Below are positions 1-35,049 of a stretch of 35,049 nucleotides of DNA, piece by piece; within the stretch, counting starts at the first letter, position 1, and every line of letters starts with the position of its first letter. The translations under genes were made by a program, and so were the position numbers. The stretch covers positions 1 to 35,049 of the IMG/VR virus record IMGVR_UViG_3300024346_007811, one strand, 5' to 3'. This stretch comes from a virus. The notes under the pieces were generated by a model that saw only the letters and a list, made by a program, of their open reading frames with translations, searched no databases and was not told the DNA's origin.

Positions 1-114
1 TGGGGCGGAAGCATCTGTGTTTTGTACTGATATAGTATTTGCAGTATCAATAGAGTCGTCAATTGTTAACTCTTGAGCTGTTGATGTTAAAGTTAAATTT
101 CGTGTGCGTAGCAT
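1..114 (-). CDS. Partial gene, unknown (probable virion-region protein), N-terminus only
   Basis: An open frame starts at an ATG at 114 and runs off the left edge of the window, giving 38 codons beginning MLRTRNLTLTS. A clear ribosome binding site (AGGAG, 6 nt before the ATG) fixes the start. The visible peptide is rich in Thr, Ser and Asp and has no recognisable motif. It follows the FmdB gene and a sigma70-like promoter. Its place beyond the lysis genes suggests the start of the next structural block, but that is inference from position only. Confidence 0.65.
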   Translation of the reverse strand, partial: MLRTRNLTLTSTAQELTIDDSIDTANTISVQNTDASAP

Positions 115-149
115 GTTTACTCCTAATGTTGGGGGATTCCCACATATAA

Positions 150-178
150 ATTATACCCTATTTGGGATTATCTGTCTT
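150..178 (-). promoter_or_regulatory. Promoter for the gene at 114
   Basis: On the minus strand, AAGACA (173-178), a 17-nt spacer and a perfect TATAAT (150-155) precede the partial gene at 114. Predicted transcription start is near 143, giving a leader of about 29 nt that carries the AGGAG site. The 14 bases GGTATAATTTATAT also occur unchanged at the terminase promoter (9694 gene). The -35 box lies inside the end of the FmdB gene. Confidence 0.55.
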
Positions 179-346
179 ATAAAAGCCATCACCTTTAAAC
201 TGTATGCCAAATGGTGTGAAGTGTCTTGTCATTCCCGCCTCGCATTCAACACAAGTGTATCCTGGATCTTCATCCATAATTGATCTATGAGTTGACATTG
301 TTGGATGTGCATCATCATATGAGCACTTGTATTCGTATACTGGCAT
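158..346 (-). CDS. FmdB-family small zinc-ribbon protein
   Basis: This 62-aa protein has the FmdB layout. It begins MPVYEYKC, has a central CVEC pair (C32, C35) and ends with the conserved FKGDGFYKTD. In the canonical family the first Cys pair is CxxC. Here only C8 is present, with a nearby H14 as a possible fourth ligand, so metal binding may be altered. FmdB-type ribbons are common in phage genomes but their role is not established; a nucleic-acid-binding regulatory function is usually assumed. The start at 346 follows an AAAGGAT site, and a TATAAT box lies at 360-365. Confidence 0.85.
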   Translation of the reverse strand: MPVYEYKCSYDDAHPTMSTHRSIMDEDPGYTCVECEAGMTRHFTPFGIQFKGDGFYKTDNPK

Positions 347-359
347 TACCTATCCTTTA

Positions 360-365
360 ATTATA
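360..365 (-). promoter_or_regulatory. Possible -10 box for the FmdB gene
   Basis: A perfect TATAAT on the minus strand ends 13 nt before the FmdB ATG at 346. It would give a very short leader containing the AAAGGAT ribosome binding site. I find no good -35 box 16-18 nt upstream, so it may be weak or non-functional. Confidence 0.3.
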
Positions 366-378
366 ATGAGCAGTTTTA

Positions 379-446
379 GGACTTACTCAGGTCCATCCTG
401 CGGGTAACGGCCCGCTATCTGCGACTTCCCAGTGACGGGGTGCAGA
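379..446 (-). ncRNA. Candidate structured RNA between hsp20 and the FmdB gene
   Basis: This noncoding stretch can fold, as minus-strand RNA, into three hairpins in series. Hairpin 1 pairs UCUGC with GCAGA (442-446 with 418-422), with an inner CCC/GGG pairing. Hairpin 2 pairs GCGGG with CCCGC (411-415 with 400-404) around a 6-nt loop. Hairpin 3 pairs GGAC with GUCC (391-394 with 379-382). It is much more GC-rich than its surroundings. A TATAAT box at 452-457 would start transcription at its edge. It could be a riboswitch or leader element for the FmdB gene, a small RNA, or a terminator-like structure for hsp20. No U-run follows hairpin 3, so a simple intrinsic terminator is unlikely. I matched no known family. 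Confidence 0.4.
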
Positions 447-451
447 GTTAT

Positions 452-457
452 ATTATA
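452..457 (-). promoter_or_regulatory. -10 box in front of the structured RNA
   Basis: TATAAT on the minus strand lies just after the hsp20 stop codon. Its predicted start (about 445-448) coincides with the first base of hairpin 1 of the candidate RNA. The -35 region is poor (AAAACA at 17-nt spacing). Confidence 0.35.
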
Positions 458-459
458 CC

Positions 460-867
460 TTAGTTGATTTTAATTGTTTTAGGCTTTTTTTCTTCTGGTA
501 CATTCTTTTCAACTAATATATGAAGCATGCCGTCTTTCATTTCAGCTTTAGCAACTTCCATATATTCTCCTAATGAGAATGACCTTTCGAAATTTCTTTT
601 GGCAATTCCTTCGTGGATATATTCTCCATCCCAGTGTTCTCCGTGTAGTTCACCTTTAATTACCAAATTATTATTTTCAACGTGAATATTGATGTCTTCA
701 CGTTGGAATCCAGCAACTGCCAAACTAATGCCGTAGGCACCGTTATCAAATTTAACTAGATCGTAGATTGGATAATTGGAGGCTGAAGATTGCATTTTTG
801 CAAAATTTGTATCCCATCCAATAAAAAATGGATCATTAAAAAGATCCATAGCAAGTTTTGTTACCAT
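460..867 (-). CDS. Small heat shock protein, Hsp20/alpha-crystallin (IbpA-like)
   Basis: This 135-aa chaperone is expected to hold unfolding proteins in an ATP-independent way in the host cytoplasm. An N-terminal arm (1-32) precedes the NYPIYD segment, followed by an alpha-crystallin domain (about 33-128) with the GFQREDI, NLVIKGE and RNFERSF blocks typical of the IbpA class. The end of the domain reads DGMLHILV, a variant of the usual NGVL motif. A C-terminal IKI provides the I-x-I oligomerisation motif. The length is normal for the family. The start follows a strong AAAGGGG site. The gene has its own promoter and a palindrome upstream (894-958). Hsp20 genes are known from T4-like cyanophages, where assistance to capsid assembly or host stress is proposed. 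Confidence 0.95.
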   Translation of the reverse strand: MVTKLAMDLFNDPFFIGWDTNFAKMQSSASNYPIYDLVKFDNGAYGISLAVAGFQREDINIHVENNNLVIKGELHGEHWDGEYIHEGIAKRNFERSFSLGEYMEVAKAEMKDGMLHILVEKNVPEEKKPKTIKIN

Positions 868-879
868 TATATTCCCCTT

Positions 880-924
880 TCAAGCGAATAAATTAATATA
901 TGGACCCTCTAATGAGCGATCCAT
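880..924 (-). other. Possible leaderless upstream ORF before hsp20
   Basis: An ATG lies 5 nt after the hsp20 promoter -10 box and opens a 14-codon frame (MDRSLEGPYINLFA). It ends at a TGA directly before the hsp20 ribosome binding site. If transcription starts at or next to this ATG, it could be translated from a leaderless end and affect hsp20 expression. There is no conservation evidence, so this is a weak call. Confidence 0.2.
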
Positions 925-930
925 ATATTA
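894..930 (-). repeat. Perfect inverted repeat over the hsp20 transcription start
   Basis: Eleven-base arms (894-904 and 920-930, core AATATATGGA with TCCATATATT) flank a 15-nt centre that itself contains CTC-ATTA-GAG. The promoter -10 box touches the upstream arm and the predicted start lies inside it. The repeat therefore looks more like a DNA operator than a full RNA hairpin, because most of one arm would be left out of the transcript. It does not match the CIRCE or HAIR heat-shock operators. Confidence 0.6.
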
Positions 931-958
931 TTATAGCAAAAGATTTATATCTTGTCTA
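930..958 (-). promoter_or_regulatory. hsp20 promoter
   Basis: On the minus strand TAGACA (953-958), a 17-nt spacer and an extended -10 TGC-TATAAT (930-935 plus the TGC before it) form a near-consensus sigma70/SigA promoter. The -35 box includes the stop codon of the nuclease gene. The same TAGACA-17-TATAAT arrangement is used before tRNA-Arg (2835-2863). Confidence 0.7.
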
Positions 959-1360
959 CTTCTTTTTGGCCCTTACTTTAGCAAGTGCTTCAAAGTCCTT
1001 TACCTTAGTATCTCCTAGGTATCCCCAGGCATATCCATCGGCAATCATTTGTTCATTGACTGATACTTTAGATCCATCTAGAAATAGCCATCCAAGGATG
1101 CGTCCATATTTCTCAGATGAGTCTATTTTCTCTGTCTTAATGACAACTTCTTTAGCGTCTTTAATCTTAGACTTTACATACTCTTTTGCTTCAAGCCCTA
1201 AAACCTTTTCGGCTTTATTGGTTGTTCTACTTTCTGGAGTATCAATTCCAGCAAGCCTAACTCTTGAACTAAATGAGATATCAAAACCTAAATCAATCTC
1301 TACATCTATTGTATCTCCGTCTACAACGTTAGTTACTTTCTTAACATGGTATTCGTACAT
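956..1360 (-). CDS. Staphylococcal-nuclease-like (SNase) endonuclease
   Basis: This 134-aa protein is a compact thermonuclease domain. It shows VVDGDTIDV (residues 12-20), VRLAGIDTPE (34-43), EKYGRIL (83-89) and NEQMIADGYA. By eye the key residues fall at the same numbers as in Staphylococcus aureus nuclease: R35, D40, E43 and R87, with D19/D23 near the calcium site. It should cleave DNA or RNA with Ca2+. There is no obvious signal peptide, so action inside the infected cell (host DNA breakdown or nucleotide scavenging) is more likely than secretion. The start overlaps the CHAP gene stop as TAATG. It is the last gene before the hsp20 promoter. Confidence 0.92.
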   Translation of the reverse strand: MYEYHVKKVTNVVDGDTIDVEIDLGFDISFSSRVRLAGIDTPESRTTNKAEKVLGLEAKEYVKSKIKDAKEVVIKTEKIDSSEKYGRILGWLFLDGSKVSVNEQMIADGYAWGYLGDTKVKDFEALAKVRAKKK

Positions 1361-1920
1361 TACATTGGCTTCTTAATTGCAGACTTCTTTACAACTGCTT
1401 TTACTGTTGCAGCTTTTGGTGCTGGGGCATCCCAGTCTGGACGAGCAACTGACATTACAAGACTATACGCTCTCTTCTTTAAGAATACGCCGTCTCCGTT
1501 TGCTTGTGATCCCTTTGAGCTTCCGCTAGTGTTTCCTTCGTAGCAGTGCAAATTTTTTCCGTCATTCTTAACAACAATTCCAACGTGTTCTGTATCGGTT
1601 GGTGTCTTATCAAAGTTAAAGAATACAACATCTCCTGCTTGTGCTTGTCCAATTGGAACAATTCTCTTGTTCTTTGCAAACCATTGTGCTCCTGCATCGC
1701 ATGATGCAAAGCCTTTCTTTGTTGAAGCGGCAACTAGGTGAACTAATCCTGCATCATCAAAGCATCCTGAAACGAACATTGCACACCAAGGTTGGTGATT
1801 CATTCCGTATCTCTTTCCAAAAACTGTATCGTTATTTGGTCCTTCTGCATATCCCTCATCAGCATACTTCTTTGCTGCTGCTACGACCTTTGCGGCCAGT
1901 GGGTGTGTGGTTTGTGCCAT
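1360..1920 (-). CDS. CHAP-domain peptidoglycan hydrolase (probable endolysin)
   Basis: This 186-aa protein carries a CHAP amidase/endopeptidase fold. The catalytic Cys lies in PWCAMFVSGCF (C46), the His in TEHVGIV (H112), and the CYEGNTS segment supplies the polar third residue (E128/N130). A central AGDVVFFNF strand is typical. The C-terminal 25 residues are Ala/Lys-rich (KAAVVKK-like), a basic tail that could bind the cell wall. There is no signal peptide or membrane segment, so a holin would be needed; none is visible beside it. A strong TAGGAG site sets the start. Its neighbours (nuclease, Hsp20) fit a late block. A tail-associated lysin is possible but less likely given the short single-domain form. 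Confidence 0.9.
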   Translation of the reverse strand: MAQTTHPLAAKVVAAAKKYADEGYAEGPNNDTVFGKRYGMNHQPWCAMFVSGCFDDAGLVHLVAASTKKGFASCDAGAQWFAKNKRIVPIGQAQAGDVVFFNFDKTPTDTEHVGIVVKNDGKNLHCYEGNTSGSSKGSQANGDGVFLKKRAYSLVMSVARPDWDAPAPKAATVKAVVKKSAIKKPM

Positions 1921-1933
1921 TTTATTTCTCCTA

Positions 1934-2617
1934 TTATCTACTTAGATTATTAACATGTAGTATTGATATATGCTCTACATTAACATGTTTTGGTACTGTT
2001 ATTGACCATTTAATTGCATCGGCAACATCTTCTGGAGTTAAAGAATTAATTCCCCCACGATCACCTCTGCTATCAATATTTCCTGGTGCTATTTCTGTAA
2101 CTCTTATGTTACTTTGAAATAATTCAAATCTTAAAATTTCGGCAAGGGCTACCTCTGCATGTTTTGCAACAGTATAGCTACTTCCTCCACGATATACGTA
2201 ATGACCCGCCATAGAAGTTATGAGGACAACATTTCCTCCGCCATTGCTAATCATAATTGGAGCAATTTGTTTTGTAAGATTTACTGCACCAATTACATTT
2301 AGGTCAAAAGCTTTTGTCCAGTTTTCAATATCATCATCGAGTATGCTATTTGGAAGATTAAATCCTCCGCCTGCATTGTTTACAAGTGCTACTATATTTC
2401 TTCCAGCCAAGTTCTGGCAAAAATCATATACCTGATCTGCTTTTGTTATGTCTACTGCATAGACTTCAATATTTTCATTTTTAATGGTATTAAGCTGATC
2501 GATATCTCTAGCAATTCCTATTACATGATATCCGCTTTCAGATAAAAGCTTAGCGGTTGACTTTCCAACACCGTAGGACGCACCTGTTACAATAACTATA
2601 GGGTTTTCATTTTCCAT
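1934..2617 (-). CDS. Short-chain dehydrogenase/reductase (classical SDR)
   Basis: This 227-aa NAD(P)-dependent oxidoreductase has every classical SDR signature. These are the TGASYGVG cofactor loop (11-18), VDIT (55-58), NNAG (80-83) and the catalytic tetrad N107, S135, Y148 and K152 (in SYTVAK), followed by APGNIDS. R37 after the second strand suggests NADP preference. It resembles the YdfG-like 3-hydroxyacid or serine dehydrogenase subgroup; the substrate cannot be told from sequence. The length is normal for the family. It is an unusual accessory metabolic gene for a phage. It stands alone after the tRNAs with its own extended -10 promoter and no ribosome binding site, so a leaderless mRNA is predicted. 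Confidence 0.9.
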   Translation of the reverse strand: MENENPIVIVTGASYGVGKSTAKLLSESGYHVIGIARDIDQLNTIKNENIEVYAVDITKADQVYDFCQNLAGRNIVALVNNAGGGFNLPNSILDDDIENWTKAFDLNVIGAVNLTKQIAPIMISNGGGNVVLITSMAGHYVYRGGSSYTVAKHAEVALAEILRFELFQSNIRVTEIAPGNIDSRGDRGGINSLTPEDVADAIKWSITVPKHVNVEHISILHVNNLSR

Positions 2618-2623
2618 TATTTT

Positions 2624-2632
2624 AGTATACCA
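2624..2632 (-). promoter_or_regulatory. Leaderless-type extended -10 promoter of the SDR gene
   Basis: TGG-TATACT on the minus strand ends exactly 6 nt (AAAATA) before the ATG at 2617, so transcription should start at or next to the start codon. No Shine-Dalgarno sequence is present. The -35 position falls in the 3' end of the adjacent tRNA and does not match consensus. Confidence 0.55.
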
Positions 2633-2646
2633 TTTCTATTTTTGTG

Positions 2647-2717
2647 CTTTGGGTACAGGAATCGGACCTATATTGTCCGTTTCGGAAACGGGTGTCCGAC
2701 CATTAGACGAACCCAAA
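2647..2717 (-). tRNA. tRNA-Arg, anticodon CCG (unusual features)
   Basis: A 71-nt cloverleaf has a perfect 7-bp acceptor (TTTGGGT/ACCCAAA), D arm GTCT/GGAC with GG in the loop, anticodon arm with loop TTCCGAA (anticodon CCG) and T arm ATAGG/CCTGT. The CCA end is not encoded. Oddities are a C-A mismatch at the first anticodon-stem pair and a T-loop that reads TCCGATT, with C at position 55 in place of the usual U. The U1-A72 pair with G73 is a pattern typical of tRNA-Gln. It may be a diverged or re-purposed tRNA. Identity as Arg rests on the anticodon alone. Confidence 0.75.
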
Positions 2718-2751
2718 TTACATTATAAGTATAACATACTGCTAAATAAAA

Positions 2752-2826
2752 TGGTACCCCTGGCTGGGATCGAACCAGCGACCTACAGATTAGAAGTCTG
2801 TTGCTCTTCCGCTGAGCTACAAAGGT
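2752..2826 (-). tRNA. tRNA-Arg, anticodon TCT
   Basis: A 75-nt tRNA includes an encoded CCA end. The acceptor ACCTTTG pairs with CAGGGGT (with wobble pairs), the D arm is GCTC/GAGC, the anticodon arm is ACAGA/TCTGT with loop CTTCTAA, and the T arm is GCTGG-TTCGATC-CCAGC. The anticodon TCT reads AGA, a codon favoured by AT-rich genomes. A strong promoter ends 8 nt upstream of the first tRNA base. Confidence 0.95.
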
Positions 2827-2834
2827 ATATCATG

Positions 2835-2863
2835 ATTATAGTATTTACTTTAAATATTGTCTA
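2835..2863 (-). promoter_or_regulatory. Promoter of tRNA-Arg(TCT)
   Basis: TAGACA (2858-2863), a 17-nt spacer and TATAAT (2835-2840) on the minus strand end 8 nt before the tRNA. The start point would fall at or 1-2 nt before the mature 5' end. It lies inside the end of the SGNH gene and would also serve the downstream tRNA-Arg(CCG). Confidence 0.7.
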
Positions 2864-3761
2864 TAGCAAATAGATCTGAATAGTGTGCATGAGCATGTGA
2901 ACCCATATGCTCTTGAGGATCTGTGCCAACCTTGAAAAATCTTGGGTCTAAATTCTCAATATCTCTATGGCATTCATTGTAATTATTATCGTAGTCTGGC
3001 TTACTATTTACATAATTTTTAAATCCATAATTATGTTTATCAAAATGAATATTCAATTCGTTATGCCAGCTAGACCATTTAAAATCTATATCTGTCTGTA
3101 AAACATATTGCTCCAGCATTTTTATAGCAATTAAATTTGATCTAAATGGTACCGATGTAGGCATAATTTTTTCAATAGCAATAGGCAGCTTTTCATATTT
3201 TGCCATAGATCTATCCGCATCTGAAACGGTATTTAAAAACTCTCCTATCTTTCCTTGAGAATTTTGTATAAATGTATTTTCATTTGCTGCCTTAATAAAC
3301 TTAAACCTTAAAAAGTCTGGCAACAAAAGTCTTAGATATTTTGGGTGACCGTACGACTCAAAGTATTTAAATACATCTTCTACCATTGCAATTGTGCTGT
3401 TTCCTGGGTATGAAAGATTATTGTAAGACATGTTATTGTTTTTGGCTAACAGGTGAGTCCATGTCAACTCCTCTGGGACTCCGACTCCAAATGATTGGGA
3501 GCACCCAGATGTAAGTAGTTCTGATGACCCAAGCTCTGGTCCTCTGTATCCATGAGAATTAACAGAGTAGTCTACCTTTATCTTGCCCTTGTATGTAAAT
3601 TTTTTATAAGGCGCACCTAAGAATAGCTCTTTAACCATATTATTTTCTCTATACTGAGAGGTAATCAAATCTTCATATAGATCATTTTCTTGCGCCTCAG
3701 ATGTCAATATGCCAAAAAAATCTAGCGGGTATTTATCTTTGTCCCAAACTAATCTTTTCAT
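2850..3761 (-). CDS. SGNH/GDSL-like protein, paralogue of the 6118-7140 gene
   Basis: This 303-aa protein has SGNH-type blocks: a nucleophile loop GCSQSFG (G86-C87-S88), a glycine-asparagine block SYPGNS (G120, N121) and a C-terminal His cluster GSHAHAHYSDLF (H289, H291, H293). Family members hydrolyse or transfer acyl groups on esters and glycans; the substrate here is unknown. It aligns by eye with the protein at 6118-7140 across GCSxxxGxGxPxExT, GxPKxxxxLxPDFxRF and DFxWSxW, so the two are diverged duplicates. The aspartate of the canonical D-x-x-H block is not obvious. The start has a TAGGAG site and lies directly after tRNA-Met, probably on the same transcript. There is no signal peptide. 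Confidence 0.7.
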   Translation of the reverse strand: MKRLVWDKDKYPLDFFGILTSEAQENDLYEDLITSQYRENNMVKELFLGAPYKKFTYKGKIKVDYSVNSHGYRGPELGSSELLTSGCSQSFGVGVPEELTWTHLLAKNNNMSYNNLSYPGNSTIAMVEDVFKYFESYGHPKYLRLLLPDFLRFKFIKAANENTFIQNSQGKIGEFLNTVSDADRSMAKYEKLPIAIEKIMPTSVPFRSNLIAIKMLEQYVLQTDIDFKWSSWHNELNIHFDKHNYGFKNYVNSKPDYDNNYNECHRDIENLDPRFFKVGTDPQEHMGSHAHAHYSDLFAIDNI

Positions 3762-3774
3762 TTAATCTCCTATG

Positions 3775-3848
3775 TGTGCCAGGTAGGACTTGAACCTACG
3801 ATTACCGAATTATGAGTTCGGGGCTTTAACCAACTAAGCTACTGGCAC
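3775..3848 (-). tRNA. tRNA-Met (or Ile2), anticodon CAT
   Basis: A 74-nt tRNA has a perfect acceptor GTGCCAG/CTGGCAC, discriminator A, anticodon arm CCGAA/TTCGG with loop CTCATAA, and T arm GTAGG-TTCAAGT-CCTAC. CCA is not encoded. The paired G1-C72 excludes an initiator tRNA. With a CAT anticodon it could be elongator Met, or an isoleucine tRNA whose C34 is converted to lysidine; sequence alone does not decide. A consensus-like promoter ends 8 nt upstream. Confidence 0.93.
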
Positions 3849-3856
3849 CTAGTTGA

Positions 3857-3885
3857 ATTATACTTTTATTATTTAATATCGTCAA
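3857..3885 (-). promoter_or_regulatory. Promoter of tRNA-Met
   Basis: TTGACG (3880-3885), a 17-nt spacer and TATAAT (3857-3862) on the minus strand end 8 nt before the tRNA. This is one of the best sigma70-type matches in the window. The -35 box is inside the last codons of the SGNH gene at 3869. The geometry is identical to the tRNA-Arg promoter. Confidence 0.75.
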
Positions 3886-4630
3886 TAGATAGTTCGTTAG
3901 CCAAATAGTTTACGATTGGTTCGTAGTATTCTTGTTTCATATGATCATTTAACAATATATTGATTGGCTTTTTTGGCTGCTTGTATGGCTCTATCATATC
4001 GTCACCCAGGATGTTTCTTGTATTTATAGGCTCAGGAAGACCACGCTCTAAGCATTGTTTTTTTAGTTCATCTATAAACAACAGATGCTGTTCATGCCTC
4101 CGCTCAAATTCAATATCTGGATCACTTCTATTTTCTACCCATCCATTTGTAATAAAACAAATAAATTGAGGCAATGGCTCCATGAATACAACTTCACATT
4201 TATTAAATTTCTTTAACACATTATCAATGTATTTCGAAACAACTTCTTTTGCTCCAAGGTAGCCTGGCAAATCTGTCTGTGGGAGCCAGTTTCTTATGTC
4301 TATGTAGCCTAGCCATGGGACAACTATCCTGCCTGCCTCATTCCATTCATCTAGCTGTCTCTTTTGTGTACCGCTTGCAAAATTTTCAAAATCAAAGTTT
4401 AGCGCAGACCTCCCTGGATGTGATGACATCCATAGCTGGAGGCCTTTATCTTCATGAGTTTTTAAATAATCTTTTAGCCATATGTCCCTACCATCTTCAA
4501 CAATATGAGTCACATAATTTTGTTCTGAATATTGATAGTCTAGCTTTCTATTTTGTAGAAAAAAAATATCAGGAACACAGTTTCCTATTTTAGATGTATG
4601 AGAGTCTCCTATTACTAATATCTTTTTCAT
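3869..4630 (-). CDS. SGNH-fold protein (GDSH type), carbamoyltransferase partner
   Basis: This 253-aa protein opens with KKILVIGDSHTSKIG, the block-I motif of SGNH hydrolases and acyltransferase partners (G8-D9-S10-H11). A VPWLGYIDIRN segment may be the third block, and LLNDHMKQEYYEPI near the C-terminus could supply the catalytic His. It belongs to a different SGNH branch from the two flanking paralogues. Its ATG lies 2 nt after the stop of the carbamoyltransferase, so the two are co-translated and likely act in one pathway. A role in adding or removing a group on a sugar or other small ligand is inferred. There is no signal peptide or membrane segment. Confidence 0.7.
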   Translation of the reverse strand: MKKILVIGDSHTSKIGNCVPDIFFLQNRKLDYQYSEQNYVTHIVEDGRDIWLKDYLKTHEDKGLQLWMSSHPGRSALNFDFENFASGTQKRQLDEWNEAGRIVVPWLGYIDIRNWLPQTDLPGYLGAKEVVSKYIDNVLKKFNKCEVVFMEPLPQFICFITNGWVENRSDPDIEFERRHEQHLLFIDELKKQCLERGLPEPINTRNILGDDMIEPYKQPKKPINILLNDHMKQEYYEPIVNYLANELSIDDIK

Positions 4631-4632
4631 AT

Positions 4633-6054
4633 TTATCTAATTACCTTTGTGTTATACATAGATTCCCAATCTTTAATATCATTTTCATCGTTAAGTAGTG
4701 GCTGACCTTTTATATTTAGGCTTGTATTTAAAAGAACTGGAACCCCAGTCTGCAGATAGAATTTATTTAAAACTCTCCAAAGGCCTCTGTGCTGATCCTT
4801 ATTTACAGTTTGAACTCTTGATGTGCCATCTATATGAACAACAGAAGGAATCTTTTCTGGCTGCAAACACTTTACAGTGTATTGCATGTAAGGAGATGTA
4901 AAGTCCATTTCAAACCATTTAGACGCACACTCTTCCATAACAACTGGTGCAAACGGCCTAAACAGCTCACGCTGTTTGATATTGTTTACTTTATCCTTAA
5001 TGCTTCTATCTCTTGGATCCGCTAGTATACTTCTGTTTCCTAATGCTCTGGGTCCATATTCAGCTCTTCCACTTGCAACTGCTACAATTCCATCTTTAAG
5101 TATGCCGTCAATTATTTTTTGAACTGGATATTCCCCGCCAAGATCGTGGCCAAGGTAAGGATCTTTCCATTCAATATGTTTTCCATACATTGCTGCTGCT
5201 GCTCCTAACGAGCTTCCAGCATCCCCAGGGTTTGGCATAATCCAAATCATATCAAAGATTTTCCATAGCAGAGTATTTGCTGAAGAGTTTAGAGCGCATC
5301 CACCCATGAACACCAAGTTATTTTTGCCAGTTAGCGACTTTGCCATACGCATAAAATCGTTAAGTCTTTGTTCGTAAACTATTTGTGCTGCGGCTGCAAT
5401 GTCAAACTTATCTTCTTCTGAAACCCAGCCCCAATCTGTGATTCCTTTATGAAAATTATATTTTTGGCTAGTATATGAAGGGAAATAGTCGTTAACCTTT
5501 TTATAGTATTTGGTCCAATCTCCGTATGCGGCCATGCCCATCATAATATATTCTTCCTGGTTTGGCATTAGCCCTATTAGCTGAGTAAATGCCGAATAGA
5601 ATAATCCAAAACTAACTGGGTAGTTTTGCTTATACTTTAGTTTAATCTTATCACTTTCGCCAGTCCATATTGTAGAAGTGTTATATTCTCCTATGGCATC
5701 TAGAACCACTATAGCGGCATCGTTAAATGAACTCGTGTAATATCCTGCTGATGCATGGGAGTAGTGGTGGCCAAATGATTTACGGGGTATCCCGTCGATC
5801 TTAAACCTTGGGTTCCATTCACCTGAACCACCTCTTACAAGCAGCCTAGAGGCCTTCAGAAGGGGTTTCTCGTAGTAGGCTACAGCATCAGGTAGGCCGT
5901 AAGACAAAGCATCATTAACTAAACTATCATTGATATACCAATCATTTTTTTGCTTGCTATATCTCTCTGCATGACCTGCAAATAATACCTTTCCGTCCTC
6001 TATTAAAGACACGGAGGCATCATGAGATGTCTCATTAATTCCTAATATTCTCAT
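4633..6054 (-). CDS. NodU/CmcH/TobZ-family O-carbamoyltransferase
   Basis: This 473-aa enzyme is predicted to transfer a carbamoyl group from carbamoyl phosphate, via carbamoyl-adenylate, to a hydroxyl of a sugar or nucleoside. The N-terminal Kae1-like domain has GINETSHDAS (H11), HAERYSKQK, GHHYSHASAGYY (H96, H97, H100) and VVLDAIGE (D119), matching the metal and catalytic positions of TobZ. GGCALN, EYGPRALGNRSIL and LFRPFAPVV mark the YrdC-like half, and it ends shortly after LLNTSLN. It is shorter than the usual 540-600 residues, mostly by loss of the C-terminal tail. It starts at 6054 after an AT-rich leader with only a weak ribosome binding site. The acceptor is unknown. Confidence 0.92.
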   Translation of the reverse strand: MRILGINETSHDASVSLIEDGKVLFAGHAERYSKQKNDWYINDSLVNDALSYGLPDAVAYYEKPLLKASRLLVRGGSGEWNPRFKIDGIPRKSFGHHYSHASAGYYTSSFNDAAIVVLDAIGEYNTSTIWTGESDKIKLKYKQNYPVSFGLFYSAFTQLIGLMPNQEEYIMMGMAAYGDWTKYYKKVNDYFPSYTSQKYNFHKGITDWGWVSEEDKFDIAAAAQIVYEQRLNDFMRMAKSLTGKNNLVFMGGCALNSSANTLLWKIFDMIWIMPNPGDAGSSLGAAAAMYGKHIEWKDPYLGHDLGGEYPVQKIIDGILKDGIVAVASGRAEYGPRALGNRSILADPRDRSIKDKVNNIKQRELFRPFAPVVMEECASKWFEMDFTSPYMQYTVKCLQPEKIPSVVHIDGTSRVQTVNKDQHRGLWRVLNKFYLQTGVPVLLNTSLNIKGQPLLNDENDIKDWESMYNTKVIR

Positions 6055-6117
6055 TAGTATATAAACCTATTCTTTTTTTTCTTTTTAAATTTTTGAATTA
6101 TTTTATATATGTAATAT

Positions 6118-7140
6118 TTAATTACTATCACGATTTAGGACTCCTTTTAAGTAATTTAAAAAAGTTTCAGCGTAATGCAGATGTCTATGATGACCAAAAT
6201 GTGAGTGTTCTATACCTTTTTCTCTATCAAGAGCTACGTGAAAACTTGTGCTGTTGTTTTTATCTTCGTGACAATTTATTTTATTTTTTGTTTCTGGATC
6301 ATGCAGGATGTCCAAATCTCCAGAGACAGACCAATTTTCTGGGCTACAGCTAATATAATTTTCAAAGTTTATTTTTTTAATAAGCTCATTAGTAGTAGTA
6401 TCCCATGTGCTCCAAACAAAATCTATACCAGCTGCCTTACAATAAAGAGACAGCATATCTATATACTGAGCGGCGTACATGTGTGAAATTTCTTCAGTAA
6501 TAACATCATTTGCGATCAGAGGTCTCTTATATATTCCTTTTGGGTTTTGTTCTGCAGAAACTGTTGTACTATTTTTAATCATAAAATTCATATACTCTTT
6601 AGTTCTAAAATCATTTTCAGATTGAGTATTTGCCCATACAAAAGTCTTTTCATCATAAGAATCAAAAAATGATTGTGACGCAAGCAAAGCTTGATTATTA
6701 AATGTAAGGAATCTATTAAAGTCTGGGAACAATGCTACTATTTTTTTAGGGTTTCCAAATTCATTTATATAAGAAAAAATTTTACTTATCTGTCCAGGGA
6801 TGCTGTCACCGTATCTTGCAACAGAGTTATACTCTACATGCAAATTATTACTTAATATGTAAGGCATTGTTTCTTCTATTGGTAGCCCTAGTCCTGAAGC
6901 TACTGAGCATCCAGCAAATAATAGATCTATATCTTTTTTAAATTTAGGTGATCTAAATCCATACTCGTTATATTCGCATATGGAGCCGAACTCCATCCTC
7001 TTCCATCCACCGTTCTTTATAAGATTTAATTTATTCTTATATATATCAGACTCTATCCCTGGATAGTAGTATACAGACTTTGATGCCTTTTCATTAACAA
7101 TTGATTCGGCAAGGCTGCTTGAAGTAAATTTAGCTTTCAT
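6118..7140 (-). CDS. SGNH/GDSL-like protein, paralogue of the 2850-3761 gene
   Basis: This 340-aa protein has the GCSVASGLGLP nucleophile loop (G77-C78-S79), RYGDSIPGQ (110-118), PDFNRF, DFVWSTWD and a C-terminal His cluster GHHRHLHYAETF (H317, H318, H320, H322). It matches the 2850-3761 product along most of its length but has a longer middle region. A hydrolase or acyltransferase role is inferred from the SGNH pattern only. The start lies inside the end of the upstream zinc-ribbon gene (11-nt overlap), so it is translationally coupled to the terminase operon. The 63-nt gap between its start-distal end and the carbamoyltransferase is a poly-A/T leader with no clear promoter. Confidence 0.68.
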   Translation of the reverse strand: MKAKFTSSSLAESIVNEKASKSVYYYPGIESDIYKNKLNLIKNGGWKRMEFGSICEYNEYGFRSPKFKKDIDLLFAGCSVASGLGLPIEETMPYILSNNLHVEYNSVARYGDSIPGQISKIFSYINEFGNPKKIVALFPDFNRFLTFNNQALLASQSFFDSYDEKTFVWANTQSENDFRTKEYMNFMIKNSTTVSAEQNPKGIYKRPLIANDVITEEISHMYAAQYIDMLSLYCKAAGIDFVWSTWDTTTNELIKKINFENYISCSPENWSVSGDLDILHDPETKNKINCHEDKNNSTSFHVALDREKGIEHSHFGHHRHLHYAETFLNYLKGVLNRDSN

Positions 7141-7369
7141 TTTTGGATATACCAGATTCTACAATCTGCTGAACATACTCTGAAAAATGTTTTCTAATTG
7201 CTCCCATGGGTCTTGATCCAAATGCCTCCCATAATCTTTTATACTCTATTATATTTTGTAGTGTAGTTGGGCAAACCACAATACCATTGTATGATTTCAT
7301 TACAATTGGAAGAGGTACGTGTTTACTGCAACACTTACATTCTTTGGCTAGCTCTTGATATTCGCTCAT
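7130..7369 (-). CDS. Small Cys-rich (zinc-ribbon-like) protein after terminase
   Basis: This 79-aa protein has C11, C13, C14 (KECKCCSKH) and C33 (VVCPTT), which together could bind one zinc. The rest is a charged helical region ending QQIVESG. I do not recognise a family. Its ATG overlaps the terminase stop as ATGA and its end overlaps the next SGNH gene by 11 nt. It is therefore tightly linked to both DNA packaging and the accessory cassette. Confidence 0.75.
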   Translation of the reverse strand: MSEYQELAKECKCCSKHVPLPIVMKSYNGIVVCPTTLQNIIEYKRLWEAFGSRPMGAIRKHFSEYVQQIVESGISKNES

Positions 7370-9168
7370 ATTATTTGCATCCTGTCCATTGCTTCTCTTA
7401 AGTCCTGGGGCATTCTTGGTGCCCTGATCAGATTATAGGATGTTGTATCTGGGTCATCCTTGTCCCCAAAGTCATTGTCATAGCTCATTGATTCATAAGT
7501 ATGTACATTTATTTCTTGATTATTATCAAATCTAGTTCTACTAATTGAATTAAATATAGCTCCACAAGTAGCATCCGCCAAGTCTTTTGACCCCTTTCTA
7601 GGGTGGTCAACCTTGTCTCTCATGATTCTAAGTTGACATAGTTCATCTATAAGCAATGGTATGTGCGGCCCTATTAGTCTTTCTTCCGCCACAATCATTG
7701 CCATATCATCATAGTGTTTTTTAGCGACAGACAGAATCTCTGTATTGATGCCATATTGTTTTAGTTGTTGCATCATATCATGAGAGTTCCATCTGTCAAA
7801 AGTACATATTGCTATATTAAAGCCTCTAGTTTTAAGAGAAAGAATGTAGTCTTTAACTTCTGTAAAGTCAACAGACTTGTCTGGTGTAGGAGTCCAATAT
7901 CTAACTGCGTCTATCTCTACAATAGGGGCGGGCTGTGAGTATGTATCTGTTACCTTTACGTTAACCCATTTGTTTACATGAGCCATCGTTACTGCACAAT
8001 GGTCATGCTTCTGTGCCAAGTCTACGTGTATATAATATTTTTTATCTGGGTCTGGCAAAAACCACTCTTCAAGTCTGCCGAAGTTGTCTACGGCAATTGC
8101 TCCCACATTAAATGCTTTTTCTACTTTTTCTCTTGACTTAAAGAATGCGTCAATTGCGTCTGGTGGCATGCAAGCAAATCTTGAAAGAGCATCTGTTGGG
8201 TTTGTATAGAAGGCTGTTTTAAAATCGTCAATTTTTCTAACTGGATTAACTTCCCAAGTTGGGCGTTTAAGAGCATAAACTTTAGGTATTTTGTAAGATA
8301 CAATATGATCTTCTTCCCATTGAATCTCAAACTCATTACCTTCAGTTCCATCTGGTAACTCCTCATACATCTTAAATTTGTGATCTCTAATTACAGTTTC
8401 TTTTTCTCCAATTACAGCGTCGTACCTTTGCTGAATATAGTCATTTTTAAATCTAGGGAACGATAGCAAAATAACCTTTCCAAAGTCTGGGAAACGTGAG
8501 TCTACTGATGCCCTATACATATCATACACCGCACTACCTGTTTTTGCTTGATCGTGGCCCGTCGTATTTTCAATTGCAAAGCCAGAAATTTCATCAAGAA
8601 TAACAACAATAACGTTATATCCTTCCCAGGCTTCTCTTTCTGAGTGACCTGAGTGTACTGTTATTGCTTTACTGAATTGAATTTCAGAAGCCTTTGAATA
8701 ATATTTCCCTATAAACCATGGAGACTTATCTATTCTACTTTTAAATCCTTTAAAGAATACATTGTTTGCCTGTTGTGAGTTAATAGCAATATTAATAATA
8801 TCAATAGAATCTCCTGGGGGCTTTCCATAATATGTTGCTGGGTCTTTTAAACACAATAGTAAATATACTATATATGCAACTGCAATTGTTGAGCAGTAAT
8901 CTTTTCCTGAACCTTTGCCAAGTTGTGCAACTACTTCATTTGCTGTCTGCTTAAATCTTATTGCACCTTCGTCTTCTCCAAACAACTTCTTTAGTGTTGA
9001 CTCTTTGTATATCTGAGAGCTTTTTTCAATCAGAAGGTACTGGTATTCTGAAAGAGGTGGTAGTCCTAGATAGTTTGGATCGTTAACAAATGTTCTAAGA
9101 TCAACAGGCTTTTCTTCAAACTCTTCGCCATCTAAAATATCAATTAAATCTGAAAAATCAAACGACAT
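7366..9168 (-). CDS. terL: Terminase large subunit (packaging ATPase and nuclease)
   Basis: The roughly 600-aa packaging motor has a deviant Walker A GKGSGKD (about 84-90), Walker B VVILDE (D192, E193) and a RNase-H-like nuclease domain with HVDLA (D383), TFDRW (D458) and KGSKDLADA (D529, D532). It pumps DNA into the prohead and cuts concatemers. The frame extends to a TTG at 9180, but the ATG at 9168 has GAGGA 5 nt upstream and is preferred. It overlaps the small subunit by 11 nt. Length and motif order are normal for tailed phages. Confidence 0.95.
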   Translation of the reverse strand: MSFDFSDLIDILDGEEFEEKPVDLRTFVNDPNYLGLPPLSEYQYLLIEKSSQIYKESTLKKLFGEDEGAIRFKQTANEVVAQLGKGSGKDYCSTIAVAYIVYLLLCLKDPATYYGKPPGDSIDIINIAINSQQANNVFFKGFKSRIDKSPWFIGKYYSKASEIQFSKAITVHSGHSEREAWEGYNVIVVILDEISGFAIENTTGHDQAKTGSAVYDMYRASVDSRFPDFGKVILLSFPRFKNDYIQQRYDAVIGEKETVIRDHKFKMYEELPDGTEGNEFEIQWEEDHIVSYKIPKVYALKRPTWEVNPVRKIDDFKTAFYTNPTDALSRFACMPPDAIDAFFKSREKVEKAFNVGAIAVDNFGRLEEWFLPDPDKKYYIHVDLAQKHDHCAVTMAHVNKWVNVKVTDTYSQPAPIVEIDAVRYWTPTPDKSVDFTEVKDYILSLKTRGFNIAICTFDRWNSHDMMQQLKQYGINTEILSVAKKHYDDMAMIVAEERLIGPHIPLLIDELCQLRIMRDKVDHPRKGSKDLADATCGAIFNSISRTRFDNNQEINVHTYESMSYDNDFGDKDDPDTTSYNLIRAPRMPQDLREAMDRMQII

Positions 9169-9694
9169 CAGCGTCCTCAATTACAATTGCTTCAACAATT
9201 CCTGTAATCTGAGAAAGTCTTTTTGCAACATCCATTTTGCATTTAGGACAAGATGCGGTTACTTCTTTTAATATGCCAACCAAGATCTCCTGCTTACGCT
9301 CTGTCTCTGCAATCTGAGATGCTATCTGAGTGTTTTCTAACACGCCGATTGACTGTAGCATTGCTATTCTTTTTGTTTCTATATCTGCGATTAACTTTAA
9401 AGCTCCTGCCTTTACGCTTAGCTGGCCCTGTGTGTCTGCATCTTCTACCGTTTTCCAAGCTTCTTTTATCAGCATTGCGTAGTGCTGGTCTGCGCCAGAT
9501 ATGGCCTCTCTTGCACGGTCACGAATATTGCTGTCGTTATGAACAACAGACTTCCATTCATCAACGTACTCTAAAACTTCTTTGCGTGAGAATCCTGTAA
9601 GCGTGGCTATCTGAGTTGCTGAATTGCCCTTTAAAAGCTCTTCCACAACCCTATTCATGCGATCAAAATGTACTGCTGGCTCTATTTCGCTCAT
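9158..9694 (-). CDS. terS: Probable terminase small subunit
   Basis: This 178-aa protein has an N-terminal helix-turn-helix (about 17-48: LLKGNSATQIATLTGFSRKEV), a long charged helical middle (60-140) suited to oligomerisation, and a C-terminal CPKC pair. Its position directly before terL with an overlap supports the role of recognising the packaging site and forming the TerS ring. The sequence itself is not a strong family match. There is no ribosome binding site. An extended -10 box ends 6 nt before the ATG, which predicts a leaderless mRNA and a fresh transcription unit for packaging and everything to its left. Confidence 0.75.
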   Translation of the reverse strand: MSEIEPAVHFDRMNRVVEELLKGNSATQIATLTGFSRKEVLEYVDEWKSVVHNDSNIRDRAREAISGADQHYAMLIKEAWKTVEDADTQGQLSVKAGALKLIADIETKRIAMLQSIGVLENTQIASQIAETERKQEILVGILKEVTASCPKCKMDVAKRLSQITGIVEAIVIEDADVV

Positions 9695-9700
9695 ATATAA

Positions 9701-9709
9701 ATTATACCA
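9701..9709 (-). promoter_or_regulatory. Leaderless-type extended -10 promoter of terS
   Basis: TGG-TATAAT on the minus strand is followed by exactly 6 nt (TTATAT) and the ATG at 9694. The -35 region is not recognisable. The core GGTATAATTTATAT is identical to the promoter at 150-155. Confidence 0.6.
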
Positions 9710-9721
9710 TGTTTTAGTTGA

Positions 9722-10048
9722 CTAAGACTTATTGGCAATTTTTAAAAGAATTAGGTATCCTATTAGATCATCAATATCATTGTCTCCAGGGAAAGCCTGA
9801 TCATTCTGAATTCTATTTAACTTGTCATCAATACGGACTCTAATTTGTTCCTTTGAATCCGCCTTTGAAAATATACGAATTGGATCTAGCGCTGAGTTCC
9901 CATACGACACATTCTTTTTAATTAGCATCTCTGCCATCTCTAAACACTCAACAATAATTTTTTGTCCTGATGGTGCATCTGTTGCAATTAATTGAAGGTC
10001 GGTTATCCACGCCTGGTACCCGCCCGATTTATTTGGGTAGTCACTCAT
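9722..10048 (-). CDS. DUF1599 / nucleotide-modification-associated domain 1 protein
   Basis: This 108-aa protein begins MSDYPNKSGG and contains the family pattern KNVSYGNSALDPIRIFSK, RVRIDDKLNRIQN and DNDIDDLIGYLILL. This domain is common in phages and was linked by Aravind and colleagues to nucleotide or base modification gene clusters; no enzyme activity is established. The frame is open further upstream to 10111, but the ATG at 10048 overlaps the stop of a 48-aa HTH gene as ATGA. That junction and the homology boundary make it the true start. Confidence 0.8.
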   Translation of the reverse strand: MSDYPNKSGGYQAWITDLQLIATDAPSGQKIIVECLEMAEMLIKKNVSYGNSALDPIRIFSKADSKEQIRVRIDDKLNRIQNDQAFPGDNDIDDLIGYLILLKIANKS

Positions 10049-10191
10049 TTTTTTCTTAGCAGTCCAAACTCTTGTAAATATCTCTGTATAGTCATAGCAG
10101 AGACACCGCACTCTTTACCTATTTCTGTAACTGTTTTCTTTTGTACTATGTACCTTCTGTAAAGCCAATCTTTACTCTGATAAAGTTTCAT
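10045..10191 (-). CDS. 48-aa helix-turn-helix protein
   Basis: This short gene was found by reading the gap between resolvase and DUF1599 genes. The protein starts MKLYQSKDWLYRRY and contains KTVTEIGKECGVSAMTIQRYL (about 19-39), a classic HTH in the style of small phage or homing-endonuclease DNA-binding modules. Its ATG overlaps the resolvase stop and its stop overlaps the next start, both as ATGA, which strongly supports translation. It may be a transcription regulator or a remnant of a larger endonuclease C-terminus. Confidence 0.8.
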   Translation of the reverse strand: MKLYQSKDWLYRRYIVQKKTVTEIGKECGVSAMTIQRYLQEFGLLRKK

Positions 10192-10754
10192 CGCTTAGTA
10201 AGCACCTGGTTACTATAATGTGCAATACCAAAACTATCTGCAACGTCAAAATCCACAATTTCTAAACCATATTTCTTATTAAAGTAATCAGCAGTTCTTT
10301 GCTTCCTCATATTACGTAATTGATTCTTATACCATGAATCTGCATAGCCTGGGTTTGCCAACCTTATTCCAGACTTCTCATCCTTTGTCGGATTCTTGTT
10401 GCCAATGTACGCCTGCCACGAGGATGGGCTAATAGTAATAACCTTAGCGCCAGTAGACATGAGCTCAGCAATAACAACTCCATAGACATAAGACAATTTT
10501 ATCACAGCATCTGGTGATCTGACAAGTATGGCTCCTTCTACGGCAATATAATCACTCTTAAGTTCATCTAACATCATTGCCATTTTATTTTTTGCATCAT
10601 GAATTTTTTCATAAATGTCTTCTCCGACAAGATTGATCTTTCCCCATTTTAAAGGGACATCATCTTCCATTAAGCAAAAAGCTATAGAGTTTGTTGAGGC
10701 GTCTATACCTAACACTCTATTGGCTTTAGTTTTAACTAGGCTAGCTAATTTCAT
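10188..10754 (-). CDS. RuvC-like Holliday junction resolvase
   Basis: This 188-aa protein has the RNase-H-like RuvC fold: VLGIDASTNSIAF (D18), YIAVEGA (E73), SPSSWQAYIG and a C-terminal DFDVADSFGIA (D168, D170, D173). Four acidic residues bind the two catalytic metals. It should cut recombination or replication junctions before packaging. The length fits RuvC (about 170-190 aa). The start overlaps the upstream zinc-ribbon gene by 14 nt. Confidence 0.88.
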   Translation of the reverse strand: MKLASLVKTKANRVLGIDASTNSIAFCLMEDDVPLKWGKINLVGEDIYEKIHDAKNKMAMMLDELKSDYIAVEGAILVRSPDAVIKLSYVYGVVIAELMSTGAKVITISPSSWQAYIGNKNPTKDEKSGIRLANPGYADSWYKNQLRNMRKQRTADYFNKKYGLEIVDFDVADSFGIAHYSNQVLTKR

Positions 10755-11019
10755 TTATAATTTCCGAGATCATCTTTTTAGCCTTAGCATAATTAGTTTT
10801 TGAACAAGAAGAGCATATATTTTCTGTGTTATATCTACTTAGCTCAGACTTGCATTTTTTGCAATTTCTCAGGGCTCCTTTTTTAATTGCTTTCTTTTCA
10901 TAATATTTATCCATGATCCTCTTGTTTGTTGCAATTCTGCAACACTCATCAGAGCAATATTTTTGATTATGTGTTCTCGAAACAAACTCAGACATGCATT
11001 CTTTATTTGCACATATCAC
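10741..11019 (-). CDS. Small double zinc-ribbon protein
   Basis: This 92-aa protein has two Cys clusters. The first is C3...C8 with KYCSDECC (C22, C26, C27). The second is NCKKC (C53, C56) with ICSSC. The first resembles the zinc knuckle found beside HNH nucleases and MYM-type fingers, but no nuclease residues follow. Nucleic-acid binding is inferred. The start overlaps the Cas4-like nuclease stop as ATGA. Confidence 0.72.
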   Translation of the reverse strand: MICANKECMSEFVSRTHNQKYCSDECCRIATNKRIMDKYYEKKAIKKGALRNCKKCKSELSRYNTENICSSCSKTNYAKAKKMISEIINEIS

Positions 11020-11807
11020 AGAATAAAGTCCTCGTATAACTCTATTTGAACTGTACCTGTTGGGCCAGACTTATCGTAGCATTGTTTTTTTACTGGGCAA
11101 TAAGTGCAGGGCATTTTTGATTTAGTTGCGCCTGCTGGCCTCATTGGAAGATCTCCATTTTTAAAGTTATCGTAAACCTCTTGCATCCATAAGAAGGCAT
11201 TTTCAATCAGGGCTTTATTCTTTTCATTCATTGAGATTGGAATGATAAGTATCTCTTGAGTATTTTTATTTTCGTACAGGAAGAATCCTTCTTTAGCATT
11301 TTTTAATTTCATGTATGTTAAAAGCTGAAGCATGTGATTTGAAGAAGACTTCATTTCTGATTGTCTTGTATCCCAAACCTCTTGCTTTGCTGTTTTAATT
11401 TCACCAATTACTGTCTCGCCATCATACTCCATAATAAGATCTATGAAGCCTCTGATTGGCGGATACTCATTAACAATCTCTTCTTCTTCCGCTTTCCACT
11501 GAGGCATGGTAGAAATAAGCTTCTGTAGTCTTTCATGCGCCTGAGTTCCCTGTGCCATATTAGCAATTGCAACTGCATCGTTATCATCAATAAAAACTGC
11601 GCCAGAAAAAGCCATATACCAATATCTAGGACACTTACCATGACCGTAACCCAATGAACTTGGACTGAATGACTTCTTAGTCATCTCTCCGTCTGCTCGT
11701 TTAGTATTGCGATATGACTCATCAAGAAGTTGAGCAAACAACTCTGGATCAAAAAACTTACCAGTATGTTTTTTAAACTTAAGGTTCTTTACAATATCTC
11801 TAGCCAT
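11016..11807 (-). CDS. Cas4-like PD-(D/E)XK exonuclease with predicted Fe-S cluster
   Basis: This 263-aa RecB-family nuclease has AHERL (H91), GFIDLIMEYDG (D123), GEIKTAK (E136, K138) and QLLTYM (Q151), the full catalytic set. C59 (KCPRYWY) together with C224, C227 and C233 (CTYCPVKKQC) forms the four-Cys [4Fe-4S] pattern of Cas4/AddB enzymes. It probably resects DNA ends for RecA-dependent recombination. There is no CRISPR array here and this is not evidence of one; such proteins are common in phages. The ATG at 11807 is preferred over a TTG 6 nt upstream because of AGG spacing. Confidence 0.9.
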   Translation of the reverse strand: MARDIVKNLKFKKHTGKFFDPELFAQLLDESYRNTKRADGEMTKKSFSPSSLGYGHGKCPRYWYMAFSGAVFIDDNDAVAIANMAQGTQAHERLQKLISTMPQWKAEEEEIVNEYPPIRGFIDLIMEYDGETVIGEIKTAKQEVWDTRQSEMKSSSNHMLQLLTYMKLKNAKEGFFLYENKNTQEILIIPISMNEKNKALIENAFLWMQEVYDNFKNGDLPMRPAGATKSKMPCTYCPVKKQCYDKSGPTGTVQIELYEDFIL

Positions 11808-11964
11808 TAGCAAACCTAAAAACTAAATCAGCGCCGAGCCAAATGCCAATGATCCCCATAACTGCAGGAAAATATGGTGGTGCTGGAACTGGCAATTTAA
11901 ATGCTGCAAATATTCCGCCTAGGATAGCTCCTGTCAACGTACAAAGAAGTATGTCTTTAATCAT
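11800..11964 (-). CDS. XapX-domain (DUF1427-like) small membrane protein
   Basis: A 54-aa gene was read out of the gap before the nuclease. The protein is MIKDILLCTLTGAIL..., then LPVPAPP and MGIIGIWLGADLVF. The PVPAPP turn between two hydrophobic helices (about 5-22 and 33-50) is the XapX hallmark. It should sit in the inner membrane; its function is unknown. The start overlaps the upstream stop as TAATG and the end overlaps the nuclease start by 8 nt. Confidence 0.85.
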   Translation of the reverse strand: MIKDILLCTLTGAILGGIFAAFKLPVPAPPYFPAVMGIIGIWLGADLVFRFANG

Positions 11965-12302
11965 TATGAGTTATACCTTACTACATACTTAAGTGCATCT
12001 ACAAGTTTGTCTATGGACTCCTTTACTGAATAGTAAACGTTTTTCTTGTTGTTATTAATAGTTCCCGCTTTGTCCTTTGCAATAGTAGAATATACAGAGG
12101 CCATCACTGCAAACTTGGTAGACATTGCTTGAAGCTCCATGATTAGCATGGGGGCTTTTGCGGAAGGAACTTCAGGGTTCATTAGTATCTTAACAACAAT
12201 GGCCAAAGCCTTATCTAAGTGTTCGTCTTTCATGTACTCATGAAGGTCATTGAACTCTGTTATATCGCTGATTAGCTGAAGAGTGTTCTTATCTTCTGTC
12301 AT
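11964..12302 (-). CDS. Unknown helical protein
   Basis: This 112-aa protein is acidic at the N-terminus and helical throughout, with repeated hydrophobic heptad-like stretches (LDKALAIVVKILM, MLIMELQAMSTKFAVMASVY) and a short NNNKKN linker. There are no catalytic motifs or Cys residues. It is probably oligomeric or a partner of a neighbouring replication or recombination protein. It starts with a 14-nt overlap inside the 34-aa membrane peptide gene and ends in a TAATG junction with the XapX gene. Confidence 0.75.
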   Translation of the reverse strand: MTEDKNTLQLISDITEFNDLHEYMKDEHLDKALAIVVKILMNPEVPSAKAPMLIMELQAMSTKFAVMASVYSTIAKDKAGTINNNKKNVYYSVKESIDKLVDALKYVVRYNS

Positions 12303-12393
12303 TTTTAATCCTCTTGTCCCATTTGTCTATAAATAATCCTAGCGGATAACCCACAGAGAATCCTATCATAATCCCGAAGATTAATCTAGTCAC
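12289..12393 (-). CDS. 34-aa single-pass membrane peptide
   Basis: This GTG-initiated micro-gene was read in the gap. The peptide begins MTRLIFGIMIGFSVGYPLG, one hydrophobic helix, followed by a basic tail DKWDKRIKNDRR. By the positive-inside rule the C-terminus should be cytoplasmic. The GTG overlaps the oxygenase stop as GTGA and the end overlaps the next gene by 14 nt. Function is unknown; it may work with the XapX protein two genes on. Confidence 0.65.
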   Translation of the reverse strand: MTRLIFGIMIGFSVGYPLGLFIDKWDKRIKNDRR

Positions 12394-13361
12394 TGGTTTC
12401 TACCGTCTACATAAATATGATTTTCTTTAGCCACTTCAATTTTAATAGAAGGATTTACATCATGCCATTTTGTTCCTTCAATTCTAACTTCACGATCATA
12501 TATTCCAGTAGAGACCTTTTCTTGAACGTCAGCATCTACAATGCGAAGCCACTCTTCTTCTCCGTATTTTTCAATGCCATCTGCCCATTCTTTTGATCCT
12601 GGGTAATCCCATTGTGCAAAAACTCTAACAAAAACTTTTTTGTTTCCTTCAGTAACAGCTTTTGCCGAATGAAAATATGGCATGCCAGATGGGAAAACAG
12701 TGACATCTCCAACTCCTGGTTTGTAAGTAACGACCTTTGGCACTTCGTCAATTTCGTTTAAGAACTCAACTTCTCCTCCTGTATAATCATCGTTTACATA
12801 AATGGTGATTGTTATAATCTGTTGTGCTCTTGGCTGACCAACTCTATGCTTATGTGCATCTGTATGAAATGTAATTGCAAGATTTTTTTCGGCATGTATA
12901 TCATGCTTTAAAACTTCTATGACAGAGTAATGCATTCTTCCAGCACCCGCTTCATTTAGCTTCCAGTTGTCGATATACTCTGGCCAATATCCAGACTCTG
13001 ACCATTCATTTATATAGTCTTTAAAAACTACAGCGAATATGTCATAAAGCTTTTCTCTAAAGCTATATAAAAATTCAAGATTATCATCACCAATATCTGT
13101 TGGCTTTTGCTTAGAGTTAAAAAATGTCTTTTTGCCAAAGGTGTGCCACGGAACCCACTCATTTATTGGAGAGATGTCTGCCATTTCTTTTGGCAAGACT
13201 CCGTGGTTATCACCTCTTGTAGAAAGCTCTTCGTGTGTTATTTCAAATTGGCTTGTATCATTTTCATAGAGATCCATTAAACTATAAAATCTCTTTAGAT
13301 CTTCCTTGTCAAACATGTCTCTATATATAACAACCTGTGGCATTACTTCGTACTTATTCAT
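12390..13361 (-). CDS. 2OG-Fe(II) oxygenase (prolyl-hydroxylase-like)
   Basis: This 323-aa dioxygenase has a double-stranded beta-helix core with the iron ligands H166 and D168 (TFHTDAH) and H231 (PYFHSAK), plus R246 (VFVRVF) for 2-oxoglutarate. YVNDDYTGGEVEF and PGVGDVTVFPSG are typical of the P4H-like class. The long N-terminal domain (1-130) is not recognised. The substrate may be protein, DNA or a small molecule; it is not of the TET/JBP type as far as I can see. A strong GGGAGG site precedes the start. Such genes are widespread in aquatic phages. It lies amid recombination genes. Confidence 0.88.
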   Translation of the reverse strand: MNKYEVMPQVVIYRDMFDKEDLKRFYSLMDLYENDTSQFEITHEELSTRGDNHGVLPKEMADISPINEWVPWHTFGKKTFFNSKQKPTDIGDDNLEFLYSFREKLYDIFAVVFKDYINEWSESGYWPEYIDNWKLNEAGAGRMHYSVIEVLKHDIHAEKNLAITFHTDAHKHRVGQPRAQQIITITIYVNDDYTGGEVEFLNEIDEVPKVVTYKPGVGDVTVFPSGMPYFHSAKAVTEGNKKVFVRVFAQWDYPGSKEWADGIEKYGEEEWLRIVDADVQEKVSTGIYDREVRIEGTKWHDVNPSIKIEVAKENHIYVDGRNQ

Positions 13362-13662
13362 GATTTTCCTCCCAGAAATGTATTAGATCTTCTAATACTG
13401 CCCACTCAATAATTCCAAGTCTTACCTTAGAATCTTTTCCTATAATAATCTTTAATGCTGGATGCATATCCCTGTTTACTTTAAATGTGTCCGTACAAAT
13501 TTTTGCCCAGTTATCTTTATTTAAAGTAAAGGATGTACCTGCTTCTTTGTAATCCACAAGGAATTGATTCCATTGTGCATCACCCTTTTGATAATCGCCT
13601 CTGCCTGAATTTTTTTGCGCTTTAGCGCCGTCTCTTTTTACTTCTGCTCTTTCTGACATCAT
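13354..13662 (-). CDS. Probable PD-(D/E)XK-type small nuclease
   Basis: This 102-aa basic protein begins MMSERAEVKRDG and carries the pattern KNSGRGDYQKGDAQ (D28), followed by FLVDYKEAG (D37, K39) and a WAKICTDTF helix. GD ... hydrophobic-D-x-K is the layout of compact PD-(D/E)XK nucleases, and this arrangement is frequent in phage resolvase-like proteins. No homologue was checked. The ATG at 13662 overlaps the upstream stop as ATGA. The open frame reaches 13704, but that start would lie deep in the upstream gene. Confidence 0.6.
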   Translation of the reverse strand: MMSERAEVKRDGAKAQKNSGRGDYQKGDAQWNQFLVDYKEAGTSFTLNKDNWAKICTDTFKVNRDMHPALKIIIGKDSKVRLGIIEWAVLEDLIHFWEENHE

Positions 13663-13856
13663 CCGACCTTGTGTCTTGTTTCGTGACCGTCTTTGCATTT
13701 CCAATACATCTCCATGCTTTGATTGTTAAATTCATAAGATTCTACATAAAGATCGCATTTTGAACAAGGCCTAATGCTCTCTATAATTTCAATGCTACCG
13801 TCAATGACAGGAGTATCTAAATTTACTTTATTTAAAAACTCATCAAGATTTGGCAT
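13659..13856 (-). CDS. Small zinc-ribbon protein next to recA
   Basis: This 65-aa protein has CSKC (about 31-34) and CKDGH near the C-terminus, together a probable C2-CH zinc site. The N-terminal half is acidic. The ATG at 13856 has AAGGA 6 nt upstream and lies 14 nt inside the end of recA; a TTG one codon earlier is unlikely. Function is unknown; coupling to recA suggests a role in recombination. Confidence 0.75.
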   Translation of the reverse strand: MPNLDEFLNKVNLDTPVIDGSIEIIESIRPCSKCDLYVESYEFNNQSMEMYWKCKDGHETRHKVG

Positions 13857-14847
13857 CAATGTCCTTTATAAGACCATCAACAACTTTAGGGTTGCCTCTT
13901 AGATAAGCTACGGCTTTAGCACGTCCCTGAAGTCTTTCTCCATTAACAGTATACCAAGCTCCACCTTTTTCCACTGCCCCGACCATCTCTGCAACGTCAA
14001 GAGTTTCTCCTACTGAATCAACGCCTAAAGATTCTCCTTGATAGTAGAAGTCGTATTGTCCTGAAAGGTTAGGGGGGCCGAGCTTGTTGTAATCAATAAT
14101 CCAATTGACTGGCCTGCCAACTCTTTGTTCAATAATTTTGTCACCAACTTTAATGCCTGCCTTAATCGCATTTGCTTCAGCCTCTGAGGACCAAAGCTTA
14201 ATAACTGTTGAAGAAAAGAATTTGACTGCCATTCCCCCTGTTGGGATATGGGAAGCATGCATAGATCCAAATTGATTTCTTTGCTGTGAGATGAGAACCA
14301 GTAATGTGTTTTTATTTGCATAGTTTAACATTTTGACTGCGTGAGTCATATCCTTTGCTTCGGCGCCGATTTGCTTTGTGTCTTGCAAATCCTTCATTTC
14401 ATTTCCATCTTTTTCAAAATAAATTGCTGGCAATAATGCTGAAATAGAATCTACAACAATAATATCTACGCCCGCATCCATTAATTTTGTAGCAACATCC
14501 ACCATGTCATTGACGGTTTTTGCTGGAGAGTAAATAAGAGAAGAGGAATCTACTCCCAACTGTTCAGCCCATGATTGATCATAAGATGCTTCTGCATCAA
14601 TCCAAGCGCATGTCTTTCCTTCTTTTTGTGCAAGAGCAATCATCTGTAAACAAAATGAAGATTTGCCTGCAGACTTATTTCCCCAAACAAGGGCCTGTCT
14701 GCCGTAGCCTAATCCACCTCTTAATGCCATGTTAAGGCCAATACTTGGTGTCTTTTGTTTTTCAACCTTTACATCTTGTGCTGCTTTTACTCTTGCTCTT
14801 GTTTTTGGATCTAATCCTGCTAGGATGTCATCAATCGCTATAGTCAT
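13843..14847 (-). CDS. recA: RecA recombinase
   Basis: This 334-aa strand-exchange protein has Walker A GNKSAGKS (56-63), catalytic E86 in IDAEASYD, Walker B DIIVVDSIS (D133) and an L2-type segment TGGMAVKFFSS. It should form filaments on ssDNA and drive recombination-dependent replication and repair. It lacks the long acidic C-terminal tail of bacterial RecA and is near the usual core length. A dedicated promoter with an extended -10 box and a GAGAGAG ribosome binding site precede it, so this is an independently started unit. Confidence 0.95.
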   Translation of the reverse strand: MTIAIDDILAGLDPKTRARVKAAQDVKVEKQKTPSIGLNMALRGGLGYGRQALVWGNKSAGKSSFCLQMIALAQKEGKTCAWIDAEASYDQSWAEQLGVDSSSLIYSPAKTVNDMVDVATKLMDAGVDIIVVDSISALLPAIYFEKDGNEMKDLQDTKQIGAEAKDMTHAVKMLNYANKNTLLVLISQQRNQFGSMHASHIPTGGMAVKFFSSTVIKLWSSEAEANAIKAGIKVGDKIIEQRVGRPVNWIIDYNKLGPPNLSGQYDFYYQGESLGVDSVGETLDVAEMVGAVEKGGAWYTVNGERLQGRAKAVAYLRGNPKVVDGLIKDIDAKS

Positions 14848-14869
14848 TTTTTTCTCTCTCTTTGATACA

Positions 14870-14898
14870 ATTATATCATTAAAATAAATTGCCGTGAA
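14870..14898 (-). promoter_or_regulatory. recA promoter
   Basis: TTCACG (14893-14898), 17 nt and an extended -10 TGA-TATAAT (14870-14875) on the minus strand. Transcription would start near 14863, giving a leader of about 15 nt that includes the purine-rich ribosome binding site. The -35 box is in the end of the MazG gene. Confidence 0.6.
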
Positions 14899-15268
14899 GT
14901 GCTGGTCGGTCCTTATTTATTTCTATTTTATTAAATAAAACTTCATCTAAACTATGAGTTACAAAGCCAGCATTTCGCATAGATGCATACAAATCAAGAG
15001 TTCTAATTATAATGTCAACCATTTCTTCAACAATCTGCTCAGACCCTTTATTTTTTCTAATCGCTTCAAGGACTTCAGTTACTTCAGAATGAACCAATGC
15101 AAGCTTATTGCCAAAGACATCAAAGTTTTTTGGGTTATTCCAAAAACCTTTTTCAATTGCCGTTTCGTGAAGTAGTGCTGATAAAACATCTAGCCCATAG
15201 TCTGTTACAAGCTCTACGTCATTACTCGAAGTCTGTAATGAGCTGGTCGTTATTTGTCCCTGATTCAT
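14879..15268 (-). CDS. MazG-like nucleoside triphosphate pyrophosphohydrolase
   Basis: This 129-aa all-alpha NTP-PPase has ALVHSEVTEVLEAIRK (E62, E65) and EEMVDIIIRTLD (E81, E82, D85), the metal-binding E-x-x-E and E-x-x-D pairs, then NKDRPALHG. It hydrolyses (d)NTPs to monophosphates. In phages this is linked to nucleotide-pool control or ppGpp lowering, but the latter is disputed. The start overlaps the upstream gene by 47 nt but has an AAAGGA site 5 nt before the ATG, so I keep it. Confidence 0.88.
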   Translation of the reverse strand: MNQGQITTSSLQTSSNDVELVTDYGLDVLSALLHETAIEKGFWNNPKNFDVFGNKLALVHSEVTEVLEAIRKNKGSEQIVEEMVDIIIRTLDLYASMRNAGFVTHSLDEVLFNKIEINKDRPALHGNLF

Positions 15269-15455
15269 CTTTTCCTTTTAACTTAAACTTAAATGATTGA
15301 TTCTCTGAGTCGTAATCAACTTGAAGCTCTTTATCAATTGTTGCTGCGTTAATAAATAAATCGCTAGGTATTGTAATTTCATTTTGCATTTCTAATATTG
15401 CAACTAATATCTTTGATACATTTAATGATGCAAAAATATCTTGTTCTTGTGTCAT
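15222..15455 (-). CDS. Unknown, third member of a tandem paralogue set
   Basis: This 77-aa protein shares the pattern SLNVSKILVAILE and QVDYDSENQSFKFKL with the two genes upstream (compare QIDYDSQEKVFTFNL in the 15898-16260 product). It has lost the middle linker and the C-terminal R-x-x-W-N-x-Y motif. There are no catalytic or Cys residues. The AAGGAGG site before the ATG is excellent, and the start overlaps the upstream stop by 4 nt. Function is unknown; the gene is placed between polymerase and MazG. Confidence 0.75.
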   Translation of the reverse strand: MTQEQDIFASLNVSKILVAILEMQNEITIPSDLFINAATIDKELQVDYDSENQSFKFKLKGKDESGTNNDQLITDFE

Positions 15456-15886
15456 TCTTCCTCCTTAAGGAATTTTATGCCATAGACATTCCATGGCCTT
15501 CTTATTGAAAAGAAGCCTACAGTTTCATTATTATTCTGTGTATGAAGACCTTCTTCATAACTTACAATTCTCATTGATACCTTGTCTGTCTTGGCGTTGT
15601 AATAAACATTAACGTGTCCGCCAATATCTTTGATGTAGTCATGAAAGTCTGGATCATATGGGTTTACAGATGTGTCATTAGGTGGCATGTCGTATTTGTT
15701 TAAATGAATTAAATCTTTTCTATCAAAAACAAACTCGCCAAGATTCTCAAATAAAAGAGTTAAAAGAACTGAAGAGTTTAACCTATTAAACATTTCAGTA
15801 ACCTGACTATTTCTTCTATCAGTTTCTTCTGCAGTTAATGTCCTGCCATCATCGTGATAGTCAGTAGGCGTCCAATTTTTTTCCAT
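15452..15886 (-). CDS. Unknown, second member of a tandem paralogue set
   Basis: This 144-aa protein contains MFNRLNSSVLLTLLFENLG, DYIKDIGGHVNVYYNAKT, SYEEG and SIRRPWNVYG in the same order as the product of 15898-16260, showing tandem duplication followed by divergence. It is the longest copy and has an acidic N-terminal extension (1-30). The family is unknown to me. A TAGGAG site lies upstream. Short acidic proteins beside polymerases can be replication or host-takeover factors, but that is speculation. Confidence 0.75.
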   Translation of the reverse strand: MEKNWTPTDYHDDGRTLTAEETDRRNSQVTEMFNRLNSSVLLTLLFENLGEFVFDRKDLIHLNKYDMPPNDTSVNPYDPDFHDYIKDIGGHVNVYYNAKTDKVSMRIVSYEEGLHTQNNNETVGFFSIRRPWNVYGIKFLKEEE

Positions 15887-15897
15887 ATCATCGTCTC

Positions 15898-16260
15898 CTA
15901 GGAATGTGCATAGTCATTCCATCTTGATCTTAGGCAAACGTATCCAATGCTGTTGCCAACTCCCACAAGTGCCTCTGCTTCTTCTCGTGACATAAGATTA
16001 AATGTAAACACCTTTTCTTGAGAGTCATAATCAATCTGTGCGTATCCACCAGACTCTTTTATGTAGTCCATATAGGTGTCCATGTAGGTATCTATGGCAT
16101 TAAAGTCTTGTAAGTCCTCTGGCTTGTGATAATTTGTTATGTTATCAAGCTCTTCTTTTGTAATAGAAACTGGGCCGACTGATTTTAAAACTGCTGTCAG
16201 CAAATTGGAAGCATTAAATCTTTTTACTAGCACCTCTAATGATGGCGGTTCTTCTGTCAT
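15898..16260 (-). CDS. Unknown, first member of a tandem paralogue set
   Basis: This 120-aa acidic protein has RFNASNLLTAVLKSVG, DYIKESGGYAQIDYDSQ, MSREEAEA and LRSRWNDYA, shared in order with the next gene. A short in-frame duplication (YMDTYMDY) sits in the linker. The start overlaps the polymerase stop as ATGA, so the three copies are translated behind dnaE. There is no recognised domain. Confidence 0.75.
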   Translation of the reverse strand: MTEEPPSLEVLVKRFNASNLLTAVLKSVGPVSITKEELDNITNYHKPEDLQDFNAIDTYMDTYMDYIKESGGYAQIDYDSQEKVFTFNLMSREEAEALVGVGNSIGYVCLRSRWNDYAHS

Positions 16261-19200
16261 TTTATTTCCTTTATATTCAAGGTTCCATCATCCAATTTGG
16301 CTAATGTAACTTTACATTTCATTCCCTCACGCATCTTAGCAAGAGTCATTTTGTACATTGCTGGGAAAGCAATTGCTCTAGTTAAAACTTTATTCTTATC
16401 TGATAGAACTATGTGGCTCATCTGTTTTCCTGCCTTAGTTGTATATGGGGTAAAGTTTACCACAACATACTCGTCTTCTTCAAGGTCGTACGACTTAGCA
16501 TATAGATAGTCGACAAATAAATCATTTGATTTTGGATCTATATCGCTTACCTTGACATACCTTGCAATACGATTATCTCCAACAAGGATAAAGTACATTT
16601 GATTTGTTTCAATTTGAGTCTGCTCTGTATGGAATAGCCCTACTGTTCCAGTCTCATCTACCAGTTCAACTCTGGCCCAACCATTACCTCGTTTAATTGA
16701 TTTAACCATTCCAAACATAACAAATGATCCTAGGTCGTCAAAGTCTTCAATAGGTCTAGCCTGTGCTTTAATCCTAGGTGGTATCCCTTCTAAATTAAAA
16801 CTTGGAATGCTTAGGTATTCGTAGTAATTGTCTTTTTCATTTCCCTGCCTTTTGTTATCAGGGAACGCAGCACCGCCGATGGCGTTAAGAGCAGCAACAG
16901 CACGGCTATTAATGCCAGAACCTTTCTTTGATGCCTTCTCAATAAAATCAGCATAATCACTGTAAGGTCTTCTTTCTATGATCTTGTTTGCAATACTATC
17001 TGAAATAAACTTTACTTCAGCTAGCCCAAATCTAATAGAATCTTTTTGTAATGAAAAGTATAGCCCTGATTCATTAATGTGTGGGAGCAATACCTTAAGG
17101 CCTAATCTTTTTGCCTCAATTAAATACTCTGTTCTGGCGTCTTTGTCATTTTCATTTTTAAGAATTGAAAACATGAACTCAAGCGGATAATAAAACTTAA
17201 GCCAAGCAGTATAGTAACTAAGCATAGAGTAAGCAACAGCATGGGAGCGGTTAAAAGAATAACCAGCATGCGCTTCAAAATCGTGCCACAACGCTTCGGC
17301 TTTTTTCTTAGTAATGTGTTTTGAAGCCCCAGTAACAAACTTATCTTTGAACTGGTCAAATTCTTTTGCATCTTTTTTCTTTCCAATAATCTTGCGGACC
17401 TTATCAGCCTCTGCCCAAGTCATACCGCCAAGGTGTACACATGCCTGCATAACCTGCTCTTGATATATAATAACACCATATGTATTCTCGGTAAAAGGCT
17501 TCATGATTGTGTGCATGTAGTCTACGGCTTCATTGCCATTCTTACGATTAATGTATGCCGCTCCTACTGTATTCATTGCACCAGGTCGTACGAGGGCATT
17601 AGAGGCAGCAAGATCTTCAAATTTATCTATGCCCATTTTAATCAAAAGGTTTGTGTAGGGTGTTGCTTCTGCTTGGAACACACCCTTTGTATAACCATCA
17701 TTCAGCATCTTATACACATCGGCGTCATCCATAGCCATTTCAGAAAGATTTATTGTATTGCCATGTCTGTCCTTAATTGACTTAAGAGTGTCAGAGATCA
17801 CAGATAAAGTCTTAAGACCTAGCGCATCTAGCTTAATAAGACCTATATCTGCAACCGTATCCATATCGTATGCGACGACTGGAATTCTTCCTGATACCTT
17901 ATCTTGGGAGTCTTCACGAGATTCTACTGGTGCAAACTTTCTTAAATCATCTTTTGCAACCACTACTCCAGCGGCGTGTACTCCAACAGATCTGATTCTT
18001 CCACGTAGTCTATCGGCAAGCCAAACAACTTCTGGGTATCTCAATCTAAATTCTTTTGTATTTGGCGAATCAATAAAGTCTTCAAATGTATCTACCGATT
18101 TTAATGCACGGTTAACTTCTTGAAGAGGAACCATAAATACACGAGCAGCATCTCTAACGACACCCTTGTCCTTGAAGTAAGTGTATGTAGAAATAGAAGC
18201 AACGTGCTTAAACTTCTTTTTTAGATAGTCTTTAACTTCTTTTCTGCGACGGTCTTCAAAGTCAGTATCAATATCTGGAAAGTCATTACGCTCTTCATTA
18301 ATAAATCTAAAGAACAAAAGGTTATATTTAATTGGATCTACATCTGTAATTCCAAGTGCGTAGCAAACAAGTGAGCCTGCTGCAGAACCACGGCCTGGCC
18401 CAACACGAATATCATTTTCTTTTGCCCAATTAATCATATCTCCAACAACAAGGAAGTATGAGGCAAAGTTTTTCTTAGCAATAATGCTAAGCTCTTCGTT
18501 AAGCCTGTCAATATAGGCAGGGTCTGAAGCCTTCTGAAGGCTCTCTAGGCCCTTTTCAGCCAACTCCCTTAGTCTTTCATCGGCATCAGTCTTTGGCACT
18601 GGCAGCAGGTCTAAGCCCTGATAGAAGTCATATTCTCCTACCTTGTCTGCAATCTCCATTGTATTCTCATAGATGTCTGTTCGATTAATTCCAGCCTTAT
18701 TAAAGTCTGCCTCTATCTCAGAACGGTTTTGAATAAATAAATTCATATCTTGAAATGAAATTCTGCGGTCAGGATAAAGATAATTAAATCTATCTAACAT
18801 GTCTTTCATGTTTCTAGACATATCAAAGTCAGCATCTTTATCAAACTTAGGAGATGTTGATAGAATTAATAACGCTTCCTCTAGGATTCTATCTTCTTCT
18901 TTAGCAAAGTGAGCATCTCCTGTTGCAACCGCCTTAATTTCAAGCTTGTCTGCTAATTCTAAAAGGGCGGAGTTGATCTCCACAGGGTTATGTGATTGCA
19001 CTTCCACGTAAAAATCTTGTCCGAAAGTTTGTTTAAAGTCTTTGAGAAGAAGTTCTGCTTCCTCCATGTTACCTTTATCGATAGCCTTACTAATGAGTCC
19101 ATTAAGACATCCGCTGAGAACGATAATACCTTCGCTATAATCATTTAAAATCTCCCTATCAATACGTGGCTTATGATAAAAGCCCTCGTTCCAAGCAAGC

Positions 19201-19526
19201 TCCTGTAGAGTATTTATATTCTCCAACCCCTTTTTATTTTTCGCTAGCAAAATAATATGGTTATAGGCTTGAATAGACTTGTCTGTTTTAGAAGACCTGT
19301 CAAACCTATCCGTTGGAGAAATGTACGCCTCAACACCAAGAATCGGCTTAATGCCAATTTCCTTTGCGGCAATTTGCATATCTCTGTGTGAAGAGAGAGT
19401 GCCATGGTCTGTAATTGCAATCGCAGTTTGTCCAGCATCCAGCGCTGCTTGGCATAATTCTTTAGGTGAATTTAGTCCATCCATTAACGAATAATAGGAG
19501 TGAACGTGTAGGTGTGCAAAGCTCAT
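16257..19526 (-). CDS. dnaE: DNA polymerase III alpha subunit (DnaE type)
   Basis: This 1089-aa C-family replicative polymerase has an N-terminal PHP domain with an intact metal-type pattern (H5, H7, H9 in HLHVHS; D40, H41 in ITDHG). The palm has GRGSAAGS (379-386), the catalytic pair in DFPDIDTDF (D418, D420) and the third Asp in KLDALGL (D567). SFNRSHAVAYS (about 757-767), an HhH region and an OB fold (SFVMFGMVKSI, from about 934) follow. It is slightly shorter than bacterial DnaE (about 1160). There is no separate 3'-5' exonuclease domain, so proofreading may reside in the PHP domain or in host DnaQ. It lets the phage replicate with its own polymerase but implies use of a host clamp. Confidence 0.97.
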   Translation of the reverse strand: MSFAHLHVHSYYSLMDGLNSPKELCQAALDAGQTAIAITDHGTLSSHRDMQIAAKEIGIKPILGVEAYISPTDRFDRSSKTDKSIQAYNHIILLAKNKKGLENINTLQELAWNEGFYHKPRIDREILNDYSEGIIVLSGCLNGLISKAIDKGNMEEAELLLKDFKQTFGQDFYVEVQSHNPVEINSALLELADKLEIKAVATGDAHFAKEEDRILEEALLILSTSPKFDKDADFDMSRNMKDMLDRFNYLYPDRRISFQDMNLFIQNRSEIEADFNKAGINRTDIYENTMEIADKVGEYDFYQGLDLLPVPKTDADERLRELAEKGLESLQKASDPAYIDRLNEELSIIAKKNFASYFLVVGDMINWAKENDIRVGPGRGSAAGSLVCYALGITDVDPIKYNLLFFRFINEERNDFPDIDTDFEDRRRKEVKDYLKKKFKHVASISTYTYFKDKGVVRDAARVFMVPLQEVNRALKSVDTFEDFIDSPNTKEFRLRYPEVVWLADRLRGRIRSVGVHAAGVVVAKDDLRKFAPVESREDSQDKVSGRIPVVAYDMDTVADIGLIKLDALGLKTLSVISDTLKSIKDRHGNTINLSEMAMDDADVYKMLNDGYTKGVFQAEATPYTNLLIKMGIDKFEDLAASNALVRPGAMNTVGAAYINRKNGNEAVDYMHTIMKPFTENTYGVIIYQEQVMQACVHLGGMTWAEADKVRKIIGKKKDAKEFDQFKDKFVTGASKHITKKKAEALWHDFEAHAGYSFNRSHAVAYSMLSYYTAWLKFYYPLEFMFSILKNENDKDARTEYLIEAKRLGLKVLLPHINESGLYFSLQKDSIRFGLAEVKFISDSIANKIIERRPYSDYADFIEKASKKGSGINSRAVAALNAIGGAAFPDNKRQGNEKDNYYEYLSIPSFNLEGIPPRIKAQARPIEDFDDLGSFVMFGMVKSIKRGNGWARVELVDETGTVGLFHTEQTQIETNQMYFILVGDNRIARYVKVSDIDPKSNDLFVDYLYAKSYDLEEDEYVVVNFTPYTTKAGKQMSHIVLSDKNKVLTRAIAFPAMYKMTLAKMREGMKCKVTLAKLDDGTLNIKEIK

Positions 19527-19717
19527 GCTCTTGCCGTTTTCTCAAGGTAGTGAATTACATCGCAATCTATATCACAAAGATCAAGAGATATAATATCTGC
19601 CACAATATCTGATCTAATTGAGTTCATTACTGCTCTGGTCAATTGCTGATCAAGATCTAATTCAAGATTAACATACTTAACCCAAGGTTTGCGTAATGTG
19701 TATGGTCCAATTTTCAT
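19523..19717 (-). CDS. Small unknown acidic protein before dnaE
   Basis: This 64-aa protein begins MKIGPYTLRKPWVKYVNLE and continues as an acidic helical segment rich in Asp and Ile. The opening G-x-Y-T-L-R-K-P-W resembles the SIRRPW ending of the 15452-15886 product, perhaps a shared binding motif, though the match is short. An AAGGAG site is present. The stop overlaps the dnaE start as ATGA. Confidence 0.7.
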   Translation of the reverse strand: MKIGPYTLRKPWVKYVNLELDLDQQLTRAVMNSIRSDIVADIISLDLCDIDCDVIHYLEKTARA

Positions 19718-19935
19718 TCTAACTCCTTCTCAATAGCTTCAATGGTTAAGCAAGGTAAGGCATCTCCACACTCGCACATATCAGGACCGCAACAATCATT
19801 TTCGCCGCATCCCATATATCTTGGCTTATGTAATTCCACTACTGCACGAAGGGCGTGTACTGATTGAGCATCACCATTGTAAAGTGCAACATCTAATCTA
19901 CGATTGATTTCAATTAGCAATTCATCGTGTGTCAT
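19714..19935 (-). CDS. Cys-rich small protein with actinobacterial-style C-terminal motif
   Basis: This 73-aa protein has a helical N-terminus and then LHKPRYMGCGENDCCGPDMC followed by ALPCLTIEAIEKEL. The order L-H-K-P, Cys pairs and P-C-x-T-I resembles a short zinc-binding C-terminal domain I associate with actinobacteriophage and actinobacterial proteins. That is a recollection, not a search result. It is one of the clues to the host. It is flanked by ATGA overlaps on both sides. Confidence 0.72.
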   Translation of the reverse strand: MTHDELLIEINRRLDVALYNGDAQSVHALRAVVELHKPRYMGCGENDCCGPDMCECGDALPCLTIEAIEKELE

Positions 19936-20075
19936 TTTAGATCCTTAGATACTAGATACTTGTCCATGAGCTGATCAAAGACTTCTTTACATTTCTCATC
20001 ACTCCAGCCATTTTCCATGCCAGTAGTTGATACCGCTTCTCTTAGTTTAATCTTATACCAGAATAGATCATTCAT
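19932..20075 (-). CDS. 47-aa unknown protein
   Basis: Read in the gap: the protein begins MNDLFWYKIKLREAVS and ends LVSKDLK. It is a charged, probably helical peptide with a single Cys. The ATG overlaps the upstream stop as TAATG and the TGA overlaps the downstream ATG as ATGA, so translation is well supported by context. No family is recognised. Confidence 0.72.
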   Translation of the reverse strand: MNDLFWYKIKLREAVSTTGMENGWSDEKCKEVFDQLMDKYLVSKDLK

Positions 20076-20281
20076 TAATATCCGCCTAAGCATTCATTTC
20101 TAGTATGATAAAGTCTGATCTTGGTCATTGTTTTTTTATTTGGTGCATATAGCTCTTCACCGCAACATGCTGATTTTAAATACCATTCTTTTGCAAAGAA
20201 ATCATATAGCATTCCTTTATAATTTCTATATTTGTGCGCCACAAAAACATCAAAAGGATCTGGAATTTCGTAAGTGGTCAT
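20075..20281 (-). CDS. Small unknown protein, first gene of the polymerase operon
   Basis: This 68-aa protein is rich in Tyr and Lys, with SACCGEELYAP and RNECLGGY providing three Cys that might bind a metal. No family is recognised. It opens the operon that leads to dnaE. There is no ribosome binding site. A full -35/-10 promoter places the start of transcription at the ATG, predicting a leaderless mRNA. A terminator closing the SSB unit lies just upstream. Confidence 0.7.
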   Translation of the reverse strand: MTTYEIPDPFDVFVAHKYRNYKGMLYDFFAKEWYLKSACCGEELYAPNKKTMTKIRLYHTRNECLGGY

Positions 20282-20287
20282 AATGGT

Positions 20288-20316
20288 ATTCTACTAAATA
20301 GAATAGGGGCAGTCAA
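20288..20316 (-). promoter_or_regulatory. Leaderless promoter of the polymerase operon
   Basis: TTGACT (20311-20316), a 17-nt spacer and TAGAAT (20288-20293) on the minus strand are followed by 6 nt and the ATG at 20281. The -35 box is built into the loop and downstream arm of the SSB terminator hairpin. This is the leaderless site with the best -35 box. Confidence 0.7.
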
Positions 20317-20329
20317 TAGACTGCCCCTA
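20304..20329 (-). terminator. Intrinsic terminator after the SSB gene
   Basis: An 11-bp perfect stem (20304-20314 with 20319-20329; core GGGGCAGTC/GACTGCCCC) has a 4-nt loop and lies 12 nt after the SSB stop. The downstream tail on the minus strand is TTCTATTT, only moderately U-rich. It could end transcription in the SSB direction. The plus-strand side is also AT-rich but there are no genes there. Confidence 0.72.
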
Positions 20330-20340
20330 GACATATTAAT

Positions 20341-21012
20341 TTACCAGTCTACGCTACTGCCAGATGCAGAAGCTTCTTCGGTGTGCCCGCCTTCACCAGC
20401 AAAGAATGCTTCTTGCTCTGTGTATGGCATATCACGAACTGCGGTTGTTTCCAAGTCGTAAAGTTCAAGTGATGAAGAATCAAATGGAGCCTCATCCTTT
20501 GCGAGTGGAATAATTGTATAACTTGTATCGGTCTTTGTGCCTGAGCGCTTAATGCGCCACATTAGGTTTGTAATTGAACCCATTTCTCCAGCGTATTCAA
20601 TTAGTGTTGGTGTGATTGTCTTTCCGCTTGAACCCTGAGAAAGAATTGCCACGTATGGATCTTCTTTTCCATCGTCAATAAGAACATTGGTGTAAAGTCG
20701 TGAACGACCTTTCCATCCCGCCTTGTAGTCCTTTCGGTGTTGTTCGCAACCATAGCACTTGCCTTGGTCTTCCATAGAACATAAAGCCTTGCGGCGGTAG
20801 TCTTTTGGATTTGTGTGCTCTACGGCAATAAAGCCTAAGCCATTCTTTTCGTTGTATGTTGGTGAATCTGGATCAAGCTCTTGAAGGAAACGAACCTTCA
20901 CGCTTTCTGCATCTTCAAGTTTTGCCCAACGAGCTTTCACTCCGTCTCCGCCTGAGTGTTGCGGTGCATCCATAACCTTATTCAGGTCTTTTAGTCCTTT
21001 AACGATACCCAT
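20341..21012 (-). CDS. Single-stranded DNA-binding protein, T4 gp32-like
   Basis: This 223-aa protein resembles phage SSBs of the gp32 type. A zinc site H66-x11-C78-x7-C86-x2-C89 closely parallels the H-C-C-C site of T4 gp32. The OB-fold region includes RLYTNVLIDD and PYVAILSQG. A long acidic Ser/Glu-rich tail ends in VDW, matching the acidic tail with a final aromatic residue by which SSBs recruit replication partners. It protects ssDNA and organises helicase, primase and polymerase. It has its own strong promoter, an AAGGAG site and a terminator, as expected for a protein needed in large amounts. Confidence 0.85.
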   Translation of the reverse strand: MGIVKGLKDLNKVMDAPQHSGGDGVKARWAKLEDAESVKVRFLQELDPDSPTYNEKNGLGFIAVEHTNPKDYRRKALCSMEDQGKCYGCEQHRKDYKAGWKGRSRLYTNVLIDDGKEDPYVAILSQGSSGKTITPTLIEYAGEMGSITNLMWRIKRSGTKTDTSYTIIPLAKDEAPFDSSSLELYDLETTAVRDMPYTEQEAFFAGEGGHTEEASASGSSVDW

Positions 21013-21060
21013 TGTATCTCCTTATTTTATAGTTGATGGTATAGATCCATCTGTCTTACT

Positions 21061-21089
21061 AGTATAGCATTACCAACTGACATATTCAA
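21061..21089 (-). promoter_or_regulatory. SSB promoter
   Basis: TTGAAT (21084-21089), 17 nt and an extended -10 TGC-TATACT (21061-21066) on the minus strand overlap the end of the primase gene. The leader of about 40 nt contains a small hairpin (GATGG/CCATC, 21035-21051) upstream of the ribosome binding site, a possible site for translational self-control. Confidence 0.7.
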
Positions 21090-22062
21090 TATGGGAGACA
21101 GAATTTTTAATGCATTGTTTTATTTCCTGGTCCGTCATATCGCCTACATCTTTTGCGTCATGAGGGTATATCCTACCATAATCGTATGATGCCCACAAGA
21201 TGTCTTTTGTATTTAATCTATTTGCAATACTTAGGCCAAGCTCACGCCCAGCCTCATCAGCATCAGTCATTATTATAATTGTGCTGAAATATTTATTTAA
21301 TAGCCTTTGTTGCTGAGAAGATAGAGATCCTCCAAGCGTGGCTACAACATTAGGGAAGCCAGCCTGATGCACACGGATTGCATCAAAGCTAGACTCAACT
21401 ATTATGACATTGCTGCCAATTTTTTTAGCACGATGTATATTAAACATTGTTTTGCTTTTAGGCAAATTTGTACTATTCTTAAAAGACTTTCCTTCAATTG
21501 ATCTTCCAACAATTCCAATTGGTATACCGTCTGGGCTGTGAACTGGAACAGTAACCATCCCCATGTTTTTAGAGTAGCCTAAATCAAAATCAACAATTGA
21601 TTGGCCTTCAATTCCCCTAGACTTAAAATAATCTTTTCCTTCTTGTGTAGAAACTAATTCAGTATAAAGCTTTACAAGAGTTTCTTTTGGGAACTCTTCA
21701 AATTCTGGCTTGTCTTCCATTAAGCCTTCAAGCAATTCATCAAAATTTTCTAGCACTTCATTTTGCTTTGAGCCAATAAATCTTAGTGCTTCAAAATCAT
21801 TCTTGTGCAGAATTCTTTTAACAAGTTCGACAAGGTTGCCAGACTCACCACATGCTGGGTTGTAGCAGAGCCATGCACCATTCTCACAACTAATGCTAAA
21901 GCTTGCAGTGTGTCTATTGGAATGGAATGGACAATACATTAATAAATTATTATTTGCTTCTGAAGTTTCATGTAGGCCTAAAGCCTTTACAATTGCTTTT
22001 ACTTGCGAGATAGCGTATTGCGTGGAATCAGCTTTCCTTGCGTAATTGCCTCTGAGTGCCAT
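21070..22062 (-). CDS. DnaG-type primase
   Basis: This 330-aa primase has a zinc-binding domain (C44, H47 in YCPFH; C66 and C71 in LCYNPAC) and a TOPRIM catalytic core with IVESSFDAI (E223, D227) and MTDADEAG (D267, D269). It lacks the C-terminal helicase-binding domain of bacterial DnaG (about 580 aa). It makes RNA primers at the fork, presumably with the DnaB-like helicase two genes upstream. The frame is open to an ATG at 22113, but the ATG at 22062 gives a smaller overlap and begins close to the domain. The start choice is uncertain. Confidence 0.9.
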   Translation of the reverse strand: MALRGNYARKADSTQYAISQVKAIVKALGLHETSEANNNLLMYCPFHSNRHTASFSISCENGAWLCYNPACGESGNLVELVKRILHKNDFEALRFIGSKQNEVLENFDELLEGLMEDKPEFEEFPKETLVKLYTELVSTQEGKDYFKSRGIEGQSIVDFDLGYSKNMGMVTVPVHSPDGIPIGIVGRSIEGKSFKNSTNLPKSKTMFNIHRAKKIGSNVIIVESSFDAIRVHQAGFPNVVATLGGSLSSQQQRLLNKYFSTIIIMTDADEAGRELGLSIANRLNTKDILWASYDYGRIYPHDAKDVGDMTDQEIKQCIKNSVSHIEYVSW

Positions 22063-22310
22063 GCTTTCTTCTTTCCCACGTATACCCCATAGAGTGTCAT
22101 TAGGAACACCCATGTCGATCCATCAAATTCTACCGAAAAGTTAGTATCTATGTCAAGTACCCTAAGATATCCCTTGTCCCTCATCTGGTGCGTAAGCATA
22201 CTTTCATATTGATGCTTAATGCGAACCATATCAGAGTCGTCTAGAAATTCAACTCTAACCTGAAATCTTTTTATCGTTTTGTGATTCATTATTTTGGAAC
22301 GGATTCTCAT
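21999..22310 (-). CDS. Conserved-looking phage protein between helicase and primase
   Basis: This protein of about 100 aa has the segments RFQVRVEFLDDSD, YLRVLDIDTNFSVEF, VFLMTLYGVYVGKKKAW and LIPRNTLSRK. It is predicted alpha/beta with no catalytic motif. I recall similar unnamed proteins beside phage primases, so a replisome accessory role is plausible. It overlaps the helicase gene by 56 nt and the primase by 64 nt. An ATG at 22289 is an alternative start, but the one at 22310 has an AAAGAG sequence upstream. Confidence 0.7.
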   Translation of the reverse strand: MRIRSKIMNHKTIKRFQVRVEFLDDSDMVRIKHQYESMLTHQMRDKGYLRVLDIDTNFSVEFDGSTWVFLMTLYGVYVGKKKAWHSEAITQGKLIPRNTLSRK

Positions 22311-23517
22311 AAATCTCTTTGACGATACCCCTGTTGATATCCCAATCTAAGTATAAACCAAACTCATGTCCATGTCGATTCTTGCGTGATACCACCTCAA
22401 TCATATTTGTTCCTGGGTATCTGTGAACAGCCATAGCCATGTCTGCATCATATTCAATTGCCTTTGACCAAGCCACCTGCGACATCATTGGTGGGTTATC
22501 TTGATCTGAAACGTCGTCTGCAGTTGCTGCAGTAATATCAATAATTGGAATATTGTTTGATACTGCTAGCATCTTGAACTCACGAGAAACATTTCGGTTA
22601 CGTTCAACTTCAGAATTACTTCGCTTGTTATCGTTAAATAGCTGATGATAGTCAAGGATTACTAGGTCTGGTTTGTGCTGGTCAATCTTACCTTGAATAG
22701 TTGCAGGAGTTACTTCAGTATTTCCCTCATTGGAAATAAGAATAAAGCTGTTTTTGTTTTCAAATTTCTTCTGAGACCATGAGCGGAAGTCATCAATATT
22801 AATATCACCCTTGGAAAAATCTGAAGCCTTAAACAGTCCTGAGCCAAGCATAGTATAGATACGATCACGCATATTCTCTGGGGACATTTCAAGAGAAACA
22901 ATCATAGGCTTAAATCCTTGTTCCCATGCCTTACATGCAAGATATGAAGTAAACCATGTCTTACCACGGCCTGGCCAGCCGATAGCGACGATTAGGTGCC
23001 CTGGAGCCATACCTGTTGGGTAAGCTAGGTCTATGGCCTCAAAACCCGTCCTGATGCCTGGAGAGCCACCCATTTCAGCAGACCTTACACGCAATAACTC
23101 CATGTGCCTAATTGCGGCATCCGCATCAGTAATATCTAAGTCTCTTACATTATTGGTAAATCTGCTTAGACCAGCAAGCTGACTTTGCATTTGTTCTAAT
23201 ACTCTTGAGGCAGCATCCTCTTTTAATGCTGAGCCACTCTTTAATAAAATGTTTTTTAATTTAGCAGATAGAAATTCATTTTTAAGTGTATCTAAATAGT
23301 AGCCAGTCTCTGCTTTAGTGTCTACTGGCTCAAAGTCTTTAAACTTTTCTTGAAGGATTCCTACTTCTGGTACAGCCTTAAATTTATAATAATATGATTT
23401 TAGCCCTTCCCAAATATCTTTATGGGAGGTAAATAGATCGTCTACATTGTCTGCTAGCAAGGTGCTTATATCTTTATTTTTACATACAGCAGAGATTAAT
23501 GTTGCTTCTGTATTCAC
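22255..23517 (-). CDS. Replicative DNA helicase, DnaB-like
   Basis: This 420-aa RecA-fold hexameric helicase has Walker A GWPGRGKT (180-187), catalytic E210 in SLEM, Walker B LVILDYHQL (D289), then the ITAATADD and DADMAMAVHR segments. The N-terminal domain (1-130) is the helical DnaB-type collar. It unwinds DNA ahead of the DnaE polymerase. A GTG start at 23517 overlaps the upstream gene by 4 nt, with AAGGCGGA before it. The C-terminal tail is Asn/Gln-rich and probably flexible. Confidence 0.94.
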   Translation of the reverse strand: MNTEATLISAVCKNKDISTLLADNVDDLFTSHKDIWEGLKSYYYKFKAVPEVGILQEKFKDFEPVDTKAETGYYLDTLKNEFLSAKLKNILLKSGSALKEDAASRVLEQMQSQLAGLSRFTNNVRDLDITDADAAIRHMELLRVRSAEMGGSPGIRTGFEAIDLAYPTGMAPGHLIVAIGWPGRGKTWFTSYLACKAWEQGFKPMIVSLEMSPENMRDRIYTMLGSGLFKASDFSKGDINIDDFRSWSQKKFENKNSFILISNEGNTEVTPATIQGKIDQHKPDLVILDYHQLFNDNKRSNSEVERNRNVSREFKMLAVSNNIPIIDITAATADDVSDQDNPPMMSQVAWSKAIEYDADMAMAVHRYPGTNMIEVVSRKNRHGHEFGLYLDWDINRGIVKEIYENPFQNNESQNDKKISG

Positions 23518-23837
23518 TCTATTCCGCCTTGCTCTACCATCTTCTTCGTTTCTTCCAGTAACAAACGACGCTTTTCTTTATCCTTTTCAATCTCAATCTT
23601 AAGTGCATCCATCTTATCAAAGTTATAAAAGAAGAATTGAAGTGGGTGCCCATTTTTAGTTAGCCCAAAATAATACTCTAGAAGTTCTTTTGCACGAGTA
23701 TATCCTACACTATCAATGACGTCTTGCATAGCCCACTTTTCACGGAACTTATTAATAGTAACAGCCCTATTATATTTTTCTTTATATAGGTTCTGATAAA
23801 GAGTCAAAAGGATATACGGCTCTTTACTGTTTGCCAC
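23514..23837 (-). CDS. Unknown, possible helicase-loading or replication accessory protein
   Basis: This 107-aa protein contains TLYQNLYKEKYN, YTRAKELLEYYFGLTKNGHPLQ and a charged C-terminal helix KDKEKRRLLLEETKK. Its position immediately before dnaB with a coupled stop/start, and a helical basic character, suggest a loader or partner. No ATPase motif is present, so it is not a DnaC-type loader. The start is GTG, overlapping the upstream gene by 14 nt. Confidence 0.65.
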   Translation of the reverse strand: MANSKEPYILLTLYQNLYKEKYNRAVTINKFREKWAMQDVIDSVGYTRAKELLEYYFGLTKNGHPLQFFFYNFDKMDALKIEIEKDKEKRRLLLEETKKMVEQGGIE

Positions 23838-24030
23838 GCTTTAGTTCTTCCTCTACCTCTTGAGTTTTCTGAATTAGTTTATTTTCAACAAAAGCATATA
23901 CTCTTTCGGTGGCAGCATCAACCGTCTCTCCTTGTCTGACATCATCCTCAATGCCGACTCCGATTTTAATGCTCTCATAATTACCAAGATTTCTGGTAAA
24001 TGATAGGTCTACTTTTACTTTTGTTGTCAC
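23824..24030 (-). CDS. Small unknown protein (conserved-looking)
   Basis: This 68-aa protein has VDLSFTRNLGNYESIKIGVGIED followed by ATERVYAFVENKLIQK and an acidic coiled tail. The LGNYESIKI strand and ERVYAFVE helix look like a compact alpha/beta fold I associate with unnamed phage proteins. The start is GTG with AAGGAG 6 nt upstream, overlapping the zinc-finger micro-gene as GTGA. Confidence 0.72.
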   Translation of the reverse strand: MTTKVKVDLSFTRNLGNYESIKIGVGIEDDVRQGETVDAATERVYAFVENKLIQKTQEVEEELKRGKQ

Positions 24031-24137
24031 TTGTGCTCCTTCTTAATATGGTTAGATAATGTTATGTGTGCAAAATCAGATCGCACTTCAAGCTCTTTGT
24101 TACATTCAGGGCATATGACTATGCGACTACTTGCCAT
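24027..24137 (-). CDS. 36-aa C2H2-type zinc-finger micro-protein
   Basis: Read in the gap: MASSRIVICPECNKELEVR followed by SNHIKKEHK. C9 and C12 pair with H29 and H34 in a classic C-x2-C ... H-x4-H arrangement; H24 is also present. It is a single finger with almost nothing else. The ATG lies 11 nt inside the end of the upstream 44-aa gene and the TGA overlaps the next GTG as GTGA. Nucleic-acid binding is inferred. Confidence 0.78.
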   Translation of the reverse strand: MASSRIVICPECNKELEVRSDFAHITLSNHIKKEHK

Positions 24138-24261
24138 CTTTTGAGCCAACAATCTTTAATACCACTGGGCCATTTAATGAATTCCAGTAATCTGTCTCTG
24201 CTTCTTTCTTGCGCTTTTTAGAAGCACCAGTTTCAAGTGTATACTTCACTGGTTCAACCAT
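24127..24261 (-). CDS. 44-aa unknown basic protein
   Basis: Read in the gap: MVEPVKYTLETGASKKRKKEAETDY-like N-terminus with a SKKRKKE basic patch, then NGPVVLKIVGSKDGK. No family is recognised. The ATG overlaps the HTH-gene stop as TAATG and its end overlaps the zinc-finger micro-gene by 11 nt, which argues for real translation. Confidence 0.65.
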   Translation of the reverse strand: MVEPVKYTLETGASKKRKKEAETDYWNSLNGPVVLKIVGSKDGK

Positions 24262-24746
24262 TACTCCGCCTTCCATATTGGGATAAACTTTCCCTCATCG
24301 GTTTTAGTATACAATATAAAGTTGTTTTTGAGAAGCCCCAATAATTCTGCCTTAGATGGAATTTCAGAAGAATGGCCTGAGTCTAATATATGTTGATGTA
24401 TATCAAGTATGTGTTTTTGATTAAACATATATTTGGACCAAGTCGGGCTATCTGGATCACCAATTGGATATATCTTTGCTGGAGATAAAACCTTTCCCTC
24501 TAAGATATAATCTTGTATTGTAACTCTATGCTTATTAAGCATGGCTGAAACTTCTACAATAGTATAGGCATTTTCCATATTCTTTTTTGCTTGAGAATAT
24601 GAATACATAACTCTTTTTTTGTCTACATAGCACCAAGCAACTAGTTCATCTTTTGATCTTGATGAACTAAGTACCTTATGGATCTTATCGTTTAAGAAGA
24701 AATACCGTAGGTTTTTTGATTTGCCGTCTCTTTTTGATCTAGCCAT
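24261..24746 (-). CDS. MerR/excisionase-like HTH DNA-binding protein
   Basis: This 161-aa protein has an N-terminal basic region with FLNDKIHKVLSSSRSKD and WCYVDKKRVMYSYS. A helix-turn-helix of the MerR/excisionase kind follows (about 60-85: YTIVEVSAMLNKHRVTIQDYI), then a wing-like EGKVLSPAKIYP. It probably binds phage DNA as an early regulator or in replication initiation; there is no integrase nearby to support an excisionase role. It overlaps the preceding zinc-ribbon gene by 55 nt in another frame, which is large for this operon, so the start may be slightly internal. Confidence 0.78.
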   Translation of the reverse strand: MARSKRDGKSKNLRYFFLNDKIHKVLSSSRSKDELVAWCYVDKKRVMYSYSQAKKNMENAYTIVEVSAMLNKHRVTIQDYILEGKVLSPAKIYPIGDPDSPTWSKYMFNQKHILDIHQHILDSGHSSEIPSKAELLGLLKNNFILYTKTDEGKFIPIWKAE

Positions 24747-24877
24747 TTACCGAAAGCACTCGTTTCTTTATTGATCATCCAGCGTTTCCCGCACATTATA
24801 CAGAAAAGCTCCATATGAAGTTTTTGTGAAAATACTCTGTCAACAAAAACTCTACCTCTACATTTTCCACACCACAT
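24692..24877 (-). CDS. Small two-CxxC zinc-ribbon protein
   Basis: This 61-aa protein starts MWCGKCRGRVFVDRVF and continues LFCIMCGKRW. The pairs C3/C6 and C27/C30 make a complete C4 ribbon of about 30 residues, followed by a polar tail. The frame is open to 24910, but the ATG at 24877 overlaps the phosphoesterase stop as TAATG and starts right at the first Cys pair. A DNA- or RNA-polymerase-binding regulator is one possibility. Confidence 0.78.
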   Translation of the reverse strand: MWCGKCRGRVFVDRVFSQKLHMELFCIMCGKRWMINKETSAFGKWLDQKETANQKTYGISS

Positions 24878-25677
24878 TATAAAGTAAACAACTTTCCGTC
24901 TACAACGCATGAGTAGTCTGGTGAAACGTGAATCATCTGTACGTGAGGATAATCATTTACAATATGTGCAACAGCAAATCCCTTTTGCCAGTCATGGTGC
25001 TGAGTGTATTTCATTCCTGGACCCTTTTCATCACACATGTGCCCAATCTCGTATCCTCTTAATGTTTCGCCTTCTCCATTATTTCTTAGTTCATAAGTAA
25101 CCATGTGTGAAGCAATTCTATGAGAGTGTCCTCTAATCAAAGATATCTGCATGTCTTCCATGTCTTTTCTTGCTGAGCCTGTTGCTGCAATTGACATTCC
25201 ATGGTGTACGTGAATATCTCCGAAGCGGCGCTTTGGAAGATCGTCATAATAAATATACTCATACCCCAAAGAGTCTAATGACCACAGGGCTTCTGGTGTT
25301 ACTTCATTGATGTAGTCTGGAAGTTTAGCATCTATATAATTAAAAATTCTTATGTCGTGATTTCCAAGTGCTGAGAATAGCTGTGCGTTTGGAAGCATCT
25401 CTCTAGTCTTAGCATAGAAATCCCTAGCGCCTTTTGCCTCATGTCGCATCATTGGCACAATTAAATCTTTGCTATCGTTCTTATGCAATTGTAAAAATTC
25501 TGCAGAGCGTCCTTCAGTATACTTGCTATAGCAAGCCTGATCATCTGTATCGCCAAGGTAGTCAACGACGTCTGGCTTAAACCACTTCATTACCTTAAAC
25601 CATAGAGCAATCATCTTGTCATCTTGGTATGGGAACTGCTGATCGGATGAAAGCATCCATTTTAAATCGTTACTCAT
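24877..25677 (-). CDS. Calcineurin-like metallophosphoesterase
   Basis: This 266-aa enzyme has the metallophosphoesterase motif series D12-x-Q14, GDTDD (D43), GNHD (N106, H107, D108), HHG (H158, H159) and GHSH (H184, H186). The first motif normally reads D-x-H; Q14 replaces that His, so one metal site may be weaker. The substrate may be nucleic-acid ends, cyclic nucleotides or a phosphoester; it is unknown. It is the first gene of the early region, directly behind the operator-controlled promoter and terminator hairpin. An AAAGGT site lies before the ATG. Confidence 0.87.
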   Translation of the reverse strand: MSNDLKWMLSSDQQFPYQDDKMIALWFKVMKWFKPDVVDYLGDTDDQACYSKYTEGRSAEFLQLHKNDSKDLIVPMMRHEAKGARDFYAKTREMLPNAQLFSALGNHDIRIFNYIDAKLPDYINEVTPEALWSLDSLGYEYIYYDDLPKRRFGDIHVHHGMSIAATGSARKDMEDMQISLIRGHSHRIASHMVTYELRNNGEGETLRGYEIGHMCDEKGPGMKYTQHHDWQKGFAVAHIVNDYPHVQMIHVSPDYSCVVDGKLFTL

Positions 25678-25693
25678 TATCTACCTTTATACG

Positions 25694-25717
25694 AAAAAAG
25701 TCACGGGTACGTGACTT
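25694..25717 (-). terminator. Intrinsic terminator in the leader of the early region
   Basis: An 8-bp perfect stem (25698-25705 with 25710-25717; AAGTCACG/CGTGACTT) has a 4-nt loop and is followed on the minus strand by TTTT (25697-25694), making six consecutive T with the stem end. It lies between the predicted start of the early promoter (about 25724) and the phosphoesterase ATG. It should stop read-through from the tail genes, and also attenuate the early promoter unless antitermination occurs. Confidence 0.75.
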
Positions 25718-25719
25718 AG

Positions 25720-25740
25720 ATGTTACAATAATTGTAACAT
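25720..25740. promoter_or_regulatory. 21-bp perfect palindrome, probable repressor operator
   Basis: Ten-base arms ATGTTACAAT and ATTGTAACAT flank a single central A. The -10 box of the early promoter lies wholly in one arm, and the predicted start site is in the other. This is the position expected for a dimeric HTH repressor that blocks RNA polymerase. No repressor gene is identifiable in this window other than the HTH proteins at 24261 and 10045. Confidence 0.75.
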
Positions 25741-25758
25741 ATTAGTGGAGCGTGTCAA
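25731..25758 (-). promoter_or_regulatory. Early-region promoter
   Basis: Perfect TTGACA (25753-25758), 16-nt spacer and extended -10 TGT-TACAAT (25731-25736) on the minus strand directly follow the stop of the last tail gene. It is the only site with a perfect -35 that I found. It would drive the long replication operon to the left. Confidence 0.75.
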
Positions 25759-25762
25759 TAGG

Positions 25763-26209
25763 TTAAGCGAGCTGTCCTGTAACAAATAATGTAAATTTCA
25801 TGGTGCCATTTGCTGTACTAGTTCTAAATAGCAAATCGCAAGATGTGGCACCAACGCTCACAACTTGAGGGAAAATCTGTGAATTGGCAAATGACGAAGT
25901 TGAGTTCATTTGAACCCAAACAGAAGGTGTTCCTACAAAGGTCTTGCCATAGGATACCGTTTTAGCATTTGTTGCTGAAGCAGCAGAAGAAACTTTTACT
26001 GAGCTTGGGACTGGAACAATTGTATTATATGCAACTGTGGTTTTCTTTGTAGGGTCTGTTGCATTTGAAAGTCCAGAGGCATCCACGGCAATATTAGATA
26101 CCGTTTCTCCCTTTGCTACAGTCTGTAGGTTCTGTATAATTAAACCAAGCAGGTCTGATGTTACAGGGTCTCCTGCATTAATAGACATTGGTTTTAATGT
26201 AATTGCCAT
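25763..26209 (-). CDS. Tail-associated protein with lectin-like C-terminus
   Basis: This 148-aa protein has a helical N-terminus (DLLGLIIQNLQTVAKGE), a Ser/Thr/Ala-rich linker, and a beta-rich C-terminal half (VSYGKTFVGTPSVWVQMNS ... FRTSTANGTMKFTLFVTGQ). The second half has the look of an H-type-lectin receptor-binding domain seen at the ends of phage fibre operons. Sugar or receptor binding is inferred. It is the last late gene, with an AAAGGAG site, and ends just before the early promoter. Confidence 0.7.
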   Translation of the reverse strand: MAITLKPMSINAGDPVTSDLLGLIIQNLQTVAKGETVSNIAVDASGLSNATDPTKKTTVAYNTIVPVPSSVKVSSAASATNAKTVSYGKTFVGTPSVWVQMNSTSSFANSQIFPQVVSVGATSCDLLFRTSTANGTMKFTLFVTGQLA

Positions 26210-26212
26210 TTA

Positions 26213-26371
26213 TTACTCCTTTGGCTGTTCCGCTGGAACTTCCATCTTTTGAATTTGTTCTATCAATTGTGTTATTTCTGCACGAAGCAAAGCAATATGT
26301 GTCTCATACTGTGAGACAATTTCGCCAATTCTTTGCTGTAGTGCTTGAATAACTAATTCTGTTTTATCCAT
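26213..26371 (-). CDS. Short coiled-coil protein of the tail operon
   Basis: This 52-aa peptide starts MDKTELVIQALQQRIGE and is one long amphipathic helix (EIVSQYETHIALLRAEIT), with a Pro/Glu tail. It may be a trimeric spike component or an assembly helper for the fibre. The frame is open to 26395, but the ATG at 26371 starts at the conserved-looking MDKTEL and has GGA 7 nt before it. Confidence 0.65.
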   Translation of the reverse strand: MDKTELVIQALQQRIGEIVSQYETHIALLRAEITQLIEQIQKMEVPAEQPKE

Positions 26372-26405
26372 TGTATTTCCGTTTCTATTCATCATAAGGA
26401 TACCA

Positions 26406-29111
26406 TTATCCTTCTAGGGCGTCAAGTCTTGCTTGAAGAGTATCTATCTTATTAACCATTTCTTTAAATGCTCCAACTAAATACATTGGTATCTTTTCAT
26501 ATGCTACAGACTCTGGAGCCCCATCCTTATATATAACAAGATCATTATTTGGCTCAATATCATGAACATCTTCTGCAATTAAACCAAGGTGGGTTTGATC
26601 TGGTCTATCTGAATAATCTGATTTAAAATTAAATGTGACTGGGCTTAAAGATCCAATTAAGCTATACATTAATGGTGTATTTTGATATTCAATATTTTCT
26701 TTGTATTGGCGGCTAGATGATGTTACATACACTCTAAGGTATCCGCTTGAATCTTGAACTACGGTAGATCCAGATCCTGGTGCAGTTGTTGAAGTTCCTA
26801 AAGTATTAGCAAATATCGCACCGCTTGTAAGAAGTTTTGTTTTTGGTCCGCTTGCAAGTCCCTGTGTATCGGATCCACCGTGACCTACCATGACGTTACC
26901 GCTGGCTCTTAAATCATTCCATCTAAATGTAGGGGTTCCTAGATCGTAGTTGGATCCTCCCCCCCAATAAGGGTAGCAGTGGGTTGTCCAACCACCAGTG
27001 CTTGTAGACTGAAAACCAATTCCTCCAATTGACAAGCAGTCTGCTCCGCCTAGGTTTCCTTTTGTATTTATAAATGATGTTCCGCTACCAGCTACTAAAG
27101 TCTGTCCAGTTAGTGTCCCTGCTTTTATTTTTTCAGCAGAAATTTCAAAAGCTGCTATAAAGTCTGCAACAACAGCATTAGCAGACAATGTTCCTGTTCT
27201 AATTAAACCGCCTTCAATTGTTGTTGTATTTGTTGGATTGGCTGTTGTGCTATTAATAAACTCAACAATCTTTTCTCTACTAAATCCAGAAGCGGGGAGA
27301 GCAGCATTTGATTTAGTGAATGCATCTGTAAGTCTAGTATTAAGGTTATTTCCGTTTATTGTTACACCTGTACCGAGTGTTCCTGTAAATGTTCCATTAG
27401 CTTGTAATGCATTTGCTCCTGCGCTTGCATTAGAGACTACCGTGGATGCCGCAGTTCCTCCAATCGTTACAGTTCCAGATATGGAGGTTGCTCCATCAAT
27501 AACTGCACCTGTTGCATAAAGCTTTCCGCTTGAATTTACTTTAAATGCGGCAGCTGAAGATGACTGTGAGCCTACCCAAATTCTATATTCATCTGTTGCG
27601 CTTAATTTTACAACAGAAGGTATTGTTCCTGTTGTATCTCCTAGCGTTATTGTTCCATTGCTTTCTAGCTTTGTATTACTACTAGAAATAGTTCCTGTAG
27701 TTTGTGCAGTTCCATTTATTGTCCATCCGCCGATATATCCTTGACGTGCATCAAGTTTTCCATCAGCTTGAGTAATTGCAACAGTCTGAGCATTATTAGT
27801 GTCGTATGCAAATAGTCCAGAGCTATTGAGTCTTACTCTTGCTCCTGCATTTGCAGCAGCACCAGCAAATAAAGAACCTCCGTTTAGCTGGACATCTCCA
27901 GTAAATGAACCACCAGTAGCATTTATTCTTCCTGTTGTGTATACATTGGAGCCATCCCAATATAAAAAGTTTGTTGCGCTACCAACTCTGAATTGGCCAG
28001 TGTTAAGCCAAAAGTTGTGTCCAAAGTTTGTAGAAGATTTATTCAATATTATTCCACTATAGGTGCCAGCAGTTTGGCTTGGTGTTATTGTTGTTGAAGT
28101 GTTAATTGATTGTGCTATGCCAGTTCCTATTTTAAATAGGTCTGCTGTTTTCCCGCCGATTGATAAAACTGATTTTAGCTGGGCCCATACATCTGCTGGT
28201 GCATCTGGATCTATAATTGGCCCAAAGGTTCCAGAGAATGGGGAAGCCCAAGAAATTGCATTGTATGGGCTCTTTGCTGTTACCTGATAGTAATATAATG
28301 TGTTTGGTATAAGTCCTGTTGTTGTAAACGATGTAGTTGTTTTACCATCTACCTGACCATATTCCCAAATTGGGTTTGGTGTAGTTGCTGGATTTTGTGT
28401 TGTCCATCTAATAACATACCCTGCTGTATTTGTATCAAAGTTTTGATTCCATGTAAATGTGGAGCCTGCACTAAATCCAGTTTTGTCATTTGCATCTATA
28501 AAAGGATAAGGTGTGGCTCCTGTTGGTGCAGAAGGAGGGGTAGAAGTATCTGGGTCCGCATTCTTTGGAGTTACTGATCCGCCAGCATCTGGTCCAACTG
28601 CAATTACATCTGTGTTGTTTTGAGTTAGCCACTTATCTCTTGATCTAACTTTAACCCAACGTGGTGCAAAGTCAGATGTATTAATACTAACATTTGTGGA
28701 GTTACCAACATACACAATATACTGATTAGCAAAATCTGCTGTAAGGCTTTCAAAAATAACAATATCTTCTTGAACGCTTGTTGGGTCTATTGTAAATTTA
28801 ACTCCATAGGACTTAAATCCTGCAGTTAGCGTTAGGCCTTGAACGCCTTTGGTTAAGTTGGGTATATCAAATCCATATGTAACTATTGGTGATCTTGGTC
28901 CTAGGCTTAACAATAAAGTTTCTGGGTCTTGGTATTCATACTGAAACCAAAATGAAAAGATTTTGTTTGCTCTAGTTAGCGGTACCTTTATTGTTATATC
29001 AAATGAATCGTTAGACTTTTCAGCAGCCTTAGCCGCAGCGGCTGTATCTGTTTTCTGTAAATCGGGCTTGCCATACCATTTTTCCCAATTTGCTGCGTCT
29101 AGTGCACCCAT
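26406..29111 (-). CDS. Tail fibre with fibronectin-III-like domain and S74 chaperone
   Basis: This 901-aa structural protein has an N-terminal beta-rich region with NKIFSFWFQYEYQDPETLL, a fibronectin-III-like domain (about 190-300: VIRWTTQNP, LIPNTLYYYQVTA) and a long Gly/Ser/Thr-rich fibre with repeated INATGG/GTISG-type turns. It ends in a peptidase S74 intramolecular chaperone (about 799-901). The chaperone shows SSRQYKENI (Ser799, Lys804 as the likely self-cleavage dyad), HLGLIAEDV and a C-terminal coil LQARLDALEG. The chaperone trimerises the fibre, then cuts itself off. It is the probable host-range determinant. The ATG follows the upstream stop with no gap. Confidence 0.88.
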   Translation of the reverse strand: MGALDAANWEKWYGKPDLQKTDTAAAAKAAEKSNDSFDITIKVPLTRANKIFSFWFQYEYQDPETLLLSLGPRSPIVTYGFDIPNLTKGVQGLTLTAGFKSYGVKFTIDPTSVQEDIVIFESLTADFANQYIVYVGNSTNVSINTSDFAPRWVKVRSRDKWLTQNNTDVIAVGPDAGGSVTPKNADPDTSTPPSAPTGATPYPFIDANDKTGFSAGSTFTWNQNFDTNTAGYVIRWTTQNPATTPNPIWEYGQVDGKTTTSFTTTGLIPNTLYYYQVTAKSPYNAISWASPFSGTFGPIIDPDAPADVWAQLKSVLSIGGKTADLFKIGTGIAQSINTSTTITPSQTAGTYSGIILNKSSTNFGHNFWLNTGQFRVGSATNFLYWDGSNVYTTGRINATGGSFTGDVQLNGGSLFAGAAANAGARVRLNSSGLFAYDTNNAQTVAITQADGKLDARQGYIGGWTINGTAQTTGTISSSNTKLESNGTITLGDTTGTIPSVVKLSATDEYRIWVGSQSSSAAAFKVNSSGKLYATGAVIDGATSISGTVTIGGTAASTVVSNASAGANALQANGTFTGTLGTGVTINGNNLNTRLTDAFTKSNAALPASGFSREKIVEFINSTTANPTNTTTIEGGLIRTGTLSANAVVADFIAAFEISAEKIKAGTLTGQTLVAGSGTSFINTKGNLGGADCLSIGGIGFQSTSTGGWTTHCYPYWGGGSNYDLGTPTFRWNDLRASGNVMVGHGGSDTQGLASGPKTKLLTSGAIFANTLGTSTTAPGSGSTVVQDSSGYLRVYVTSSSRQYKENIEYQNTPLMYSLIGSLSPVTFNFKSDYSDRPDQTHLGLIAEDVHDIEPNNDLVIYKDGAPESVAYEKIPMYLVGAFKEMVNKIDTLQARLDALEG

Positions 29112-30068
29112 TTAGAATGTTAATCCTAATCTATACTCAATATCCATCTGTCGGCCCAAGGACTTTGTAATTGGTGATGAAAGGACAGATCTGCTAATTA
29201 ATCCATAGTCTGACCTAAATGAGTCCTCATCATTAATTCTTAATCCATCCATAAGAACTGTAGATGATCCTGAAGACTTTGCTTTTACTCCAACTGATAT
29301 TCTTGTTATTGAAGTGTTGTCTGGAGTTCCGCTTCCGTATGAGCTGCTATATAAATTGTTTAAAGTTAAAGATTTTATCTTATTCCCTACAGAAAGATCT
29401 CCTAAGAATCTTATTTCATAGTAGTCTGTAGATGAGCTGTAGGCTCTAACAAATACATAATCTAGGTTTGTATCGCTTTGATTGTAAGCTAAAGTCATGC
29501 TGTCATTTGGGCTGTACCCAGATAGGTCCAAATTTAAATCGTAAGAATATTTTTTTAAAGAAGAAGATGTAGCAGCAATAGGTATGTAATACGTTCCTAT
29601 TAGGGGAATTGGTGTTGACACTGCTTCTACAGCTAGTCCAGCATCATCTAGCCAATACTGACCACTTTCAAAGTTGGATATAGAACGGCTAGAGTAGTCT
29701 GTAGATCCTAGAGTTACGCTTGGGTACAAGCCTATCTCATTAATTGTTCCAGATACTTCTGGTGGCAATGTTGCTTTATAGACTACCCCGTATGTTGTTA
29801 ATCCAGTAAGTGCACTAGTTTGTATATCTGGGCTACTTAAAGTAACTCTTGATTTATAAAACTCAAAACCTAACTGTGTATCATTTACGGTTGCTGCAGT
29901 AGTTGATATTCCTATTGCAATATCTTTTAATGGATTGGTTGATTGACCAGCTAGGTATTCAGTTATGTATCTTTTGCCGTACTTTGTTAAAATGTTTTTA
30001 GATCTTCCAATCTCAATTCCATCTTGCAAAAAAACATATTCTCCGTTTATCATTAATTTATATTGCAT
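29112..30068 (-). CDS. Tail structural protein
   Basis: This 318-aa protein begins MQYKLMINGEYVFLQDG, then KNILTKYGKRYITEYLAG, ATVNDTQLGFEFYKSRV and INEIGLYPS, segments I associate with baseplate or fibre-attachment proteins of aquatic siphophages. The C-terminal half is beta-rich and Ser-rich. No enzyme motif is present. It overlaps the upstream gene by 11 nt and abuts the fibre gene, so it probably forms the fibre's attachment to the tail tip. Confidence 0.68.
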   Translation of the reverse strand: MQYKLMINGEYVFLQDGIEIGRSKNILTKYGKRYITEYLAGQSTNPLKDIAIGISTTAATVNDTQLGFEFYKSRVTLSSPDIQTSALTGLTTYGVVYKATLPPEVSGTINEIGLYPSVTLGSTDYSSRSISNFESGQYWLDDAGLAVEAVSTPIPLIGTYYIPIAATSSSLKKYSYDLNLDLSGYSPNDSMTLAYNQSDTNLDYVFVRAYSSSTDYYEIRFLGDLSVGNKIKSLTLNNLYSSSYGSGTPDNTSITRISVGVKAKSSGSSTVLMDGLRINDEDSFRSDYGLISRSVLSSPITKSLGRQMDIEYRLGLTF

Positions 30069-30426
30069 ATCCTGCCACTCCCGTTACTTCGCTGCCGACG
30101 CTATTTTTTATGTTAAATTTAAATTCCACAAACTGATTTCCATTTCCATCAGTTACCATGTTCTTGCTAATCAATGTTATGTCTTCTAGTCTTGGTGCAC
30201 CCTTTGGGGTTATCTCTTCGTCACCCTCGCCCGTACCGTCGCCTGGATCATCTGGATCTTCTTCCTCATTGCCTACCCCTACAGACTGTACTGGCTCAAG
30301 GCTTCCCTTGTTAACAATAACATATGAGTCTGGATTAAGAACACCAATTAAAGGGTCTCCTGTGTATAACAAAATCTTTTTAGACTTTGGTATTTTAGAT
30401 GCGGGTACTTTAATGTTATCGGCCAT
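30058..30426 (-). CDS. Tail protein with acidic Gly/Asp/Glu linker
   Basis: This 122-aa protein has a basic N-terminus (KVPASKIPKSKKILLYTGDP), a low-complexity acidic linker (EEEDPDDPGDGTGEGDEE, about 54-71) and a beta-rich C-terminus (FVEFKFNIKNSVG). The linker may bind divalent metal or act as a spacer. No family is recognised. There is no ribosome binding site. An extended -10 box ends 6 nt before the ATG, so an internal leaderless promoter in the tail operon is predicted. Confidence 0.65.
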   Translation of the reverse strand: MADNIKVPASKIPKSKKILLYTGDPLIGVLNPDSYVIVNKGSLEPVQSVGVGNEEEDPDDPGDGTGEGDEEITPKGAPRLEDITLISKNMVTDGNGNQFVEFKFNIKNSVGSEVTGVAGYAI

Positions 30427-30432
30427 ATTTAC

Positions 30433-30441
30433 ATTCTACCA
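30433..30441 (-). promoter_or_regulatory. Leaderless-type extended -10 promoter in the tail operon
   Basis: TGG-TAGAAT on the minus strand is followed by 6 nt (GTAAAT) and the ATG at 30426. It lies in the 17-nt gap after the tail-hub gene. There is no clear -35 box. Confidence 0.5.
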
Positions 30442-30443
30442 TT

Positions 30444-33400
30444 TCATCCTGCATAAATCGATCTACAAACAACCTGGGTGGTTGGTGAATTTTGATCGTA
30501 TGTTGTATCTAAAGATAGCACAACATATTTGCCCACAGAAGGAGGAGAGGAATCTTCTGATGAATATAGCTTATTTAAAGGATATGATATTTCTACAACA
30601 TCTCCTATTTGGAGTAATGGATTTATAAATGTTTGAAGGGTAACAACCCTTTGTTGCTTGGCCCATTGGTCTGTCATCCAATCTGCCAGCTTCATAGCCT
30701 CTGATTCTTTTTGTATCCAGACCGACTCAAAGCTAACCTGCTCTGCTTTGTCGGCATCTGTTAATTTAGGATTCATATACTCGTACTGCTCAGTTGGTCC
30801 CAGGTAGTCTCCGACTACAATAAATTGTCTTTCTGCCCCGTTATCAAGAGGAGTAAATGCTCCTGTGTTATTCATTACAAATATATCCATTGTATATGAA
30901 TCTAAAGACGATCCCACAATTGTAACGTCTGGATTTTGAACAAGTATTGGGTATCTTGGAAATGTTGGGCCGCTAGCAAACCTAGACTTAACTCTCCTGA
31001 GCTCTCTAGCCACTGGGCCAAATTCTTTTACCCATATTGCATATTCTGCAGTTGTTCCTTTTTCAAAAACAAAATCTGATATAGTTTTTACAAGTGCTGA
31101 GTTTTCTCCGAGGAATCCGTGATAGATGCTAAAATAATTATTGCTGACAAACTCATTGTCTGTAATCGGAGCAGAATAAACATAATCAAAAGAACAAATT
31201 CCTTGCAATGAAACAAGCCCGATCTTATTGGTTAAAGTTATTGGAGACGTATCAACAACAGAAAACTGTTTGCTATTGATCATTATCTTAAATATTCTTG
31301 ATGCAGTACCATTAATTGTTTGATCGGTAGCCTTAATGTCAACTCTGTAAAGCTCTCCACCATTTATGTTAGTTATAATAGTTCCATCAGAATCTTTTTG
31401 ACTGCTTATCATTGACACTGGTTTGCCCGCTACTATTTTGTAGAAGTTTATATCCTTATAATTTGTTTCTCCATTTGAGTTTTGGGAAGTTCCCATGGTT
31501 AAGAAGTATCCACTTGAGTTAGAATCATTTAATGAAAAGGCTAATCCAGAAAGAGCTCTCTGCTCTCCTGTAGCTTGTTTAGTTTTTGGATCTACTATTA
31601 AAGGGAAATATAGATTTGTTCCTATAATAAAGTTCTTGCCCCCCGTATACTTGGCATTTGTGGTGGCCATTGAATATACTGTATTTAATGGATAAGAGGC
31701 TGGCTTGGTAGGATCAACGTTAGGCACTGGAATAGAATTTGGTGCCGTAAGAGTCATAAATGATCTTGAAATTGGATTTAATAAATTGTTTGTAGAGTCT
31801 GGAACCATGTTGGTTAGTTGAAATACATAATCGCTATCTGTAAATACTCCTGATACGGAATTCCATTTCTGGCCACGCCACTCTTCCTTTAGTGGTGTTA
31901 TGTTTGCACTGTGTGTAAGGTCAGCCGTATTGCCAGCTGGGACAACCCCAAAAGCATTTCTAGTTTTAATTCTGTATCTTCCAGTAGCTGCAAAAGTTTG
32001 TGGTGCAGCCAGACCTTGAAATTTTGAAACATCGGAATCTGAGGTCATCCACTTAACATCTGTAGGGCCAACATATTTTAATATAGATGGATTGTAGGTC
32101 GCTGTTGCCAACTTGACGTATGTATATTCTATTGCATCAAATTCAATTATTTCTTTGTCTAGTATTAGATACCCTGAAAAAGAATATATTTGCTTATCTC
32201 CACCTTCAACAACTACGGGCTCAATATGAACAACACCATTTGCAGAAACTTCTCCCGCAGAGTTTGTATCGGCAGGGGCTACAGGCAATAAGTCTTTTAC
32301 TAGTGCTCCTGCTCCTAACATAGAAACTGCTGATCTATAAATAGGTTCTGCTGAAGTTAGATAAGCTGATCCTAATTGTGGCGTATACACAACCTTTACT
32401 GCTTTTACTGTAGGAATGTTTTCTACATTCAAGTCTGATATATTTGCCAAGTTAGACCCAATTGCATTGTATCTAAAATTAAACTGTGTGCCCCTGTCTT
32501 TAAAGATATAATCTCTTGGATAAAATTGCAGCACATCGTTTTCATCAAATGTTGCAATCATCTGTGTATCCTTACAAAGGTCCTGTATGTGCTGCCATAC
32601 TGTTTGGGCGCTGTCTGTATACCAATATTGTGGAGTGATGCTTGCAGTATCGTTTGCTGGCAAATTAAAATTATAGTTAGTGAATCCAATTGAGTCTAGT
32701 AGCCTTCTTATAATTGCTGTAGATGACATCTCGCTTGTAACAACATCTGGTGGTTTTATGTATTGTAACTCTTTTGCACCGTCTAGTCCTGTTATATCTA
32801 TTTCTCCAAATTCACTTACAGTAAAGTCGTTTGTATAAAATACTCCAAGCTTTACTTTCTGTGATGCAATTGTTGTAAATGGAATAATCTTAACATTAGT
32901 GTATAGATTAACCTTAGACTTATCAAATGCAATTAATTTATCATGATATGCATACAGCTTATCAAATGCATTTATGGATAGATTAATAGAATTTGCTGTA
33001 ACATTTCCTACTGGAATTAATCCAGCTACTTCATCAGATGAATTTTTATTAATTGAAAATGATACCAGTCTGTCTGATACGTTTATTACATACTTGGGTG
33101 CTATCTCTATTATTCCTAAGTACCCGCCTGATTCTGATATTGTATTTACCTGAAGTTTTAGACCTGCAATATCAACAGGAGATGAAGGAGATGTAAACTC
33201 ATCTGTTGACCATGTTGATCCGTTGTAGTATAAATCTACCACGCCTTTGTTTGGAGCATCTGGGGCAGTTGTTCCTGTATAAATTAATGTTTCTGTTCCA
33301 GTAAGTCCTACTGTCTTTAAATTCCATGATGTAGGCTTGCCGTGTGATGTCTCAAACTTAATTGTAATTTTGTTTGTAACTGCTGCAACATTATTTATCT

Positions 33401-33851
33401 TAGGGTATGTTAGTGTTAGTATACAGTTTGATAAAGCATTGCTGGCTCCTGTTGTTTTAGCAATCCAGTACTTGTAAGCTGTCTTGACGCCTGGATAGTA
33501 GAGTCTATAATCAAATGCCTTTGATGAGTTATAGTTGGCTGCATTTAATACGCCTGAAGTTTTTCTGGCAGCAAGTGTGGGGTCTCCAAGAATCAAATAC
33601 TGTATCCCCGCAGACTTTGGTCTTCTTGGATCAATAATGCTTGTTATTGGAAAAAGCTTTTGATAAGGCTTGGCTCCTGATGGATTTGTGTATGCAAGGG
33701 ATCCTTCTGGATTATCTGTAGTTCCGCCTGGCCCCATAATTGTTGCGCCTGCAATCAAATCATTCATGTTGTATTCAAACCAGCAACCGTTAGTCATCTG
33801 AAGTGTTGTTGATTTATTTATAGCATCAAGTACTATTGGAGCTGATAACAT
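30444..33851 (-). CDS. Large tail hub/tip (baseplate) protein
   Basis: This 1135-aa protein opens APIVLDAINKSTTLQMTNGCWFEYNMNDLIAG and is beta-rich throughout. A central block (about 300-520, with FTTNDFTVSEF-like and SSTAIIRRLLDSIGFTNYNF segments) and a C-terminal domain (MKLADWMTDQWAKQQ, PLLQIGDVVEISYPLN, KYVVLSLDTTYD) resemble the tail-hub/central tail protein of siphophages. It follows the tape-measure and minor tail genes, the usual place for the distal tail and hub. A carbohydrate-binding insert in the middle is possible. The start overlaps the upstream stop as TAATG. Confidence 0.78.
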   Translation of the reverse strand: MLSAPIVLDAINKSTTLQMTNGCWFEYNMNDLIAGATIMGPGGTTDNPEGSLAYTNPSGAKPYQKLFPITSIIDPRRPKSAGIQYLILGDPTLAARKTSGVLNAANYNSSKAFDYRLYYPGVKTAYKYWIAKTTGASNALSNCILTLTYPKINNVAAVTNKITIKFETSHGKPTSWNLKTVGLTGTETLIYTGTTAPDAPNKGVVDLYYNGSTWSTDEFTSPSSPVDIAGLKLQVNTISESGGYLGIIEIAPKYVINVSDRLVSFSINKNSSDEVAGLIPVGNVTANSINLSINAFDKLYAYHDKLIAFDKSKVNLYTNVKIIPFTTIASQKVKLGVFYTNDFTVSEFGEIDITGLDGAKELQYIKPPDVVTSEMSSTAIIRRLLDSIGFTNYNFNLPANDTASITPQYWYTDSAQTVWQHIQDLCKDTQMIATFDENDVLQFYPRDYIFKDRGTQFNFRYNAIGSNLANISDLNVENIPTVKAVKVVYTPQLGSAYLTSAEPIYRSAVSMLGAGALVKDLLPVAPADTNSAGEVSANGVVHIEPVVVEGGDKQIYSFSGYLILDKEIIEFDAIEYTYVKLATATYNPSILKYVGPTDVKWMTSDSDVSKFQGLAAPQTFAATGRYRIKTRNAFGVVPAGNTADLTHSANITPLKEEWRGQKWNSVSGVFTDSDYVFQLTNMVPDSTNNLLNPISRSFMTLTAPNSIPVPNVDPTKPASYPLNTVYSMATTNAKYTGGKNFIIGTNLYFPLIVDPKTKQATGEQRALSGLAFSLNDSNSSGYFLTMGTSQNSNGETNYKDINFYKIVAGKPVSMISSQKDSDGTIITNINGGELYRVDIKATDQTINGTASRIFKIMINSKQFSVVDTSPITLTNKIGLVSLQGICSFDYVYSAPITDNEFVSNNYFSIYHGFLGENSALVKTISDFVFEKGTTAEYAIWVKEFGPVARELRRVKSRFASGPTFPRYPILVQNPDVTIVGSSLDSYTMDIFVMNNTGAFTPLDNGAERQFIVVGDYLGPTEQYEYMNPKLTDADKAEQVSFESVWIQKESEAMKLADWMTDQWAKQQRVVTLQTFINPLLQIGDVVEISYPLNKLYSSEDSSPPSVGKYVVLSLDTTYDQNSPTTQVVCRSIYAG

Positions 33852-34309
33852 TATACTTCTTCCAGGCTAATAGAAACATCCCAAAACTCTTGAGCAACAT
33901 CTGCAGTTTTTTCTTTTACATTTCTTTTAATCACAGTAAATGAGCAAGCTGTAAATGACATTGTTAAAATTTCATCTCTTGCAGATACTCCGTTATATGA
34001 TATCTTAACCTTAAAGGTTCCTGTTCCTTTGCCATGGTAAAAAGACCTTAAGGAAGAAGCCCCTAGTCCACCATCAACTGTCATGGCGTCATTGGTTGGT
34101 AGCATGCTCCAACTTGCGCCTATGGATTTTTTATCTGCAATAAATATTTTTCTGAGGGAGCCGTTAGACATTCTTTGAGTACTTTCAATTCTATTAGTAT
34201 CAATTGAAACGGGTGCTCTGTTATGCTCAGTTATTTTTGACCATACTGGTGTGTCGTTTGTTGATGTATCTAAAAATAGTAGGGAGCCTACTGGCAGGGT
34301 TAGCGTCAT
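33851..34309 (-). CDS. Minor tail protein
   Basis: This 152-aa protein has LPVGSLLFLDTST, VWSKITEHNRAPVSID, RMSNGSLRKIFIADKKSIGASWSML and a C-terminal FWDVSISLEEV. It is beta-rich and has no catalytic motif. Its place directly after the tape-measure gene suggests a distal-tail protein. It is coupled to the tape measure by ATGA and to the hub gene by TAATG. Confidence 0.7.
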   Translation of the reverse strand: MTLTLPVGSLLFLDTSTNDTPVWSKITEHNRAPVSIDTNRIESTQRMSNGSLRKIFIADKKSIGASWSMLPTNDAMTVDGGLGASSLRSFYHGKGTGTFKVKISYNGVSARDEILTMSFTACSFTVIKRNVKEKTADVAQEFWDVSISLEEV

Positions 34310-35049
34310 GTTCTAATACTCACATTCTTATTGCTTCCAACCATTTTACCATTAATCGAATCAATACTCTTGATTGCGGTAATTGTTTTTCTAGTAACAA
34401 GATCTGACAATTGATTAATATCCCCATCGTAACCATTAATATTATTTGTAATATTAACTACAGCTCCTGAACCTGAAGATACGCCTCTATCTCTCATAGG
34501 CTCAAATCTTAAAGCTGCCTGCTTAACATCATATTTTGGAGAAGCATATGGAACTTTGCCCATGTTTGGAACAACCATATTGTTAAATAACATTTCTGGA
34601 CCACGGTCTCCAACAATAGTAGGAACCTTTGGATTTACATTCATCATTCCGTAGCCAGCCTTGACTGGCTTTCCTAGTGTTTGGCTCTCATCATTAAATG
34701 ATTTAATAACACCAGTCATTTTATCTACAGCATATGTCTTTCCGCCATGCTTAAATAAGTAATATTGATCTCCCGCTGCTCCAGTAAATTGCTTGGACTG
34801 CCTATCAGTTACAGCTTTCTTACTTGCTTCTTTTAAGGTCATATCTGTCTTGCTGTAGGTAGACATTGGGTTTCCGAATGACTGTCCCTTAGATCCTGAA
34901 TTATCTGGAGTCTTAGAAACATCCATCTTGACTTTATTAATATATATGTCTCCACTACCCATAGTAATTCCCTTTGCAGCCAACCCCTTGGCGATTGCAT
35001 CTGAAGTGGTATTAACCATATCTAGGCCTTGTGTTACAACATCTATTTT
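34306..35049 (-). CDS. Tape-measure protein, C-terminal part (runs off the window)
   Basis: The frame is open to the window edge without a stop, so the start lies beyond 35049; the ATG at 35019 is internal. The visible end, about 247 aa, has KHGGKTYAVDKMTGVIKSF and PTIVGDRGPEMLFNNMVVPN. The G-D/E-R-G-P-E motif is typical of tape-measure C-termini. It closes with NITNNINGYDGDINQLSDLV. The protein sets tail length and is probably partly processed. Gly/Met/Asn richness is normal for the family's end. Confidence 0.82.
   Translation of the reverse strand, partial: KIDVVTQGLDMVNTTSDAIAKGLAAKGITMGSGDIYINKVKMDVSKTPDNSGSKGQSFGNPMSTYSKTDMTLKEASKKAVTDRQSKQFTGAAGDQYYLFKHGGKTYAVDKMTGVIKSFNDESQTLGKPVKAGYGMMNVNPKVPTIVGDRGPEMLFNNMVVPNMGKVPYASPKYDVKQAALRFEPMRDRGVSSGSGAVVNITNNINGYDGDINQLSDLVTRKTITAIKSIDSINGKMVGSNKNVSIRT

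Follow-up and report, generated by a model that had tools for sequence, protein, structure and literature searches.

O-carbamoyltransferases of the superfamily that includes NodU, TobZ, NovN and GdmN are common in cyanophages and pelagiphages, with 143 INPHARED records, and in aquatic phages carbamoyltransferases rank among the more frequent accessory genes that still lack an explanation. A phage-derived 5hmC carbamoyltransferase has been characterized from uncultured phages (MetaGPA); it uses carbamoyl phosphate and ATP and is paired with a thymidylate-synthase homologue, and such homologues are reported to co-occur with carbamoyltransferases only in modified contigs (PMC8670742). In the window analyzed here (the whole 35,049-nucleotide stretch of IMG/VR record IMGVR_UViG_3300024346_007811), a member of the same superfamily, CarbT, instead lies among genes for SGNH-type proteins (Table 1), a gene pair for which our literature searches found no description in phages. 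The host is probably an aquatic actinobacterium, the actinobacterial assignment following from WhiB, the usual actinophage marker (PMC6802176), in a longer, 67-kb copy of the phage.

Table 1. Features of the CarbT locus and its surroundings (window coordinates).
Feature	Position	Strand	Description
SDR-family oxidoreductase	1934-2617	-	PF00106, 4e-38; follows A303 slot
tRNA-Arg(CCG)	2646-2717	-	ARAGORN
tRNA-Arg(TCT)	2752-2826	-	ARAGORN; downstream edge of A303 slot
Promoter-like TAGACA-17-TATAAT	2835-2863	-	Candidate; before tRNA-Arg; 11/12 sigma-70 consensus
A303	2850-3761	-	A/B-family SGNH protein; slot between tRNA-Met and tRNA-Arg
tRNA-Met(CAT)	3774-3848	-	ARAGORN; between G253 and A303; upstream edge of A303 slot
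Promoter-like TTGACG-17-TATAAT	3857-3885	-	Candidate; before tRNA-Met; 11/12 sigma-70 consensus
G253	3869-4630	-	GDSH-type SGNH-like protein, 2 nt behind CarbT
CarbT	4633-6054	-	473-aa O-carbamoyltransferase, NodU/TobZ/GdmN superfamily; constant cassette member
B340	6118-7140	-	A/B-family SGNH protein; variable slot upstream of CarbT
79-aa ORF	7130-7369	-	Reading frame overlaps those of TerL and B340, linking both
TerL	7366-9180		
2OG-Fe oxygenase	12390-13361		

CarbT contains both domains of the superfamily, Carbam_trans_N (PF02543; 8e-32, 111.4 bits) and Carbam_trans_C (PF16861; 3.5e-53, 180.1 bits), each above its curated Pfam cut-off (24 and 27 bits, respectively), together with a GRxExGPRALGNRS motif, and it matches phrog_1601 (‘Nol-like carbamoyltransferase’) at 5e-101. 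Its PDB matches are NovN, GdmN and TobZ, and its metal-site residues align with those of NovN. In line with the original prediction of a NodU/TobZ-type enzyme with intact metal residues, H11, H96, H100 and D119 are invariant in nine phage CarbTs with identities down to 27%, and D278 is likewise invariant across nine phage homologues. An assignment as NodU proper was rejected, as CarbT scored 169.4 bits against the 1000-bit cut-off of the NCBIfam equivalog NF041651. Identity to any INPHARED entry is at most 41%, while IMG/VR holds 568 relatives, the best 80 of which were retained. Judging from these sequence features, CarbT should transfer a carbamoyl group to a hydroxyl.

A303 and B340 had been described as diverged paralogues, which agrees with their 28% identity over 274 aa (E 9e-28) and with motifs common to both by eye (GCSxxxGxGxPxExT, PDFxRF, DFxWSxW and a C-terminal His cluster). 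A303 has no Pfam match and B340 none above cut-off; searching PHROG with A303, B340 and G253 one by one gave nothing usable, and tblastn of these three against INPHARED phages returned nothing, even at E 1. Three members of the family to which A303 and B340 belong (the A/B family) matched Lipase_GDSL (best 1.7e-7). A structure search with an AF2 model (core pLDDT >90) gave TesA/GDSL matches (E 1e-4, prob 1.0), and BFVD returned 37 matches with E no higher than 1e-3, several of them annotated as SGNH. In a 64-member alignment, G86, S88, G120 and H285 (A303 numbering) are conserved in 100% of members and D281 in 98%; the residues at the catalytic-type positions are Ser88, Asp281 and His285 in A303 and Ser79, Asp305 and His314 in B340. 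Both the SGNH fold and aligned Ser/His residues are therefore present in the A/B family, as had been predicted. For G253 the SGNH assignment is less firm: Ser10 and His230 are invariant in 14 homologues and the Asp spacing is unusual, no Pfam family was matched above cut-off, no convincing sequence link to the A/B family was found, and the OatA/GDSL matches of its AF2 model (pLDDT 72; E 4e-4 to 1e-3, TM ~0.4-0.6) stand among unrelated folds. The A/B alignment has no conserved block III oxyanion Asn (GxND), with a PDxxR motif there instead; considering that G253 also lacks this Asn and that the Asp-His spacing of the A/B family is unusual, hydrolase activity should not be assumed. An identity as tail-spike deacetylases was set aside for A303 and B340, which are free-standing and lie outside the tail module, between the TerL and endolysin genes; a tail-fibre PHROG is matched by only 3 of the 64 A/B members.

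By gene order, the cassette lies between the packaging (TerL) and lysis (CHAP) or endolysin genes, and the order of TerL and the 79-aa ORF is kept in many relatives. The predicted 2-nt gap between CarbT and G253 is exact by coordinates, and 63 nt separate B340 from CarbT. The tRNAs had been thought to mark the other end of the cassette; tRNA-Met, which is conserved in related loci, lies inside it, leaving only the tRNA-Arg pair on the far side of A303. As to the suggested tRNA promoters, a near-consensus sigma-70-like match does stand before tRNA-Met and another before tRNA-Arg, but across the region such matches are no more numerous than in shuffles. The slot between tRNA-Met and tRNA-Arg varies among close relatives, with no A303-like gene in L023, one in the window and L005, and two in L008. 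The SDR oxidoreductase is an uncertain member of the cassette, its synteny with A303 being kept mainly in the window lineage.

Co-occurrence of CarbT with A/B-family genes extends far beyond the window lineage: such a gene lies within 3 kb in 58 of 72 distinct CarbT neighborhoods in IMG/VR, and each of the remaining 14 instead has a 2OG-Fe oxygenase or an oxygenase-like gene. The position upstream of CarbT is held by A/B genes in 41 of the 72 loci and by PF13640 oxygenases in 15, with few-nt overlaps with CarbT frequent among these upstream neighbors; CarbT-adjacent PF13640 oxygenases occur in 5 of 16 long records, and 2OG-Fe oxygenases also adjoin the CarbTs of Pelagibacter phage HTVC008M and cyanophage S-SSM7. 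A 221-aa protein (cluster 14), a putative oxygenase on reading its sequence, has no significant Pfam or NCBIfam match. In the long CarbT records, 22 of 27 A/B genes lie within 2.5 kb of CarbT, versus 8% expected. PF11397 GlcNAc-transferase matches were found in 7 of 20 records, near CarbT in G008, G010 and G013. In relatives, a 277-aa protein next to CarbT is a putative glycosyltransferase but matched nothing in Pfam (0.01), NCBIfam or the PDB; one member of a mixed protein set gave a weak PF11397 match (0.005). Neither the window nor the 67-kb copy contains a recognizable glycosyltransferase, PF11397 giving no match there and the rest being judged by eye. With conserved active-site residues in both CarbT and the A/B family, this co-occurrence supports the modification cassette of the original prediction, which had missed both the oxygenases filling the CarbT-adjacent slot in related phages and the hypervariability of the tRNA-bounded SGNH slot.

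A single-sequence scan of bacterial genomes with CarbT found no close relative, and cellular CarbTs were collected by a profile scan instead. Ten of 11 A/B-like SGNH genes in their flanks lie less than 600 bp from CarbT (p 6e-7), so that the pairing of CarbT with an SGNH gene is a recurrent one in bacteria and archaea as well. Some of these neighboring SGNH proteins match the ALGX and GDSL families, and some of the loci contain, by eye, glycosyltransferase- or nucleotide-sugar-type genes.

Within the phages, CarbT is constant and its SGNH partner is not. Between phages with TerL 95-98% identical, median identity is 83.5% for CarbT and only 31.5% for the upstream SGNH protein, while CarbT is still 83.7% identical between phages with TerL below 75%. 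Each tested SGNH variant has one to eight close IMG/VR relatives, versus the 568 of CarbT. The dN/dS of the A/B genes (0.15; CarbT 0.077, TerL 0.02) indicates that they are functional, yet evolving faster than CarbT and TerL. The SGNH genes showed no sign of positive selection (maximum dN/dS 0.37), and their variability therefore reflects divergence and replacement rather than runaway selection in recent pairs.

The reading that we tentatively favor is that a phage of an aquatic actinobacterium carries an exchangeable cassette for group modification, whose acceptor would most likely be a host envelope-glycan precursor. As the constant part, CarbT would use carbamoyl phosphate and ATP to place a carbamoyl group on a hydroxyl, and the variable SGNH proteins may act as O-acyl esterases or acyltransferases on CarbT's own acceptor. 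Since a 2OG-Fe oxygenase takes the CarbT-adjacent slot in relatives, the simplest role common to esterase and oxygenase would be to supply the hydroxyl for CarbT to cap, by unmasking it or by making it. Variation of SGNH without variation of CarbT would follow from envelope-glycan variation between host strains, and decorating the glycan could alter the receptor that arriving or newly released phages use. No obvious signal peptide was seen by eye in the cassette proteins, so that only cytoplasmic precursors would be within reach, and the placement between TerL and CHAP suggests late expression, a poor fit to the superinfection exclusion originally proposed. A bolder version, speculative and on the unlikely side as a complete account, is combinatorial editing of the host surface (or virion), in which a constant carbamoyl-capping enzyme is combined with SGNH or 2OG-Fe enzymes that can replace one another, generate or expose a hydroxyl, are swapped between phages at tRNA-marked slots and track glycan variation among aquatic actinobacteria.

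Late expression would suit decoration of the virion, a possible but doubtful alternative. Hydroxylation of a virion protein by phage-encoded oxygenases would be followed, in some phages, by glycosylation through a GlcNAc-type transferase; CarbT would place its carbamoyl group on the sugar or the hydroxyl, SGNH enzymes would attach or remove acyl groups, and the variability would mirror changes in virion surface chemistry. The oxygenases beside CarbT, including those of HTVC008M and S-SSM7, and the PF11397 matches are consistent with this, whereas PF11397 finds nothing in the window phage, the cassette lies outside the tail and head modules, and no acceptor motif is known. We consider it unlikely that a joint pathway is lacking and that a recombination-prone site marked by tRNAs has gathered CarbT and the SGNH genes as accessory genes independent of one another: the tRNA-bounded slot with its zero to two copies and the widely varying neighbors would fit, but the clustering of A/B genes near CarbT, the frequent start-stop overlaps and the recurrence of the pairing in unrelated bacteria and archaea argue against it.

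Modification of DNA, one of the options originally listed, is improbable. CarbT would then carbamoylate hydroxymethylated bases of the phage genome, for which the 5hmC enzyme provides precedent, and CarbT-adjacent oxygenases of relatives do match Tet_JBP weakly (up to 24.8 bits). However, in the 16 records all Tet_JBP matches fall below the 34.9-bit cut-off and may reflect overlap with PF13640, and a thymidylate-synthase or hydroxymethylase homologue was found in none of the 16, some of which are fragments. 2OG-Fe oxygenases, which the original prediction had overlooked, are present, one in the window and further ones in the longer copy. To our knowledge, SGNH enzymes have no part in known DNA pathways. 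More improbable still is that the cassette tailors a small molecule or peptide that the infected cell produces: several characterized superfamily members tailor antibiotics, and a class III lanthipeptide-synthetase-like gene (RamC_N, kinase and LanC domains) is found ~4 kb away from a Plantactinospora CarbT (43%, among the closest cellular relatives), but this is a single cellular neighborhood, and no biosynthetic core gene was recognized in the window or the longer copy.

A fixed enzyme with a fast-exchanging partner, found in phages of abundant aquatic bacteria, offers a concrete handle on what is modified: the variable partner should track what varies in the host or virion. Because bacteria and archaea carry this gene pair as well, the answer would explain the cellular pairing too. 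Compared with known systems, CarbT is a member of the NodU/TobZ superfamily by domains, metal site and motif, but is shorter, at 473 aa, than the matched PDB chains (576-702 aa). It shares its superfamily and phage association with the 5hmC carbamoyltransferase and differs in its partners, which are SGNH proteins or 2OG-Fe oxygenases rather than a thymidylate-synthase homologue (PMC8670742). The A/B family has the fold, block I Ser, block II Gly and C-terminal Asp and His of TesA, AlgX and OatA, but has GCS for GDS, no GxND block, a longer Asp-His spacing than the classical SGNH DxxH and an additional His cluster. In the cellular CarbT-SGNH pairs, the SGNH proteins are mostly 380-430 aa long (one 676 aa), frequently with a hydrophobic N-terminus by eye, whereas the phage A/B proteins are about 250-350 aa long and lack it.

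On the minus strand of the 35,049-base virus record, the gene order is TerS, TerL, a 79-aa ORF, B340, CarbT, G253, tRNA-Met, A303, two tRNA-Arg genes, an SDR oxidoreductase and a CHAP endolysin, with 63 nt separating B340 from CarbT and 2 nt separating CarbT from G253. The cassette is present at 100% identity in a 67-kb IMG/VR record extending ~32 kb past the left end of the window.

Positions of the cassette genes and of the WhiB-like gene
Feature	Location	Strand	Support
B340	6118-7140	minus	
CarbT	4633-6054	minus	
G253	3869-4630	minus	
A303	2850-3761	minus	
WhiB-like gene	L114:11359-11670 (67-kb copy of window phage)		Pfam E 5e-11

Both carbamoyltransferase domains of CarbT score well over cut-off, its closest solved structures are NovN, GdmN and TobZ, and H11, H96, H100, D119 and D278 are invariant among nine phage homologues. 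By analogy with its superfamily, CarbT would use carbamoyl phosphate and ATP to modify a hydroxyl acceptor. NodU proper was ruled out, as the NCBIfam equivalog cut-off was not reached.

Every motif originally quoted for A303 and B340 is found in both proteins, which align over 274 residues at 28% identity (E 9e-28); a profile started from either retrieves the same 144 ORFs, making them one family (A/B) of 88 distinct proteins. In an alignment of 64 members, G86, S88, G120 and H285 are invariant, D281 is 98% conserved and there is no GxND block. Matches to Lipase_GDSL come from three members (best 1.7e-7), and a profile search recovers solved GDSL esterases (best 2e-4). The predicted A303 model (core pLDDT >90) matches TesA and other GDSL enzymes (structure search, E 1e-4, probability 1.0), with modest TM-scores and a disordered stretch inside the model, as well as many uncultured-phage proteins, some annotated as SGNH. 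Assignment of G253 to the SGNH proteins is more tentative. A further cluster of 220-aa proteins near CarbT (e.g. L042:2629-3291; also in records G006 and G016), directly 3' of it in four loci, weakly resembles parts of the A/B family and apparently lacks the GCS motif; these are possibly degenerate SGNH proteins.

CarbT relatives at >60% identity define 105 loci, which overlap and were de-duplicated via the CarbT sequence to 72 distinct proteins; all were retrieved via CarbT or close relatives of the window cassette. An A/B SGNH gene lies within 3 kb of CarbT in 58 of these 72 neighbourhoods, which supports the co-occurrence in viral genomes that was originally put forward for testing; the original observation of the cassette in the window is likewise confirmed. 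The other 14 all contain a member of the PF13640 (2OG-Fe oxygenase) cluster or of a related oxygenase-like cluster, so that 0/72 have neither type. The gene directly upstream of CarbT on the same strand is A/B in 41 cases, a PF13640-type oxygenase in 15 and a 221-aa putative oxygenase with no Pfam match in 5, and many of these upstream genes overlap CarbT by a few bases. Across 15 longer CarbT records, 22/27 strong A/B matches fall within 2.5 kb of CarbT versus 8% expected, a large effect, even though the nominal p of 8e-20 overstates the significance because two pairs of records are near-duplicates. Searches from three other SGNH variants returned 10 stretches, nearly all on contigs known to carry CarbT. 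An APS-kinase-like and cytidylyltransferase-like fusion protein is found in 31/72 neighbourhoods (e.g. L076:6679-7440), with a split version upstream of CarbT in L125.

The two parts of the cassette differ sharply in conservation. Between phages with TerL 95-98% identical, median identity is 83.5% for CarbT and 31.5% for the upstream SGNH protein (range 29-93, 37 pairs); with TerL <75% identical, CarbT identity is still 83.7%. Of 568 IMG/VR stretches encoding CarbT relatives, the best 80 were retained (all ≥82% identical), which sets a floor on CarbT identity and does not account for the low SGNH identity. Each tested SGNH variant has 1-8 close relatives among 2.9 million contigs, a lower bound because the search relies on exact short peptides. 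In close pairs, dN/dS is 0.15 for A/B, 0.077 for CarbT and 0.02 for TerL; the SGNH genes are therefore constrained rather than decaying. The A303 slot, between tRNA-Met and tRNA-Arg(TCT), holds one copy in the window and in L005, two in L008 and none in L023, where the tRNAs are 3 nt apart and CarbT and TerL are 95% and 99.5% identical to those of the window.

The WhiB-like gene of the 67-kb copy, a marker of freshwater actinophages in the literature (PMC6802176), points to an actinobacterial host; read by eye, a WhiB-like cluster occurs in 24/72 neighbourhoods. Many 2OG-Fe(II)-oxygenase-type genes sit in one phage (L113, L114, window 12390-13361): in the 67-kb record four PF13640 matches exceed the cut-off, and related 115-kb phages have up to 13 matches. 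Adjoining AhpD-like and AhpC-like (peroxiredoxin) genes were read at L114:2349-3397, and nine relatives have similar ones in the vicinity of CarbT (clusters 26 and 27). These phages also encode subtilase-like, putatively secreted proteins whose starts resemble signal peptides (L114:7400-8533, L061:2738-3619); one cluster of them occurs in 21/72 neighbourhoods.

A first scan of bacterial genomes found no close CarbT relative, and a profile scan found 80 more distant ones, three at 43-47% identity (two MAGs and Plantactinospora) and the rest at 30-35%. On their flanks, the A/B profile detects 11 SGNH genes, some matching AlgX and GDSL families; 10/11 lie within 600 bp of CarbT versus 19% of comparable genes (p 6e-7), and the pairing therefore extends beyond these phages. 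In Plantactinospora endophytica (L127:962-9464), only ~4 kb separates the carbamoyltransferase (43% identity) from a gene resembling those for class III lanthipeptide synthetases, possibly a carbamoylated peptide pathway.

The alternation of SGNH and oxygenase genes beside a constant CarbT suggests that each enzyme may prepare or edit the hydroxyl that CarbT caps. We tentatively favor a host envelope-glycan precursor as acceptor, since this best fits the SGNH variability and the pairing seen in cellular genomes. Somewhat less probable is a virion glycan or protein, which would fit the oxygenases neighbouring CarbT, the PF11397 GlcNAc-transferases encoded by some relatives and the location of the cassette between terminase and endolysin genes. 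DNA modification, also raised originally, is weakened: the characterised 5hmC carbamoyltransferase is partnered with a thymidylate-synthase homologue (PMC8670742), which is found in 0/16 related phage records, and every TET/JBP match in these is under cut-off.

Cyanophages and pelagiphages commonly carry carbamoyltransferases related to CarbT, at most 41% identical to it. The enzyme class itself is not new; what is new is the combination of a constant with a variable part and the exchange of genes at the slot.

Follow-up and report, generated by a model that had tools for sequence, protein, structure and literature searches.

A single-copy composite promoter-terminator element, placed at the boundary between co-directional tail and replication gene blocks, is our preferred reading (probability about 0.4) of a compact cassette in a viral record, of which a stretch of 35,049 nucleotides, here called the window, was analysed. 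The cassette consists of a host-like promoter whose -10 element and predicted start site lie within a 21-bp palindrome (IR1), followed by a terminator-like hairpin (IR2) and a T-tract. A preliminary description had taken these parts for a repressor switch, which could mean a temperate or pseudolysogenic lifestyle; we find that a boundary of transcription is the likelier role for the cassette, rather than a repressor switch for lysogeny.

The cassette lies in an 85-base gap that runs from the last tail-block gene (stop at 25763) to a metallophosphoesterase gene (start at 25677), both on the minus strand. Sequence reading and a pattern scan placed all of its parts on this strand, which also carries the main genes of the window. 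The features are as follows.

25763–26209, minus strand: upstream gene, with which the tail/fibre block ends; it matches H-type lectin weakly (E 0.031, below the cut-off)
25753–25758, minus strand: -35 element TTGACA, from sequence and pattern scan
25731–25739, minus strand: extended -10 element TGTTACAAT, with the hexamer TACAAT at 25731–25736 and a 16-bp spacer to the -35 element
25724, minus strand: predicted transcription start, an A 7 nt past the -10 element, from whose position it is deduced
25720–25740, no strand assigned: IR1, a perfect 21-bp palindrome overlapping the -10 element, the start site and the first leader bases; it reads ATGTTACAATTATTGTAACAT from 25740 to 25720
25740–25733 and 25727–25720, minus strand: conserved arms of IR1, ATGTTACA and TGTAACAT
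25698–25717, minus strand: IR2, a terminator-like 8-bp stem-loop, AAGTCACG-TACC-CGTGACTT
25694–25699, minus strand: tract of six T after the IR2 stem, the first two also paired in the stem
25684–25687, minus strand: AAGG, putative ribosome-binding site by sequence, free of IR2
24877–25677, minus strand: metallophosphoesterase gene, opening the replication block (phrog_221, E 2.7e-53)
24261–24746, minus strand: MerR-like helix-turn-helix (HTH) protein (phrog_9440), a candidate regulator with no link to IR1

The promoter, the perfect palindrome over its -10 element and the terminator-like hairpin about 7 nt past the predicted start, all listed in the preliminary description, were confirmed in the sequence. 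The 16-bp spacer given there was also correct, but it ends at the hexamer TACAAT and not at TGTTACAAT. Since the predicted start is the A at 25724, IR2 begins 7 nt later. A scan of 12 kb gave 32 sigma-70-like sites, of which the cassette promoter ranked first, with 11 of 12 matches and a TG ahead of the -10 element; one other site also had 11 of 12, without the TG. In a single-strand fold both hairpins formed (-16.6 kcal/mol, z -5.7). IR1 itself is A+T-rich and folds at -6.9 kcal/mol; calculated as DNA, it gave -6.4 kcal/mol, equally on either strand. Under a first-order Markov null, the number of inverted repeats expected per 35 kb is 0.35 for arms of 10 bp or more and a spacer of 1–8, and an exact 10-1-10 palindrome is expected 0.075 times per simulated copy of the window. 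Only one copy of the palindrome is present in the record, also when up to three mismatches are allowed; the preliminary description had suggested a search for further copies, and none were found. A palindrome regulon was accordingly rejected, as was a dispersed cassette, IR2 being single-copy too. Rfam gave no match for the cassette.

To follow the cassette among relatives, three protein-based scans of viral contigs were used, two of which returned 573–577 related stretches per scan; together the three yielded 237 upstream regions, 140 of them unique, which formed 95 clusters. A comparable promoter, defined as TTGAC and TANNNT spaced by 16–17 bp, was present in 79 of the 95 non-redundant representatives, and 74 of these 79 also carried the TG. 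TTGACA was identical throughout an alignment of 26 rows. Nearly all of the 79 had a stem-loop 3' of the promoter, and in 67 of them at least five T stood near its end, so that a stable stem with a direct U-tract, the hallmark of an intrinsic terminator, is found in most relatives. IR1 retained at least six of its eight pairs in 49 of the 79 and all eight in 32. The preliminary description had named lack of conservation in relatives as one of two points that could overturn its reading, and on this point the palindrome held. A recognisable IR1 was absent from 29 of 75 relatives compared, and it has been lost in several lineages. A pattern search for the palindrome in viral contigs gave 120 matches, of which 57 lay at the phosphoesterase gene; the others that were inspected look unrelated.

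Some representatives without the comparable promoter have, by eye, an HNH-like reading frame directly upstream, or another promoter. In five relatives (L397, L492, L452, L374 and L396) the phosphoesterase is preceded by another promoter and, by eye, by an HNH-like frame just upstream; their HTH allele is about 37–41% identical to that of the window, and their phosphoesterase 80–91%.

Among cultured phages, the best phosphoesterase homologue found was that of Rhodococcus phage NiceHouse (59%). The order tail, phosphoesterase, MerR-like HTH and DnaB helicase is common to NiceHouse and the Streptomyces phages TunaTartare, Braelyn and Bmoc, and Grayson has tail, phosphoesterase and then DnaB. TunaTartare carries TTGACT-17-TACAAT with a strong stem 14 nt past the -10 element and no clear IR1, so the promoter-plus-hairpin plan may be older than IR1. 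Only a promoter-like site was seen in Braelyn and Bmoc, and neither promoter nor hairpin was seen by eye in NiceHouse and Grayson. From these relatives and the G+C content of the window (37.5%), the hosts are probably low-G+C aquatic actinobacteria. No relatives were found in host genomes, a result of little weight since the query was a 63-residue composite of one relative (L278) and the window, some positions being filled in. A replication origin at the cassette was considered and rejected, as the cumulative G-C skew, followed in two long relatives, has no turning point there.

The arms of both hairpins are conserved as pairs. In the 26-sequence alignment 90.8% of cells were paired, compared with 26–51% when the partners were slid, and 27 cells carried double changes against 7.5 in shuffles. 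The match between each sequence's own left and right arms of IR1 was 499, against 469 (sd 5.4) when arms were swapped between sequences; the observed pairing was reached in none of 1000 swaps and in none of 300 shuffles. Double-sided changes occurred at six of the eight pairs of IR2 and at two of the eight of IR1, there mainly as T-A to C-G at the N of TGN, where we counted T-A 36, C-G 11, C-A 4 and T-G 2 (the pair counts correct only partly for relatedness). On the phosphoesterase tree each IR1 arm underwent at least 11 changes. A sign test on independent pairs gave a median p of 0.125, with pairs too few for significance and all informative ones in the expected direction; where both arms moved in independent pairs, they always moved together. 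Mismatches in IR1 were G-U in 11 cases and A-C in 15, that is, without an excess of G-U, and this comparison is uninformative on pairing at the RNA level because IR2 gave no excess either.

Among 45 representatives with at least seven paired positions the IR1 spacer was 5 nt in 28, 7 nt in nine, 6 nt in six, and 3 and 8 nt in one each, and in a wider set of 57 it changed at least 22 times on the tree. The half-site spacing is thus mostly 5–7 nt and varies, where a fixed one would be expected of a temperate repressor operator. An extra inner pair was found in 6 of 9 seven-nucleotide spacers against 6 of 28 five-nucleotide ones. Between the right arm of IR1 and IR2 the gap was 2 nt in 37 of 44 measurable cases, 1 nt in four and 3 nt in three. 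A spacer that varies beside a gap that is nearly fixed fits tandem stem-loops better than a rigid dimeric operator, and speaks for structure in the nucleic acid itself rather than for a stiff site bound by a dimer. In L351, a distant relative with unrelated arms, two adjacent hairpins still fold; in L353 and L373 they are not clean. Relatives of the GGCCATG type, which lack the U-tract, have stronger IR2 stems (-15 to -19 kcal/mol, against a mean of -10.8). Relatives without the U-tract have, overall, a weaker IR1, an association that ignores phylogeny.

We propose that a strong promoter of the host sigma-A type restarts transcription into the replication block. With the -10 element and start site inside IR1, the cassette would present IR1 and IR2 as a tandem pair of stem-loops that leads into a U-tract. 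RNA reading through from the tail genes would carry both stem-loops and be terminated efficiently, whereas RNA from the embedded promoter would begin inside the right arm of IR1, lack hairpin 1, meet IR2 only, about 30 nt from its start, and pass part of the time. The net effect would be that tail transcription is stopped and the cassette's own promoter still feeds the replication genes. The transcription start, the termination, the difference in read-through and the action of IR1 as RNA are what we infer from the conserved parts. RNA that contains hairpin 1 must have started upstream, in the tail block; together with the preference for a nucleic-acid structure, this favours the boundary element. 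Against it stand the A+T-rich IR1, the relatives that lack a recognisable IR1, and IR2 as an obstacle that transcripts from the embedded promoter would still have to pass. Hairpins in tandem were better terminators than single ones downstream of gyrA in M. smegmatis, as cited in PMC8355165. A more specific proposal is a terminator that senses where transcription began, its -10 element lying in the leading hairpin of a tandem pair; polymerases arriving from upstream would make both hairpins and stop, and those starting in hairpin 1 would make only the second and pass. This we regard as tentative and rather unlikely. Antitermination at the cassette, which the preliminary description had suggested, is possible.

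The main rival keeps the model of the preliminary description without its lysogeny. IR1 would be a DNA operator at which a phage or host dimer, bound to the dyad from -10 to +5, represses or autoregulates the replication promoter, and IR2 an attenuator on the same transcript; we consider this possible but somewhat unlikely. It would account for a dyad spanning the -10 element and start site, for arms that covary at the N of TGN, a position that RNA polymerase does not need, and for promoters in L351 and L353 overlapped by different dyads. The host-type promoter, the non-chance dyad and the terminator-like hairpin, all part of the repressor reading, are indeed conserved, but its rigid operator fits poorly with a half-site spacer ranging from 3 to 8 nt and with one site per genome among exact or near-exact matches. 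Nor does the presence of IR1 follow the MerR-like HTH gene: fitting it to the tree of that gene takes 13 changes, as against 13 for a neighbouring gene, 15 for DnaB and 17 for the phosphoesterase. As the first two numbers are equal, there is no special link between this HTH protein and IR1. The protein at 24261–24746, named earlier as a candidate for binding the palindrome, is found in nearly all relatives whether IR1 is present or absent. Its model (pLDDT 81) gave weak structure matches, the best with E 0.085, mostly to the MerR family and BldC. We therefore rejected it as a dedicated repressor on its tree fit, no better than that of its neighbours, and on these weak MerR/BldC-like matches. 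The second candidate named earlier, a 48-residue HTH reading frame at 10045–10191, does exist, and two long relatives encode close homologues of it, but no finding connects it with IR1. No match to Phage_integrase (PF00589), Resolvase (PF00239) or HTH_3 (PF01381) was found in 12 long relatives, whose records may be incomplete, while positive-control genomes scored. The nearest cultured relatives belong to the Rhodococcus clusters CB (Grayson) and CE (NiceHouse), which PMC13313380 describes as lytic or virulent. The temperate or pseudolysogenic life earlier raised as a possibility is thus not supported, nor is a temperate switch.

Other readings of IR1 dispense with a repressor. Extrusion of IR1 as a cruciform that senses supercoiling, or an IR1 without present function, appears improbable to us: equal folding on both strands as DNA and the loss of IR1 in several lineages agree with it, but the arms are short for a cruciform, and the failure of swaps and shuffles to reach the observed pairing argues against the absence of function. 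That IR2 mainly stabilises the 5' end of the mRNA, with IR1 a by-product of the extended -10 element, is quite improbable. IR2 stands close to the predicted 5' end (about 7 nt away), leaves AAGG free and occurs without a U-tract in some relatives, yet most relatives keep that tract and the IR1 arms covary. Very improbable, finally, is a bidirectional promoter with facing extended -10 elements. Its starts would diverge at a distance of about 12 bp, and the second of them would produce RNA antisense to the tail gene. The opposite strand of the window also reads TGTTACAAT, TANNNT occurs on the opposite strand in 24 of 28 relatives with a five-nucleotide spacer, and the start distance falls within a defined bacterial class of divergent promoter pairs 7–25 bp apart (PMC10268837). 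However, opposite-strand TANNNT is found in none of nine relatives with a seven-nucleotide spacer, despite conserved arms; by eye the opposite strand has no good -35 element, and the covariation at the free N position is left unexplained.

It is known that phage repressor operators overlap early promoters. The cassette likewise has a dyad over the -10 element and start site, but with variable half-site spacing and a single site, and no repressor or integrase was found in the long relatives searched. The nearest known kind is the promoter early stem-loop (PeSL) of T4-like phages, termed "composite conserved promoter-terminator motifs" (Arbiol 2010 and Comeau 2014, as described in PMC4503421, a citing paper on which our comparison relies). 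Like PeSLs, the cassette joins a compact host-like promoter to a stem-loop in an intergenic region of a phage, here next to the variable end of a tail gene; this likeness is one of sequence. PeSLs are, by the same citing paper, expected at high density, in many copies in gene-shuffling regions, whereas each long relative searched has one copy of the cassette, with the -10 element inside the palindrome and in an unrelated phage group. U- and V-shaped tandem-hairpin terminators also have two stem-loops a few nucleotides apart and are reported in PMC8355165 as effective, including after M. smegmatis gyrA; in the cassette, by contrast, a promoter extends into hairpin 1, whose pairing is conserved around a variable loop, and most copies add a U-tract. 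In Tn916, with T1 and canT (PMC11658703), and in conAn operons (PMC8955417), a terminator likewise guards against read-through from upstream and the element's own transcripts must pass terminators; there antitermination operates, whereas for the cassette no gene or RNA with an antitermination role was identified, and discrimination is proposed to come from the loss of hairpin 1. The HK022 putL RNA (PMC9378689) likewise opens a phage early transcript with RNA stem-loops, but put spans some 70 nt and forms two stem-loops within the transcript of its own promoter, while the cassette RNA would have a single 8-bp hairpin just past the predicted start, ending in a U-tract. The parts of the cassette are hence of known kinds; a promoter inside hairpin 1, with a pair-conserved stem around a variable loop, was not found described in the literature searched, PeSLs being judged from the citing paper.

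The cassette stands at the tail/replication boundary of a widespread phage group related to cultured Streptomyces and Rhodococcus phages. If the boundary reading is true, the phage would keep co-directional operons apart by an element of about 65 bp that needs no antitermination proteins, a reading for which natural variants carrying matched changes offer a test. If the operator reading is true, the cassette would indicate a regulator not yet described, in a lineage with lytic cultured members.

Other compact sites were noted in the course of the analysis. A second promoter-terminator composite lies at 20288–20329 of the window, minus strand; its hairpin is TAGGGGCAGTC-TATT-GACTGCCCCTA, the loop and 3' arm of which hold a -35-like TTGACT, followed by TAGAAT and an ATG about 8 nt further on, and similar copies occur in L506 (near 15955) and L514 (near 14072). 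TTGACA-16-TACAAT without a palindrome was seen directly 5' of tRNA-like sequence in L082, L100, L102 and L108. L109 and L111 have a promoter of the form TTGACA...TAGTAGAAT with an ATG within about 8 nt, which suggests a near-leaderless mRNA. Elsewhere on the minus strand of the window, at 460–867 and 2850–7140, the translations by eye resemble a small heat-shock protein and several products that may modify carbohydrates or surfaces.
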